A stretch of DNA of 64,000 nucleotides from Pseudomonadota bacterium (GTDB lineage: Bacteria; Pseudomonadota; Gammaproteobacteria; Burkholderiales; SG8-39): assembly GCA_021811085.1 (NCBI GenBank), contig JAJZPQ010000014.1, positions 1 through 64,000 on the forward strand. The letters run 5' to 3'. Below, in pieces: positions 1 through 64,000 of this stretch. The notes beneath the pieces are model-generated. The model did no database searches. It was not told where the DNA came from and worked only from the letters and a program-made list of their open reading frames with translations. The stretch's first letter is position 1; each line of letters opens with the position of its first letter. Position numbers and translations under genes: made by a program.

Positions 1-835
1 CGAGGTTGATGCTGACGATGGTCAGCACGAGCGCGAGGCCGGGGAAAAAGCTGATCCAGTACTTGCCCGAGAGCAGGTAATCGAAGCCGTTCTTGATCAG
101 CAGTCCGAGCGAGGGCTCGGTGATCGGCACGCCGATGCCGAGATAGGACAGCGTCGCTTCCAGCGCGATCGCCGCGGCCACTTGGACCGTGGCGATCACG
201 ATCAGCGGCGGCAGGCAATTGGGCAGCAAGTGGCGCAATACGATGCGCGCCGGCGGCAGCGCGAGGCAGGTGGCGGCTGCGATATATTCCTTGCCGCGTT
301 CGATCAGCGCCGTGCTGCGCACGGTGCGCGCGTAATAGGCCCATTGCGCCATGATCAATGCGAATATCGTCTTGCCTATGCCCTGCCCGAGCAGCGCGAG
401 CAGGATCAGCGCGATCAGGATCGACGGAAAGGACAGCTGGAGGTCGACGAGGCGCATGATCAGGCTGTCGGTGCGTCCGCCGAAATAGGCCGCGGCGAGC
501 CCGAGCGCGAGGCCGATAAGCAGGGCGCACAGCGTGCTCGCCACGCCGACGGACAGGCTGATGCGCAGGCCATAGAATATGCCGGACAGAATATCGCGCC
601 CCTGGTCGTCGCTGCCGAGCCAGAACCTCAGCCCGTTGTCCGACCTGGAGCCGGGCGGCAGGCGGCCGTCGAGCACGTCGAGCTGCGCCAGGTCGTAGGG
701 ATTCTGCGGCGAGAGCTGCGGCGCGAACAGGGCGACGAGCAGGATCAGCATGAGCAGCGCGAGTCCGGCGAGCGCAAGCCGGCTGCGGGCGAAGTCGGCG
801 GCGATGCGCGCCAACGGCGTTGCTTCGCGCTGCAT
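1..835 (-). CDS. ABC transporter permease, DppC/OppC-like (truncated by left window edge)
   Basis: Minus-strand translation from ATG at 835 gives MQREATPLARIADFARSRLALAGLALLMLILLVALFAPQLSP...GSDDQGRDILSGIFYGLRISLSVG..., typical DppC; runs off the left edge. Confidence 0.85.
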   Translation of the reverse strand, partial: MQREATPLARIAADFARSRLALAGLALLMLILLVALFAPQLSPQNPYDLAQLDVLDGRLPPGSRSDNGLRFWLGSDDQGRDILSGIFYGLRISLSVGVASTLCALLIGLALGLAAAYFGGRTDSLIMRLVDLQLSFPSILIALILLALLGQGIGKTIFALIMAQWAYYARTVRSTALIERGKEYIAAATCLALPPARIVLRHLLPNCLPPLIVIATVQVAAAIALEATLSYLGIGVPITEPSLGLLIKNGFDYLLSGKYWISFFPGLALVLTIVSINL

Positions 836-838
836 TGC

Positions 839-1816
839 CTAAGCCTGCCCCGCGCCGAGGCGCATGCGCGGGTCGAGCAGCGAGTAGGCGAGGTCGACGG
901 CGAGGTTGATCAGGATGAACAGGCTCACGATGACGAGCAGGTAGGCCACGATCACCGGGCGGTCGAGCACATTGATCGAATCGATGATCAGCTTGCCCAT
1001 GCCCGGCCAGGAGAATATCGACTCGGTGACGATCGCGAACGCGATCACCGAGCCGAACTCCAGGCCGATCACGGTGATGATCGGGATCAGGATGTTCTTG
1101 AGCACGTGCACGCCGACCACGCGCGCGTTCGACAGGCCTTTGGCGCGGGCGAATTTGACGTAGTCCTGCAGCAGTGCCTCGCGCGTGCCGGCGCTGGTGA
1201 GGCGCACGATCAGGGAGAGTTTGAACAGCGCGAGGTTGGTCGCCGGCAGGATCAGGTGGCGGATGCCGTCCCAGGAGAGGAAGCTCACCGGAACGCCGAG
1301 CAGCAGGCTGGTCGGACCGCGGCCGTTCGACGGCAGCCAGCCGAGCTCGACCGCGAACAGCATGATCAGCATCAGTCCGACCCAGAACGTGGGCAGGGAG
1401 AAGCCGAGGATGGAGCCCGTCATGATCAGCTTGCCCGGCCAGGAGTCGGGCTTCAAGCCCGCCCACAGGCCGAGCGGAATGCCGAGCAGCACCGCCATGC
1501 CGGTGGCGGCCAGGGCGAGCTCGAGCGTTGCCGGCAGCCGTTCCAGCACCAGCTGCAGCGCCGGGATGTTGTAGGCGAAGGACTTGCCGAGATCGCCGGC
1601 GAGGGCCTGCTTGACGAAGATCAGGTACTGCTGCCACAGCGGCCGGTCCAGTCCGAGCGCGGCAATCGTGCGCGCGATGTCGGCCTGATCGGCCTGCGGG
1701 CTGATCAGGATGTCCACCGGATTGCCGATCGCATACACGCCGACGAATACCAGCAGCGACATGAACGCGAGCACGAGTGCGCTTTGCAGCAGGCGGCGGA
1801 CGATGAATGCGGCCAT
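839..1816 (-). CDS. ABC transporter permease, DppB/OppB-like
   Basis: 325 aa ORF, MAAFIVRRLLQSALVLAFMSLLVFV... with DppB-type permease signature; adjacent to a DppC-like permease and a family 5 binding protein. Confidence 0.9.
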   Translation of the reverse strand: MAAFIVRRLLQSALVLAFMSLLVFVGVYAIGNPVDILISPQADQADIARTIAALGLDRPLWQQYLIFVKQALAGDLGKSFAYNIPALQLVLERLPATLELALAATGMAVLLGIPLGLWAGLKPDSWPGKLIMTGSILGFSLPTFWVGLMLIMLFAVELGWLPSNGRGPTSLLLGVPVSFLSWDGIRHLILPATNLALFKLSLIVRLTSAGTREALLQDYVKFARAKGLSNARVVGVHVLKNILIPIITVIGLEFGSVIAFAIVTESIFSWPGMGKLIIDSINVLDRPVIVAYLLVIVSLFILINLAVDLAYSLLDPRMRLGAGQA

Positions 1817-1825
1817 GGTGCGGCT

Positions 1826-3409
1826 CTAGCGCGGCCGGAAATCGCGTGCGAACGTGTATTCGTCGGTGCGCGCGTCGTAGGCGAGGCTGTTTTTCATCGC
1901 CCAGGACGCGAGCTGGTGGTGCAGCAGGATCACCGGCACGTCTTTGAGCGCGAGGCTCGCCGCCTCGCGCGCGACTGCCTCGCGCTTGCCGTCGTCCAGC
2001 GTGGCGAAATCCCGGGTCAGCAGTGCGTCCACTTGCGGATTCGAGTAGTGGCCCCAGTTCCAGGCGCCATAGCCCTTCGCCGCATCGGGGGTCGCGACGA
2101 GCGCGCGCAGCGCCAAGTCGCCCGAAAACGAACCCCAGCCGAGCAGGGCGAAGGAGAATTCGCCTGCGCGCGCTTTGGCGAAATACACGCTCGCGGGCAT
2201 GGTCTCCACCTTGGCTTGTATGCCCACGCGCGCCAGCATTTGCGCGATCGCCTGCGCCAGCTGCTCGTCATTGACGTAGCGGTCGTTGGGCGCGTCCAGC
2301 GTGACGGCGAAGCCGTCGGGATAACCGGCCGCGGCCAGCAGTTTTTTCGCTGCCTCGGGGTCGTAGGATTCGGCTTTGAGCGCGGCGACATGGCCGAATA
2401 CGGGCGGCGAGACCAGATTGCCAGCGGCGATGGCATTGCCTTCCATGACCCGCTCCACGATGGCGCGGCGGTTGATCGCCTTGGAAATCGCCAGCCGCAC
2501 GCGCGCATCCTTGAACGGGTTATGCGCGAGCGGCTTGCCCGACTTGTCGGTCAGGTGCGGCGGATGCTCGCGGTACTGGTCCATATGCAGCAACAGCGTG
2601 CGCCAGGACACCTTCTGTTCCAGGCGAAAATTCGGGTTCGACTTGAGCCGGGTCAGATCGGCAGTGGGGATGTTCTCGATCGCGTCCACGTCGCCTGCGA
2701 GCAGCGCGGCGATGCGCGCGGTGTCCGCCGGCAGTATGCGCAGGGTCACCTTGTCCCAGGGAGCGGGCTTTCCTTTCGGCCAGCCCCAGTAGGCGTCGTT
2801 GCGCGCGAGTTCGATGCGGTCGCCGCGGGCGAAGCGCACGAGCTTGTACGGACCGGTGCCTATGGCGGCCTTGCCGCTGTCGAAATCTTCGGTGCTCGCG
2901 CCGCTGGCTGCTTTCTTCGACACGATGAATATCGAGTCGAGATCGTAAGGCAGCATCGCATAGGGCGCGGCGGTCTTGAATCTCAGCGTCCAGGGGTCGA
3001 TGATCTTGGTGGAGACGATGGCTTTGACGAAACCGGTAAACGGCCCCGGGCTGGCAGCGAGCGTCGCGGGGCGCTGCAGCGAAAACACCACGTCCGTTGC
3101 AGTGAAATCCGAGCCGTCGTGGAACTTGACGCCGCGGCGCAGTTTGAATTCCCAGGTGGTCGGATCGATCGCGCGCCAGGAAACCGCCAATCCGGGGATC
3201 AGGCGCGCATTCGCATCCACGTGCACCAGGGCGTCGAATATATGCCAAGCGGCGTCGTTGTTGGGGGCGACATTGAGGAAATGCGGATCGAGCGAGGTCA
3301 CGTCGGCAGCGAGGCCGATGCGCAATTCCGCGGCCGCCGCGGGCAGCGCGGCGAGCGCCAGCACGGCACATATTAGACATCTCGCCCAGCGAACGACCAT
3401 GTGCTGCAT
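1826..3409 (-). CDS. ABC transporter substrate-binding protein, family 5 (peptide/nickel type)
   Basis: 527 aa with signal peptide and typical family 5 text (LRIGLAADVTSLDPHFLN...WEFKLRRGVKFHDGSDFTATDVVFSL). Confidence 0.9.
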   Translation of the reverse strand: MQHMVVRWARCLICAVLALAALPAAAAELRIGLAADVTSLDPHFLNVAPNNDAAWHIFDALVHVDANARLIPGLAVSWRAIDPTTWEFKLRRGVKFHDGSDFTATDVVFSLQRPATLAASPGPFTGFVKAIVSTKIIDPWTLRFKTAAPYAMLPYDLDSIFIVSKKAASGASTEDFDSGKAAIGTGPYKLVRFARGDRIELARNDAYWGWPKGKPAPWDKVTLRILPADTARIAALLAGDVDAIENIPTADLTRLKSNPNFRLEQKVSWRTLLLHMDQYREHPPHLTDKSGKPLAHNPFKDARVRLAISKAINRRAIVERVMEGNAIAAGNLVSPPVFGHVAALKAESYDPEAAKKLLAAAGYPDGFAVTLDAPNDRYVNDEQLAQAIAQMLARVGIQAKVETMPASVYFAKARAGEFSFALLGWGSFSGDLALRALVATPDAAKGYGAWNWGHYSNPQVDALLTRDFATLDDGKREAVAREAASLALKDVPVILLHHQLASWAMKNSLAYDARTDEYTFARDFRPR

Positions 3410-3647
3410 CCTCTCGGCATGGAAGACGGAAAGGACTGTGCGGCGCCCGCCGCAAAGCCGGTTTCGAGTATAGCGGAAGCAGAGGGGGCGGCGCGGGGCT
3501 CGCGCACGCTCTTCCCGGGCTGCGCTGCCGCTGGCGGATCGGGTATAAGATTACCGGGGAACGCTGCCGCGCCCGCCGCAGCATTCGCGAAATGCGCGCT
3601 GCGCGCCGCGCTCGTCTACAATCCGGGAAACGCAGCAGGGGAGATCA

Positions 3648-4616
3648 ATGGGAACTGTCGTCGCATTGTCGGGTCAGGTAGGCGGGGCCAAGCTCGCCGA
3701 CGGGTTGCGGCGCCTGCGCGGCAGGGATCTTACCGTGATCGTCAATACCGGCGACGACCACGAGGTTTTCGGCCTCGCATTCTCGCCCGACATCGATACC
3801 ATGCTCTATACCCTGGGCGGCATCGCGAGTCCCGCAGCCGGCTGGGAACCGGCCGGCGAGACATATACGCTGCACGACATGCTGCACCGCCTGGGCTCGG
3901 AGCACCGGGTGCGCGTGGGCGACCGCTCCTACGCGCTGCCGCTGCTGCGCACCGAGGCCCTGCGCCAGGAAAATTCCTTGAGCCAGGTCACGCTCGGATT
4001 CTGCAAGACCTTGGGCATCGATGCGCGCGTGCTGCCCATGAGCAACGATCCGGTGCGTACGGTGGTGGTCACCGAAGACGGGCACGTGAGCTACCACGAG
4101 TACCTCACCGAACTGGAATGCGCTCCCGTGGTGAAAGGCTTTCTGTATGCTGGCGCGGACGTCGCGCGCATTCCGGAGGAGGTGCTGGAAGCGCTGTATG
4201 CGCCCGACCTCGAGGCGGTCGTGCTGTGTCCGGCGAACCCGTATCACACGATACAGCCCATCCTCGCGGTGCAGGGCATGCGCGAGCTGCTGCGCGGCTG
4301 CGGCGCGCCGGTCATTGCGGTGAGCCCGATCGTCGGCGATCGCGCCCTCAAGGGCGCGGCGGGCAAGATGATGCAGGAATTGGGGCATGAGGTGTCGGCG
4401 CGCAGGGCGGCGCTCGAGTACTACCGGCTGATCGACGGCTGCGTCATCGACAGCGTGGATGAGGCGGCTGCCGAGGGCATACGCGCCTGCGGCATCGATG
4501 TCGCAGTGGCGCCGACGATCATGCGCTCGGACGACGACCGCGCGGCGCTGGCGCAGGTGGTGCTCGATCTTGCGCGTGCGGTGCGCGCACGCAAGGAAGC
4601 GGAGCTCAGCAGCTAG
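3648..4616 (+). CDS. cofD: CofD-like 2-phospho-L-lactate transferase (coenzyme F420 biosynthesis)
   Basis: N-terminus SGQVGGAKLADGLRRL...VIVNTGDDHEVFGLAFSPDIDTMLYTLGGIASPAAGW matches CofD rather than the YvcK-type paralogue. Confidence 0.85.
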   Translation: MGTVVALSGQVGGAKLADGLRRLRGRDLTVIVNTGDDHEVFGLAFSPDIDTMLYTLGGIASPAAGWEPAGETYTLHDMLHRLGSEHRVRVGDRSYALPLLRTEALRQENSLSQVTLGFCKTLGIDARVLPMSNDPVRTVVVTEDGHVSYHEYLTELECAPVVKGFLYAGADVARIPEEVLEALYAPDLEAVVLCPANPYHTIQPILAVQGMRELLRGCGAPVIAVSPIVGDRALKGAAGKMMQELGHEVSARRAALEYYRLIDGCVIDSVDEAAAEGIRACGIDVAVAPTIMRSDDDRAALAQVVLDLARAVRARKEAELSS

Positions 4617-4659
4617 CAGGCGCCGTTGCGCCGCATTCTTGCATCGGGGAAGGGAGCAA

Positions 4660-5550
4660 ATGCCACAGCAAGACCGGATCGGGCTGCGCATCGGATTCAT
4701 AGGCGCGGGCCGGGTAGCCAAGGGCCTGGCCTGGGGCCTGGCGCAGGGCGGCGAGAGCGTGGTCGCCGCCGCCAGCCGCGATCCGGCTTCGGCCGCGCAG
4801 CTTGCGGCAAGGATTTCCGGCTGTCGGGCCGCTGCCACGGCGCAGGATGTCATCGACGGCAGCGACTTGGTGTTCGTCACCGTGCCTGATGATGCGATTG
4901 CGGCAGTCGCCGACAGTCTCAACTGGCGCAAGGATCTCGCCGTGGTCCATTGCAGCGGCGCAACCGAGGTGGCGGCGCTCGCCAGTGCAGCGCGCGCGGG
5001 CGCGCGCATCGGCGGTTTTCATCCGCTGCAGCTGTTTGCCGACCCGGACGTGGCTCTGGCCGGACTGCCCGGCTGCACCGTCGCGATCGAGGCCGAAGAG
5101 CCGCTGCTGGGTCGACTGGAGCAGCTGGCACAGGCGCTGCGCTGCCGCACCATACGCCTGCCGCCCGGCTGCCGCGCGCGCTATCATGCGGCCGCTCATT
5201 ACGCGGCGGGCTTTGTCATCACTTTGCTCAACGAGGCGGTCGAGCTCTGGCGCAGCTTCGGCGTGGAGCGCGAGGATACGATACGCGCGTTGCTGCCGCT
5301 GCTGCGCGGAACGGCGGCCTCGGTAGAGCGCTCGGGCCTGGCTCAAGGCCTGGCCGGCACCTATTCGCGCGGCGACATCGGCACGCTGGAGAAGCACCTG
5401 GCCGATCTGGCCCGCTTCGGCCCGGACGCCTTGCATCTGTATTGCGAACTGGGCTTGCGCTCGATCCCGCTGGGACTGGAGCGCGGCGCTTACGACGCGC
5501 AACGCGCCGATGCCATGCGCGCGCTGCTGCAGCGCGCATTGAATTCCTAG
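4660..5550 (+). CDS. Rossmann-like / DUF2520 domain protein (F420-dependent NADP oxidoreductase-like fold)
   Basis: In-frame ATG at 4660 after AGGGAG; N-terminus IGFIGAGRVAKGLAWGLAQGGESVVAAASRDP is a Rossmann fold; GGFHPLQLFADP and later text fit DUF2520. Confidence 0.75.
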   Translation: MPQQDRIGLRIGFIGAGRVAKGLAWGLAQGGESVVAAASRDPASAAQLAARISGCRAAATAQDVIDGSDLVFVTVPDDAIAAVADSLNWRKDLAVVHCSGATEVAALASAARAGARIGGFHPLQLFADPDVALAGLPGCTVAIEAEEPLLGRLEQLAQALRCRTIRLPPGCRARYHAAAHYAAGFVITLLNEAVELWRSFGVEREDTIRALLPLLRGTAASVERSGLAQGLAGTYSRGDIGTLEKHLADLARFGPDALHLYCELGLRSIPLGLERGAYDAQRADAMRALLQRALNS

Positions 5551-5734
5551 GGTCTGTGGACGTTCACCGCATGCTGCGTGTCAACAGACCCTGGAAGACT
5601 GGAACGGCGCTGGTCGAAGCGTTACCATGGCGCGAACGCTTGGCGGCACCTGCGGCAGTGCAACCAGACCCGTAGCGAGCGCAACTGCAAGTGACAGTGC
5701 CGGACTGATTCGAAAACCGAGCAGGGAGAGGGCC

Positions 5735-7414
5735 GTGACCGAGAAAATCTGGTTGAAGGAATATCCCGCGGGCGTGCCGGCCGAAATCGACGCCAAGCGC
5801 TACGCTTCGATTCCGGACCTGTTCGCGCATATCGCACGCAAATTCGGTGATAAGCCCGCATACAGCAACTTCGGCTGCCGCATGAGCTATGCCGAGCTCG
5901 ATCGGCGCAGCCGCGATTTCGCCGCGTTCTTGCAGAGCCTGCCGGGAATGGGCAAGGACGAGCGCGTTGCCATCATGAGCCCGAATCTGATGCAGTACCC
6001 GGTGGTGCTGCTGGGTGTGCTGCGCGCGGGTATGACGGTGGTCAACGTCAATCCGCTTTACACTCCGCGCGAACTCGAACACCAGTTGCAGGATTCCGGC
6101 GCCAAGGCCATCGTCATCGTCGAGAACTTCGCCGCGACGCTGCAGCAGGTGATACAGAACACGCAGGTCGAACACGTCGTCACCACGCAGCTTGGCGACC
6201 TGCTGCCGGCGCCCAAGCGCTGGATCGTCAATTTCGTGGTCAAGCGGCTGAAAAAGATGGTGCCGGACTGGCGCATTGACGGGGCGACGCAGCTGCGCAC
6301 GGCGCTCGCGCGCGGCGCCGCGGCCGAATTCAAGCCGGTCGCCGTTGCGCACGAGGACATCGCCTTCCTGCAGTACACGGGCGGCACCACCGGCCTGTCC
6401 AAGGGCGCAATGCTCACGCATCGCAATATCCTCGCGAACATCGAGCAGGCCGGCGCCTGGATCGGCGGCCAGCTGAAGGAAGGCGAGGAAGTGGTGATAT
6501 CGCCGCTGCCGATGTACCACATCTTCTGCCTGACGACGACGCTGTATTTCATGACCCTGGGCGTGATCAATGTGCTGATCACCAATCCGCGCGATTTGCC
6601 CGGATTCGTCAAGGAACTGAAGCAATGGAAGTGGTCGGTGCTCACCGGCGTGAACACGCTGTTCAACGGGCTGCTCAATACGCCCGGGTTCAGCGAGCTC
6701 GACTTCTCCGGGCTCAAGGTCGTGGTCGGCGGCGGCGCTGCGGTGCTCAAGCCGGTCGCGGAAAAGTGGCAGCAGGTCACTGGCCACTATTTGACCGAGG
6801 CCTACGGCCTCACCGAAACCTCACCCGCAGCCAGCATCAATCCGCTCGGCACGCCCTGGAACGGCAGCATCGGCCTGCCGATTTCCTCGACCGAGTTTTC
6901 CATCCGCGACGACGACTTCAGGGAGCTGCCGCTGTGGACCGGCGAGGGCGACATCGAGAAATGCACCGGCGAAATCTGCATCCGCGGGCCGCAGGTGATG
7001 AAGGGATACTGGCAGCTGCCGGCGGAAACCGCCAAGGTGCTGCAGGACGGCTGGCTCAAGACCGGCGATGTCGGAAACATGAACGCGAAAGGCTACGTCA
7101 CCATCACCGACCGCAAGAAAGACATGATCCTGGTATCGGGTTTCAATGTCTATCCAAATGAGATCGAGAGCGTGATTGCGACCCATCCCGGCGTGCTCGA
7201 GTGCGCCGTGGTGGGCGTGAAGGATGACAAGACCGGCGAGGCGGTGAAGGCGGTGATCGTGAAAAAAGACCCGAGCCTCACCAAGGAGTCGGTGATCGAG
7301 CACTGCAGGCGCGAACTGACCGGCTACAAGATTCCGAAGTACGTCGAATTCCGCGACAGCCTGCCGAAGACGCCCATCGGCAAGATTCTGCGTCGCGACC
7401 TGCGGGAAAAATAG
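5735..7414 (+). CDS. fadD: Long-chain fatty acid--CoA ligase (AMP-forming)
   Basis: GTG at 5735 preceded by AGGGAGAG; motifs YTGGTTGLSKGAMLTHRN, YGLTETSP, GWLKTGDVG, PKTPIGKILRRDLRE. Confidence 0.9.
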   Translation: MTEKIWLKEYPAGVPAEIDAKRYASIPDLFAHIARKFGDKPAYSNFGCRMSYAELDRRSRDFAAFLQSLPGMGKDERVAIMSPNLMQYPVVLLGVLRAGMTVVNVNPLYTPRELEHQLQDSGAKAIVIVENFAATLQQVIQNTQVEHVVTTQLGDLLPAPKRWIVNFVVKRLKKMVPDWRIDGATQLRTALARGAAAEFKPVAVAHEDIAFLQYTGGTTGLSKGAMLTHRNILANIEQAGAWIGGQLKEGEEVVISPLPMYHIFCLTTTLYFMTLGVINVLITNPRDLPGFVKELKQWKWSVLTGVNTLFNGLLNTPGFSELDFSGLKVVVGGGAAVLKPVAEKWQQVTGHYLTEAYGLTETSPAASINPLGTPWNGSIGLPISSTEFSIRDDDFRELPLWTGEGDIEKCTGEICIRGPQVMKGYWQLPAETAKVLQDGWLKTGDVGNMNAKGYVTITDRKKDMILVSGFNVYPNEIESVIATHPGVLECAVVGVKDDKTGEAVKAVIVKKDPSLTKESVIEHCRRELTGYKIPKYVEFRDSLPKTPIGKILRRDLREK

Positions 7415-7415
7415 C

Positions 7416-8120
7416 GTGACCTGCGGCGAGGCGAACAGGAGACCCGGCGCCATGTTTGCGCGCGGGCGGCGCGAGTGGCTCGCGCGCGCGCTGCTCGGCG
7501 GCGCATCCCTGCCGCTGCTGTTGCGCTCGGCGCTGGCCGCAGGCAAGGGCAGCGGCCTGCTGAAGGCGGCGGGCGAAGTGCTCGTGAACGGCAGCGCGGC
7601 CAAGGCGGGCGCCGCGGTGCGGCCCGGCGACAGCGTTGTCACGGCGCCCCGGAGCACCGCCGTCATCGTGATCGGCCGGGATGCATTTCTCCTGCGCGGC
7701 GGGAGCGAATTGCTGACCGCGGGCAGCAACGCGGCGATTGCTTCCTTGCGCCTGGTCACGGGCAAGCTGCTGTCGGTGTTCGGCCACGGGCCGCGCCTGA
7801 TCACCACGCCCACCGCCACCATCGGCATACGCGGCACCGGCATTTACATCGAGGCCGGGGCCGAACGTACTTACGTGTGTACCTGCTACGGCGTGGTCGA
7901 CTTGCAGGCGAGCGACATGCCTGAAGCGAAGGAAACGGTGCGCACCACGCATCACGATGCGCCGCGCTACATCTACGCCCATGGCGACATGCCGATCCAA
8001 ATGATCGAGCCTGCGCCAGTGGTGAACCACACCGACGCCGAACTGATCATGCTCGAGGCGCTGGTCGGCAGGAGGCCGCCGTTCCTGGATTCCGGGCTGG
8101 ATTACAAACAGCGCTATTAG
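7416..8120 (+). CDS. FecR-domain exported protein with Tat-like signal
   Basis: N-terminal [26 protein letters not shown]; FecR-like [35 protein letters not shown] and [16 protein letters not shown]. Confidence 0.7.
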
Positions 8121-8279
8121 CGACTGTGCTGCTCAGCGCGCGAGCACGCCAGTGCCGGGCGCCGGGCACAGCGCCGGGCAAATGCGCGCTTTGTTTGACC
8201 TCACTCAAGTTCGCGCCGGTTGCCGCGAGTGGACGGGGAAACGCTTATAATTGCAGGCTTGCAATCGGAGCACCGCAAA

Positions 8280-9419
8280 ATGAACCAGGTACACCGCCTG
8301 TTCGAGCAGCAATCGAACAAAAGCATCAGCCGCACCGAGGAAATCATCGCCGACATCAAGGCCGGCAAGATGGTCATCCTGGTGGACGAGGAGGACCGCG
8401 AAAACGAGGGGGACCTGCTGCTCGCGGCCGATTTCGTCACGCCGGAGAAGATCAATTTCATGGCCAGATTCGCGCGCGGCCTGATCTGCCTCACGCTGAC
8501 CGAGGAACACAGCCGGGCGCTGCTACTCGCGCCGATGGCGCAGGAGAACCGCTCCTCCCACGGCACCGCGTTTACCGTCTCGATCGAGGCGGCAAGCGGG
8601 GTCACCACCGGGATTTCGGCGCAGGACCGGGCGCGCACGATACAGGTCGCGGTGGCGCGCGGCGCCAAGGCCGAGGACATCGTCCAGCCCGGGCATGTGT
8701 TCCCGATCGTGGCGCAGCCGGGCGGCGTGCTGGTGCGCGCCGGGCACACGGAAGCCGGCTGCGACCTGACGGCGCTCGCCGGGCTTACGCCTGCCGCGGT
8801 GATCTGCGAAATCATGAAAGACGACGGCAGCATGGCGCGCTTGCCCGACCTGATCGAGTTCGGCAGGGAACACGGCCTGAAAATCGGCACCATCGCCGAC
8901 CTGATTCATTTCCGCAGCCAGAACGAATCGCTGGTCGAGCGCGTGGCCGAGCGCGACGTCACCACGGTGCACGGCACATTCCGCATGATTGCCTTCCGCG
9001 AAAAAATCTCGGGCGCGACCCACCTGTCGCTGGTGCGCGGGACCATAGACGCGGACACGCCCACACTGGTGCGCGTGCACGAGCCTATGTCCGTGCTCGA
9101 CCTGCTCGACACCGCGCCGGGTGCGCATTCCTGGGGCGTGCACGAGGCGCTCGCGGCGATCGGCGCGGCCGGCAGCGGCGTCATCGTCCTGCTCAATTGC
9201 GCCGAAAGCGCGGCACAGCTCGCCGAGCGCGTCGCGAGCCAGGCCAAGCCCTGGCCGGCGGCAAAAATGGAACTCCTGACCTATGGCATAGGCGCGCAGA
9301 TCCTGCGCGACCTCAACGTAGGCAAGATGCGGCTGATGGCTGCGCCGCGCAAGATGCCCAGCATGGCGGGCTGGGACCTGGAAGTGTCCGAATACGTGCA
9401 GTCGAAGGCGGGACAATGA
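8280..9419 (+). CDS. ribB: 3,4-dihydroxy-2-butanone-4-phosphate synthase with degenerate GTP cyclohydrolase II-like C-terminal domain (RibBX-like)
   Basis: DHBP synthase motifs [52 protein letters not shown]-terminal half resembles RibA but lacks its zinc-binding cysteines. Confidence 0.9.
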
Positions 9420-9886
9420 GGGAGATCAAACCCGATCTGAACGGTGCGGACCTGCGCATCGCCGTCGTGCGCGGCCGCTTCAACGAGGACATCGGCGCCG
9501 GCTTGCTCGCGGCCTGCCTGGAGCGGCTGACCGCGCTCGGCGTGGCCCCGGGCCGCATTACGCTCGCGAGCGTCCCCGGCGCGCTGGAGATTTCGCTCGC
9601 GCTGCAGAAGCTCGCCGCCACCGGCCACTACGATGCGCTGATCGCGTTGGGCGCCGTGGTGCGCGGCGATACCTACCACTTCGAAGTCGTGTCCAACGAA
9701 TCCGCCGCCGGCATTACGCAGGTGCAGCTCGATGCGGGCGTGCCGGTCGCCAACGGCATACTCACCACCGATACCGAGGAGCAGGCGCTGGCACGGGTGC
9801 GGCAGAAGGGCGCGGATTGCGCCGAGGTTGCGGTGGAAATGGCCAATCTGGCCAGGGAAATCAGGAATGAAAAACGCACGGCATAA
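9416..9886 (+). CDS. ribH: 6,7-dimethyl-8-ribityllumazine synthase
   Basis: ATG overlaps the ribB stop (ATGA); [31 protein letters not shown]...[16 protein letters not shown]...[18 protein letters not shown]. Confidence 0.95.
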
Positions 9887-10310
9887 GGCGCGCGAGCTGG
9901 CGTTGCAGGGCTTATATCAGTGGCTGCTGGCCGATGAGAAAGCAGAGGAGATCCGCACCCACCTGGCCGAGTTCAAGGGTCACGACAAGGCCGACAAGAA
10001 GTATCTGGCGCAGCTGCTCGACGGCGTCATCGCCGATGCCGCACAGCTCGAGGCCGCGTTTGGCCCTCTGCTCGACCGGCCGGTCGATGAGCTATCGCCG
10101 GTGGAACGCGGCGTGCTCTTGCTCGGCGCCTACGAACTGGCCCATGTGCCCGAAGTGCCCTATAGGGTAGTGATCAACGAGGCGGTGGAGCTGGCGAAAT
10201 CCTACGGCGGCACCGACGGCCACAAGTATGTCAACGGCGTGCTCGACAAGCTTGCGGCGAAGCTGCGCGCGGCCGAGGTCAAGGCGCGCAGCTCCGGCGC
10301 CGCCGCCTAG
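9867..10310 (+). CDS. nusB: Transcription antitermination protein NusB
   Basis: [21 protein letters not shown]...[15 protein letters not shown]...[33 protein letters not shown]. Confidence 0.95.
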
Positions 10311-10323
10311 GGGCTGCGCCTTC

Positions 10324-11289
10324 TTGCCTTCAGAATTCGATATCATCCGCCGCTATTTCACCCGCCCGGTGAAGCGCGCGCTGCTGGGCGTGGGCGACGA
10401 CTGCGCCTTGATTGCCGCCGAAGCGGGGATGGTATTCGCGGTATCCACGGACATGCTGGTCGAGGGGCGGCATTTTCATGTCGGCGCCGATCCGGACAAA
10501 CTCGGCCATAAGGCGCTCGCAGTGAATCTGTCCGATCTTGCGGCGATGGGCGCCGCGCCGCGCTACGCCACGCTCGCGCTGGCGCTGCCCGAGGCCGATG
10601 AGGCCTGGCTTGGGCGGTTCAGCCAGGGCCTGCTGCGGCTCGCCGACGCCTTCGGCGTGGAGTTGATCGGCGGCGATACCACGCGCGGGCCGCGCAATAT
10701 TTCGATCACGGTAATGGGCACGGTGCCGCCGGAGCTGGCCTTGCGCCGCGACGGTGCCAGGGCTGGCGATGAGCTCTGGCTGTCGGGCGCGAGCGGCGAT
10801 GCGGCGCTGGCGCTGGCGCACCTGGACGGGCGCATCCGGCTCGCCGGTGCGGCATTGGCGCACTGCCTCGCCCGCCTGCACACGCCGGTTCCCTGCGTGG
10901 CGCTGGGCCTTGCGCTGCGCGGCATCGCCACGAGCGCGATCGACATCTCCGACGGCGTGGTGGCCGATGTCGGTCATATCGCCGAGCGCTCGGGCGTGGC
11001 GATCGAATTGCGCTACGCCGCGTTGCCGCGCTCGCGCGCGCTTCAAGCCTGCGCCGATGCGCGCCTCGCCGCCGAATGCCTGCTCGCAGGCGGCGACGAT
11101 TACGAGCTTGCATTCACGGCCAGTCCGGATGCTCGCCCGCGCGTCGAGTCGCTGGCGGCTGAGCTGGGCCTTACGCTGACGCGCATCGGCAGCGTCGGCG
11201 CGGGCGAGCCGGGGTTGGTGTCGGTATACGATGCGAGCGGAGCGCCCATGCAGATTGCGCGCAAAGGCTTCGATCACTTTGGCAGCTGA
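10324..11289 (+). CDS. thiL: Thiamine-monophosphate kinase
   Basis: TTG start; PSEFDIIRRYF...LLGVGDDCALI...STDMLVEGRHFHVGADPDKLGHKALAVNLSDLAAMGA. Confidence 0.93.
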   Translation: MPSEFDIIRRYFTRPVKRALLGVGDDCALIAAEAGMVFAVSTDMLVEGRHFHVGADPDKLGHKALAVNLSDLAAMGAAPRYATLALALPEADEAWLGRFSQGLLRLADAFGVELIGGDTTRGPRNISITVMGTVPPELALRRDGARAGDELWLSGASGDAALALAHLDGRIRLAGAALAHCLARLHTPVPCVALGLALRGIATSAIDISDGVVADVGHIAERSGVAIELRYAALPRSRALQACADARLAAECLLAGGDDYELAFTASPDARPRVESLAAELGLTLTRIGSVGAGEPGLVSVYDASGAPMQIARKGFDHFGS

Positions 11290-11317
11290 TACCATCCTGC
11301 GGCCCACGGCCGGTTTC

Positions 11318-11785
11318 ATGCTGGCGCATCCGGCGCGTTTCATCGCGCTCGGTTTCGGCACCGGGCTGTCGCCGTTTGCGCCGGGCACGGTGGGCACGCT
11401 GCTCGGTTTTCCCGTGTACTGGATTGCAAGCACCTGGCTCGCGCCCTACGGGCCGTTAGGCATGCTCGCGTTCATCGCAGCCGCGTTTGTGCTCGGCGTG
11501 TGGGCCTGCGGGCGCACCGGGCGCGACCTCGGCATCGCCGATCACAGCGGCATGAACTGGGACGAGATCGTCGCGTTCCAGCTGGTGCTGCTGCTCACGC
11601 CAGGCGCCTGGCAATGGCAGGCGTTCGCGTTTTTCGGCTTCCGCTTCTTCGATGTGGTGAAGCCGCCGCCGATCCGACAGGTCGACGCCCAGTTGAAAGG
11701 CGGTCTGGGCGTGATGGCCGACGATATCCTCGCCGCGTTCTATACGCTGCTCGCGATGGCCGTGTGTAAGGCCGTGCTCGGATGA
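11318..11785 (+). CDS. pgpA: Phosphatidylglycerophosphatase A
   Basis: LGFGTGLSPFAPGTVGTLLGFPVYW...DHSGMNWDEIVAFQLVLL...FFRFFDVVKPPPI; start codon uncertain (ORF open from 11231). Confidence 0.9.
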   Translation: MLAHPARFIALGFGTGLSPFAPGTVGTLLGFPVYWIASTWLAPYGPLGMLAFIAAAFVLGVWACGRTGRDLGIADHSGMNWDEIVAFQLVLLLTPGAWQWQAFAFFGFRFFDVVKPPPIRQVDAQLKGGLGVMADDILAAFYTLLAMAVCKAVLG

Positions 11786-11791
11786 GGCGCG

Positions 11792-12295
11792 ATGTCTACT
11801 GACGAGCTCACTGCGCTCGCGGCGCGCGTCGGCGCGCAGCTGAAGGCGCAAGGCATGATGCTCGCGGCCGCGGAATCCTGCACCGGCGGCTGGGTGGCGC
11901 AGGCGCTTACGGCCATCGCCGGCAGTTCCGACTGGTTCGAGCGCGGTTTCGTGACCTATTCGGACGCCGCCAAGCGGGAGATGCTGGGTGTGAGTGCCGC
12001 CACGCTGGCCGCGCATGGGGCGGTGAGCGAACATACGGCAAGCGAAATGGCGACCGGAGCGCTCGCGCGCAGCCGCGCGCAAGTGGCGCTCTCCATCACC
12101 GGCATCGCCGGTCCCGGCGGCGGCTCGCCGCAAAAACCGGTAGGCATGGTGTGTTTCGCCTGGGCCGGCAGCCAGGGCGTACTCGCCGCGCGTACGCAGC
12201 ACTTCGACGGCGACCGCGAAAGCGTGCGGCGCCAGTCGGTGCTGTTCGCGTTGCAGGGCGTGCTGGAGCTGCTCGGGGGCGTGCCGCGAAGCTAG
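11792..12295 (+). CDS. pncC: Nicotinamide-nucleotide amidase, CinA C-terminal family
   Basis: AESCTGGWVAQALTAIAGSSDWFERGFVTYSDAAKREMLGV...ALSITGIAGPGGGSPQKPVGMV. Confidence 0.93.
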   Translation: MSTDELTALAARVGAQLKAQGMMLAAAESCTGGWVAQALTAIAGSSDWFERGFVTYSDAAKREMLGVSAATLAAHGAVSEHTASEMATGALARSRAQVALSITGIAGPGGGSPQKPVGMVCFAWAGSQGVLAARTQHFDGDRESVRRQSVLFALQGVLELLGGVPRS

Positions 12296-12645
12296 CGGTT
12301 TTTGCTATCTGCCTCGAGATGGAAGCGGTGCATGAAGCGGTGCACCACCGGCGCGAACACGATGCCGATGACGACGACGAACACGAGACCGCTGAACAGG
12401 GCATAGCATCCCGCAAACAGCTTGCCGTCGGCTGTCGTCAGCGGCGCCAGCGGCCCCATGCCAGAAAGAATCATGGCCGCATTGGCAAACGCGTCGATCC
12501 AGGGCATGCCTTCGAAGCTATGGTAGCCGAGCATGCCGGCTGCCAGCGCGACCGCAATGACCAGCAGACCGGTCGCGGCGCTGCGCGCGAGCCGGAGGTA
12601 ATAGGACGGGCGCGGCAACAGGGGCTTGCTCTTGGCTTCGAACAT
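12292..12645 (-). CDS. Small membrane protein of unknown function
   Basis: Probable ATG at 12645, MFEAKSKPLLPRPSYYLRLARSAATGLLVIAVALAAGMLGYHSFEG...; at least two hydrophobic segments; convergent stop overlaps pncC stop by 3 nt. Confidence 0.6.
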   Translation of the reverse strand: MFEAKSKPLLPRPSYYLRLARSAATGLLVIAVALAAGMLGYHSFEGMPWIDAFANAAMILSGMGPLAPLTTADGKLFAGCYALFSGLVFVVVIGIVFAPVVHRFMHRFHLEADSKNR

Positions 12646-12797
12646 GGTGGGTGCGTGTTCCGTAAACAGAGGTGGCACCACTGTGCCCCAGCTATCGTGC
12701 CTAGGCAAGCGCGGGATATCCGGCGCAGCACGATTGGCGCTTGACCCGGCGCGTTGCGAGTCTAGAATGAATTGTAGTCGCCTCCCATATCGCAGCC

Positions 12798-14171
12798 ATG
12801 GACTCGCTCCGCCTCGCAGCCGTCGCCGGCATGTTCTATCCCGCCGCTCCGCGCGAATTGGCCTGGGAGGTGGACGACCTGCTGTCCCACAGCTCCGGTG
12901 CCGCCCTCTCCCCCGGTTTTCCCAAGGCGCTGATCGTGCCGCATGCAGGCTATATCTACTCCGGCGGCGTCGCCGCCGAAGCCTACGACAGGCTGCGCCC
13001 GGCGCGCGGGATCGTGCGCCGCGTGGTGCTGCTCGGTCCCTGCCATCGCGTGCCGGTGCGCGGACTCGCTGTGCCGGGCGTGGCCGCGTTCCAAACGCCG
13101 CTGGGGCGGGTGCCAGTCGATCGCGCGGCGGTCGAATCGCTTGCCGGACTGGCGCAAGTCGTGGTGAGCGATGCGGTGCATGCCGAAGAGCATGCGCTGG
13201 AAGTGCAATTGCCGTTTTTGCAGCGGGTGCTGGGCGAATTCAGCCTGGTGCCGCTCGCGGTGGGAACGGCCAAGCCCGCCGAGGTGGCCGAAGTCATCGA
13301 AAAACTCTGGGGTGGAGTCGAAACGCTGATCGTGATCAGTTCCGACCTGTCACACTACCATGTTTATGACGAGGCATGCGCGATCGACCGCGGCACTGCG
13401 CGGGCGATCCTGGATTTCTCCAGCGGCATCGGCCACGAGCAGGCCTGCGGTGCGACTCCGGTTGCCGGCCTGCTGCTTGCAGCGCGGCGCCACGGCTTGA
13501 CTGCGGAACTGCTCGACCTGCGCAATTCGGGCGACACCGCGGGCGGACGCGGACGCGTGGTCGGCTACGGCGCGTTTGCGTTCTGGGACGGTGCAGCGCA
13601 ATTCACTGCGGCCCATGGCAGCACGCTGCTCGCGATTGCGCGCAACAGCATAGAGGCTGCACTGGGCGTATCCGCGGCCGAGCGCCTGCCCGACGCAGCC
13701 TGGCTCAGGCCGCCGCGCGCGAGCTTTGTCACGCTGACGCAGGACGGCAGGCTGCGCGGTTGCATCGGCAGCCTGGAGGCCGAGCGGCCGCTGGGCGAGG
13801 ACGTGAGCTACAATGCGCGCGCCGCGGCGCTGTCCGATCCGCGCTTTGCGCCGCTGACGCGCGAAGAACTCGCCGGCACCCGCATTGAGGTGTCGCTGCT
13901 GTCGGCGCCCAAGCTGCTCGCATTCGCCGATCACGCCGACCTGATCGCGCAGCTGCGGCCCGGCGCGGACGGCCTGATCCTGGAATGCGGCAGCGCGCGC
14001 GCGACCTTCCTGCCGCAGGTATGGGAAGGCCTGCCCGAACCCGAGCAGTTCCTGGCCGAACTCAAGCGCAAGGCCGGCTTGTCGCCGGAGTTGAGCACGG
14101 CCAAATGCCGCATCCAGCGCTACAGCGTGCTGAAATGGAAGGAGGAACCATCCAAGGAGAACACTTCGTGA
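12798..14171 (+). CDS. Fused MEMO-like and AMMECR1-like protein (AmmeMemoRadiSam system)
   Basis: N-terminal MEMO-type VPHAGYIYSGGVAAEAYDRL...LLGPCHRVPVRGLAVPG...ISSDLSHYHVYDEA; C-terminal AMMECR1-type FVTLTQDGRLRGCIGSLEAERPLGEDVSYNARAAALSDPRFAPLT. Confidence 0.9.
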   Translation: MDSLRLAAVAGMFYPAAPRELAWEVDDLLSHSSGAALSPGFPKALIVPHAGYIYSGGVAAEAYDRLRPARGIVRRVVLLGPCHRVPVRGLAVPGVAAFQTPLGRVPVDRAAVESLAGLAQVVVSDAVHAEEHALEVQLPFLQRVLGEFSLVPLAVGTAKPAEVAEVIEKLWGGVETLIVISSDLSHYHVYDEACAIDRGTARAILDFSSGIGHEQACGATPVAGLLLAARRHGLTAELLDLRNSGDTAGGRGRVVGYGAFAFWDGAAQFTAAHGSTLLAIARNSIEAALGVSAAERLPDAAWLRPPRASFVTLTQDGRLRGCIGSLEAERPLGEDVSYNARAAALSDPRFAPLTREELAGTRIEVSLLSAPKLLAFADHADLIAQLRPGADGLILECGSARATFLPQVWEGLPEPEQFLAELKRKAGLSPELSTAKCRIQRYSVLKWKEEPSKENTS

Positions 14172-15259
14172 GCGTCGCCGAAAGCAAATATCCTGCGCGC
14201 TGGTGGCATCTGCTGCCCGACGGCAGAATGCAATGCGACCTGTGTCCGCGCGATTGCCGCCTGCATGAAGGCCAGCGCGGCCTGTGTTTCGTACGCATGC
14301 GCGAGGGCGAGCAGATGCTGCTCACCACCTACGGCCGCTCCTCCGGCTACTGCGTCGATCCGATCGAGAAAAAGCCGCTCAACCAGTTCTATCCCGGAAC
14401 CAGCGTGCTCTCCTTCGGCACCGCCGGCTGCAATCTCGCGTGCAAGTTCTGCCAGAACTGGGACATTTCCAAGTCGCGCGACATGGACAGCCTCGCCGAC
14501 GCGGCCAGCCCGGAGACGATCGCGCGCGCGGCGCAAAAGCTGGGCTGCAAGAGCGTCGCGTTCACCTATAACGATCCGGTGATCTTCGCCGAATACGCGA
14601 TGGACGTGGCCGACGCCTGCCGCGCCGTCGGCGTGCAGACGGTGGCGGTGACTGCGGGCTACATGCACGCCGAGCCGCGGCGCGAGTTCTACGCCAAGAT
14701 GAACGCGGCCAACGTCGACCTCAAGGCATTCACCGACGATTTCTACGTCAAGCTCTGCGGCGGCCACCTCGCGCCGGTGCTCGAAACGCTGAAATATCTG
14801 AAGCACGAGACGAAGGTGTGGTTCGAGATCACGACGCTGCTGATCCCGGGCAAGAACGACAGCGACGCGGAGATAGAGGCGCTCAGCGCATGGATCGCGC
14901 AGGAGCTGGGACCGGAGGTGCCGCTGCATTTCTCCGCTTTCCATCCGGACTGGAAAATGACCGACCTCCCGGACACCCCCGCGGACACGCTCACGCGCGC
15001 GCGCCGGATCGCGCAAAGCCGCGGGCTGCATTACGTCTACACCGGCAATGTGCACGACACCGAAGGCGGGACCACGTACTGCCCGCACTGCGCCAAGGCG
15101 CTGATTGTGCGCGACTGGTACCGGCTGCTCGAATACCGCGTCAGCGCCGACGGGCATTGCGCTGAATGCGGCGCAGCGCTCGCCGGGCGCTATCAGGCGT
15201 TCGATCTGAAGCAGCAATTCGGTCCGCGGCGTATACCGGTGCATCTCGCGGCGGCTTAG
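14168..15259 (+). CDS. AmmeMemoRadiSam system radical SAM protein (AmrS-like)
   Basis: GTG at 14168 overlaps the previous stop (GTGA); [21 protein letters not shown] and radical SAM motif [22 protein letters not shown]-terminal paired cysteines CPHCAKAL and CAECGAAL. Confidence 0.92.
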
Positions 15260-15308
15260 AGTTGATTTCGAACGAGGGGATATCTCCCCTCATACTCCCC
15301 TAATTTGG

Positions 15309-15334
15309 CCGTTGCAAAAGCGAAGTTGCAACGG
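15309..15334. repeat. Inverted repeat CCGTTGCAA-N8-TTGCAACGG
   Basis: Exact 9-bp arms read directly, between the radical SAM gene and lexA. Confidence 0.7.
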
Positions 15335-15382
15335 GTTCTTAGTCGCGTCGCCCCCGCCGCGACGCTTGACTGCGGCGAAAAA

Positions 15383-15398
15383 CTGTATAAAGATACAG
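15383..15398 (+). promoter_or_regulatory. LexA (SOS) box upstream of lexA
   Basis: CTGTATAAAGATACAG fits CTGT-N8-ACAG. Confidence 0.9.
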
Positions 15399-15425
15399 GT
15401 TCCGCAACCAGCCGAGCGCGCGCCC

Positions 15426-16028
15426 ATGGAAGAGCTGACCTCCAAGCAGCAGGAAATCTTGACGCTGATACGCCGCGCCATCGAAAGCACCGGCCTGCCG
15501 CCCACGCGCGCCGAGATCGCCCAGGCCATGGACTACAGTTCGCCCAACGCGGCGGAGGAACACCTGCGCATGCTCGAGCGCAAGGGGGCGATTGAAATCG
15601 TCAAAGGCTCGGCGCGCGGCATTCGACTCAAGGACGGCGGTGGCATTCCGCTCATCGGGCGCGTCGCCGCAGGCTCGCCGATCCTGGCCGAGGAACACAT
15701 AGAAGCCCACTATCAGATGGACCCGGCCCTGTTCAAGCCGCGCGCCGACTATCTGCTCAAGGTGCGCGGCATGAGCATGCGCGACGCCGGCATTCTCGAC
15801 GGCGACCTGCTTGCCGTGCACAAGTCGGGCGAGGCGCGCAACGGACAAGTCGTGGTCGCGCGCCTGCACGACGAGGTCACGGTGAAGCGGCTGCGCCGCC
15901 GCGGCGCCATCGTCGAACTGCTGCCCGAAAACCCCGACTTCAAGACGATCGTCGTCGACACGAAGCGCGAGGAATTCGTCATCGAAGGCCTGGGCGTGGG
16001 CGTGATCCGCGCCGGACGCAGCCTGTAG
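15426..16028 (+). CDS. lexA: LexA repressor
   Basis: [58 protein letters not shown]...[16 protein letters not shown]...[21 protein letters not shown]. Confidence 0.97.
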
Positions 16029-16089
16029 CTCTGCCGCTGTGTACGCGCAAATGCCTGTTTTTCTGAAGGGTGTTGCACAAAAGCCGAAA

Positions 16090-16105
16090 CTGTATAAAAA
16101 TACAG
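16090..16105 (+). promoter_or_regulatory. LexA (SOS) box upstream of recA
   Basis: CTGTATAAAAATACAG fits CTGT-N8-ACAG, about 65 bp before the recA start. Confidence 0.92.
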
Positions 16106-16169
16106 GTCAACGCTGGAAGCCGGATCCCCGTTGATGCATTTATTGCCACCGAAACCGAAGGAGATATTC

Positions 16170-17207
<1,038 letters not shown>

Positions 17208-17225
17208 CGCCGGGGCGCAAAGCCC

Positions 17226-17675
17226 GTGGTGAAAAGGGAAATCTCGTTGCGCGAGCGGGCGCTGGCCATGCTCGCGCGACGCGAGCACAGCCGCGCCGAA
17301 CTCGCGCGCAAGCTCGCAGCCCATGCCGAATCCGCGGAGCAGATCGAGGCGCTGCTGGGCCAGCTCGCCGCGCGCGGCTGGCTGTCGGAGGCGCGCTTCG
17401 CCGAGGCGCGCGCCAATGTGCTCGCGCGCAAATTCGGCAGCCGTAAGATAGAGTACGATCTCAGGAGCCGCGGCGTTCCGGCCGAAGTGGTCGAGCGCAC
17501 GGTGGACGAGGCGCGGGTGCAGGAACTGGAGAACTGCCGCGCCGCCTGGAAAAAAAAATTCGGCGCGCTGCCGCAGGATGCCGCCGAGCGCGGCCGGCAG
17601 ATGCGCTTTCTCGCCGGGCGCGGATTTTCCGCCGAAGCGGTGCGCCAGGTGCTCAAGGCCGGAGAAACGGACTGA
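17226..17675 (+). CDS. recX: Regulatory protein RecX
   Basis: LRERALAMLARREHSRAELARKLAAHAES...LAARGWLSEARFAEARANVLARKFGSRKIEYDLRSRGV; directly after recA. Confidence 0.93.
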   Translation: MVKREISLRERALAMLARREHSRAELARKLAAHAESAEQIEALLGQLAARGWLSEARFAEARANVLARKFGSRKIEYDLRSRGVPAEVVERTVDEARVQELENCRAAWKKKFGALPQDAAERGRQMRFLAGRGFSAEAVRQVLKAGETD

Positions 17676-18709
17676 TGTCGGGTAGCGAAAATTCCCTGGA
17701 CGGCTGGCGCGAGGAAATGCGTTCGGCTTACCTCTATCGTGCGATGGCCGCAGCCGAGGTCGGCACGCCGCGCGCGGAGCTGTTTAACGGGCTGGCGCTG
17801 GAGGCGGAGAACCAGGCGCGCATCTGGGCGGATAAAGCCGGAGCGGCGCCGCCCGAATTTGGCCCCGATCTGCGCGCGCGCATGGTCGCCGGGCTGGTGC
17901 GGCGCCACGGCCCGCGGACGCTGCGTTCGATCCTGGTAGCAATGAAAGTGCGCGGCCTGTCGGTGTATTCGCACGCCGTGCCGGGCCATCCGCCGCCGAC
18001 TTCGCTGGAAGAAGTAGGCAAGCGCCACCGCGGCATCAGCGGCGGCGGCAATCTGCGCGCCGCCGTATTCGGTGTCAACGACGGGCTGGTTTCGAACGCG
18101 AGCCTGATACTGGGCGTGGCCGGCGCGTCGGCCGGCAATTCCATTATCTTGCTCTCCGGCGTGGCCGGCCTGCTCGCAGGGGCATTCTCGATGGCGGCAG
18201 GCGAGTACGTGTCGGTGCGTTCGCAGCGGGAAATGTTCGAGCATCAGATCGGCCTGGAGCGCGATGAACTCGCGCAATACCCGGAGGAGGAAGCGGAAGA
18301 GCTGGCGCTCATCTATGCCGCGCGCGGCCTGGCGCGCGAGGATGCGCTGAAGCTGGCGAAGGCCATCATTGCCGATCCGGCGCAAGCGCTGGACACGCTC
18401 GCGCGCGAGGAACTGGGTCTGAATCCGGACGAACTCGGCTCGCCCTGGGGCGCCGCGATCTTTTCCTTTCTGTCGTTCGCAGCGGGTGCGCTGGTGCCGC
18501 TGCTGCCCTTCTTCGCCCTCGCTGGCGCGCGCGCGCTGCCGGTTTCCATCGTAATCACTGCAGTCGCGCTGTTCGCCGTCGGTGCCGCGATCAGCCTGTT
18601 CACCGGGCGAAGCGCGCTGCGCGACGGTTTGCGCATGCTCGCCATCGGCGCTGCGGCCGGCGCCTTGACCTACGCCATCGGCAATCTGCTCGGAGTCAGC
18701 CTCAGCTGA
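17675..18709 (+). CDS. VIT1/CCC1-family transporter with N-terminal ferritin-like (rubrerythrin) domain, MbfA-like
   Basis: C-terminal VIT text [66 protein letters not shown]-terminal [16 protein letters not shown]...[12 protein letters not shown] ferritin-like. Confidence 0.82.
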
Positions 18710-18816
18710 CAGCAGGGCGCGCATTTGCATGCGCGCCCGAATCAGGCGAAAATTCAATCTTTTATCCCCGGATGGCGGGATTGGCTGGCGTCTTGCGCCG
18801 CAGCTTGAGCGAAACT

Positions 18817-21429
<2,613 letters not shown>

Positions 21430-21460
21430 GCCGCCGTATCGGCCGGAGGAATGAGGCAGT

Positions 21461-21778
21461 ATGAGCAAAGTCATCGCGATCGTGAGTTTCAAACTGCCGC
21501 AGCAGCAAACGCTGGAGCAGGCGACGGCAACGTTCCAGAGCACGGCACCCAAGTATCTGAACCTGCCCGGGCTGCTGCGCAAGAATTATTTTCTGACCGA
21601 AGACGGCATGCGCGCGGGCGGCGTCTATATATGGGAGTCGCGCCAGGCCGCGGAGCGCATGTACACGCCGGAGTGGAAGGCTTTCGTCAAAGGCAAGTAC
21701 GGCAGCGAGCCCGAAATCGTCTACGTCGATACGCCCGTCATGGTGGATAACGAACAGGGCCGGATCACAAACCTTTGA
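21461..21778 (+). CDS. Small conserved protein, YdhR/monooxygenase-like (dimeric alpha-beta barrel fold)
   Basis: MSKVIAIVSFKLPQQQTLEQATATFQSTAPKYLNLPGLLRKNYFLTEDGMRAGGVYIWESRQAAERMYTPEW. Confidence 0.65.
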   Translation: MSKVIAIVSFKLPQQQTLEQATATFQSTAPKYLNLPGLLRKNYFLTEDGMRAGGVYIWESRQAAERMYTPEWKAFVKGKYGSEPEIVYVDTPVMVDNEQGRITNL

Positions 21779-21881
21779 GCGCGCGCTCTTGCCCGCGCCG
21801 CGCTGCGGGCGGGAGCGGCAGCAGGCAACGCTTGCCAAGCGAGCCGGATTCGTGCTTGAATCCAGGCCGGAGATATCCGAA

Positions 21882-21953
21882 ATGAACCGTAGCTATGCCT
21901 TTTGGTTTTACTTTTACGGCTTTCCCCAGCCGCTGGCGGAGGGATTGAGCTAG
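21882..21953 (+). CDS. Aromatic amino acid leader peptide (attenuator), MNRSYAFWFYFYGFPQPLAEGLS
   Basis: 24-codon ORF with GGAG 9 nt upstream of ATG, run F-W-F-Y-F-Y-G-F, followed by mutually exclusive antiterminator/terminator stems and a DAHP synthase gene. Confidence 0.88.
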   Translation: MNRSYAFWFYFYGFPQPLAEGLS

Positions 21954-21973
21954 GTTCGCACCCAAGTATCCCG

Positions 21974-22011
21974 AAAAACCGCCAGCGCCCGCAGCCTGGC
22001 GGTTTTTTTTT
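21974..22011 (+). terminator. Intrinsic terminator of the DAHP synthase attenuator
   Basis: AAAAACCGCCAG-cgcccgcagc-CTGGCGGTTTTT followed by more T; perfect 12-bp arms. Confidence 0.93.
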
Positions 22012-22119
22012 GCCCGAGAACAAACCATGAATATGACCGCCATTGCAGAAATAACAGTTCCCCCGACGCGGGCAGATGCAAGCGAACGGCTGCAGACTTA
22101 TCGGTATCAAGGAGAAATC

Positions 22120-23190
22120 ATGACGCACAAGGTCGACGACGTCCGCATCCGCGAAATCAAAGAGCTCGCGCCGCCCTCGCATGCGATTCGCGAGTTTCCG
22201 GTGTCCGACGCGGCCGAGCGCGTCACCTATGCGACGCGCCAGGGCATACATGGCATCCTGCACGCCGCGGACGACCGGTTGCTGGTGATCATCGGGCCAT
22301 GCTCGATCCACGATCCCAAATCGGCGCTGGAGTACGCGCGGCGCCTGGCGCAGGAGAAGGCCAGGCACGCGGCCGACCTGCTCATCGTGATGCGCGTCTA
22401 TTTCGAAAAGCCGCGCACCACCGTGGGCTGGAAAGGCCTCATCAACGATCCGCAGCTGGACGGCACGTTCCGCATCAACGAAGGGCTGCGCCTGGCGCGC
22501 AGCGTGCTGCTCGACATCAACGAATTGGGTGTGCCGGCCGGCGTCGAGTACCTCGACATGATCACGCCGCAGTACATCGCGGACCTGGTGAGCTGGGGCG
22601 CGATCGGCGCGCGCACCACGGAGTCGCAGGTGCACCGCGAGCTTGCCTCGGGGCTGTCCTGTCCGGTCGGATTCAAGAACGGCACCGACGGCAATATCCG
22701 CATTGCAGTGGACGCGATCAAGACTTCGCGCCAGCCGCACCATTTTCTTTCGGTCACCAAAGCCGGGCACTCGGCCATCGTCTCCACCAACGGCAACGAG
22801 GACTGCCATGTGATCCTGCGCGGCGGGCCCAAGCCCAACTACGACGCCGCCAGCGTGGACGCGGCAGCGAAGCAGTTGGCGGCGGCCGGGCTGGAACAGC
22901 GCCTGATGATCGATTTTTCCCACGCCAACAGCTCCAAGGACTATCGCCGCCAGATGGATGTCTGCGCCGATGTCGCCGGCCAGATCGGCGCCGGCGACGA
23001 CCGCATCATCGGTGTCATGGTGGAATCGCATCTGCATCCGGGGCGGCAGGACCTGATTCCAGGCAAGCCCCTCGCCTACGGCGTGTCCATCACCGACGCC
23101 TGCATCGGCTGGGACGACAGCGTAAAGATGCTCGAGCGCCTGGCCGAGGCGGTGCGCCAGCGCCGCCTGGTGCACGAGGCCGAAGAGTAG
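22120..23190 (+). CDS. aroG: 3-deoxy-7-phosphoheptulonate (DAHP) synthase, AroG/AroF type
   Basis: ATG at 22120 preceded by AAGGAG; LLVIIGPCSIHDPKSALEYARRL...MRVYFEKPRTTVGWKGLINDPQLDGTF...GFKNGTDGN. Confidence 0.95.
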   Translation: MTHKVDDVRIREIKELAPPSHAIREFPVSDAAERVTYATRQGIHGILHAADDRLLVIIGPCSIHDPKSALEYARRLAQEKARHAADLLIVMRVYFEKPRTTVGWKGLINDPQLDGTFRINEGLRLARSVLLDINELGVPAGVEYLDMITPQYIADLVSWGAIGARTTESQVHRELASGLSCPVGFKNGTDGNIRIAVDAIKTSRQPHHFLSVTKAGHSAIVSTNGNEDCHVILRGGPKPNYDAASVDAAAKQLAAAGLEQRLMIDFSHANSSKDYRRQMDVCADVAGQIGAGDDRIIGVMVESHLHPGRQDLIPGKPLAYGVSITDACIGWDDSVKMLERLAEAVRQRRLVHEAEE

Positions 23191-23235
23191 CGTTCACTGC
23201 CGGCGCGGGGCGATATCGAACTTTTCCACAATCTG

Positions 23236-23976
23236 GTGCAGGCGCTGGGCTGGGAGGTGTGCGCAATTGCGCCGCTGATCGTTCTGCTCGGCTATGTCAT
23301 TTTCGGCATGGTCGGTTTCGGCGCCACGATCACCAACGTGCCCTTGCTGGCGCATCTGCTGCCGCTGCGTTTCGTCGTGCCGCTGGCGATGTTGCTCGAC
23401 TTGTTCGCCGCCGTCACGCTGGGCACGCGACTACGCGGCCAGGCGAACCGCGCCGAACTCCTGCGCATCCTCCCCGGTACCGCGCTGGGCCTCGTGTTGG
23501 GTCTGACACTCCTGATCGAATTGCCCCAGCGCAGCTTGCTGCTTTTGCTCGGCGGTTTCGTGCTCTACGCAGGCATCAGCAGTCTTGCGCGCCGGCCTGG
23601 AGCCAGGCCGCTGCATCCCGCCTGGGCGATTCCGGCCGGTATCGCCGGCGGCATATTCAGCGCGCTGTTTGGAACCGGCGGGCCGATTTACACCATCTAT
23701 TTGTCGCGCCGCATCGCTGACAAGTCGGAGTTCCGCGCGACCATGGCAAGGATGATATTGATCGTGGTGCTGGCGCGTCTGGTGCTGTTGACGGCCTCAG
23801 GACTGTTACTGCAGGACCACTTGCTGCTGGCGGCCGCGCTGCTGGCGCCGTTTGCGGCGTTCGGCCTGTTTCTCGGTAACCGCCTGCACCACCGGCTGTC
23901 GGCGCAGCGTATCCTGCGCTTCGTCTATGCCCTGATCATCGTCAACGGCGCCGCGCTGGTTCTGCGCGCCTGGTAG
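23236..23976 (+). CDS. TSUP (TauE/SafE) family membrane transporter
   Basis: IFGMVGFGATITNVPLLAHLLPLRFVVPLAMLLDLFAA...GGIFSALFGTGGPIYTIYLSRR; start codon uncertain. Confidence 0.8.
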   Translation: MQALGWEVCAIAPLIVLLGYVIFGMVGFGATITNVPLLAHLLPLRFVVPLAMLLDLFAAVTLGTRLRGQANRAELLRILPGTALGLVLGLTLLIELPQRSLLLLLGGFVLYAGISSLARRPGARPLHPAWAIPAGIAGGIFSALFGTGGPIYTIYLSRRIADKSEFRATMARMILIVVLARLVLLTASGLLLQDHLLLAAALLAPFAAFGLFLGNRLHHRLSAQRILRFVYALIIVNGAALVLRAW

Positions 23977-24001
23977 GGCTACCGCGCTTATAATCGCGGC
24001 C

Positions 24002-25537
24002 ATGCAAAGTCCTTCCGACCGAACCGCACCGCCGATGCGCCGCGCGTTTTATGTGGCGCTGGCGCTGACGCTCGCGTTCAAGTTCTGGTTCGCGCGCATC
24101 CTGCCCATGACCGGGGATGAGGCCTACTTCATCTATTGGGGCGCCTATCCGGACTGGGGCTTCTACGATCATCCGCCCATGGTCGGCTGGATCCTGGCGC
24201 TGCTGCTGAAGCTGTCCTGGGCCGAGTGGGTGGTGCGCCTGCCCGCGATCCTGCTGCCGGCGCTGGTGGCTCTGGCCATGCTGCGCTACCTGAAGGCAGT
24301 GGACGAGGGCAAGGCCTATGCCGCGGCGCTCGCGTTCCTGCTGCTGCCGGTGAATGTCTGGAACGTGCTCATCACCACCGATACGCCGCTGGTGCTGTTC
24401 TCCTTCCTTTCCGCCCTGTGCTTTGCCGCGGCGCTGAAGCGCGAATCGCAGCCGCTGTACGCGGCTTCCGGCGTCTTCCTCGGTCTCGCGTTCCTGTCCA
24501 AATATTTTGCGGTCCTGCTCGGACTGGCTTATCTGGCGTTCGTGCTGATGCAGCCGGCGGGGCGGCGCGGCTGGCGCGGGCTCGCGCTGGTCGTGGCAGG
24601 TGTGCTGCCGTCTGCGCTGCTCAACGCCTGGTGGAACTACAACCATTGCTGGGTCAACTTGCTGTTCAATCTGTACAACCGCAACGACGATGCCGCCTGG
24701 CTGCCGCAGCATCCTCTGCTGTACGTCGTGAGCGTGCTGTATATGCTGTGTCCGGTCGCGCTGTACCAGATGTGGCGCGGCCGCGCCGCGCTGAAGCAGC
24801 AACTCGCCCAGCCGCGGCTGCGGTTTTTCATGTACGTCTGGGCGGTGCCACTGCTGTTCTTCGCGCTGCTGTCGCTGGCGAAGCAAATAGGCCTGCACTG
24901 GCTGCTGTCTTTCGTGCCTTTATTCTTCGTCGCCGCGGCGCTCGCGCTCAGCGCCGCGCAGCTGAAGAAGTCCGTCGTCTATCTCGCCGTGTTCTCGGCC
25001 ATCCATGTGGCGGCGATCGTGGGCGTGAGCCTGGCGCCGATGGAATTATGGAAGAACAGCAGGCTCTACGACGGCATCGTATTCCACGTCAAGACCGCCG
25101 AATTGCTGCAGCGGCTAGAACCGTATGCGGGCAAGTATGAATTCTCCGCCGACGGATTTTCGCCTGCGGTGACGGCGTCCTACGCTTCCGGCAAATACTT
25201 TTTCGTGTTCGGCACTGCGTCCTCGCACGGACGCCACGACGACATCCTCACCGATTTTCGCAAGCTCGCCGGCAAGAACATCCTGGTGTTGCGCAAGAAC
25301 CCGCCCAACCCGGCCGATTACCTGCCTTATTTTGCGAAGGCGGAGTTCCGCCAGTTCGAACTGCACGGTGCGACTTTCTATCTGGTGCTGGGGCAGGGCT
25401 TCGACTACGTGAAATACCGCGCAGGCGTGCTGCGGCCGCTGCGCGACCGCTACTATAGAATTCCGTCCTACCTGCCGCTGGGCCATTGCTACTTCTGCGA
25501 GCGCTATTTTCCCGATGAACCCTGCCCCGCCCGCTAA
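24002..25537 (+). CDS. Glycosyltransferase family 39 (PMT/ArnT-like) membrane protein
   Basis: MTGDEAYFIYWGAYPDWGFYDHPPMVGWILALLLKL matches GT39 active-site loop; multiple TM segments. Confidence 0.85.
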   Translation: MQSPSDRTAPPMRRAFYVALALTLAFKFWFARILPMTGDEAYFIYWGAYPDWGFYDHPPMVGWILALLLKLSWAEWVVRLPAILLPALVALAMLRYLKAVDEGKAYAAALAFLLLPVNVWNVLITTDTPLVLFSFLSALCFAAALKRESQPLYAASGVFLGLAFLSKYFAVLLGLAYLAFVLMQPAGRRGWRGLALVVAGVLPSALLNAWWNYNHCWVNLLFNLYNRNDDAAWLPQHPLLYVVSVLYMLCPVALYQMWRGRAALKQQLAQPRLRFFMYVWAVPLLFFALLSLAKQIGLHWLLSFVPLFFVAAALALSAAQLKKSVVYLAVFSAIHVAAIVGVSLAPMELWKNSRLYDGIVFHVKTAELLQRLEPYAGKYEFSADGFSPAVTASYASGKYFFVFGTASSHGRHDDILTDFRKLAGKNILVLRKNPPNPADYLPYFAKAEFRQFELHGATFYLVLGQGFDYVKYRAGVLRPLRDRYYRIPSYLPLGHCYFCERYFPDEPCPAR

Positions 25538-26420
25538 AAGCGCGGTACTCGCGCTGCAGCTGTTCAGGCTGCTGCGGCCGCATCAGTGGGTCAAGAACGG
25601 CTTTGTCTTCATCGGCCTGCTGTTCGGCAACGTCGGCGACAACGGCGGGCTCGGAGGCAAGGTGCTGCTTGCCGCCACCGCATTCTGCCTGCTGTCGAGC
25701 TGCGTCTACATACTCAACGACATTTTCGACCGCACTGCCGACCGTGCGCATCCGCTCAAGCGCAACCGGCCGCTCGCGAGCGGTGCGGTCGGTCTCGCCG
25801 CGGCGCTTGCGCTGGCCGCGGTGTGCGCGCTCGCGGGGCTTGCGCTGGGCGCTGCCGCATCTGCCAGCGTGGCGCTGATGCTGATCGCCTATCTGCTGCT
25901 CAATCTCGCTTACAGCGCGGGGCTCAAGCACGTCGCCGTGCTCGATGTGTTCCTCATCGCGGCCGGTTTCATGCTGCGCATCTTTGCTGGCACCTGGGGC
26001 GTGGGCATCGCACCCTCGCAGTGGTTGCTGCTGTGCGGCTTGCTGCTGACGATATTCCTCGGCTTCGCCAAGCGCCGCGCCGAGCTGATGGTGAGCGAAG
26101 GCGAAGGTTCCGGCAGCGCCACCCAGCGCCCGGTGCTGGACGACTACAGTCCGGCGCTGCTCGACACCATGATGGCAATCAGCGCAGCCGGCGTCATCGT
26201 GAGCTACAGCCTGTACACGGTCAGCCCCGACACGATCCAGTTGCACCATACGGACAAGCTGATCTACACCCTGCCTTTCGTGCTGTACGGCATTTTCCGC
26301 TACATTTTTCTGGTGCACCGCCGTGGCGGCGAAGATCCGGCCTCGACGCTGATCAGCGATGCGCACATGGTCGCAACCGGCGCCGCCTGGCTCGGCGTCA
26401 CCCTATGGCTGATTTGGTGA
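25515..26420 (+). CDS. UbiA-family prenyltransferase, decaprenyl-phosphate phosphoribosyltransferase-like
   Basis: LRPHQWVKNGFVFIGLLF...YILNDIFDRTADRAHPLKRNRPLASG and YSAGLKHVAVLDVFLIAAGFMLRIFAG; overlaps GT39 gene by 23 bp. Confidence 0.82.
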   Translation: MNPAPPAKSAVLALQLFRLLRPHQWVKNGFVFIGLLFGNVGDNGGLGGKVLLAATAFCLLSSCVYILNDIFDRTADRAHPLKRNRPLASGAVGLAAALALAAVCALAGLALGAAASASVALMLIAYLLLNLAYSAGLKHVAVLDVFLIAAGFMLRIFAGTWGVGIAPSQWLLLCGLLLTIFLGFAKRRAELMVSEGEGSGSATQRPVLDDYSPALLDTMMAISAAGVIVSYSLYTVSPDTIQLHHTDKLIYTLPFVLYGIFRYIFLVHRRGGEDPASTLISDAHMVATGAAWLGVTLWLIW

Positions 26421-26483
26421 GGTCTTGTCGAATTTGAGCTTAAATCCCGCTTTCGGCATAATCTGCGCACGCCGGGCTCGCCG

Positions 26484-26504
26484 GCGGGGCCGGTCCGGCC
26501 CCGC
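26484..26504. repeat. GC-rich inverted repeat GCGGGGCCGG-T-CCGGCCCCGC
   Basis: Exact 10-bp arms in the leader of the cNMP-binding gene. Confidence 0.7.
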
Positions 26505-26533
26505 CCGATCGGCCTGTCTCGCACTGGCACACT

Positions 26534-27064
26534 ATGGCTGAAGACGGCAGACCTGATCACCTGGCGCACCTGGAACACCTCGGCGATGCGACCCAATTCG
26601 CGGGCAAGATGCATCGCATGATTACCTACTCGCCACTGTTCGAGAACTTCAACATGGCGGAAATCCGGCTCATGAGCCATTTCATGCAGGTCTACCGCGC
26701 CGGGCCGGGCCAGGAGATCATCCATGAAGGCGAACAGGGCGATTTCATGCTGCTGATGATCGAAGGCAGCGTGGAGGTGTTCAAGCAGGACCGCTGGAAC
26801 ACGCCCAAGCTGATTGCCTCGGTCGATGCCGGCAAAACGCTGGGTGAAATGTCGATGATAGACGGCGAGCCGCGCTTTGCCACTTGCGTCGCCGCCGAGC
26901 CCAGCGTGATCGCCGTGCTGTCGCGCGAGAATCTCGCGCGCATCATTCTGGAACAGCCGATACTGGGGGCGAAAATCCTGATGGAGCTGGTACTGATGCT
27001 GTCGCAGCGTCTGCGCCAGACCAGCGTCAAGCTGGTGAGCTTGATGGACAAGGAGAGCACCTGA
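26534..27064 (+). CDS. Cyclic nucleotide-binding domain protein (no DNA-binding domain evident)
   Basis: IIHEGEQGDFMLLMIEGSVEVFK...GKTLGEMSMIDGEPRFATCVAAEPSVIAVLSRENL. Confidence 0.85.
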   Translation: MAEDGRPDHLAHLEHLGDATQFAGKMHRMITYSPLFENFNMAEIRLMSHFMQVYRAGPGQEIIHEGEQGDFMLLMIEGSVEVFKQDRWNTPKLIASVDAGKTLGEMSMIDGEPRFATCVAAEPSVIAVLSRENLARIILEQPILGAKILMELVLMLSQRLRQTSVKLVSLMDKEST

Positions 27065-27173
27065 CGTCGCCCGCGCCCCCACTTTCCAGCAATCGCTGAC
27101 GATGCCTGGCCGCAAATGTGGCAGAATGGCCACAAAAAAAGGATGGTTGGCAAAAAATATTGGGGGACAATTG

Positions 27174-27761
27174 ATGAAAGTTAAGAACGGCAAGGATTTC
27201 TGGGCCGGGCTGATGTTTGCCGGCACCGGCCTGGCTTTCGTAGTGGGTTCGCAGAACTATCCCATGGGTTCGGCCGTGCGCATGGGGCCGGCGTATTTTC
27301 CGACCCTGCTGGGCGGCCTGCTGGCGATTCTGGGCGCGGTCATTTTCCTGCGCGCCTTCTTCTCCAAGATCGAGCATTCGACCAGGGTATTCCCGTTCCG
27401 GCTGCCGGTGCTGATCGCGGCGCTCGTGATTGGCGGGGCGACGTTCCTCGCAGATAGCCTGTTCAAGAATGCGCCGATGGCCGAGTTCGCGCTCACCGCG
27501 CTCGCGCTGGGGCTGTTCATCGGCGCGTTCGGACCGCGGGCGATGTTCGTGATCCTGATCGCGGTGGTGATCTACGGCTATGCGCTCAAGCCGCTGGGGC
27601 TGGTGATCTCGACGGTGATACTGATCGTCATGAGCGCGCTGGGAGGCCACGATTTCCGCAAGAAGGAAATCGTGATCCTGACTATCGTGATGGCGCTGTT
27701 CAGCGTGTTCGTATTCGTCAAAGGCCTAGGACTGCCGTTCAACCTGTGGCCGGGAGAATAG
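27174..27761 (+). CDS. tctB: Tripartite tricarboxylate transporter small subunit TctB
   Basis: KDFWAGLMFAGTGLAFVVGSQNYPMGSAVRMGPAYFPTLLGGLLAILGAV; next to tctA and tctC. Confidence 0.9.
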   Translation: MKVKNGKDFWAGLMFAGTGLAFVVGSQNYPMGSAVRMGPAYFPTLLGGLLAILGAVIFLRAFFSKIEHSTRVFPFRLPVLIAALVIGGATFLADSLFKNAPMAEFALTALALGLFIGAFGPRAMFVILIAVVIYGYALKPLGLVISTVILIVMSALGGHDFRKKEIVILTIVMALFSVFVFVKGLGLPFNLWPGE

Positions 27762-27763
27762 GC

Positions 27764-29266
27764 ATGGACTTCGCACTATTCCATAATCTCAGTATCGGCT
27801 TCGGCGTCGCGCTGAGCCTGCAAAACCTGATGTATTGTTTCTTCGGCGTGCTGCTCGGGACGCTGATCGGCGTGCTGCCCGGGATCGGACCCATCGCCAC
27901 CATCGCGATGCTGCTGCCGGTGACATTCAGCCTGTCGCCGATATCGGCGCTGATTATGCTCGCCGGCATCTATTACGGTGCGCAATACGGCGGTTCGACC
28001 ACGGCTATTTTGGTGAACATTCCGGGCGAGTCATCGTCCGTGATTACCTGCCTGGACGGCTACCAGATGGCGCGCCAGGGCCGCGCCGGCCCGGCGCTGG
28101 CGATCGCCGCGATGGGCTCGTTCTTCGCCGGCTGCGTCGCCACCGTGATCATCGCGCTGTTCGCGCCGCCGCTGGCGGAGGTTGCGCTCAAATTCGGCCC
28201 GGCCGAATATTTCTCGCTCATGGTGCTGGGTCTGGTCGGTGCGACCGTGCTCGCGCACGGCTCGCTGATCAAGGCGATCGCGATGACCATCCTCGGGCTG
28301 CTGCTGGGTCTGGTCGGTACCGACGTCAACTCCGGCATTGCGCGCTACTCGTTCGGCATAGCGGAGCTTTCCGACGGCATCAATTTCGTCGTCGTCGCCA
28401 TGGGCGTGTTCGGTTTCGCCGAGATCATCAACAACCTCGAGCAGGGCGAGGCGCGCGAGGTTTTCGTGAACAAGGTCACGGGCCTGATGCCGACCTGGAA
28501 AGACCTCAAGGACAGCTCGGGCGCGATTCTGCGCGGCACCGCGCTGGGCTCCGCGCTCGGCATCCTGCCCGGTGGCGGGGCGCTGCTGTCCTCGTTTGCG
28601 GCCTATACGCTGGAAAAGAAAATCGGCGACACCTCGAAATTCGGCAAGGGCGAAATCCGCGGCGTCGCGGCGCCGGAGTCGGCCAACAACGCCGGTGCGC
28701 AGACTTCCTTCATACCCCTGCTCACGCTGGGCATACCGTCCAATCCGGTGATGGCGCTGATGATAGGCGCGATGATGATCCAGGGCATCGCGCCGGGCCC
28801 GCAGGTGATGACCGAGAGGCCGGAACTGTTCTGGGGCATGATCGCAAGCATGTGGATCGGCAACCTGATGCTGGTGATCCTGAACCTGCCCTTGATCGGC
28901 ATGTGGGTGAAGCTGCTGACCGTGCCCTACCGGCTGCTCTACCCGTCGATCCTGCTGTTCTGCTGCGTCGGCGTCTACAGCCTGTCCAATGCCCCGTTCG
29001 ATGTGATGATGACGGCGCTGTTCGGCTTGGTCGGCTATGTGTTCGTCAAGCTCGAGTGCGAGCCCGCACCGCTGATCCTGGGTTTTATCCTCGGGCCGCT
29101 GATGGAGGAGAATCTGCGCCGGGCGATGCTGCTCTCGCGCGGCGATCCGAGCGTGTTCGTCACCAAACCGATCAGCGCCGTGCTGCTCGGCATCGCGGTG
29201 GCGCTGCTGCTGATCACGCTCGCGCCGACGGTGCGCAAGACGCGCGACGTTGCGTTCCAGGAATAG
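27764..29266 (+). CDS. tctA: Tripartite tricarboxylate transporter large subunit TctA
   Basis: GVLLGTLIGVLPGIGPIATIAMLLPVTF...YGGSTTAILVNIPGESSSVITCLDGYQMARQGRAGPALAIAAMGSFFAG. Confidence 0.96.
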   Translation: MDFALFHNLSIGFGVALSLQNLMYCFFGVLLGTLIGVLPGIGPIATIAMLLPVTFSLSPISALIMLAGIYYGAQYGGSTTAILVNIPGESSSVITCLDGYQMARQGRAGPALAIAAMGSFFAGCVATVIIALFAPPLAEVALKFGPAEYFSLMVLGLVGATVLAHGSLIKAIAMTILGLLLGLVGTDVNSGIARYSFGIAELSDGINFVVVAMGVFGFAEIINNLEQGEAREVFVNKVTGLMPTWKDLKDSSGAILRGTALGSALGILPGGGALLSSFAAYTLEKKIGDTSKFGKGEIRGVAAPESANNAGAQTSFIPLLTLGIPSNPVMALMIGAMMIQGIAPGPQVMTERPELFWGMIASMWIGNLMLVILNLPLIGMWVKLLTVPYRLLYPSILLFCCVGVYSLSNAPFDVMMTALFGLVGYVFVKLECEPAPLILGFILGPLMEENLRRAMLLSRGDPSVFVTKPISAVLLGIAVALLLITLAPTVRKTRDVAFQE

Positions 29267-29296
29267 CATTCCGGCACGGCAATTGCGTTGCGGATG

Positions 29297-29319
29297 CGGA
29301 GGACAGATCCTGTCCTCCG
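29297..29319. repeat. Hairpin CGGAGGACAG-ATC-CTGTCCTCCG in the tctA-tctC gap
   Basis: Exact 10-bp arms read directly, 3-nt loop, no immediate U-tract. Confidence 0.75.
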
Positions 29320-29367
29320 TCGTCGTTTTAAGGATTCGATTTTGACCATCATGACTGGGAGAACACA

Positions 29368-30351
29368 GTGAAACCTTGGAGCCGTATTGCTCTGAAGTCG
29401 GTTGCGGGCCTGGCGCTGGCGCTCGTGTGCGCAGGCGCATTCGCGCAAAGCTATCCGGCCAAGCCCATACGCCTGGTCGTGCCTTATCCGGCGGGCGGAC
29501 CGCTGGACATCATGGCGCGCGCGATCGGGCAAAAGCTGACCGAGGCCTGGCACCAGCCGGTGGTGGTCGACAACCGGGCGGGTGCCGGCGGCAACATAGG
29601 CGCGGACCTGGTCGCAAAATCGGCGCCCGACGGCTATACGCTGCTGATGGGCGCGGTCGCGACGCAAGCGATCAATCCGGCTCTGTACAGCAAGATTCCC
29701 TACGACCCGATCAAGGATTTCGCACCGGTGGCGCTGGTGGCGCAGGTGCCCAACATTCTGGTGGTCAATCCCTCGGTGCCGGCAAAATCGGTGAAGGAAT
29801 TGATCGAACTCGCGCGCGCCAAGCCGGGGGCGCTGAATTTCGCCTCGGGCTCGACCGGCTCCACCGGCCATCTCGCGGGCGAGCTGTTCAACACCATGGC
29901 GGGCGTGAAGATGGTGCATATCCCGTATAAAGGCGCGGCGCCGGCGATGGCCGACCTGCTCTCCGGCCAGGTGCAGCTGATGTTCGACAACCTGGCCAGT
30001 TCCTTGCCGAACGTCAAGGCGGGCAAGCTGCGCGCGCTCGCGGTGACCACGCTCGCGCGCTCCCCGGCGGTGCCGGACCTGCCCACCATCGCCGAGTCCG
30101 GGCTGCCGGGCTTCGATCTGACGACCTGGTTCGGCCTGCTGGTCCCGGCCGGGACGCCGCACGACATCGTGGTCAAGCTCAACGCGGAAATCGTGCGCGC
30201 GCTGAACTCGAACGACATGCGCGAGCGCCTGGAAAAAATGGGCGCCGAGCCGCCACCGGATAATACGCCGGAGCATTTTGCCGCGTTCATCCGCAGCGAG
30301 GCGGAAAAATACGCCAAGGTGGTGAAAGCTTCCGGCGCGCGCGTGGATTAG
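29368..30351 (+). CDS. tctC: Tripartite tricarboxylate transporter substrate-binding protein (Bug/TctC family)
   Basis: Signal peptide then YPAKPIRLVVPYPAGGPLDIMARAIGQKLTEAWHQPVVVDNRAGAGGNIGADLVAKSAPDGYTLLMG. Confidence 0.95.
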   Translation: MKPWSRIALKSVAGLALALVCAGAFAQSYPAKPIRLVVPYPAGGPLDIMARAIGQKLTEAWHQPVVVDNRAGAGGNIGADLVAKSAPDGYTLLMGAVATQAINPALYSKIPYDPIKDFAPVALVAQVPNILVVNPSVPAKSVKELIELARAKPGALNFASGSTGSTGHLAGELFNTMAGVKMVHIPYKGAAPAMADLLSGQVQLMFDNLASSLPNVKAGKLRALAVTTLARSPAVPDLPTIAESGLPGFDLTTWFGLLVPAGTPHDIVVKLNAEIVRALNSNDMRERLEKMGAEPPPDNTPEHFAAFIRSEAEKYAKVVKASGARVD

Positions 30352-30378
30352 GAATCCGTTGCCGCGCCGCTGTAGCCC

Positions 30379-30951
30379 CTATTTTAGGGGTCGCGGCTTT
30401 GCGCCGGATTTGCGCGGCTGCCACAGGACGTCGCTGCCGCCGCCGGAACGATTCAGGGACCGGCCCAGTACGAACAGCAGGTCGGACAGACGGTTCAGAT
30501 ATTTTCGGGCTGCCTCGCCCACCGGTTCGGCGCGCGCGAGCGCCACCAGCGCGCGCTCGGCACGGCGGCACACCGTGCGTGCGAGGTGCGCCAGGCTGGC
30601 GGCGCGCGTACCGCCGGGGAGGATGAATTCCTTCAGCGGCGGCAGGTCCCGGTTGTAGTGGTCCAACAGCGTCTCGAGCTGCGCGATCAGCTGCTCTCCC
30701 ATGCTGGCGTGCCCGGGGATGCAGACTTCACCGCCCAGATCGAACAAGTCATGCTGAATGCCGGCGAGTGCGGCGCGCACGCCGGCAGGCAGTTCCTCCG
30801 CGAGCAGCAGGCCGATGGCTGAGTTCAGCTCGTCGATTTCGCCCAGCGCATGTACGCGCAGGCTATCCTTGGGCACGCGCGTGCCGTCGCCGAGACCGGT
30901 TTCGCCAGCATCGCCGGTGCGCGTATAGATTTTGCTAAGGCGGTGGCCCAT
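30379..30951 (-). CDS. Cob(I)alamin adenosyltransferase, PduO type
   Basis: KIYTRTGDAGETGLGDGTRVPKDSLRVHALGEIDELNSAIGL...FILPGGTRAASLAHLARTVCRRAER. Confidence 0.93.
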   Translation of the reverse strand: MGHRLSKIYTRTGDAGETGLGDGTRVPKDSLRVHALGEIDELNSAIGLLLAEELPAGVRAALAGIQHDLFDLGGEVCIPGHASMGEQLIAQLETLLDHYNRDLPPLKEFILPGGTRAASLAHLARTVCRRAERALVALARAEPVGEAARKYLNRLSDLLFVLGRSLNRSGGGSDVLWQPRKSGAKPRPLK

Positions 30952-31139
30952 GTGCGTCCTATCGAGTGTCAGCGCGGGAATTGTAGCCTAAAGCCCCGGC
31001 ATTCCGTGCCTGCCCAGGCGCCTTGATCGCGCCTGCGCGATGCGCTGCCAAAGCTCTACAGCGGTTGAATCATAGTAGAATAAATGCGCTGGACTAACCG
31101 CGCGGATGGCTTTCCAGCTGCGCTGACAGAGGATCCAAG

Positions 31140-33290
31140 GTGATTTTACTGGAGAGATTGCGCAGTCGGCTGGCCTCGATGTCTTCGGTCGAGTACCTGC
31201 CCGAGCGCGTTTCTATGCTGTACCGGCTGTCCGGCAGCGATGTGCCCATCATCCTCGTGGCCGCGAGCATCACCGCGTTCTCCATGTGGGGCTACATCGG
31301 CATCAATCTGATCGCGATGTGGTTTATCTGGCTCGGCGTGGCCAGCATCGTGCGCTACGCCATGGCGCGGCTGTACCGCCGCCGCCAGCCCGCCGCGGAG
31401 GACGCGGCGCAATGGGAAAACTATTTCTGCCTGGCGAGCGCCCTGGTCGGCGCCGGCTGGGGTCTGGCGCTGATGCTCATCGGGCATACGCCGACTTCCC
31501 TGCAGGAACTCACCATCACGTTCCTGATCAGCAGCGTGGCGATGGGCCTGCCGCCTTCGCTTGCGCCCAGTCCCAAGGCTTTCACCAGCTTCATCCTGCC
31601 GATTTTGGCGCCGATGGTGGCGATGCTGCTCACTTTCGGCGGCGGACTCAACACCTCTACTGCGCTGCTGATGCTGGTGTTCGCGACGGTGCTGCTGGGG
31701 CTGTACATGTCCAACCATTACGCCCTGATCGAGACGCTGGCCTACGGCCACGAAAACACGCTGCTGCTGCAAAAGCTGCGCATCGCAGAGAAGTCCCTGA
31801 CCGCGGCGCTGACCGAGCAGAAGCTGATATTCGACACGGCGGCCGTAGGCATCGCTTTCGTCAGCCAGGGTAGCGTGGTCAGGTGCAACCGGCGCTTTGC
31901 CGAGATCCTCGGCTATACGGTTGATGAGATTGCGGGCCAAACCACCGGCGTCTGGCTGCAGCCGGAAGCCGATTTCATGCAGCCGGGCGGGCGCGCGCAT
32001 GAACAGTTCGTGCGCGGCGAGAATTATTCTTCCGAACTGGAATTGCGCAAAAAGGATGGTGCTCCGATTTGGGTGTCCACCGACAGCCGCGCGATCGACG
32101 CGGCCAAGCCGCAGGACGGAATCATCATCGGCATCGGCGACATCACCGAACGCAAGGCCGCCGAAGCGGCACTGAAACAGACCAAGGAACGGCTCGATCT
32201 GGCGATGCAGTCCTCGGCCATTTCGATCTGGGAGTGGGACGCGCGGCGCGGCACCATCTATCTGGATGCGGCGCTGGCGCAGATGACCGGCGACGAGCCG
32301 CGCGAGCGCTACCTTACGCTGGAAGAGATGGTACCCCTGGTGCACCCGGACGATGTCGAAGCGGTGCGCCAGGCGCAGATCGACTGCATCAAGGGCGTGC
32401 GCCCGCTGTACCGCATCGAGCACCGGCTGAAGATGGCCAGCGGCGACTGGGTTTGGGTCCTCAGCCGCGGCCGCGTGGTCGAGCACGCGGCCGACGGCAG
32501 CGCGCTGCGCATGACCGGGACCAACGTCGACATCACCCAGCGCAAGCGCGCGGAGGTGGAGCTGCTGTCCGCGCTGCAGCGCGAAAAAGAGCTGTCCGAG
32601 ATGAAGTCCAAATTCGTTTCCATTGCCTCGCACGAACTGCGCACGCCGCTGGCGACGATTTTGTCCTCGGCAGAATTGCTGGAGCATTATTCAGAGAGCC
32701 TGTCAGCTGAAGACCGGTTGAAAATGCTGCACGGCATACAGGGCGCGGTGAAGCGCATGAATGCGATGATCGAAGACGTGCTGATCATAGGTAAGGCCGA
32801 GGCGGGCGCGCTGCAGTTCGAACCGAAGCCGGTGGACCTGCGCGATCTGTGCCACAAGGTGGTGGAGGAGCTGCGCGGCGGCGTGGCCAAGCAGCATGTC
32901 ATCCAGTTCGACCATCCGTTCGAGCGCGACAACCTGAACCTCGACGAAAAGCTGCTGCGCCACATCCTCACCAACCTGCTCTCCAACGCAGTGAAATACT
33001 CTCCTGTGGGAAGCACGGTGTCGCTGCTGCTGACGGAACGCGATGGCCAGGCGTTGATCGAGGTTGCCGACCAGGGCATAGGCATCCCGCCCGAGGATCA
33101 GGCGCGCCTGTTCGAGAGCTTTCACCGCGCGTCCAACGTCGGCAATCGCCAGGGCACCGGCCTCGGGCTGGTGATCGTGAAGAAAGCGGTGGAATTGCAC
33201 GGCGGCACCATTTCGATCGAAAGCAAGGTCGACGCGGGAACCCGCATCAGCGTGCGCCTGCCGTTGACGCAATCGGCGCGGGCGGCCTGA
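31140..33290 (+). CDS. Membrane-bound PAS-PAS sensor histidine kinase
   Basis: N-terminal TM segments, two PAS modules, H-box KFVSIASHELRTPLATI, N-box LTNLLSNAVKYSP, G-boxes DQGIGIPPED and GTGLGLVIVKKAVELHGG. Confidence 0.93.
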   Translation: MILLERLRSRLASMSSVEYLPERVSMLYRLSGSDVPIILVAASITAFSMWGYIGINLIAMWFIWLGVASIVRYAMARLYRRRQPAAEDAAQWENYFCLASALVGAGWGLALMLIGHTPTSLQELTITFLISSVAMGLPPSLAPSPKAFTSFILPILAPMVAMLLTFGGGLNTSTALLMLVFATVLLGLYMSNHYALIETLAYGHENTLLLQKLRIAEKSLTAALTEQKLIFDTAAVGIAFVSQGSVVRCNRRFAEILGYTVDEIAGQTTGVWLQPEADFMQPGGRAHEQFVRGENYSSELELRKKDGAPIWVSTDSRAIDAAKPQDGIIIGIGDITERKAAEAALKQTKERLDLAMQSSAISIWEWDARRGTIYLDAALAQMTGDEPRERYLTLEEMVPLVHPDDVEAVRQAQIDCIKGVRPLYRIEHRLKMASGDWVWVLSRGRVVEHAADGSALRMTGTNVDITQRKRAEVELLSALQREKELSEMKSKFVSIASHELRTPLATILSSAELLEHYSESLSAEDRLKMLHGIQGAVKRMNAMIEDVLIIGKAEAGALQFEPKPVDLRDLCHKVVEELRGGVAKQHVIQFDHPFERDNLNLDEKLLRHILTNLLSNAVKYSPVGSTVSLLLTERDGQALIEVADQGIGIPPEDQARLFESFHRASNVGNRQGTGLGLVIVKKAVELHGGTISIESKVDAGTRISVRLPLTQSARAA

Positions 33291-33292
33291 GC

Positions 33293-33667
33293 ATGGCGCG
33301 GGTCCTGCTCATCGACGACGACCAGTCGAATCTCGACTTCATGCGCCAGGTGATGCGCATCGAGGGCCATGAGCTTGCCTGGGCGGCCGACGGCGAGCAG
33401 GGGCTCGACCTGGTAAGGCAGCTGCATCCGCAGCTCATCATCTGCGATGTCGTCATGCCGCATCTTGGCGGCTATGCCGTGCTGGAGACGGTGCGCGCCG
33501 ACCCTGAGTTCGCAGGCGTTCCGGTGCTGCTGTTTTCCGCGGCGATGAGCGAGGATGCGCGCGCAATCGGTTTGCGCCGCGGCGCCACCGAAGTGCTGGC
33601 CAAGCCGTTCGACCTCGAGCAACTGCGCGGCGCGATCAGGCGCTGCCTGGCGCAGGAGCGGCCATGA
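33293..33667 (+). CDS. Single-domain response regulator
   Basis: MARVLLIDDDQSNLDFMRQVMRIEGHELAWAADGEQGLDLVRQLHPQLIICDVVMPHLGG...VLAKPFDLEQL. Confidence 0.92.
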   Translation: MARVLLIDDDQSNLDFMRQVMRIEGHELAWAADGEQGLDLVRQLHPQLIICDVVMPHLGGYAVLETVRADPEFAGVPVLLFSAAMSEDARAIGLRRGATEVLAKPFDLEQLRGAIRRCLAQERP

Positions 33668-35739
33668 AGAAAATCCTGGTGGTCGAGGACGAAGCGTCGA
33701 TCCGCCTGAATCTGACGCTGATGCTGAAGGGCGAAGGCTATGCGGTGGACGCGGCCGAGGACGGCCGCGCCGGCATCGAGCATGCCAAGAGTTTCGCGCC
33801 GGACCTGATCGTCAGCGACGTCATGATGCCCGAGCTGGACGGATTCGGCATGCTCGAGGCCTTGCGCGCCGATCCGCGCTTCGTCGATACGCCGTTCATT
33901 TTTCTGACTGCGCTCAACGACCGGACCAGCATGCGCCGTGGCATGAACCTCGGCGCGGACGATTTCCTCAACAAACCGTTCACGCGCGACGAGCTCATCG
34001 AAGCGGTGAATTCGCGCCTGAAAAAATACGAGAACGCCGCGCGCTCGCTGGCCGAGCGTCTGGTGGCCGGAAACGACGAACTCCGGCGCTGGTATCGGCA
34101 GAACCTGAGCGGAGGCGAACCGGAGCGGCCGCTGGCGTTCGCGGAAACCGCCGGCATGACCGGCAAAATGACTGTGGCCACGGTGTTGTTCGCCGACGTG
34201 CGCAACTTCACCACCTATTCCGAGCGTCTCACCGCGGGCCAGATCGCCGAACTGCTCAATGCGTATTTCGAGTCGGTGTGCCAGCCGATCGTGCGCAACG
34301 GCGGGCGCATCGCCAAGCTGATCGGCGACGGCATCATGGTGGTGTTCGAGGCGCGCGCCGAGGACGGCGAGGACAACCATGCGCGCCGCGCTATCCGCGC
34401 CGGGCTGGGGATTGTGATCGCCGCGAACAAGTTCGGCGAATGGTTCAAGCAGCACTTCGATCTGAGCGGTTTGCCTGAATTCGCCACCGGCGTCGGCATC
34501 CATACCGGCGACATGATGGAAGTGCGCATCGGGCCGCCCGGGGCCGAAGACCTCACCGTAGTCGGCGACAGCGTCAACGTGGCTTCGCGCCTGGAGGGGC
34601 AGACGAAGGAACTGGGCTGGCCCCTGGTGGCGAGCGCGGCGACCGTGAGCATGGCGGGCGCCGCGGTCAGCACGGGTGAGTCGCGCCTGCTGGAATTGCG
34701 CGGGCGCAACGCGCCGATCGAGGCCATGGAAGTCACCGCCATCGGTGCCGCCGCCGGCGACGCGGAGGGGACGATCGAAGTGCCGGCGGCGCTGCGCGCG
34801 GCGCTGGCCGAGAATGCGCAAATGACCGCACGCGCCGCCAAAGCAGCGCTATCGGAGACGCTGCGCATCATCACCAGCGACCTGTCGCGTGCGCTGGCTG
34901 CGGGCAAGCCGCTGCAAATCAAGGGCTATAAGGTACTGTCCAAGATCGGCGAAGGCGGCATGTCCAACGTATTTATGGCCGAGCGCGAATCCGACGGCGC
35001 GACGGTGGCGCTGAAGATTCTCAACGCGAAGCCGAGCGACGACAAGCAGCTGCTGCAGCGTTTCATCCAGGAATCCGCGCTCATATCCGATATCGACCAC
35101 ACCAACGTGGTCAAGATCTACGACAAGGGGTTCACCGAAGATTATGCCTATATCGCGATGGAGTACTTCACCGGCGGCAGCCTGAAGGATGTGATTGCAC
35201 AGGGCCTGACGCCGCGGCAGGCGCTGTCTCTGCTGGCGCAGGCGGCGGCTGCGCTGGCGGAAATCCACCGCCTCGGCATCGTACACCGCGACGTCAAGCC
35301 GGCGAATATGATGCTGCGTGCCGACGGCACCATGGTGCTGGCCGATTTCGGCATTGCCAAGCGGGCCACGGGCGACATGGATCGGACCGTGCACGGCGAA
35401 TTTTTCGGCACGCCCTACTACATCTCGCCGGAGCAGGCCAACGGCAAGCCCGCGAGCGAGCGCTCCGACATCTACAGCCTGGGCATCATTTTTTACGAAA
35501 TGCTCATGAATCGGCGGCCCTATGAGGGCAATTCCATCGTCGAACTGATTTCGCAGCACGTGAACGCACCGATACCGCGGCTGCCGGAGGCCTTGACCGA
35601 CTATCAGGTGCTGGTGGACGGCATGCTCGCCAAGAATCCCGCCGAGCGCCTGCAGAATGCGGACGAAGTGCTCGCGGTCATCGATCGCGTATGGACGCAG
35701 GTCGCGCTGCGCGCAAGCTCCGGACAAGGTTCCGGTTGA
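33664..35739 (+). CDS. Receiver - class III nucleotidyl cyclase - Ser/Thr protein kinase fusion
   Basis: REC (DLIVSDVMMPELDG...NKPF); cyclase (VATVLFADVRNFTTYSERL...AKLIGDGIMVVFEA...VGDSVNVASRLEGQTK); kinase (GEGGMSNVF, VALKIL, HRDVKPANMML, DFGIAKR, GTPYYISPEQ). Confidence 0.95.
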   Translation: MKKILVVEDEASIRLNLTLMLKGEGYAVDAAEDGRAGIEHAKSFAPDLIVSDVMMPELDGFGMLEALRADPRFVDTPFIFLTALNDRTSMRRGMNLGADDFLNKPFTRDELIEAVNSRLKKYENAARSLAERLVAGNDELRRWYRQNLSGGEPERPLAFAETAGMTGKMTVATVLFADVRNFTTYSERLTAGQIAELLNAYFESVCQPIVRNGGRIAKLIGDGIMVVFEARAEDGEDNHARRAIRAGLGIVIAANKFGEWFKQHFDLSGLPEFATGVGIHTGDMMEVRIGPPGAEDLTVVGDSVNVASRLEGQTKELGWPLVASAATVSMAGAAVSTGESRLLELRGRNAPIEAMEVTAIGAAAGDAEGTIEVPAALRAALAENAQMTARAAKAALSETLRIITSDLSRALAAGKPLQIKGYKVLSKIGEGGMSNVFMAERESDGATVALKILNAKPSDDKQLLQRFIQESALISDIDHTNVVKIYDKGFTEDYAYIAMEYFTGGSLKDVIAQGLTPRQALSLLAQAAAALAEIHRLGIVHRDVKPANMMLRADGTMVLADFGIAKRATGDMDRTVHGEFFGTPYYISPEQANGKPASERSDIYSLGIIFYEMLMNRRPYEGNSIVELISQHVNAPIPRLPEALTDYQVLVDGMLAKNPAERLQNADEVLAVIDRVWTQVALRASSGQGSG

Positions 35740-35760
35740 CGCGTTTAGAGAAAAGAAACC

Positions 35761-35794
35761 GGCAGGATAGCCGGTATTTACCGGCTATCCTGCC
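35761..35794. repeat. Perfect 16-bp inverted repeat GGCAGGATAGCCGGTA-TT-TACCGGCTATCCTGCC
   Basis: Read directly; about 20 bp after the stop of the REC-cyclase-kinase gene. Confidence 0.95.
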
Positions 35795-35842
35795 CCCGCG
35801 GGGAGAGGAGGAGGGGACCCGCGAAATCTGTGTTGCTGCTGC

Positions 35843-35977
35843 CTAGCGGAAAAAACTGCCGCTGAAGGTAACCATCATCGGGCCGCCCAAGATGCAGGCC
35901 AGCTTTACCGATGCGACCAGTGCCGCGGCGCTGGCGCTCAGGTAGCCTACGATTACTTTTGCAAGCCCGAAGTCCAC
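35843..35977 (-). CDS. Putative small membrane protein (44 aa)
   Basis: GTG start, VDFGLAKVIVGYLSASAAALVASVKLACILGGPMMVTFSGSFFR*; hydrophobic, divergent from LysR gene; absent from ORF track, weak RBS. Confidence 0.35.
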   Translation of the reverse strand: MDFGLAKVIVGYLSASAAALVASVKLACILGGPMMVTFSGSFFR

Positions 35978-36066
35978 GACATGACTTTCATTCAATCAAT
36001 GGAATGAGTCTAAACCGCGTTTGAATATTTGTACAATCGATTGTTTAGATTTAACATATCAGTTCT

Positions 36067-36975
36067 GTGGATATAAGAAACGTAGACCTGAATTTGTTGG
36101 TCGCGCTGGATGCGCTGCTCGCTGAGCGCAGCGTATCGCGTGCCGCGGTGCGCTTGCATTTGTCGCAGCCGGCCGCAAGTGCGCTGCTGGCGCGCCTGCG
36201 CGAACTGTTCGGCGATCCGCTGCTGTTGCGCAGCGCGCGCGGCATGCTGCCTACCCCGCGCGCACTGGAGCTGCTCGGTCCGGTAAAACAGGTGCTGGAC
36301 GAGATCGATGCCATCGTCCAGCCGCGCACGCCATTCGATGCCGCCCGCGCGGTGCACACGTTTACACTGTCGGCCTCGGACTATGTCGAATACACGCTGC
36401 TGCCCAAGCTGGTCGATTACCTCGAGCAAAGGGCTCCTGGGGTGCGTCTGGAAGTCAGGCCGCTGGACGTGCAATCGGTAGCCAGGCAGATGGAACGCGG
36501 TGAAGTCGATCTGTGTATTACCGGGCTGCAGAACGCCGCCCCCGGATTGCATGTGCGGCCGCTGTATGCGGAACGCATAGTCTCGGTGGTGCGGCGCAAT
36601 CATCCGGGTATAGGCGCGCGCCTGACGCTGGACAAATTCTGCAGCCTGGAGCATATCCAGGTGTCCGTGCTTGGCGGCGGTTTTACCGCACGCATCGACG
36701 CGGCGCTCGCCGCGCTGGGGCGCACGCGGCGCGCGCGCCTGCACGTGCCGCATTTCCTGCTGGTGCCGGAAATAGTCGCGCGTTCGGATATGATCAGTTC
36801 CCTGCCCGAACGCCTCGCGCGCGGCTATGTGAAGAAGCTGCGCATATTCGAGCCGCCGCTCGACATACTGGGGTTCACCGTGGGCGAGGTCTGGCACGAG
36901 CGCAATCAGCGCGATCCGGCGCAGCAATGGCTGCGCGACGTGCTCGCAGAGCTGGCGCAACAGCCGCCGAAATAA
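36067..36975 (+). CDS. LysR-family transcriptional regulator
   Basis: MDIRNVDLNLLVALDALLAERSVSRAAVRLHLSQPAASALLARLRELFGDPLLLRSARGMLPTPRA. Confidence 0.93.
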   Translation: MDIRNVDLNLLVALDALLAERSVSRAAVRLHLSQPAASALLARLRELFGDPLLLRSARGMLPTPRALELLGPVKQVLDEIDAIVQPRTPFDAARAVHTFTLSASDYVEYTLLPKLVDYLEQRAPGVRLEVRPLDVQSVARQMERGEVDLCITGLQNAAPGLHVRPLYAERIVSVVRRNHPGIGARLTLDKFCSLEHIQVSVLGGGFTARIDAALAALGRTRRARLHVPHFLLVPEIVARSDMISSLPERLARGYVKKLRIFEPPLDILGFTVGEVWHERNQRDPAQQWLRDVLAELAQQPPK

Positions 36976-37057
36976 TTTGGCCGGGCTGCCTGCGCGCGCA
37001 AACGGTCCGTCGCGCGCCGCTGCTACAATCGGCCTGGATCCAGCGAGGAAATACGGC

Positions 37058-38479
37058 ATGAGCGATGAACTCTGTTTTCTTCCGGCAACGGAACTGGCGC
37101 AGCGCATCCGGCGCAAGGAGCTGTCGGCGCGCGAGCTGATGCAGGCATCGCTGGCGCAGATCGAGCGATTCAATCCCAAGCTCAATGCGATCGTCAGCCT
37201 GTATGCCGAACAGGCGCTGGCGCAGGCACGGGCCGCGGACGAAAAGCAGGCGCGCGGGGAAGCGCTGGGGCCCCTGCACGGCCTGCCGGTCGCGCACAAG
37301 GATCTGTTCCTGACCCGCGGCATGCGCACCACGTTCGGCTCGCCGATTTTCAGGGACTTTGTTCCCGACGAGAACCTGCTGATCGTGGACCGCCTGCAGG
37401 CGGCGGGGGCGATTTCCATAGGCAAGACCAACACGCCGGAGTTCGGCGCCGGCTCGCAGACGTTCAACGCGGTGTTCGGCAAGACGCTCAATCCCTACGA
37501 CACGAGCAAGACTTGCGGCGGCTCTTCCGGAGGATCGGCGGTGGCGCTGGCCGCCGGCATGGTGCCGCTGGCCGACGGCAGCGACATGGGCGGATCGCTG
37601 CGCTGCCCGGCGAATTTCTGCAATGTTGTCGGCTTGCGCACCTCGCCCGGGCGCGTGCCGGTGTGGCCGGCGAAAACCGGCTGGAGCACGCTCGGGGTGG
37701 AAGGGCCGATGGCGCGTACTGTCGCCGATTGCGCATTGATGCTCGCCGCGATCGCGGGCCGGGACGCGCGCAGCCCGATCGCAATTGCCGAATCCGGCAG
37801 CGTGTACGCGCAGCCGCTCGCGCGCGATTTCAAGGGCGTGCGCATCGCCTGGAGCCCGGACCTGGGCGGACTGCCGGTGGATGCGCGCGTGGCCGCAGTG
37901 CTCGCCTCGCAGCGCGCGACGTTCGCGGCACTCGGCTGCGAAATCGAGGAAGCCACCCCCGACTTATCCGATGCGAATGAGATCTTCATGACGCTGCGCG
38001 CCTGGCAGTTCGAGCTGTCCTACGGCGAGTTGCTCGATCGTCACCGTGACCTGCTCAAGGATACGGTGATCTGGAATATCGAGGCCGGCAGGAAGCTGCG
38101 TGGTCCGCAGATAGGCGCGGCGGAACTGAAGCGCACGGCCTTGTTCAAGCGCATGCACGCATTCATGCAGCGCCACGAGTTTCTGCTGCTGCCGGTGAAC
38201 CAGGTGCCCCCGTTCGACGTCAATCAGCCTTTTGTCACCGAGATCAACGGCGTCAAGATGGACAACTACATAGACTGGATGAAGTCCTGCTATTTCATCA
38301 CCGTCACCGGCCATCCCGCGATCTCTGTTCCCTGCGGCTTCACCGCCGACGGGCTGCCGGTGGGAGTGCAGATCGTAGGCCGCCACCAGGACGATTTGGG
38401 CGTGCTGCAGCTCGCCTACGCGCTCGAGCAGGCGACCCAGCTATGGCGGCGGCGCCCGCCGCTTGCTGCCCGCAATTGA
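37058..38479 (+). CDS. Amidase (amidase signature family)
   Basis: HGLPVAHKDLFLTRGMRTTFGSPIF...TCGGSSGGSAVALAAGMVPLADGSDMGGSLRCPANFCNVVGLRTSPGRVP. Confidence 0.94.
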   Translation: MSDELCFLPATELAQRIRRKELSARELMQASLAQIERFNPKLNAIVSLYAEQALAQARAADEKQARGEALGPLHGLPVAHKDLFLTRGMRTTFGSPIFRDFVPDENLLIVDRLQAAGAISIGKTNTPEFGAGSQTFNAVFGKTLNPYDTSKTCGGSSGGSAVALAAGMVPLADGSDMGGSLRCPANFCNVVGLRTSPGRVPVWPAKTGWSTLGVEGPMARTVADCALMLAAIAGRDARSPIAIAESGSVYAQPLARDFKGVRIAWSPDLGGLPVDARVAAVLASQRATFAALGCEIEEATPDLSDANEIFMTLRAWQFELSYGELLDRHRDLLKDTVIWNIEAGRKLRGPQIGAAELKRTALFKRMHAFMQRHEFLLLPVNQVPPFDVNQPFVTEINGVKMDNYIDWMKSCYFITVTGHPAISVPCGFTADGLPVGVQIVGRHQDDLGVLQLAYALEQATQLWRRRPPLAARN

Positions 38480-38482
38480 CGC

Positions 38483-39808
38483 CTAGCGGTGCGCCTCGAT
38501 CGGATTGCCGTACAGCGGCCGCGCGCCGAACTGGGTGCTGATCGCGTAGGCCACGCCGCAGGCGAGCATCACCGGTACCGTGAGTTGGAATTGGTTGGTC
38601 ATCTCCAGCACCATCACGATCGCCATCAGGGGTGCGTGCGTCACCGCCGCGAGCACTGCCGCCATGCCGATCACCGCGAGCACGCGCGGGTCGCCCACCA
38701 GCGCCGGATCGAGGCCGAACGACGCCAGCTGCGCGAGCAGGTAGCCGCTGGTGGCGCCGACGAACAAGGTCGGCGTAAACACGCCGCCGATCGCGCCCGA
38801 ACCCGAACTGAGTACGGTCGCGAGCACCTTGGCCGCCATGATCACCGCGACCCAGTCCCAAGCCATATTGCCTTGCAGCACTTCCGACACGACGCTGTAG
38901 CCGTTGCCCCAGACGTCGGGCACGGCAGCCGATATCAGCCCGACCATCACCCCGCCCAAGGCGAGGCGGCGCGGCAAGGAATCGATCAATCCGAACAGCT
39001 TGCGGCAGCGCTCCAGCAGTTCGAGCAGGGCCCAGCCTATGCCGCCGCAAACGATGCCGGCCGCGATCGCGACGCCCAGGCTGGTGGGCACCAGCACGAC
39101 CGAGGGCATGACGTATAAGGGCTCGGGTTCGACCAGCCAGTAGATCAACGCGCTCGAGGTGGCTGCGGCAATGAGCACCGGCGCGATGGTATGCCGAGCG
39201 AAATGGCCCAGCGCCAGCTCCAGCACGAACACCACGCCGGCCACCGGCGCGTGGTAGGCGGAGCCGATGCCGGCGGCGATGCCGCACACCAGAATCGCAT
39301 TGCGCTCATCGGCGGACAAGGGATAGAGCCGCGCCAGCCAGGAGGCGAACCAGGCGGACAGCTGCACCATCGGTCCTTCCTTGCCGATCGAAGCGCCGGT
39401 GCCCACCGACAGCAGCGCAGACAGGCTGCGTACAATCGTGGTGCGATCGTTCAGCAGGTACTGGTCCTCGCGCGCGGCTTCCATGTAGTCCAGGTGCACG
39501 GCGCCTTTGGGGCCGCGTGCCGCCCAGCGCAGTCCCCAGCGCAGGATCAGTCCCGCACCGAGACCGCCAAGAGCCACCACCAGTGCGCGATGCCAGGGCG
39601 CCAGGCTCTCGGACACCGCCACCAGGCCGCCGGTGCGGCCGGTCGCAAGCCATTCCACGCCTTCGATCAAGGCGCGGAAGCCCTGCGTCGCGGCTGCCGC
39701 GAGCAGGCCGGTCAGCACGGCTGCGAGCCATAACTTTACGGTGCGGGCGGCACCGCCGATGAAAGGATGCCATTCGCTCGGCTCCAACTGCCGCTCGGGT
39801 GATTCCAT
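38483..39808 (-). CDS. ClC-family chloride channel/antiporter
   Basis: SVGTGASIGKEGPMVQLSAWFASWLARL...GIAAGIGSAYHAPVAGVVFVLEL...GSGAIGGVFTPTLFVGATSGY. Confidence 0.92.
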   Translation of the reverse strand: MESPERQLEPSEWHPFIGGAARTVKLWLAAVLTGLLAAAATQGFRALIEGVEWLATGRTGGLVAVSESLAPWHRALVVALGGLGAGLILRWGLRWAARGPKGAVHLDYMEAAREDQYLLNDRTTIVRSLSALLSVGTGASIGKEGPMVQLSAWFASWLARLYPLSADERNAILVCGIAAGIGSAYHAPVAGVVFVLELALGHFARHTIAPVLIAAATSSALIYWLVEPEPLYVMPSVVLVPTSLGVAIAAGIVCGGIGWALLELLERCRKLFGLIDSLPRRLALGGVMVGLISAAVPDVWGNGYSVVSEVLQGNMAWDWVAVIMAAKVLATVLSSGSGAIGGVFTPTLFVGATSGYLLAQLASFGLDPALVGDPRVLAVIGMAAVLAAVTHAPLMAIVMVLEMTNQFQLTVPVMLACGVAYAISTQFGARPLYGNPIEAHR

Positions 39809-39826
39809 GGTTCTTCGGTCCTCGCT

Positions 39827-40582
39827 TCAGGCAATAGTCACGCCGCCGTCGGCGATGATCGTCTGTCCGGTGATGAACGTGGCCGCTTTGGAGGCGAGAA
39901 ATACCGCGATGCCGCCGATTTCCTCGGCTTCGCCCAGGCGCCGTAACGGCGTAATCGCCTCGCGCGCCTTGCGCGCTTTCTCGTTCTCCCACAAGGCGCG
40001 CGCGAAATCGGTCTTGATCAGGCCGGGCAGGATCGCGTTGACGCGTATATTGGACGGCCCCCACTCGCAGGCGTAGTTTCTGACCAAGGCGGTGTCCGCG
40101 GCCTTGGATACGCCATACAGCCCGATCACGGTATTGCCCTTGATCGCGGCGATGCTGGACACGATGATCACCGCGCCGTCTTTGCGTTCGGCCATTTGCG
40201 GAATCACCATATTGCACAGCCACCAGTTGCTCTTGATGTTGTTGCCCATGATCTTGTCGAAGGCTTCGTCGCCCGCCTGCGCCGTGGGCCCATACACCGG
40301 ATTGGCTGCGGCGTTGCACACCAGGATATCGATTCTTCCCCAGTGCGCGAGCGTAGCGTCCACGAGCTGCTGCAGCTGCTCCTTGTGCGCGATGTTGCAC
40401 GGTAGAGAAATCGCCGCATAGCCCTTGCCGGTAAACTCGCGCGTCACTTCCTCGCAGGCCTCGGCCTTGCGGCTGGAAATCACCACCTTGGCGCCCGCTT
40501 TCGCCATTTCCCCGGCGATGGATTTGCCTATGCCTTTGGTCGACCCCGTGATCAGCGCGACTTTTCCGGTCAGATCGAACAT
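39827..40582 (-). CDS. Short-chain dehydrogenase/reductase
   Basis: MFDLTGKVALITGSTKGIGKSIAGEMAKAGAKVVISSRK...NAAANPVYGP...YGVSKAADTALVRNYACEWGPSNIRVNAILPG. Confidence 0.94.
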   Translation of the reverse strand: MFDLTGKVALITGSTKGIGKSIAGEMAKAGAKVVISSRKAEACEEVTREFTGKGYAAISLPCNIAHKEQLQQLVDATLAHWGRIDILVCNAAANPVYGPTAQAGDEAFDKIMGNNIKSNWWLCNMVIPQMAERKDGAVIIVSSIAAIKGNTVIGLYGVSKAADTALVRNYACEWGPSNIRVNAILPGLIKTDFARALWENEKARKAREAITPLRRLGEAEEIGGIAVFLASKAATFITGQTIIADGGVTIA

Positions 40583-40695
40583 GCTCTCCTCCTGCTTGAT
40601 TCGAGCCGCGATTTTCGCATCCCTGGACCGTTCTTGCCCAGGAATTCGCTACAAATGAAGGGGCGCATGTACGCGGGTTCACCTAGGGCAAGTCC

Positions 40696-41322
40696 CTATA
40701 GCGCGCCGCTTTTTTTCAGCAGCGCGGCCACCGCAGCGGCGAGTTTCGCATAACCCCTCGCGTTGGGATGCGCAAGGTCCGATTTGAATTCGTTGTCGCG
40801 CAGGATTTCCTTCAATGCCTTGCCTTCGTAAGGCAGGCCGAATTCCTTGGCGATCTCGGCGTAAAAATCCGGAGGTGTGGGGAACAGCCCGGGCTTGGGC
40901 ACACCGACCGGCAGCACGTCCACCCCCTTTTGCCTGGCGATGCGGATCATGCCGCGCAGAGTCTCCGCCGCCTGCGCATCGCCGAGCTTGCGCAGGAAAT
41001 CGTTGCCGCCATGACACAGGATCAGCAGTTGCGGCTGGTAGTAATCGAGCGCAGACGGCAGCCGCGCGAGTCCGGCCGCGCTTACCTCGCCCGGTACGCC
41101 CGCACCCCAGACCTTGCGCCCGATGAGCTGCTCCAGTACTGCCGGGTAGCTCGCTTCGGGCTGCGCGCCGGCGCCGAAGGTCAGGCTGTCGCCGAACGCA
41201 AGCACCACGGCGTCCTGCGGCAGCGGCGCGAGCCTGGGCACCTTGTCGCCGCACGCGGCGAGCGCGCAGGCGGCAAGCAGCAGCGCTGCGACGCTTAAGG
41301 CCCTGCGGCGCGAGCGGGTCAT
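40696..41322 (-). CDS. GDSL-type esterase/lipase, probable lipoprotein (TesA-like)
   Basis: Lipobox-like LLLAACALAACGDK, GDSL block VVLAFGDSLTFGAGAQPEASYPAVLEQLIG, HPNARGYAKLA; alternative start at 41343. Confidence 0.88.
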   Translation of the reverse strand: MTRSRRRALSVAALLLAACALAACGDKVPRLAPLPQDAVVLAFGDSLTFGAGAQPEASYPAVLEQLIGRKVWGAGVPGEVSAAGLARLPSALDYYQPQLLILCHGGNDFLRKLGDAQAAETLRGMIRIARQKGVDVLPVGVPKPGLFPTPPDFYAEIAKEFGLPYEGKALKEILRDNEFKSDLAHPNARGYAKLAAAVAALLKKSGAL

Positions 41323-41437
41323 CAGGAATATTTCGAACGGCATAAGGAAAACCTGCGCGGCGTGCGCGGACGCGCGTGCGCTAACGGGTAGAATGGCGGC
41401 TCGTTTCATCCACCTTTTTTCGTACGCTGGCATTCTC

Positions 41438-42373
41438 ATGCAATTCTTCCTGCCGATCGCGCATATGGACGTCAACATCGTCCTGATCCTGCTCTATGGC
41501 GCCCTGGTCGGCTTTCTCTCCGGACTGGTGGGGGTAGGCGGCGGCTTTCTGATCACGCCGCTGCTCATCTTTACCGGCATTCCGCCCATTGTAGCGGTGT
41601 CCAGCGGCGCAGCGCAGATGGCAGGCACCGCCTCCGGTGCCAGCTACCTGCATTGGCGCCACGGCAACATCGATTTCAAAATGGGATTGATCCTGCTGCT
41701 CGGCGGCTGGCTGGGCGGAGGCTGCGGCGTCTATCTTGCCAAAGTGCTGCTGCGCGCAGGCCAGTTCGGCAATGTCGTGGTCTTTCTCTATGTGATTTTG
41801 CTGGGCTTCATCGGTCTGAGCATGTTGATCGAATCGCTGCGCGCCGTATTTCGCCCCGCCACCGCCGCGGCGGGCGCAACGCGCGCCCCGGATGGGGCAA
41901 AATCGCTGCTGCAAACTTGGGTCGAACGCCTCCCCTGGCAAACCAGCTACCCGGTTTCCGGCGTGCGCATGTCGGCGCTCGGGCCGCTGCTGTTGGGGGT
42001 GGCCGTCGGCGTCATGACCTCGCTCATGGGGGTAGGCGGCGGTTTCATCATGGTGCCGGCAATGATCTATGTGCTCAAGATGCCGACCAAGATCGTGGTC
42101 GGCACCTCGCTGTTCCAGCTGCTGTTCACCACCGCCGCCGTGAGTATGATGCAGGCCGGCGTCAACCATGCGGTGGACCCGTTCCTCGCGCTGATTCTGA
42201 TCCTCGGTTCGGTGCTCGGCACCAAGTTCGGCGCGCGCCTTGGCGCGCGCCTGCCGGCGGAAAAGCTGCGCCTGATCCTCGCGCTGGTGGTGGTTGCCGT
42301 GGCGGTGAAGATGGTGGCGACGCTGCTGATCACGCCCAGCGATGTGTACGACATGGCGATAGAGGTGCATTGA
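41438..42373 (+). CDS. TSUP (TauE/SafE) family membrane transporter
   Basis: GALVGFLSGLVGVGGGFLITPLLIFTGIPPIVAVSSGAAQMAGTASGA and second repeat MTSLMGVGGGFIMVPAMIYVLKMPTKIVVGTSLFQ. Confidence 0.93.
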   Translation: MQFFLPIAHMDVNIVLILLYGALVGFLSGLVGVGGGFLITPLLIFTGIPPIVAVSSGAAQMAGTASGASYLHWRHGNIDFKMGLILLLGGWLGGGCGVYLAKVLLRAGQFGNVVVFLYVILLGFIGLSMLIESLRAVFRPATAAAGATRAPDGAKSLLQTWVERLPWQTSYPVSGVRMSALGPLLLGVAVGVMTSLMGVGGGFIMVPAMIYVLKMPTKIVVGTSLFQLLFTTAAVSMMQAGVNHAVDPFLALILILGSVLGTKFGARLGARLPAEKLRLILALVVVAVAVKMVATLLITPSDVYDMAIEVH

Positions 42374-43122
42374 TGCGACGCTGGCTGCGCTGTCTGCTGC
42401 TGGCTTCGGCCGGGGCCTTGCCGCTTCCCGCAGCGGCCGAGGAGCCGCTGGTGGTGGCCCCGGAAGAGACGCAGGTGAATATCACTACCGAATTCTCCGG
42501 GACCAAGCTCAAGGCCATCGGCGCGATGAGCGGTCCGGGCGATCTCGTCATCAAGTTGGTCGGTCCGCCGCACGAGGCGACGCTGTCGCACGAGATCAAG
42601 GTCGGGCCGTTTTGGGTCGAAGGCGAAACCGCGCGCATGGAAGGCGCGCCCAGCCTGCTGTTTCTCTACGCCACCGCGCCGATCGCTTCCATTCTGGAGC
42701 GGTCAGAGCAGGAGAAATACGGTTTGCTGCTCGAAGGCGTGCCGGTGCACATCGAGCCGGGGCTGCAGGCGCACGCATCGGATGACTGGCGCAAGGCGTT
42801 TTTCCGCTTGAAAGAGAAGCAGGGCTACTACCGCGAAGACGACAACTCGATCAGGGTGTTCGGCAACCGGCTGTTCATCGCGGACATGCGCCTGCCCGGG
42901 GATCTGCGCACCGGGAACTACACTATCGAGACCTTGTTGGTGAAATCGGGCAAGGTCGTAGGGCGCCACGTCGGGCAATTCCGGGTGCGCCTGGCCGGCA
43001 TCGAGCGCTGGGTGTGGAATGCGGCGCACGACACGCCCTGGCTGTTCGGCGGCCTGTTCACTCTGCTCGCCATGCTGCTCGGTTTCGTGCTGAACGCAAT
43101 TCCCTACCGCCCCGCTCGTTAA
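42373..43122 (+). CDS. TIGR02186-like exported/membrane protein of unknown function
   Basis: Start overlaps upstream TGA; signal peptide, LVVAPEETQVNITTEFSGTKLKAIGAMSGPGDLVIKLVGPPHEATL..., C-terminal TM. Confidence 0.8.
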   Translation: MRRWLRCLLLASAGALPLPAAAEEPLVVAPEETQVNITTEFSGTKLKAIGAMSGPGDLVIKLVGPPHEATLSHEIKVGPFWVEGETARMEGAPSLLFLYATAPIASILERSEQEKYGLLLEGVPVHIEPGLQAHASDDWRKAFFRLKEKQGYYREDDNSIRVFGNRLFIADMRLPGDLRTGNYTIETLLVKSGKVVGRHVGQFRVRLAGIERWVWNAAHDTPWLFGGLFTLLAMLLGFVLNAIPYRPAR

Positions 43123-43128
43123 GCTCCG

Positions 43129-44826
43129 CTATGCGCTTACGCGCGCGAGCAGGCCTTCGACTGCAAGCCGGTCGGTGGCGTAAATGTTCGCGCTGCCGAT
43201 CGCAGCGTCCAGTCCGGTCTGCGCGATTACGTCCAGGACCTGTTTTTTCGCGGCGCTCACGACGAGCGTGATGCCGTTCTGGCGCAGGCGTTCGGCGAGC
43301 TTGAACAGCAGTTCCGCTCCGGTCGCATCCAGGTCGTTGATGCCGACCGCGGTCAGCAGGATGTACTTCAGCTGCGGCTTGTCGCGCTCGAGCTTCACCA
43401 CGGCCTCCTCCAGCGCAGCGGCGGTGACGAAATTCAGCGACGCGTCCAGGCGCACGATGCCGATCGCCTCGTGCACCGGCGGCAGGCCGAAACGCTCCGC
43501 ATCGCGCAGCGTGCCGTCCTGGTGCAGGCTCGCGATGGCGATGCGCGGCCGCATGCCGCGGTAGAGGTGCAGGCCGAGCGAGGCAATGATGCCGGACAGG
43601 ATGCCGTCCTGGATATTGGGGGCGAATAGCAGCGTCGTCGCGAACGTGATCACGGCCGCCACGCCGTCGTCGCGGCGCGCGCGCCAGGCGCGGCGAAAAC
43701 CCTGGAAATGCAGCAGATTGAACACCGCGAGCATGATCACCGCGGCGAGCACCGGCTTCGGCAGGTGATACAGCAGCGGCGTGAAAAACAGCAGCGTAAG
43801 CAATACGAACAGCGCGGTCACCAGCCCGGAAATGCCGCTGTGCGCATTGGACTGCAGGTTGAGCGCGGAGCGCGAGAACGAGCCGCTTACCGGCATGGTG
43901 TGATTGAACGCCGCGACGATCTTGGCCAGGCCCTGGCCGATCAGTTCCTGGTTTTCGTTCCACGGGCGCCGGGTCTTGAGCGCGATGACCTTGCAGCTGG
44001 ACATGGCTTCCATGAAGCTGATCAACGCAATCACGAATGCGGCCGGCAGCAGCTCCTTGGTTGTTTCCCAGTCGATGCTGGGCGTCACGAACTGCGGCAT
44101 GCCGCTGGGGACCGCGCCGACCACGCGGCCGCCGAGTTCGGCAAAGCCGATCGCGTAGCTGACTGCGGTCAGCAGCACCGCCGTGATCAGCACGCCGGGC
44201 AGGCGCGGCGCAAAGCGCTTGAAGCCGAGCAGCAGCGCGATCGCGCCCGCGCCGAACATGAGCGAGATCTCGTGCATGAGGTCGAGGTTGATGATCACAT
44301 GCCAGGTGTCGAGCAGGAAATGCTCGGTTTGTCTGGCGGACATGCCGACCAGAGGCGGCAGCTGCGACAGCGCGATAATGATCGCGGCGGCATTGATGAA
44401 GCCCATCAGCACCGGTTGCGACAGCAGATTGATCGCCATGCCCATGCGCAGCAGGCCGAAGCCGAGCTGGAACAGGCCCGACAGCAGCGCCAGCAGCACG
44501 GCATGCGCGATGAACGCATCGCTGCCCAGGGGCGCGAGCGGCGCGATGCTGGCCGCAGTCAAAAGCGAAGTCATGGCCACCGGCCCGGTCGAGAGCTGGG
44601 CCGACGATCCGAACAGCACCCCTACAATCGAGGGCAGCAGCGAAGCATACAAGCCGTAATAAGCCGGCACGCCGGCGAGTTGCGCATAGGCCAGCGATTG
44701 CGGTATCACCACCAGCGCCACAGTGATGCCCGCGAACACGTCATCGCGCAGGCTCCCTTTGCGCGGCCTGGGCCAGGCGAGGAACGGAAAAATGCGTCTA
44801 AGCGTGCTGTGGCGGGTGGCGGACAT
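43129..44826 (-). CDS. SulP-family anion permease with STAS domain
   Basis: DDVFAGITVALVVIPQSLAYAQLAGVPAYYGLYASLLPSIVGVLFGSSAQLSTGPVAMTSLL; C-terminal STAS-like region with DLDATGAELLFKLAERL. Confidence 0.94.
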   Translation of the reverse strand: MSATRHSTLRRIFPFLAWPRPRKGSLRDDVFAGITVALVVIPQSLAYAQLAGVPAYYGLYASLLPSIVGVLFGSSAQLSTGPVAMTSLLTAASIAPLAPLGSDAFIAHAVLLALLSGLFQLGFGLLRMGMAINLLSQPVLMGFINAAAIIIALSQLPPLVGMSARQTEHFLLDTWHVIINLDLMHEISLMFGAGAIALLLGFKRFAPRLPGVLITAVLLTAVSYAIGFAELGGRVVGAVPSGMPQFVTPSIDWETTKELLPAAFVIALISFMEAMSSCKVIALKTRRPWNENQELIGQGLAKIVAAFNHTMPVSGSFSRSALNLQSNAHSGISGLVTALFVLLTLLFFTPLLYHLPKPVLAAVIMLAVFNLLHFQGFRRAWRARRDDGVAAVITFATTLLFAPNIQDGILSGIIASLGLHLYRGMRPRIAIASLHQDGTLRDAERFGLPPVHEAIGIVRLDASLNFVTAAALEEAVVKLERDKPQLKYILLTAVGINDLDATGAELLFKLAERLRQNGITLVVSAAKKQVLDVIAQTGLDAAIGSANIYATDRLAVEGLLARVSA

Positions 44827-45018
44827 TCAGGCGCTGCGGCGATGTTCGGACAGCAATCATCTTAGCAAATGAACGCGCCGTGCTCGCTGCTTTTGGCAAT
44901 ATGAATTCTTATCGCTGCATTCGATTGACACATCCGTGGACCGTGCCTAACATGGCGCGTTCGCCCGCCGTCCTATCCCTATGCCATATTTTTGCGTTGT
45001 TACCGGGCTGCAGCCGAT

Positions 45019-46503
45019 ATGAATGCAGGTTTTCGCTTGCTCGATCCCGTGCGCCAGGCCGAAGCGGTGAAGGCGCTGCGCGCAATCCTGCCGCCTGAAG
45101 CCGTGCTGTATCAAGACGAAGATACCAAGCCCTACGAATGCGACGGGCTGTCGGCGTATCGCACGCTGCCGATGGTCGTGGCGCTGCCGCAGAACGAGGA
45201 CGAGGTCAGCCGCGTGCTGCGCGCCTGCAGCGAACTCAAGCTGCCGGTGGTCGCGCGCGGCGCCGGCACTGGCCTTTCGGGCGGCGCGCTGCCGCACGGC
45301 AAAGGCGTGCTGCTGTCGCTGGCGAAGATGAAATGCATCCTTGCGCTCGATCCGGTGGCGCGCGTCGCGCGGGTGCAGCCGGGCGTGCGCAACCTCGCCA
45401 TTTCCGAGGCGGCCGCGCCCTACGGCCTCTACTATGCGCCCGATCCCTCTTCGCAGATCGCCTGCAGCATAGGCGGCAACGTAGCCGAGAACTCGGGCGG
45501 CGTGCACTGCCTCAAGTACGGCCTCACCGTGCACAATGTGCTGCGCGTGCGCGGCTGCACCGTCGAGGGCGAGCTGGTCGAATTCGGCAATGAGGCGCTC
45601 GATGCGCCGGGCTACGACCTGCTCGCGCTGATCATGGGCTCCGAAGGCATGCTCGCGGTCGCCACGGAAATCACGGTCAAGCTGGTGCCCAAGCCGCAGA
45701 CCGCGCGCGTGATCCTCGCCGCGTTCGACGACGTGGAAAAGGCGGGCAATGCGGCTGCCGCCGTGATCGCCGCGGGCATCATCCCGGCCGGCCTGGAGAT
45801 GATGGACCAGCCGGCCACGCGCGCAGTGGAGGAGTATGTGCACGCCGGCTACGACCTCAATGCGGCCGCGCTGCTGCTGTGCGAATCCGACGGCACCGCG
45901 GAAGAGGTGGCCGACGAGATCGCGCGCATGACCGCGGTGCTGAAGGACTCCGGCGCCTACGACTTCCGCATTTCGCAGAGCGAGGCCGAGCGCCTGAAAT
46001 TCTGGTCCGGTCGCAAGGCCGCGTTTCCGGCCGTGGGCCGCATTTCGCCGGATTATTACTGCATGGACGGCACCATACCGCGCAAGCGCCTGGGCGAGGT
46101 GCTGCGCTTCATCGCCGCGATGGAAAAGAAATACGGCCTGCGCTGCCCCAATGTGTTCCATGCCGGCGACGGCAACCTGCATCCGCTGATCCTGTTCGAT
46201 GCCAACGATCCGGAGCAGCTGCGCCGCACCGAGGCCTTCGCCGGCGAAGTGCTGGAAAAAAGCATCGCGGTGGGCGGCACCGTCACCGGCGAGCACGGCG
46301 TCGGCATAGAGAAAATAAACCAGATGTGCCTGCAGTTCACGCCGGCCGAGCTGGAAATGTTCCGCGCAGTGAAGCGCGCGTTCGACCCGGACGGACTGCT
46401 CAACCCGGAGAAGAACATCCCGAGCCTGCACCGCTGCGCCGAGTTCGGCCGCATGCATGTCGAAGGCGGACGCCTGCCTTATCCCGAACTGCCGCGTTTC
46501 TGA
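45019..46503 (+). CDS. glcD: Glycolate oxidase subunit GlcD (FAD-linked oxidase)
   Basis: VVARGAGTGLSGGALPHGKGVLLSLAKM...GNVAENSGGVHCLKYGLTVHNVLRV...NVFHAGDGNLHPLILFD...GTVTGEHGVGIEK. Confidence 0.95.
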   Translation: MNAGFRLLDPVRQAEAVKALRAILPPEAVLYQDEDTKPYECDGLSAYRTLPMVVALPQNEDEVSRVLRACSELKLPVVARGAGTGLSGGALPHGKGVLLSLAKMKCILALDPVARVARVQPGVRNLAISEAAAPYGLYYAPDPSSQIACSIGGNVAENSGGVHCLKYGLTVHNVLRVRGCTVEGELVEFGNEALDAPGYDLLALIMGSEGMLAVATEITVKLVPKPQTARVILAAFDDVEKAGNAAAAVIAAGIIPAGLEMMDQPATRAVEEYVHAGYDLNAAALLLCESDGTAEEVADEIARMTAVLKDSGAYDFRISQSEAERLKFWSGRKAAFPAVGRISPDYYCMDGTIPRKRLGEVLRFIAAMEKKYGLRCPNVFHAGDGNLHPLILFDANDPEQLRRTEAFAGEVLEKSIAVGGTVTGEHGVGIEKINQMCLQFTPAELEMFRAVKRAFDPDGLLNPEKNIPSLHRCAEFGRMHVEGGRLPYPELPRF

Positions 46504-46504
46504 C

Positions 46505-47569
46505 ATGGAACAAATCGTCAAACGCTACGCCGAGCAGATCCGTGCTGCTGCGGCAGACAAAAGGCCGCTGCGGCTGCGCGGCGGCGGCAGCAAGGACTTC
46601 TACGGCCAGAGCCTCGAAGGCGAGCTGCTCGATACGCGCGACTACAGCGGCATCGTCGCCTACGAGCCGAGCGAACTGGTGATTACCGTGCGCGGCGGCA
46701 CGCCGCTCGCCGAACTCGAGGCCGCGCTGCGCGAGCAGGGACAGCAGCTTGCGTTCGAGCCGCCGCATTTCGGCTCCGGCGCGACCGTCGGCGGCATGGT
46801 CGCGGCAGGCCTGTCCGGGCCGCGACGCCAGGCTGCGGGGGCCGTGCGCGATTTCGTGCTCGGCGTGCGCATGCTCGACGGGCGCGGCGAAGATCTCAGC
46901 TTCGGTGGCCAAGTCATGAAAAACGTCGCCGGCTTCGACGTGTCGCGCCCGATGGCGGGGTCCATGGGCACGCTGGGCCTGCTGCTGGAGGTTTCGCTCA
47001 AGGTGCCACCGCTGCCCTTTGCCGAGGCCACGCTCAAGCTGGAATTGCCGCAGGACAAGGCGCTTGCGACGCTCAATCACTGGGGCGGAAAACCGCTGCC
47101 TATCAGCGCCTGCGCCTGGGCCGGCGGCGAACTCGTGCTGCGCCTGTCGGGCGCGCCGAGCGCGATCGAAGCAGCGCGCGCGCTGATCGGCGGCGAACTG
47201 GTCGACGCCGATCAAGCGCAGGCTTATTGGCGCGGCATCCGCGAACAAACCGACCCTTTTTTCAGCACCGACAAACCGCTGTGGCGCATGTCCCTGCCTT
47301 CGGTCGCCCCGCCGCTGGCGTTCCCGGGGGCGCAGCTGATCGAGTGGGGCGGCTCGCTCAGGTGGCTCGCATGCAAGGCCGATGCGCGCAGCATACGCGA
47401 GGCGGCGGCGCAGGCGGGCGGGCATGCCACCTTGTTTCGCGCCGCCGACAAGAGCGCGGGCGTGTTCACGCCGCTTGCGCCGGCGCTGGCGCGCATCCAT
47501 CGCAATCTGAAGCAGGCCTTCGATCCCGCCGGCATTTTCAATCGCGGCCGCATGTACCCGGATCTATGA
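46505..47569 (+). CDS. glcE: Glycolate oxidase subunit GlcE
   Basis: LRLRGGGSKDFYGQ...GTPLAELEAALREQGQQLAFEPPHFGSGATVGGMVAAGLSGPRRQAAGAVRDFVLGVRMLDGRG. Confidence 0.95.
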   Translation: MEQIVKRYAEQIRAAAADKRPLRLRGGGSKDFYGQSLEGELLDTRDYSGIVAYEPSELVITVRGGTPLAELEAALREQGQQLAFEPPHFGSGATVGGMVAAGLSGPRRQAAGAVRDFVLGVRMLDGRGEDLSFGGQVMKNVAGFDVSRPMAGSMGTLGLLLEVSLKVPPLPFAEATLKLELPQDKALATLNHWGGKPLPISACAWAGGELVLRLSGAPSAIEAARALIGGELVDADQAQAYWRGIREQTDPFFSTDKPLWRMSLPSVAPPLAFPGAQLIEWGGSLRWLACKADARSIREAAAQAGGHATLFRAADKSAGVFTPLAPALARIHRNLKQAFDPAGIFNRGRMYPDL

Positions 47570-47593
47570 ACCGATTTTCACCGCAACCGCTCC

Positions 47594-48832
47594 ATGCAGA
47601 CTGAACTGGCCGACTTCATCAAGCACACGCCCGAGGGACGCGAGGCCGACGCGATCCTGAGGAAATGCGTGCACTGCGGATTTTGCACCGCGACCTGCCC
47701 GACCTACCAGCTGCTGGGCGATGAGCTCGACGGGCCGCGCGGACGCATCTACCTGATCAAGGGCATGCTCGAAGGTGCCGCGGTCACGGCCAAGACGCAG
47801 CTGCACCTGGATCGCTGCCTCACCTGCCGCTCGTGCGAGACGACCTGTCCCTCCGGCGTGCAGTACGGACACCTGGTCGACATCGGGCGCAGGCTCGCGG
47901 AAGAGCGCGTGCCGCGTCCTTTGACCGCGCGCCTGCTGCGGCGACTGTTGAGCGCGGTGCTGCCGCGCAGCTGGCTGTTCGGCGCGCTGCTCCAAGTGGG
48001 CCGCTGGATGCGCCCGCTGCTGCCGTTTGCGCTGCAGGCCAAGGTGCCGGCCAAAGTGCCTGCGGCCGGCGCCTGGCCCGCGCCGCGCCATGCGCGCCGG
48101 ATGCTGGCGCTCGCCGGCTGCGTGCAGCCTGCGCTGTCGCCCGACATCAACACCGCGGCCGCGCGCGTGCTCGACCGGCTCGGCATATCGCTCATCGAGG
48201 CGCCGCAAGCGGGCTGCTGCGGCGCGGTGCGCTTTCACCTGAACGCGCAGGAAGACGGCCTCAACGACATGCGGGCGCTGATCGACGCCTGGTGGCCTTT
48301 GGTGGATGCAGGCGTGGAGGCGATCGTCATGACCGCTAGCGGCTGCGGCACCACGGTGAAGGAATACGGCCACCTGCTTGCGCATGACCTCGCCTATGCG
48401 GAGAAGGCGCAGCGCATCAGCGCGCTGACCCGAGACCTCAGCGAAGTGATCGCCGCCGAAGCGGCGCGGCTCGAGACTTTGCTTGCCGCGCGGAAAGCAT
48501 CCGCTGCGCCCAAGCTTGCGCTGCAACTGCCCTGTTCGCTGCAGCACGGGCAGCAGATCAAGGGTGTGATCGAACGCATACTGCTCGCTGCCGGATTCGA
48601 GCTGACTCCGGTGGCCGACAGTCACCTGTGCTGCGGCTCGGCCGGGACCTACTCCATTTTGCAGCCGCAGCTGGCGGAAAAACTGAAAGTGAACAAGCTG
48701 GCCGCTTTGCACGCGGGCTCACCGCAGGCCATCGTCAGCGCCAATCTCGGCTGCATGAGCCACCTGCAGAGCGGCACTGCGCTGCCGCTGGAGCATTGGA
48801 TCGTGGCGCTGGAGCGGCGTTTGGCTGCTTGA
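47594..48832 (+). CDS. glcF: Glycolate oxidase iron-sulfur subunit GlcF
   Basis: CVHCGFCTATCPTYQLLGDELDGPRGRIYLIKGMLEG...DRCLTCRSCETTCPSGVQYGHLVDIGR; CCG motifs. Confidence 0.96.
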   Translation: MQTELADFIKHTPEGREADAILRKCVHCGFCTATCPTYQLLGDELDGPRGRIYLIKGMLEGAAVTAKTQLHLDRCLTCRSCETTCPSGVQYGHLVDIGRRLAEERVPRPLTARLLRRLLSAVLPRSWLFGALLQVGRWMRPLLPFALQAKVPAKVPAAGAWPAPRHARRMLALAGCVQPALSPDINTAAARVLDRLGISLIEAPQAGCCGAVRFHLNAQEDGLNDMRALIDAWWPLVDAGVEAIVMTASGCGTTVKEYGHLLAHDLAYAEKAQRISALTRDLSEVIAAEAARLETLLAARKASAAPKLALQLPCSLQHGQQIKGVIERILLAAGFELTPVADSHLCCGSAGTYSILQPQLAEKLKVNKLAALHAGSPQAIVSANLGCMSHLQSGTALPLEHWIVALERRLAA

Positions 48833-49035
48833 ATTGCTTGCCCGCAGCGCGCTATTACAGAAAGCGGTTACCTCGGGGTGAGTGCCTAACTGGCTGGAAA
48901 CCCGCGTCTTTATTGGCTCTCGGATCGTTTCGCCTCCTGAACCTGCATCGCCGCAGCTGCCGTTCGGATATCGCTCCTTGCAATCCCGGCACCGAGGTCC
49001 ATTTCCTTTTGTGTCTTTCGGCCTAATCCATCGAT

Positions 49036-49410
49036 TCACGCCGCGCGCTTCAATTCATACCCGCGAATCAGAACGTCAGCCGGCAGTTTCAACCCCGACG
49101 CGAGCCTGCGTATCATCTCCAGCGTGAGCGGACGAACGCGGTTCAGCACTTCCGCGACCCTGGCGCGCGAGCCGATGTACGGTTCCAGGTCTTTTCTCGT
49201 CATGGCGCGCGCTTCCATGACAAACAGCAGGAAGTCGATCGGATCGGGCGCTTCGATCGGGTACTGCTTGCGTTCGTACGCTTCCACCAAAAGCGTGAGC
49301 ACTTCAAGCCTATCCGCCTCGGGCGAACCGCTGGGCGCCTCCCACAGCGTTTCGATTTCCCTGAGCGCGGCCTGATGCTCGCGTTTGGTTCGGATCGGAC
49401 GCAGTGTCAT
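49036..49410 (-). CDS. HigA-like antitoxin (XRE family)
   Basis: MTLRPIRTKREHQAALREIETLWEAPSGSPEADRLEVLTLLVEAYERKQYPIEAPDPIDFLLFVMEARAMTRKDLEPYIGSRARVAEVLNRVRPLTLEMIRRLASGL. Confidence 0.9.
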   Translation of the reverse strand: MTLRPIRTKREHQAALREIETLWEAPSGSPEADRLEVLTLLVEAYERKQYPIEAPDPIDFLLFVMEARAMTRKDLEPYIGSRARVAEVLNRVRPLTLEMIRRLASGLKLPADVLIRGYELKRAA

Positions 49411-49420
49411 CGTTGTCACC

Positions 49421-49714
49421 TCAAATGGTTGCGGCATCGATCTTGTCGTACTCGCGGTGCGTGCCCACGAACCGGATAAACATCATGCCCCGGTTGTAGT
49501 GCACCGCCGCGATCAGACGGTAGTCGTTGCCCTTGATGTTGAACACGATGCGGTTGTTTGCGATCACGCTGGCGTTACGGTACGCAGCCTTGATGTCCGC
49601 TGGGTGCCGCCAATCCGAACGGCTTGCCAGCGTGTACCAGGAACGCAGCGGGATTTCGGCGTCGCGGTGCCGTTTCCAGAAATCCCGCAACGTGGCCAAC
49701 GCGATAATCCGCAT
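49421..49714 (-). CDS. HigB-like toxin
   Basis: MRIIALATLRDFWKRHRDAEIPLRSWYTLASRSDWRHPADIKAAYRNASVIANNRIVFNIKGNDYRLIAAVHYNRGMMFIRFVGTHREYDKID. Confidence 0.92.
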   Translation of the reverse strand: MRIIALATLRDFWKRHRDAEIPLRSWYTLASRSDWRHPADIKAAYRNASVIANNRIVFNIKGNDYRLIAAVHYNRGMMFIRFVGTHREYDKIDAATI

Positions 49715-49876
49715 ACAAATACTCTACCATGTTCCCAAAACGGGAGCAATGGCGCGGGTGGTAACCGGCTGCAAAGCCGTGTCAATAGGGCATCTTCGGA
49801 AATGATGCGGTCAACGTGCGTGCCGGTAGTGCGCTAGAGTGTATGCCGCGATGAAAGCAGATAAAACAGGACGATA

Positions 49877-51688
49877 GTGGCAAGACTAAAAGACAACATC
49901 CCCGACCGGCCGGCCAGCCGCGACATCCGCCAGCTCACGCGCATCCTCGGCTTTCTCTCGCCTTACCGCAGGCAGGTCGCGATCGCGCTGGTGGCGCTGG
50001 TGGTCGCTGCGGGCTGCGTGCTGGTGCTGGGCCAGGGCCTGCGCCGGGTCATCGACCGCGGCTTCTCCGGCGCCGATGCCGCGCTGCTCGACTCGGCGCT
50101 GGTCGCGCTGCTCGCCGTGATCGTGGTCATGGCGATCGCCACCTACACGCGCTTTTATTTCGTCTCCTGGATCGGCGAGCGCGTCACCGCGGACATCCGC
50201 CGCGCGGTGTTCGGTCATCTGCTCGACCTGTCGCCTGGATTCTTCGAGGTCACACGCACGGGCGAGGTGATTTCGCGCCTGACCAACGACACGTCGCTGC
50301 TCGAAGTGGTGATCGGATCGAGCGCTTCGTTCGCGCTGCGCAATACGCTGATCATGCTCGGCAGCATGGTGATGCTGTTTGTGACCAGCCCCAAGCTCAC
50401 CGCGCTGGTGGTGCTGGGCGTGCCGCTGGTGATCGCGCCTATCCTGCTCTACGGCCGGCGCGTGCGCACGCTGTCGCGCGCGAGCCAGGCGCGCGTGGCC
50501 GATGTCAGCGTCTACATCGACGAGGCGCTGCACGAAATCCGCACGGTGCAGTCCTACGGCCATGAGGACGAGGACCGGCGGCATTTCAGCGCGCGCGTCG
50601 AGGAGGCGTTCGCGACGGCGGCCGAGCGCATCCGCCAGCGCGCTCTCCTGATCGCGCTGGTGATGCTGCTCGCGTTCGGCGCGGTCGGCGTCATTCTCTG
50701 GATCGGCGGCCACGACGTGCTCGCCGGGCGCATCAGCGCGGGCCAGCTGTCGGCGTTCGTGTTCTACGCGGTGCTGGTCGCGGGCGCGTTCGGCGCGGTG
50801 TCCGAAGTGATCGGCGATCTGCAGCGCGCCGCCGGGGCCACCGAACGCCTGATGGAGCTGCTCGGCACCGAACCGCAGATCCGCGCGCCGGCAAACCCGC
50901 AGGTGCTGCCCGAACCCCCGCGCGGCGAAGTGAAGTTCGAACAGGTCAGTTTTCGCTATCCCTCGCGTCCGGACGCGCTCGCGCTCGCGGATTTTTCGCT
51001 CGAAGTGAAGCCGGGCGAGACCGTGGCGCTGGTCGGCCCTTCGGGCGCGGGCAAGTCGACCGTGCTGCAATTGCTGCTGCGCTATTACGATTGCGAGTCG
51101 GGCGCGATCAGCCTGGACGGTGTCGAACTGCGCTGTGCCGATCCGCGCAGCCTGCGCAGCCGTCTGGCGCTGGTGCCGCAGGATCCGGTGATTTTCGCCG
51201 CCTCGGTGCGCGAAAACGTGCGCTACGGCCGTCCCGCGGCCAGCGATGCCGAGGTGCACGAAGCCTGCGCCGCGGCTTATGCGAGCGAGTTCATCGAGCG
51301 CCTGCCCGAAGGCATGGACACGTTTCTGGGCGAGCGCGGCGTGCGCCTCTCCGGCGGGCAGCGCCAGCGGCTGTCGATCGCGCGCGCGCTGCTTGCCGAT
51401 CGCGCGGTGCTGCTCTTGGACGAAGCGACCAGTTCGCTCGATGCCGAGAGCGAGCATTACGTGCAGATGGCGCTCGCGCGCCTGATGCAGAACCGCACCA
51501 CGCTGGTGGTCGCGCACCGCCTGGCGACGGTGCAGAACGCCGACCGCATCGTGGTCATGGACGAGGGCCGCATACTCGCCACCGGCACGCACGACGAACT
51601 GGTGCGCGAAAAAGGCCTGTACGCGCGGCTCGCGGCGCTGCAATTTCTCGGCGCGCAGGTGGCACAAAAGTCGGCGGCGAGCCCGTGA
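49877..51688 (+). CDS. ABC transporter, fused permease/ATPase (MsbA-like exporter)
   Basis: N-terminal TM domain; Walker A LVGPSGAGKSTVLQLLLRYYDCESG, signature RLSGGQRQRLSIARALLADRAVLLLDEATSSLDAESE. Confidence 0.93.
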   Translation: MARLKDNIPDRPASRDIRQLTRILGFLSPYRRQVAIALVALVVAAGCVLVLGQGLRRVIDRGFSGADAALLDSALVALLAVIVVMAIATYTRFYFVSWIGERVTADIRRAVFGHLLDLSPGFFEVTRTGEVISRLTNDTSLLEVVIGSSASFALRNTLIMLGSMVMLFVTSPKLTALVVLGVPLVIAPILLYGRRVRTLSRASQARVADVSVYIDEALHEIRTVQSYGHEDEDRRHFSARVEEAFATAAERIRQRALLIALVMLLAFGAVGVILWIGGHDVLAGRISAGQLSAFVFYAVLVAGAFGAVSEVIGDLQRAAGATERLMELLGTEPQIRAPANPQVLPEPPRGEVKFEQVSFRYPSRPDALALADFSLEVKPGETVALVGPSGAGKSTVLQLLLRYYDCESGAISLDGVELRCADPRSLRSRLALVPQDPVIFAASVRENVRYGRPAASDAEVHEACAAAYASEFIERLPEGMDTFLGERGVRLSGGQRQRLSIARALLADRAVLLLDEATSSLDAESEHYVQMALARLMQNRTTLVVAHRLATVQNADRIVVMDEGRILATGTHDELVREKGLYARLAALQFLGAQVAQKSAASP

Positions 51689-53172
51689 AAGCGCTTCTGC
51701 TCGGCCTGCTGTTGCTCGCGGCGGGGTCGGCTGCGGGCGAAGACGTATTGCGTGTAGGCTCCAAGCGTTTCACCGAGTCCTACATCCTCGGCGAAATCAT
51801 CGCGCAGAGCGTGCCCGGCGGCGCCGAGCACCGGCCTGGCCTCGGCAATACCGGCATCCTCTATGCCGCGCTCAAGGCCGGTTCCATCGATGTCTATCCG
51901 GAATACACCGGCACCATCGCGCGTGAAATCCTCGGCATCGAAGGCGCGTTCACGCTGGCGGATCTGCAGCGGCGGCTCGCACGCGACGGGCTGGGCGTGG
52001 GCGTGCCGCTGGGCTTTGCCAATACTTACGCGCTCGCGCTGCCCGAGGCCGAGGCCGAGCGCTTGGGTCTGCGCACACTGTCCGATCTCGCGCGCCATCC
52101 GGAGTTGAAGCTGGGCCTGTCGCAGGAATTCATCGCGCGCGCCGACGGTTGGCCCGCTCTGAAGACTGCGTACGGCTTGAGCCAGATGCCGGCGGGGCTG
52201 GACCACGGCCTCGCCTATGAGGCCATCGCCGCCGGGAAAATCGATGTCATGGACGTCTATACCACCGACGCCAAGATCGAGCGCTACGGCTTGCGCGTGC
52301 TCGAAGACGACCGCGGCGTGTTTCCGCGCTACGACGCGGTGCTGCTGTACCGCCTCGATCTGCCGCGGCGCCTGCCGCAAGCATGGCAGGCGCTGCAGGG
52401 CTTGGAAGGCAGAATCGATGCGCGTGAAATGATCCACCTCAACGCTGCGGCCGAACTCGAACACCAGAGTTTCGCCAATGTGGCGAAGACGTTTCTCGCC
52501 GGCGGCAGCGCGGGCGCCGCTCCCGCGCGCAGTCTGCTCGGCGCTTTGTTCGGACCGGACTTCTGGCGGCTTACGCGCGAGCACTTGCTGCTGGTCTTCG
52601 TATCGCTCGCGGCGGGTATCGCAGTCGCAGTGCCGCTGGGCGTGGTCGCGGCGCGGAACGCAGCTGCGGCGCAGCCCATTCTCGCCACGGTCGGCGTGAT
52701 CCAGACCATACCGGCACTGGCGCTGCTCGCGTTCCTGATTCCGCTGCTGGGCAGCATAGGCAGGGCGCCGGCGCTGCTCGCGCTGTTCCTGTATTCGCTG
52801 CTGCCTATCGTGCGCAACACGCATGCGGGCATGGCCGGCGTGGGGCAGGGCATGCGCCAGGCGGCAATGGCGCTCGGCCTCGCGCCCAGGGACCGTTTGC
52901 TGCTGATCGAACTGCCGCTGGCGGCGCCTGCGATCCTCGCCGGCATCAAGACTTCGGCGGTGATCGGCGTGGGCACCGCCACCATCGCCGCATTCATAGG
53001 CGCAGGCGGCTACGGCGAGCGCATCGCGCAAGGCCTGGCGCTGAACGACAACATCACTTTGCTCGCGGGCGCCATACCGGCGGCAGTATTGGCCCTTATA
53101 ATCCAGGGCGCGTTCGAACTGCTGGAGCGCTATGCGCTGCCTGCCCTTAGAGCCGGTATAGATGAGGGTTGA
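51685..53172 (+). CDS. Osmoprotectant-type ABC transporter, fused substrate-binding and permease protein
   Basis: Signal peptide, RVGSKRFTESYILGEIIAQS...LGNTGILYAALKAGSIDVYPEYTGTIAREIL; C-terminal permease IAVAVPLGVVAARN...GVIQTIPALALLAFLIPLLG. Confidence 0.9.
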   Translation: MKALLLGLLLLAAGSAAGEDVLRVGSKRFTESYILGEIIAQSVPGGAEHRPGLGNTGILYAALKAGSIDVYPEYTGTIAREILGIEGAFTLADLQRRLARDGLGVGVPLGFANTYALALPEAEAERLGLRTLSDLARHPELKLGLSQEFIARADGWPALKTAYGLSQMPAGLDHGLAYEAIAAGKIDVMDVYTTDAKIERYGLRVLEDDRGVFPRYDAVLLYRLDLPRRLPQAWQALQGLEGRIDAREMIHLNAAAELEHQSFANVAKTFLAGGSAGAAPARSLLGALFGPDFWRLTREHLLLVFVSLAAGIAVAVPLGVVAARNAAAAQPILATVGVIQTIPALALLAFLIPLLGSIGRAPALLALFLYSLLPIVRNTHAGMAGVGQGMRQAAMALGLAPRDRLLLIELPLAAPAILAGIKTSAVIGVGTATIAAFIGAGGYGERIAQGLALNDNITLLAGAIPAAVLALIIQGAFELLERYALPALRAGIDEG

Positions 53173-53388
53173 GCGTTGGTTGATCTACATCAAACTAGGG
53201 ATTTTGCGCAAAAGTATAGTACGCATGTCCCGACCCGCGGCCGCACCCAGCATTTAAAACGGCGCTTGCCGATAGAACACTAAGCTCGTGGAATATCCCT
53301 ACTTGGCGGGCGCCGTGGAAAGCAGTTTAGGCAGAAGCAGCGGTTGCTTCAATTGGTGACAACATCCAGCAATAGATAAGGGGGTTTC

Positions 53389-54972
53389 ATGCCTCAGGTC
53401 ATAGGCGTACCAAAAGAAACGGCAGCCGGCGAAAAGCGCGTTGCCACCGTACCGGAAGTCGTTGAAAAGCTCATCAAGCTCGGATTCGCGGTCAAGGTCG
53501 AGTCCGGCGCCGGGGACGCGGCGAATTGCAATGACGAAACCTATCGCGCCGCAGGAGCGCAGATCGTCGACAGCGCAGCCAAGCTGTGGGCGGAATCCGA
53601 CATCGTGTTCAAGGTATGCGTACCGACCGCGGAAGAAGTCGGCCTGATGCACGCGGGCCAGACCCTGATCACGTTCATCTGGCCGGCGCAGAACCCCGAG
53701 CTCATGCAGCAGCTCGCGGCGAAGAAGGTCACGGTGCTCGCCATCGACGCGCTGCCGCGCATGCTCTCCCGCGCGCAGAAGATGGACGCGCTGACCTCTC
53801 AGGCCGGCGTCGCCGGCTACCGTGCGGTGATCGAGGCCGCCAACGCGTTCGGTCGCTTCTTCAACGGCCAGATCACGGCTGCGGGCAAGGTGCCGCCGGC
53901 CAAGGTGTTCATCGCCGGTGCCGGCGTCGCCGGCCTGGCTGCGATCGGCACGGCAGCCGGCCTGGGCGCCATCGTGCGCGCCAACGACACGCGCGCCGAA
54001 GTGGCCGACCAGGTGGTGTCGCTCGGCGGCGAATTCGTGAAGGTCGATTACGAGGAAGAGGGGTCGGGCGGCGGCGGCTACGCCAAGGTCATGAGCGAAG
54101 GCTTTCAGAAGGCCCAGCGCGAAATGTACGCCAAGCAGGCCAGGGAGGTGGACATCATCATCACCACCGCGCTGATCCCCGGCAAGCCCGCTCCCCGGCT
54201 GATCACGGCGGAGATGGTGCAGTCGATGAAGCCGGGCAGCGTGATCGTCGACATGGCCGCGGAACGAGGCGGCAACTGCGAGCTCACCGAGCCGGGCAAG
54301 GTGGTGGTCAAGCACGGCGTGACCATCGTCGGCTACACCGATCTGGCGAGCCGGCTGGCGAAGCAGTCCTCGACGCTGTACGCGACCAACCTGTTCCGCC
54401 TCACCGAGGAATTGTGCAAGACCAAGGACGGGGTTATCAACGTCAATATGGACGACGACGCGATCCGCGGTCTCACGGTCATCAAGGAGGGCAATATCAC
54501 CTGGCCGCCGCCACCGCTCAAGCTGCCGGCCCCGCCTGCGGCCAAGCCTGCCGCGATGCCGGCCAAGGCGCCCAAGCATGGCGAGGCGAGCGCGCCGGCC
54601 TCGGGCAAGAGCACGGCGATCACGTTCCTGATCGCAGCGGTCTTGTTCTGGTTCGTCGGCGCCTACGCGCCGCCGGCGTTTCTCGGCCACTTTACGGTAT
54701 TCGTGCTCGCGGTCTTTGTCGGTTACATGGTGGTGTGGAACGTCACGCCCGCCCTGCACACGCCGCTGATGAGCGTCACCAATGCGATCAGCAGCATCAT
54801 CGCGATCGGCGCGTTGGTGCAGATCGCGCCGCCGCTGATGGCCCAAGCCGCGGGCAGCCGGCCGGAGGCTTGGATTCTCGGGCTCGCCGTGGTCGGTATC
54901 ACGCTCACCGCGATCAACATGTTCGGCGGTTTCGCCGTCACGCAGCGCATGCTGCAGATGTTCCGCAAATAG
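53389..54972 (+). CDS. pntA: NAD(P) transhydrogenase subunit alpha
   Basis: [33 protein letters not shown]...[45 protein letters not shown]. Confidence 0.97.
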
Positions 54973-54984
54973 GGAAAGCGAATC

Positions 54985-56403
54985 ATGTCCGCAACTCTTG
55001 CAACTGCCTCCTATATCGGAGCAACCATACTCTTCATCCTCAGCCTCGGCGGCCTCTCCAATCCGGAGAGCTCCAGGCGCGGCAACCTGTACGGCATGAT
55101 CGGCATGACCATCGCCGTGCTGGCGACGGTCTCCGGGCCGCACGTCACCTCGGCCGGCTATGCCTGGATCGTCGGCGCAATGGTCGTCGGCGGCAGCATC
55201 GGCCTGTTCGCTTCGCGCGTCGTGAAAATGACGCAGATGCCGGAACTGGTGGCGCTGATGCACAGCCTGGTCGGCCTGGCCGCGATGCTGGTCGGTTTTG
55301 CCAATTACATCGATCCGGCGGCCTCGGCGGAATTCACCGGTGCGGCGAAGTCGATTCACGAAATGGAAATCTACATCGGCATCCTGATCGGCGCGGTGAC
55401 GTTCACCGGCTCGGTGATCGCGTTCGGCAAACTCTCCGGCAAGATCGGCGGCAAGACCTTGCTGCTGCCCGGGCGCCACTGGCTCAACCTCGCCGGCCTG
55501 CTGGTGGTGATCTGGTTCGGGCGCGAATTCCTGCACGCCGAATCGATCGACGCGGGCATGATGCCGCTCGTCGTGATGACCGTGATCGCATTGCTGTTCG
55601 GCATCCACATGGTGATGGCGATCGGCGGCGCCGACATGCCGGTGGTGATTTCGATGCTCAACAGCTACTCCGGCTGGGCGGCGGCGGCGACCGGCTTCAT
55701 GCTGTCGAACGACCTATTGATCGTCGTCGGCGCGCTGGTCGGCTCCAGCGGCGCGATTCTGTCCTACATCATGTGCCGCGCGATGAACCGCAACTTCATC
55801 AGCGTGATCGCGGGCGGATTCGGCTCCGAGGGCGGGGCGCCGGCACCGAAGGGCGAGGGCGCACAACCGGCGGGCGAGGTCAATCCTATCCTTGCCGCGG
55901 AAACGGCCGAACTGCTGCGCGAGTCGAAGAACGTGATCATCGTGCCGGGCTACGGCATGGCGGTGGCGCAGGCGCAGCACACCGTGTATGAGATCACCAA
56001 GGTCCTGCGCGACAAGGGCGTCAACGTGCGCTTCGGCATCCACCCGGTGGCGGGACGCATGCCCGGCCACATGAACGTGCTGCTGGCCGAAGCGAAGGTG
56101 CCTTACGACATCGTCCTGGAAATGGATGAGTTGAACGAGGACTTCCCCGACACCGATGTCGCCATGATCATCGGCGCCAACGACATCGTGAACCCTGCTG
56201 CCGAGGAAGATCCGACCAGCCCGATCGCCGGCATGCCGGTGCTGCAAGTGTGGAAGGCGAAGACCTCGATCGTGATGAAGCGCAGCATGGCCACCGGCTA
56301 TGCGGGCGTCGACAATCCGCTGTTCTACAGAGAGAACAATCGCATGCTGTTCGGCGATGCGAAGAAGATGCTGGACGAGGTGCTGGCCGCGCTCAAAGCC
56401 TGA
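54985..56403 (+). CDS. pntB: NAD(P) transhydrogenase subunit beta
   Basis: [108 protein letters not shown]. Confidence 0.98.
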
Positions 56404-56426
56404 GCGCCGACCGGCGATGCACACGG

Positions 56427-56458
56427 ACGGCCGCGCCCGCGAGGACGCGGCCGTTTTT
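56427..56458 (+). terminator. Intrinsic terminator after pntB
   Basis: ACGGCCGCG-N10-CGCGGCCGT followed by TTTT. Confidence 0.85.
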
Positions 56459-56543
56459 GCTTGAGGAATGTCGTTGCGCGTGCGGCCCGAGCGGGCGCGT
56501 ACCGCGGCCGCGGTATAATCGCCGCGTCTTAAGGGGAGAGGAT

Positions 56544-57908
56544 ATGAATCATGCGCGTACTGCGGCGTCATTGCCGCGCCTGGCGCTCGTTGCCGCCATG
56601 TGTCTCGGCGCAAGCGGACCCGTGTTTGCCGCCGATGGCGCGACCAGCCCGGCCGTGTTCGGCATTCCGCTCGATTTCATCCTGTTTGCGCTGACCCTGC
56701 TCGGGGTGGCGCTGTTTCACAACCACACTTTGCGCGTGGGACTGACCGGCTTGGCAGTGATCACGATCTACAAAGTGCTGTTCACTGGGTTCAAGGACGG
56801 CCCCGGCATTCAGGGGCTGATCTCGCATTTCGGTCACGAATGGGTGATCCTGACCAACCTGCTGTGCCTGCTGCTCGGCTTCGCGCTGCTGTCGCGCCAT
56901 TTCGAGAAGACGCACATCCCGGCGGTGCTGCCGCGCTTCCTGCCGCACGACTGGAAAGGCGGTTTCATCCTGCTGGTGATGGTGTTCGTGCTGTCGTCCT
57001 TCCTCGACAATATCGCTGCGGCGCTGATCGGCGGCGCGATGGCGCATACGCTGTTCCGCGCCAAGGTGCATGTGGGCTATCTCGCCGCCATCGTCGCCGC
57101 TTCGAACGCGGGCGGCTCGGGCAGCGTGGTTGGCGATACCACCACTACCATGATGTGGATACACGGCGTGGCCCCGAGTGCGGTGTTCCACGCTTACGCC
57201 GCCGCGGCGGTGGCGCTGGTGGTGTGCGGCATCCCGGCGGCGCTGCAGCAGCACAAGTATTCTCCGATTATCAAGCACGAGCACAGCCATATCCGCATCG
57301 ACTGGCTGCGCGCCGGCATCGTCGCCTTGATCCTCATCTGCGCCATCGTCGCAAATGTAATCGTCAACGTCGAATACAGCGAAATCTCGGACCGCTTTCC
57401 GTTTATCGGCGTGGCGGTGTGGATCGCGATCCTGGTGAGCGTGCCGGTGCGGAGGCCCGATTGGGAACTGCTGCCGGAAGCGACCAAGGGTTCGATCTTC
57501 CTGCTGTCGCTGGTAACCTGCGCTTCGATGATGCCGGTGGAAGCCTTGCCGCCTGCGTCCTGGCATTCGGCTTTCGGCCTGGGGTTCATCTCCGCGGTAT
57601 TCGACAACATCCCGCTGACCGCGCTCGCGCTGAAGCAGGGCGGCTTCGACTGGGGCATGCTCGCCTATACCGTCGGATTCGGCGGCTCGATGATCTGGTT
57701 CGGCTCCAGCGCCGGCGTGGCGCTGTCCAACATGTACCCGGAAGCGAAATCGGTCGCTAACTGGGTGAAGGGCGGCTGGCATGTGACGCTCGCCTATGTG
57801 GTCGGCTTCGCCGTGCTGATGCTGACGCTGGGCTGGCAGCCGACACCCGAGCGCGGCGATGTGCAGGCATCGAGCCAGCCAGCCGCGGCCGCTGCGCCGT
57901 TGCGGTGA
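56544..57908 (+). CDS. Ion transporter of the ArsB/NhaD superfamily (citrate or Na+/H+ antiporter-like)
   Basis: Signal-like N-terminus, many TM segments, FVLSSFLDNIAAALIGGAMAHTLF, GGSGSVVGDTTTTMMWIHGV. Confidence 0.8.
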   Translation: MNHARTAASLPRLALVAAMCLGASGPVFAADGATSPAVFGIPLDFILFALTLLGVALFHNHTLRVGLTGLAVITIYKVLFTGFKDGPGIQGLISHFGHEWVILTNLLCLLLGFALLSRHFEKTHIPAVLPRFLPHDWKGGFILLVMVFVLSSFLDNIAAALIGGAMAHTLFRAKVHVGYLAAIVAASNAGGSGSVVGDTTTTMMWIHGVAPSAVFHAYAAAAVALVVCGIPAALQQHKYSPIIKHEHSHIRIDWLRAGIVALILICAIVANVIVNVEYSEISDRFPFIGVAVWIAILVSVPVRRPDWELLPEATKGSIFLLSLVTCASMMPVEALPPASWHSAFGLGFISAVFDNIPLTALALKQGGFDWGMLAYTVGFGGSMIWFGSSAGVALSNMYPEAKSVANWVKGGWHVTLAYVVGFAVLMLTLGWQPTPERGDVQASSQPAAAAAPLR

Positions 57909-57987
57909 TCGCGTGCGTCGACGACACCGACGATAGGCTCAAGCAAGGCTACTGGCGCCTTCCCGGTCCACCCGTTACCCCTCCGAT

Positions 57988-58018
57988 GCTCCCTGAGAGC
58001 CGATCGCGCTCAGGGAGC
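57988..58018. repeat. Inverted repeat GCTCCCTGAG...CTCAGGGAGC between convergent genes
   Basis: Exact 10-bp arms read directly; no U-tract, possible bidirectional transcription stop. Confidence 0.6.
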
Positions 58019-58029
58019 GGTGCATAGCC

Positions 58030-59844
58030 TCACTTGGGTAGTGGTGGTATCGGGATCGAGCCAGGGAACACATAGGCTTGCAGCATCGCAATCACGCCGA
58101 TTACCGCGGCTCCGGCGATCGAGTACCAGAATACCTTGCGGAATATCGGTCCAAGCGCGTGCGAGCGCTCGTGCGGATCGTCGTAGCAGGCGGCGCAGGC
58201 GACCATGATGGACTGCGCATCGATCATTTTGCCCATGACCCCGCCTGTCGAATTGGTTGCCACGACCAGTATCTCATTCAGATGCAGTTGCTGCGCGGTG
58301 ATGCGCTGCAGGCTGCCGAACAAGGCGTTGGATGCCGTGTCCGACCCCGTAAGGAAGACGCCCAACCAGCCCAGATACGCCGCAAAGAACGGATACAGCG
58401 GGCCCGCGCCGGTGAAGGCCAGCCCCAGGACTGCGTCCGTGCCAGAGTAGCGGGTAAGGAAGCCCAGGCCCAGCACCAAGCCGATGACCACCACGGGCGT
58501 CGTCATGCGGTGTGCGGTGCGAATAGTCGCGTCCTTCCACTGCGCTGCGCTCAGCTTGAGAACCAGGCCGGACAGTAGCGCGGCGACGAATACGCCGGTC
58601 CCTGCGGCCGATAGCCAGTTGATGATGAAGCGCGCCGCCTCGGGCTTGGCGCCGGCAAGGACGACCGGCGGGGTGCGCTGTACCAGGTTGTGCAGCGCCG
58701 GCATGTCCCATGCCGGCAGCGACAGCGTGCCGGTAAATGGTGAGCCCAGGAGCGTCGTCTTGAAGCTGATGCCAGAGAACAGCCCGTTCAGATACGTCTT
58801 CCATTGCGGCGTGCCCCATGCCGCGCAGCAGATGATCAGGATGACCCACGGCAGCCAGGCGTGGATTGTTTCCGCGACGCTGTATTGGTACTTCCAGGTG
58901 CTGCTGTCAGTAGTGGCAGTCGCCGTGGATTTTCCCGCCTTCTCCAGCGCCTCGCGCTCCGATTTGAGCAGAAAACGAGTCTTGGGATGCCAGACGAAAC
59001 GCAGGAACAATGCGGTACAAATGACGGAAAAGACGCCCGATACTACGTCGGTCATCAGGTGGAATTCATTAGTCGCCGAGGCGTAGTACTGCATCAGCGC
59101 GAACGACCCGCCCGCGCACAGCGTAGCGGGCCATACCTCGAACACCTCTTTCCAACTACCACCCTCCATTTTCACGAAGATAGCCACCAGCCAGAACGGA
59201 ACCAGGATCGAGATCCAGGGCAGCTGATGTCCGGCCATGGTAGAGAGCGTAAGCTGGTCCAGGCCGCTAACCGCGGCCAGCGTCACGATGGGGGTGCCGA
59301 TCGCGCCCCAGGCGACTGGTGCTGTGTTGGCGAGCAGATTCAGCACGGCAGACTGGAAGGGTTTGAATCCCAGTCCCACCATCACGGCGCCGGCGATGGC
59401 CACCGGCGTGCCGAAGCCCGAAGTTCCCTCGATGATCGCCCCGAAAGAAAAGGCGATGAGCACACATTGCAGCCGCCGGTCGAAGGAGATGTGAATAATT
59501 GATTCCTTCACGATCTCGAACTTGCCGGTCACCACTGTCATCGTGTACAGGAACATCGCGCCTAGAATGATCCAAATGATCCCCAGGAATCCGGATAGGG
59601 TGCCCAGTACGAAAGCCGACGCGGCGGCAGCGAGGGGCATCCCAAAGGCGACACAGGAAACAAGGAAGGCGGCGAACACGCCGTACAAGGCCGCGTACGG
59701 GGCGGAAATGCCCAGGTGCCTCACGCCCTGGGCGTCACGGTGCGGATGCAGCGCAATGAAGTACAAAAGGACACAAATGGGAACCGCCGCCACGAGAGTG
59801 GAAAGGAACGCGTTCCCCATCGGATTGTAACTTTGATAGTACAT
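58030..59844 (-). CDS. L-lactate permease (LctP family)
   Basis: Probable ATG at 59844 (MYYQSYNPMGNAFLSTLVAAVPICVLLYFIAL) after AAAGGGGGA; FGAIIEGTSGFGTPVAIAGAVMVGLGF, LTGSDTASNALFGSLQRITA, STGGVMGKMIDAQSI. Confidence 0.95.
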   Translation of the reverse strand: MYYQSYNPMGNAFLSTLVAAVPICVLLYFIALHPHRDAQGVRHLGISAPYAALYGVFAAFLVSCVAFGMPLAAAASAFVLGTLSGFLGIIWIILGAMFLYTMTVVTGKFEIVKESIIHISFDRRLQCVLIAFSFGAIIEGTSGFGTPVAIAGAVMVGLGFKPFQSAVLNLLANTAPVAWGAIGTPIVTLAAVSGLDQLTLSTMAGHQLPWISILVPFWLVAIFVKMEGGSWKEVFEVWPATLCAGGSFALMQYYASATNEFHLMTDVVSGVFSVICTALFLRFVWHPKTRFLLKSEREALEKAGKSTATATTDSSTWKYQYSVAETIHAWLPWVILIICCAAWGTPQWKTYLNGLFSGISFKTTLLGSPFTGTLSLPAWDMPALHNLVQRTPPVVLAGAKPEAARFIINWLSAAGTGVFVAALLSGLVLKLSAAQWKDATIRTAHRMTTPVVVIGLVLGLGFLTRYSGTDAVLGLAFTGAGPLYPFFAAYLGWLGVFLTGSDTASNALFGSLQRITAQQLHLNEILVVATNSTGGVMGKMIDAQSIMVACAACYDDPHERSHALGPIFRKVFWYSIAGAAVIGVIAMLQAYVFPGSIPIPPLPK

Positions 59845-60649
59845 AAGTCCCCCTTTTGGCTGAATGACGTTGCTGTTAGTCCCTGGAAGTTCAGTCGGTG
59901 TGGTTATCCCCGGTAGATGCTCTGGTTCCGAACGCTGTAAGAAATCTGTGCCCACGCCCGCTGCATATTGACGGGACGCATACGCTCATTCGATTAGGGT
60001 AAGTATCGATACGCTGCTCTTCTAACCGATAAAGCTTCGTGTCTCGGCTATTTGTTGGTGTTAGTAACAGACCAGCGCGGGCATAACCGGGGATATGCGC
60101 CTCGCCTTTCCAGTGCTAGGAGGTTTGCAGCTTGTATGTGGGTGTTGGCGCTTCCGTACCGGTACGTATGATCGGCGCGCCGACATCTTGGCCACGCCGT
60201 CCGTGGTCTCCGCACCGATTAGGAACTTGCGCCGCGAATTTGGTGTTTTGGCTGGGTTGCGCACCTCGAAACTTGCTCCAATTTAGAGATGAAAAATACA
60301 CCGCTCCAACCGCCGCCGCGTACGCAAAGGCGCGTGTCTGCATCGGTCACGACGTGCGCGGTGATATGAATAAATTAAAGTAGCATGATGCAAAGGAAGT
60401 GGCAATGTGGTGGACGCTTCGGATGCTCGACGAACCTTAAGCGGAGTACCACATATTAGTAGTTTCCCTAATTGACGCTAGCGCAAACAATTGATATTTC
60501 GCGGCGGCAGGTATAGCATTTGCCCGTCTCATAGAGTAGCCGGGGGAGCTATTCCGGATTATGGAATATTCCGTCGGTCAGGCGCAGTTCAGGGCCAACC
60601 CGTTCCAAAAGCGTAGGTCAAGCATAAAACTATTCCCAAGGAGCAGACA

Positions 60650-61798
60650 ATGAGCAAAGAGCAAACCAAACCGCTGTCGCGCCGCAAGTTTCTCACCGGC
60701 GCCGCGGCGGCGACGGCCGGCGCCGCGACGCTGGGCTTCCCGATGATCGCAAAAGGCCAGACGGGGCCGATCAACATGCGTTGGCAGAGCACCTGGCCGT
60801 CCAAGGATATTTTCCACGAGTACGCCCTCGATTACGCCAAGATCGTGAACGACATGACCGGCGGCGACCTCAAAATCGAAGTGCTGCCGGCGGGCGCGGT
60901 GGTGCCTGCGTTCAACCTGCTGGATGCGGTTTCGAAAGGCACGCTCGACGGCGGCCACGGCGTGATGGTGTATCACTACGGCAAACAGAATGCGCTTGCC
61001 TTGTGGGGATCCGGGCCCGGCTACGGCATGGACGCGAATATGCTGCTCGCGTGGCACCACTGGGGCGGCGGCAAGGAACTGCTGGCGAAGCTCTACCAGT
61101 CGATCGGCGCCAATGTGGTGTCCTTCCCCTACGGCCCGATGTCGACGCAGCCGCTGGGCTGGTTCAAGAAGCCGATCACCAAGGCCGCCGACCTGAAGGG
61201 CCTCAAGTACCGCACGGTCGGAATTTCGATCGACGTGTTTACGGCGATGGGCGCGGCGGTGAACGCACTGCCGGGCGGCGAGATCGTGCCGGCGATGGAC
61301 CGCGGCCTGCTCGATGCGGCCGAGTTCAACAACATGACCTCCGACCGCCTGCTCGGTTTTCCGGACGTCTCCAAGGTATGCATGCTGCAAAGCTTCCACC
61401 AGAACGCGGAGCAGTTCGAAATCACGTTCAACAAGACCAAGTACGACGCCCTGCCGGCCAAGCTGAAGGCGACCATCGCCAATGCCGTGTCCGCCGCGTC
61501 GGCGGAAATGTCGTGGAAGGCGATCGACCGCTACTCCAAGGATTATGTCGAGCTGCAGACCAAGGAGAAAGTCAAGTTTTACAAGACGCCGGACCCGATC
61601 CTGCAGGAGCAGCTGGTGGTTTACGACCGGGTGGTCGACAAGAAATCCGCGGAAAACCCCATGTTCAAGGAAATCGTCGCATCGCAAAAGGCATTCGCCG
61701 AGCGCGCGGTGAAATGGGACATGGACAACAACGTCAACCGGCGTATGGCCTATAATCATTACTACGGCGCGAAGAAGCCGGCCGCGAAAAAGACCTGA
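60650..61798 (+). CDS. TRAP transporter substrate-binding protein, DctP family, Tat-exported
   Basis: Tat motif SRRKFLTGAAAATAG; INMRWQSTWPSKDIFHEYALDYAKIVNDMTGGDLKIEVLPAGAVVPAFNLLDAVSKGTLDGGHG; next to DctQ and DctM genes. Confidence 0.95.
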   Translation: MSKEQTKPLSRRKFLTGAAAATAGAATLGFPMIAKGQTGPINMRWQSTWPSKDIFHEYALDYAKIVNDMTGGDLKIEVLPAGAVVPAFNLLDAVSKGTLDGGHGVMVYHYGKQNALALWGSGPGYGMDANMLLAWHHWGGGKELLAKLYQSIGANVVSFPYGPMSTQPLGWFKKPITKAADLKGLKYRTVGISIDVFTAMGAAVNALPGGEIVPAMDRGLLDAAEFNNMTSDRLLGFPDVSKVCMLQSFHQNAEQFEITFNKTKYDALPAKLKATIANAVSAASAEMSWKAIDRYSKDYVELQTKEKVKFYKTPDPILQEQLVVYDRVVDKKSAENPMFKEIVASQKAFAERAVKWDMDNNVNRRMAYNHYYGAKKPAAKKT

Positions 61799-61818
61799 GG
61801 CATATTAGGTTCGCATCG

Positions 61819-61853
61819 AACACCACCCGGAGATACTGGGTGGTGTTTTTTTT
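61819..61853 (+). terminator. Intrinsic terminator between TRAP DctP and DctQ genes
   Basis: AACACCACCC-N9-GGGTGGTGTT followed by TTTTTT. Confidence 0.92.
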
Positions 61854-61929
61854 GGATCGCGGCGGAAGCCGGGCGCAAACGGCAATTTAGGTTTTAGCCC
61901 CGTCCCCGCATCCACGGAGGATTTCACAA

Positions 61930-62553
61930 ATGCAAAAACTATTGTTGTTCGTCGACAAGCTGAGCACCTTCGTCGGCCAGGCGTTTTCCTGGCTCATCGT
62001 CAGCCTGACCCTGCTCATATCCTGGGAAGTATTTTCGCGCTACGCGCTCGATCATCCCCACCCCTGGGCTTTCGACGTCATGATCATGATGTACGGCACC
62101 CTGTTCATGATGGCCGGGGCCTACACGCTCGCGAAAAGCGGACATGTGCGCGGCGACGTGCTCTACGGCTTTTTTCGGCCACGCACCCAGGCGAGCATTG
62201 ACCTGGTGCTCTACATTCTGTTCTTCATCCCTGGCGTAGTTGCGCTCGCCTGGGCCGGCTATTACTTCGCCGCCGATTCCTGGGCGATCAACGAGCATTC
62301 GAACATCACTTCCGAAGGCCCGCCGGTGTATCCGTTCAAGACCGTCATTCCGGTGGCCGGGGCGCTCCTGCTGCTGCAGGGCATAGTCGAAATGATCCGC
62401 TGCGTCATCTGCATCAAAGAGGGCGAGTGGCCCTCGCGCGTACAGGACGTGCAGGAAGTCGACGTGGACAAGCTGAAAGACATGGTGCACGTCAAGGATG
62501 AGGACATCGAGAAACTCGATGCCCTGGTGGTGAAGCAGGAGCAGGGACAATGA
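61930..62553 (+). CDS. TRAP transporter small permease, DctQ family
   Basis: ALDHPHPWAFDVMIMMYGTLFMMAGAYTLAKSGHVRGDVLYGFFRPRTQASIDLVLYIL. Confidence 0.93.
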   Translation: MQKLLLFVDKLSTFVGQAFSWLIVSLTLLISWEVFSRYALDHPHPWAFDVMIMMYGTLFMMAGAYTLAKSGHVRGDVLYGFFRPRTQASIDLVLYILFFIPGVVALAWAGYYFAADSWAINEHSNITSEGPPVYPFKTVIPVAGALLLLQGIVEMIRCVICIKEGEWPSRVQDVQEVDVDKLKDMVHVKDEDIEKLDALVVKQEQGQ

Positions 62554-64000
62554 AAATTCGCAAGGAATTATGGTTCGGCTTCACCCTGGTCGCGCTGATC
62601 CTGCTCCCGATCCTGGTGCTGATGCCCTGGGGGCATATGACCAACGGCCACTTGGGACTGCTGATGCTGGCGCTGATCGTGGTTGGCATCATGATGGGCT
62701 TCCCTACCGCTTTCACGCTCATGGGCATGGGCGTGTTCTTCGGCTGGCTGGCCTACCGCAGCGTGAATCCGGCGCTGGCGCAGACGCAGATCCTCGACCT
62801 GATGGTGCAGCGTGCGCATTACGTGATGTCGAACGACGTGCTGATCGCGGTGCCGCTGTTCGTGTTCATGGGCTACCTGGTCGAGCGCGCGGCGCTGATC
62901 GACCGCCTGTTCAAGGCCCTGCATCTGGCGATGGCGCGCGTGCCGGGCTCGCTCGCGGTGGCGACTATCGTCACTTGCGCGATTTTCGCCACGGCGACCG
63001 GCATCATCGGCGCGGTAGTGACGCTGATGGGCCTGCTCGCGTTCCCGGCGATGATCAAAGCCGGCTACAACGTCAAGGTCGGAGCCGGCGCAATCACCGC
63101 CGGCGGCACGCTCGGCATCCTGATTCCGCCGTCGGTGCTGCTGATCCTCTATGGCGCGACCGCCGGCGTGTCGGTGGTGCAGCTCTACGCCGGAGCGTTC
63201 TTTCCCGGCATCATGCTCGCCGGACTGTATGTCGGCTATATTATCGTGCTGGCGCTGTGGAAGCCATCGCTGATGCCGCCGCTGCCCGAGAGCGAACGAC
63301 GGGTGAACCTGCCGGCTTTGGCGCAGTCGCTGGCCAAGCAGGGCAGAAACGCACTGGTCGGGCTGTCGCGTGCGCTCGGCTCTGAGACGGGGGCGGCGAA
63401 GCGCACCGCGCTGGGGCAGCTGATCGTTACGCTGCTGCCGCTGCTGTTCCTGGCCGCGGTGCTCACGGTCACCTACAGGGTATCGACTACGCCCGAGGTC
63501 GTCGATACCACCGGCCTGGTCGAGGCCGGCAGCGTCGACACGACCAACGCGGTCGAGGAGGAATCGAGCGGACTCAGCACCCCTCCGGGTTCTGACGAGG
63601 GTGGGGCCGGCTTGCAGGAACCGCCGTCGGAGGAGCCCAAGGCCGAGGTCGCGCCGCAGGAGCAAAAGCCGGCCGTTGCCGCTGCACCCGCGGCAGCCGA
63701 GGCGCCGGCCGCTGCACCCGTCGCCGCGCAAGCGCCGGCCACCGCGCCGGATCGTTTGCCGGCGCCCCTATGGTTCTGGGTCATGCTGGGCCTGTGCGCC
63801 GCCGGGCTCGCGATTTTGTATATGTTCTGGAACTGGGAGCGGCTCGAAGTATTCAAGATGCTGCTCTCCTCGTTCTTTCCGCTGGCGTTGCTGATTCTCG
63901 CGGTGCTGGGTTCGATCGTGTTCGGCCTCGCCACGCCGACCGAAGCGGCGGCGGTCGGCGCTTTGGGCGGGGCGCTGCTCGCGGCGGTGTATCGCTTCAT
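62550..64000 (+). CDS. TRAP transporter large permease, DctM family (truncated by right edge), with Pro/Ala/Glu-rich insertion
   Basis: ATG overlaps dctQ stop; GIMMGFPTAFTLMGMGVFFG, VPLFVFMGYLVERAALIDRLFKALH, GAITAGGTLGILIPPSVLLILYG; continues in frame to 64000 and ends in FGLATPTEAAAVGALGGALLAAVYRF. Confidence 0.93.
   Translation, partial: MKIRKELWFGFTLVALILLPILVLMPWGHMTNGHLGLLMLALIVVGIMMGFPTAFTLMGMGVFFGWLAYRSVNPALAQTQILDLMVQRAHYVMSNDVLIAVPLFVFMGYLVERAALIDRLFKALHLAMARVPGSLAVATIVTCAIFATATGIIGAVVTLMGLLAFPAMIKAGYNVKVGAGAITAGGTLGILIPPSVLLILYGATAGVSVVQLYAGAFFPGIMLAGLYVGYIIVLALWKPSLMPPLPESERRVNLPALAQSLAKQGRNALVGLSRALGSETGAAKRTALGQLIVTLLPLLFLAAVLTVTYRVSTTPEVVDTTGLVEAGSVDTTNAVEEESSGLSTPPGSDEGGAGLQEPPSEEPKAEVAPQEQKPAVAAAPAAAEAPAAAPVAAQAPATAPDRLPAPLWFWVMLGLCAAGLAILYMFWNWERLEVFKMLLSSFFPLALLILAVLGSIVFGLATPTEAAAVGALGGALLAAVYRF

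Follow-up and report, generated by a model that had tools for sequence, protein, structure and literature searches.

A probable ribosome-mediated transcription attenuator with mixed aromatic control codons upstream of aroG in Burkholderiales and other Proteobacteria

The aroG locus and its leader

The window considered here (the whole stretch of 64,000 nucleotides that was analysed) carries alaS, an ORF of 105 amino acids 3' of it, a short leader ORF and, further downstream, the DAHP synthase gene aroG (Table 1). The shikimate pathway begins with DAHP synthase, which catalyses the first step in the synthesis of aromatic amino acids and is controlled in E. coli by the TyrR and TrpR repressors. 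The leader ORF, read directly from the sequence, encodes 23 amino acids (MNRSYAFWFYFYGFPQPLAEGLS) followed by a TAG stop codon, and eight of its 23 codons are aromatic. An initial annotation had described this arrangement as a mixed aromatic attenuator ahead of a DAHP synthase gene; the leader ORF, strand and terminator coordinates that it gave are correct letter for letter, and its general reading is supported by the conservation of the control codons, of both alternative helices and of their spacing, as described below.

The aroG product scores 582 bits against the NCBIfam AroG equivalog NF006723 (cut-off 568), with a match beginning at residue 32. Its reading frame is open from 22027, and homology starts at residue 32–36 in most relatives which, together with an AAGGAG motif five nucleotides before an ATG, places the probable start codon at 22120. 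The 31 open codons upstream of this start (22027–22119) are kept in the nearest relatives (L004 and L085), and automated annotation may pick the wrong start in such cases. Two further AroFGH-type DAHP synthases are encoded in the genome (56% and 49% identical), making three in total, so that the single enzyme feeding all branches supposed in the initial annotation has to be abandoned. No such leader was found upstream of the other two genes, and the element at aroG is the only one of its sort found in this genome.

Table 1. Features of the aroG leader region and its neighbourhood (window coordinates)
Feature	Positions	Strand	Remarks
alaS	18772–21429		upstream of leader; named from its translation
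105-aa ORF	21461–21778		between alaS and leader
-35 box TTGCCA	21832–21837	+	best-scoring site; same box with 17–18 nt spacing in many family relatives and Oxalobacteraceae
Extended -10 TGC-TTGAAT	21853–21861	+	20 nt before leader ATG; TGn-TTGAAT conserved in family
SD-like GGAG	21869–21872	+	9 nt 5' of leader ATG; atypical of the class
Leader peptide ORF MNRSYAFWFYFYGFPQPLAEGLS	21882–21953	+	direct reading; orthologous leaders in relatives
Control codons Y5 F7 W8 F9 Y10 F11 Y12 F14	21894–21923	+	direct reading; kept in relatives
Small ("1:2") hairpin CGGCT/AGCCG	21917–21921/21928–21932	+	-5.9 kcal/mol; probably not functional
Antiterminator strand CGCTGGCGG (region 2)	21931–21939	+	inside leader ORF, within codons 17–20
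Antiterminator inner stem, 5' arm GGGAT	21941–21945	+	partner 21968–21972
Antiterminator inner stem, 3' arm ATCCC	21968–21972	+	partner 21941–21945
Intrinsic terminator AAAAACCGCCAG...CTGGCGGTTTTT and T-run	21974–22011	+	folding; pairing in relatives
Shared strand CCGCCAGCG (region 3)	21979–21987	+	pairs with 21931–21939 or, via its first seven bases, with 21996–22002
SD AAGGAG	22109–22114	+	5 nt ahead of probable aroG start; direct reading
aroG (DAHP synthase)	22120–23190	+	probable start ATG 22120; NCBIfam NF006723

Promoter and initiation of the leader

A promoter-like arrangement, TTGCCA-18 nt-TGC-TTGAAT (21832–21861), separates the 105-aa ORF from the leader and is conserved across the family, which suggests that leader and aroG form a unit that probably has its own transcription start. 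A strict consensus promoter scan did not flag it in the window, as its -10 box has no A at position 2. Transcription is predicted to begin at about 21868–21870, leaving a 5' UTR of some 12 nt that carries GGAG. The Shine-Dalgarno (SD) sequence ascribed to the leader in the initial annotation is this SD-like GGAG, which does not typify the class, since an SD-like 4-mer precedes just seven of 97 distinct related leaders.

In 43 of these 97 relatives, the -10 box ends 6–9 nt 5' of the leader ATG, with a peak at 6, 7 and 8 (L061, L069, L075, L077, L082, L102, L104, L105, L153, L161 and L209–L220 are among these loci), and such a spacing predicts a transcription start at the ATG itself and a leaderless leader mRNA. 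Promoter scores in the relatives average 10.6, against 4.6 in shuffles, and the same placement recurs in a second gammaproteobacterial order, where TGTGTTATCAAT or TGCTATCAAT is found shortly 5' of the ATG. Leaderless leader transcripts are therefore predicted for many relatives, their start positions likewise being predictions; a leaderless leader-peptide RNA (rnTrpL) is known for trpL of S. meliloti (PMC7298713).

Control codons and evidence for translation

The aromatic codons are held in frame across relatives while their third bases vary. In the leaders detected, the in-frame TTN triplets of the aromatic block comprise 263 TTT and 160 TTC (423 Phe codons) and not a single TTA or TTG, whereas frame 2 of the same block contains 112 TTA and 36 TTG among 289 TTN. 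The block was chosen for its aromatic content, and part of this Phe/Leu frame bias is consequently due to ascertainment; the total absence of Leu codons is nevertheless not what U-richness would lead one to expect. UGG and UAY codons are kept as well, as are start codons at a fixed distance.

The initial annotation stressed that codons for all three aromatic amino acids are present, which is true of the window, but only partly of the class: Phe occurs in 100% of 93 distinct leaders, Tyr in 96% and Trp in only 57%, with overall totals of 411 F, 183 Y and 61 W. Conservation of the peptide is confined to the aromatic block and to a PLAEG/PLADREG end that is constrained at the RNA level; the C-terminal PLAEG, PLADREG and LLADGTG endings would be the product of the RNA strand GCTGGCGGA rather than of a constraint on the peptide.

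Two mutually exclusive helices

The perfect complementarity of CGCTGGCGG to CCGCCAGCG, and the alternative pairing of CCGCCAG with CTGGCGG, both proposed in the initial annotation, are borne out. The terminator is formed by AAAAACCGCCAG (21974–21985) and CTGGCGGTTTTT (21996–22007), with nine T at 22003–22011. The folding of the 149-nt region is more stable than expected (z = -2.83), none of 200 dinucleotide shuffles being as good, and the energies of the two structures in isolation are -24.9 kcal/mol for the antiterminator and -20.1 kcal/mol for the terminator.

Masked-ribosome folding, one of the checks that the initial annotation had suggested, was carried out with the leading edge of the ribosome assumed to lie 12 nt beyond the first base of the A-site codon. 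In nascent RNA extending to 21995, the antiterminator forms with p ~0.99 when the A site is at Y10–Y12, with p 0.64 when it is at F14, and with p 0 when the ribosome stands at the stop codon; it forms with p 0.98 on RNA free of ribosomes, and stalling at W8 also leaves the antiterminator strand free in the window. In the full-length RNA at equilibrium, the terminator is preferred in every ribosome state, implying that the outcome would have to be decided kinetically, as it is in comparable attenuators.

Covariation, another of the suggested checks, was counted for the named structures on an alignment of 46 rows (A1). The terminator is paired in 94.6% of cells and the outer stem of the antiterminator in 88.4%, each with three pairs that show changes on both sides, and the covariation of both helices exceeds that of all 500 shuffles and of every slid register; since these shuffles ignore relatedness, the scores are to be read as support and not as probabilities. 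The inner stem of the antiterminator is less well supported, being paired in 64% of cells, with both-side changes at all five pairs, in a part where the alignment is uncertain. The GGCGG core is paired in 46 of 46 rows (with one G-U), compensatory changes being found at the flanking pairs, and its five GGCGG/CCGCC pairs are so nearly invariant that covariation is uninformative about them. The position that follows CCGCC, which may be A, G or U, covaries with both of its alternative partners (U-A, C-G or A-U in the antiterminator; A-U, G-C or U-A in the terminator), as would be demanded of a switch but not of a simple terminator. RNAalifold recovers the terminator from the alignment and not the antiterminator, as the two helices exclude one another. 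Shuffle tests of the antiterminator duplex at single loci are weak in some cases (p up to 0.68) because the core is only 5 bp long, and the strength of the evidence therefore resides in conservation.

Spacing is also constrained at the 54 loci measured. The antiterminator strand begins 37–56 nt past the leader start codon, in most cases 8–20 nt beyond the first base of the final control codon, and the T-run ends 117–145 nt from the ATG. At a few loci (L015 and L016), the stop codon lies 36 nt beyond the start of the antiterminator strand, too far for a ribosome standing there to cover that strand.

A small hairpin overlapping the end of the control codons, included in the initial annotation as a "1:2" structure, does exist in the window, but it is not conserved, with 52% of cells paired and covariation below that of the shuffles. 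It shares only 2 nt with the antiterminator strand, coexists with the antiterminator and does not block it in the folds. A role as a conserved protector was therefore rejected, given its lack of conservation and the formation of the antiterminator regardless of it.

Distribution of the element upstream of aroG

The conservation of leader codons and stems at orthologous loci was assessed among AroG relatives from named genomes and from genomes of the window's family and order, with a detector that demanded an ORF rich in aromatic codons, a terminator closely following it, and a strand able to pair with the 5' arm of that terminator. It was positive for 100 of 203 aroG upstream regions (a set to which an RNA model contributed seven loci and which contains a few near-duplicates), whereas one of the 203 reverse strands and none of the 203 shuffled sequences gave a match. 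The element is spread over the Burkholderiales, a second gammaproteobacterial order, Bradyrhizobium and Devosia, the other genera holding it including Burkholderia, Caballeronia, Paraburkholderia, Cupriavidus, Massilia, Janthinobacterium, Rugamonas, Noviherbaspirillum, Oxalobacter, Variovorax and Thiobacillus. In the second gammaproteobacterial order, the leader was found at all 17 aroG loci sampled and the terminator at 16 of them, the remaining sequence stretch stopping inside the terminator. Protein-guided retrieval of loci proved far more sensitive than a sequence-and-structure model (R1), which matched only 7 of 275 genomes, a figure that is not a prevalence, as few candidates were scored per genome.

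The aroG relatives of Rhodocyclus, Thauera, Azoarcus and Dechloromonas have no such element, and no leader was found upstream of aroG in several other genera of the family to which the window belongs, nor in a member of the same genus (L086), from which it follows that the element is dispensable. The AroG of L086 is 90% identical to that of the window while its upstream region is different, marking a loss or replacement of the attenuator inside this genus.

Other loci are unusual in different ways. Two adjacent copies of aroG lie in tandem 3' of the attenuator at L144 (G354:C1:2636357-2638556) and L141 (G471:C1:2562477-2564626), where both copies of the DAHP synthase gene may be under the control of a single leader. 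In a metagenome-assembled genome labelled Anaerolineae (L063), aroG is accompanied by a leader-like peptide, MSRYFSFFSWYGYFAAGQVERAVVRPRDV, and a strong hairpin with no clear T-run, on a contig that is possibly mis-binned.

A model for the control of aroG by aromatic tRNA charging

Attenuators of this class combine a leader rich in codons for the end product, an intrinsic terminator between leader and structural gene, and an antiterminator that depends on the position of the ribosome and excludes the terminator. The first two can be read at this locus, and the third is indicated by covariation together with the masked-ribosome folds; a protector hairpin of trpL type, which is not essential to the class, has no conserved counterpart. 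Taken together, these features make it very probable that the element is a ribosome-mediated transcription attenuator of aroG, with the charging of aromatic tRNAs as its signal.

Transcription would begin about 12 nt 5' of the leader ORF. A shortage of charged Phe-, Tyr- or Trp-tRNA would stall the ribosome at codons 5–12, so that CGCTGGCGG could pair with CCGCCAGCG as the latter emerges; the terminator would thus be blocked, and RNA polymerase would read through into aroG. When Phe, Tyr and Trp are all plentiful, a ribosome reaching the TAG would cover about 21934–21963, including the antiterminator strand; CCGCCAG would then pair with CTGGCGG, and termination in the T-run would yield an RNA of about 142 nt. 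With no conserved protector hairpin, the element is predicted to be ON by default when the leader is untranslated, unlike trpL.

Tentatively, the element may further represent a broad proteobacterial class of aroG attenuators reading three amino acids, with leaderless, SD-free leaders, no protector and a default ON state, which may also respond to the efficiency of leaderless initiation.

Which amino acids, and which kind of element?

Which of the three amino acids would matter most? The dominant ones are probably Phe and Tyr, as the residue frequencies given above would suggest, and one may go further and regard the element as an attenuator that senses chiefly Phe, or else Phe together with Tyr, and in which the single Trp codon is incidental. 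The gene product belongs to the AroG subfamily, whose classical effector is Phe, which points the same way. Against this, any unavailable aminoacyl-tRNA within the run would stall the ribosome, stalling at W8 is compatible with antitermination in the window, and Trp is kept in all four leaders from the same genus or nearest to it that have the element (L001, L004, L084 and L085); such a restricted sensing is a possibility to be taken seriously, without being the reading that we favour. A function in trans of the leader peptide or of the terminated short RNA, instead of or besides the control of aroG in cis, has a precedent in rnTrpL/peTrpL of S. meliloti (PMC7298713), and the terminated product would indeed be a small mRNA; this is nevertheless improbable, given that the peptide is not conserved outside its aromatic block and its C-terminal end, and that the element lies directly 5' of aroG at the loci examined.

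In two further explanations, the leader ORF is there by chance. The U-rich stretch might be an RNA element, such as a binding site for a protein or an sRNA, in which the ORF is accidental, and the U-richness of the block and the usual lack of an SD fit this idea; yet the exclusion of Leu codons from the reading frame (partly a matter of ascertainment) and the retention of UGG and UAY codons and of start codons at a fixed distance make it very improbable. Least credible of all is a plain intergenic terminator with a chance ORF upstream: the preceding gene stops at 21778, with no further terminator-like site detected nearby, but a conserved promoter separates that gene from the leader, the reverse-strand and shuffled controls are almost devoid of such arrangements, and covariation involves three strands. 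Attenuation of aroG in cis thus remains the preferred reading.

Relation to known systems

Neither the window nor any of 18 relatives gave an Rfam match at the gathering score, whether to Phe_leader, Trp_leader and Thr_leader or to the T-box and other families of ligand-binding RNAs in the leader; the best of the weak leader-type matches was Thr_leader, with 21.5 bits where 55 are needed. In the open-access literature, we found no report of the element in Proteobacteria and no description of DAHP synthase control in Betaproteobacteria (Burkholderia, Cupriavidus, Massilia, Variovorax and others), and an earlier mention in subscription papers is possible. The principle is a textbook one, and its widely conserved aroG version seems to be undescribed. 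A single cis switch reading the charging of aromatic tRNAs would explain the control of the common first step, and the element, which has no Rfam entry, would be a ready target for strain engineering.

The general mechanism is that of E. coli pheL-pheA and trpL-trpE (Rfam Phe_leader and Trp_leader), as the initial annotation had recognized, with control codons in a leader, mutually exclusive antiterminator and terminator, and the same logic of charged tRNA. The element of the window differs from these in its mixed Phe/Tyr/Trp codons and in its DAHP synthase target, and its class in lacking a conserved protector (1:2) hairpin and, in most cases, an SD. In S. meliloti trpL-trpE(G), the leader ORF of the leaderless rnTrpL lies at the 5' end of the transcript (PMC7298713), as predicted here for many relatives, but the control codons are for Trp and the target is trpE(G), and for the window itself the prediction is a 5' UTR that is about 12 nt long and contains GGAG.

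The initial annotation also took E. coli aroG as a point of comparison, and in doing so overlooked two closer precedents. One is the uORFC-13-1 motif found 5' of aroF in Acholeplasma, a predicted uORF with Phe codons followed by a terminator, for which attenuation has been proposed (PMC8632094); it differs in being known from 24 sequences of Acholeplasma and unknown organisms only, in its restriction to Phe and in its architecture. The other is aroR-aroF of C. glutamicum, where a Phe-Tyr-Phe leader precedes a DAHP synthase gene that is subject to attenuation under Phe limitation (Neshat et al. 2014, per PMC11802643). Compared by description, this system likewise joins an aromatic leader to a DAHP synthase gene, in an actinobacterium and with a control run of three residues.
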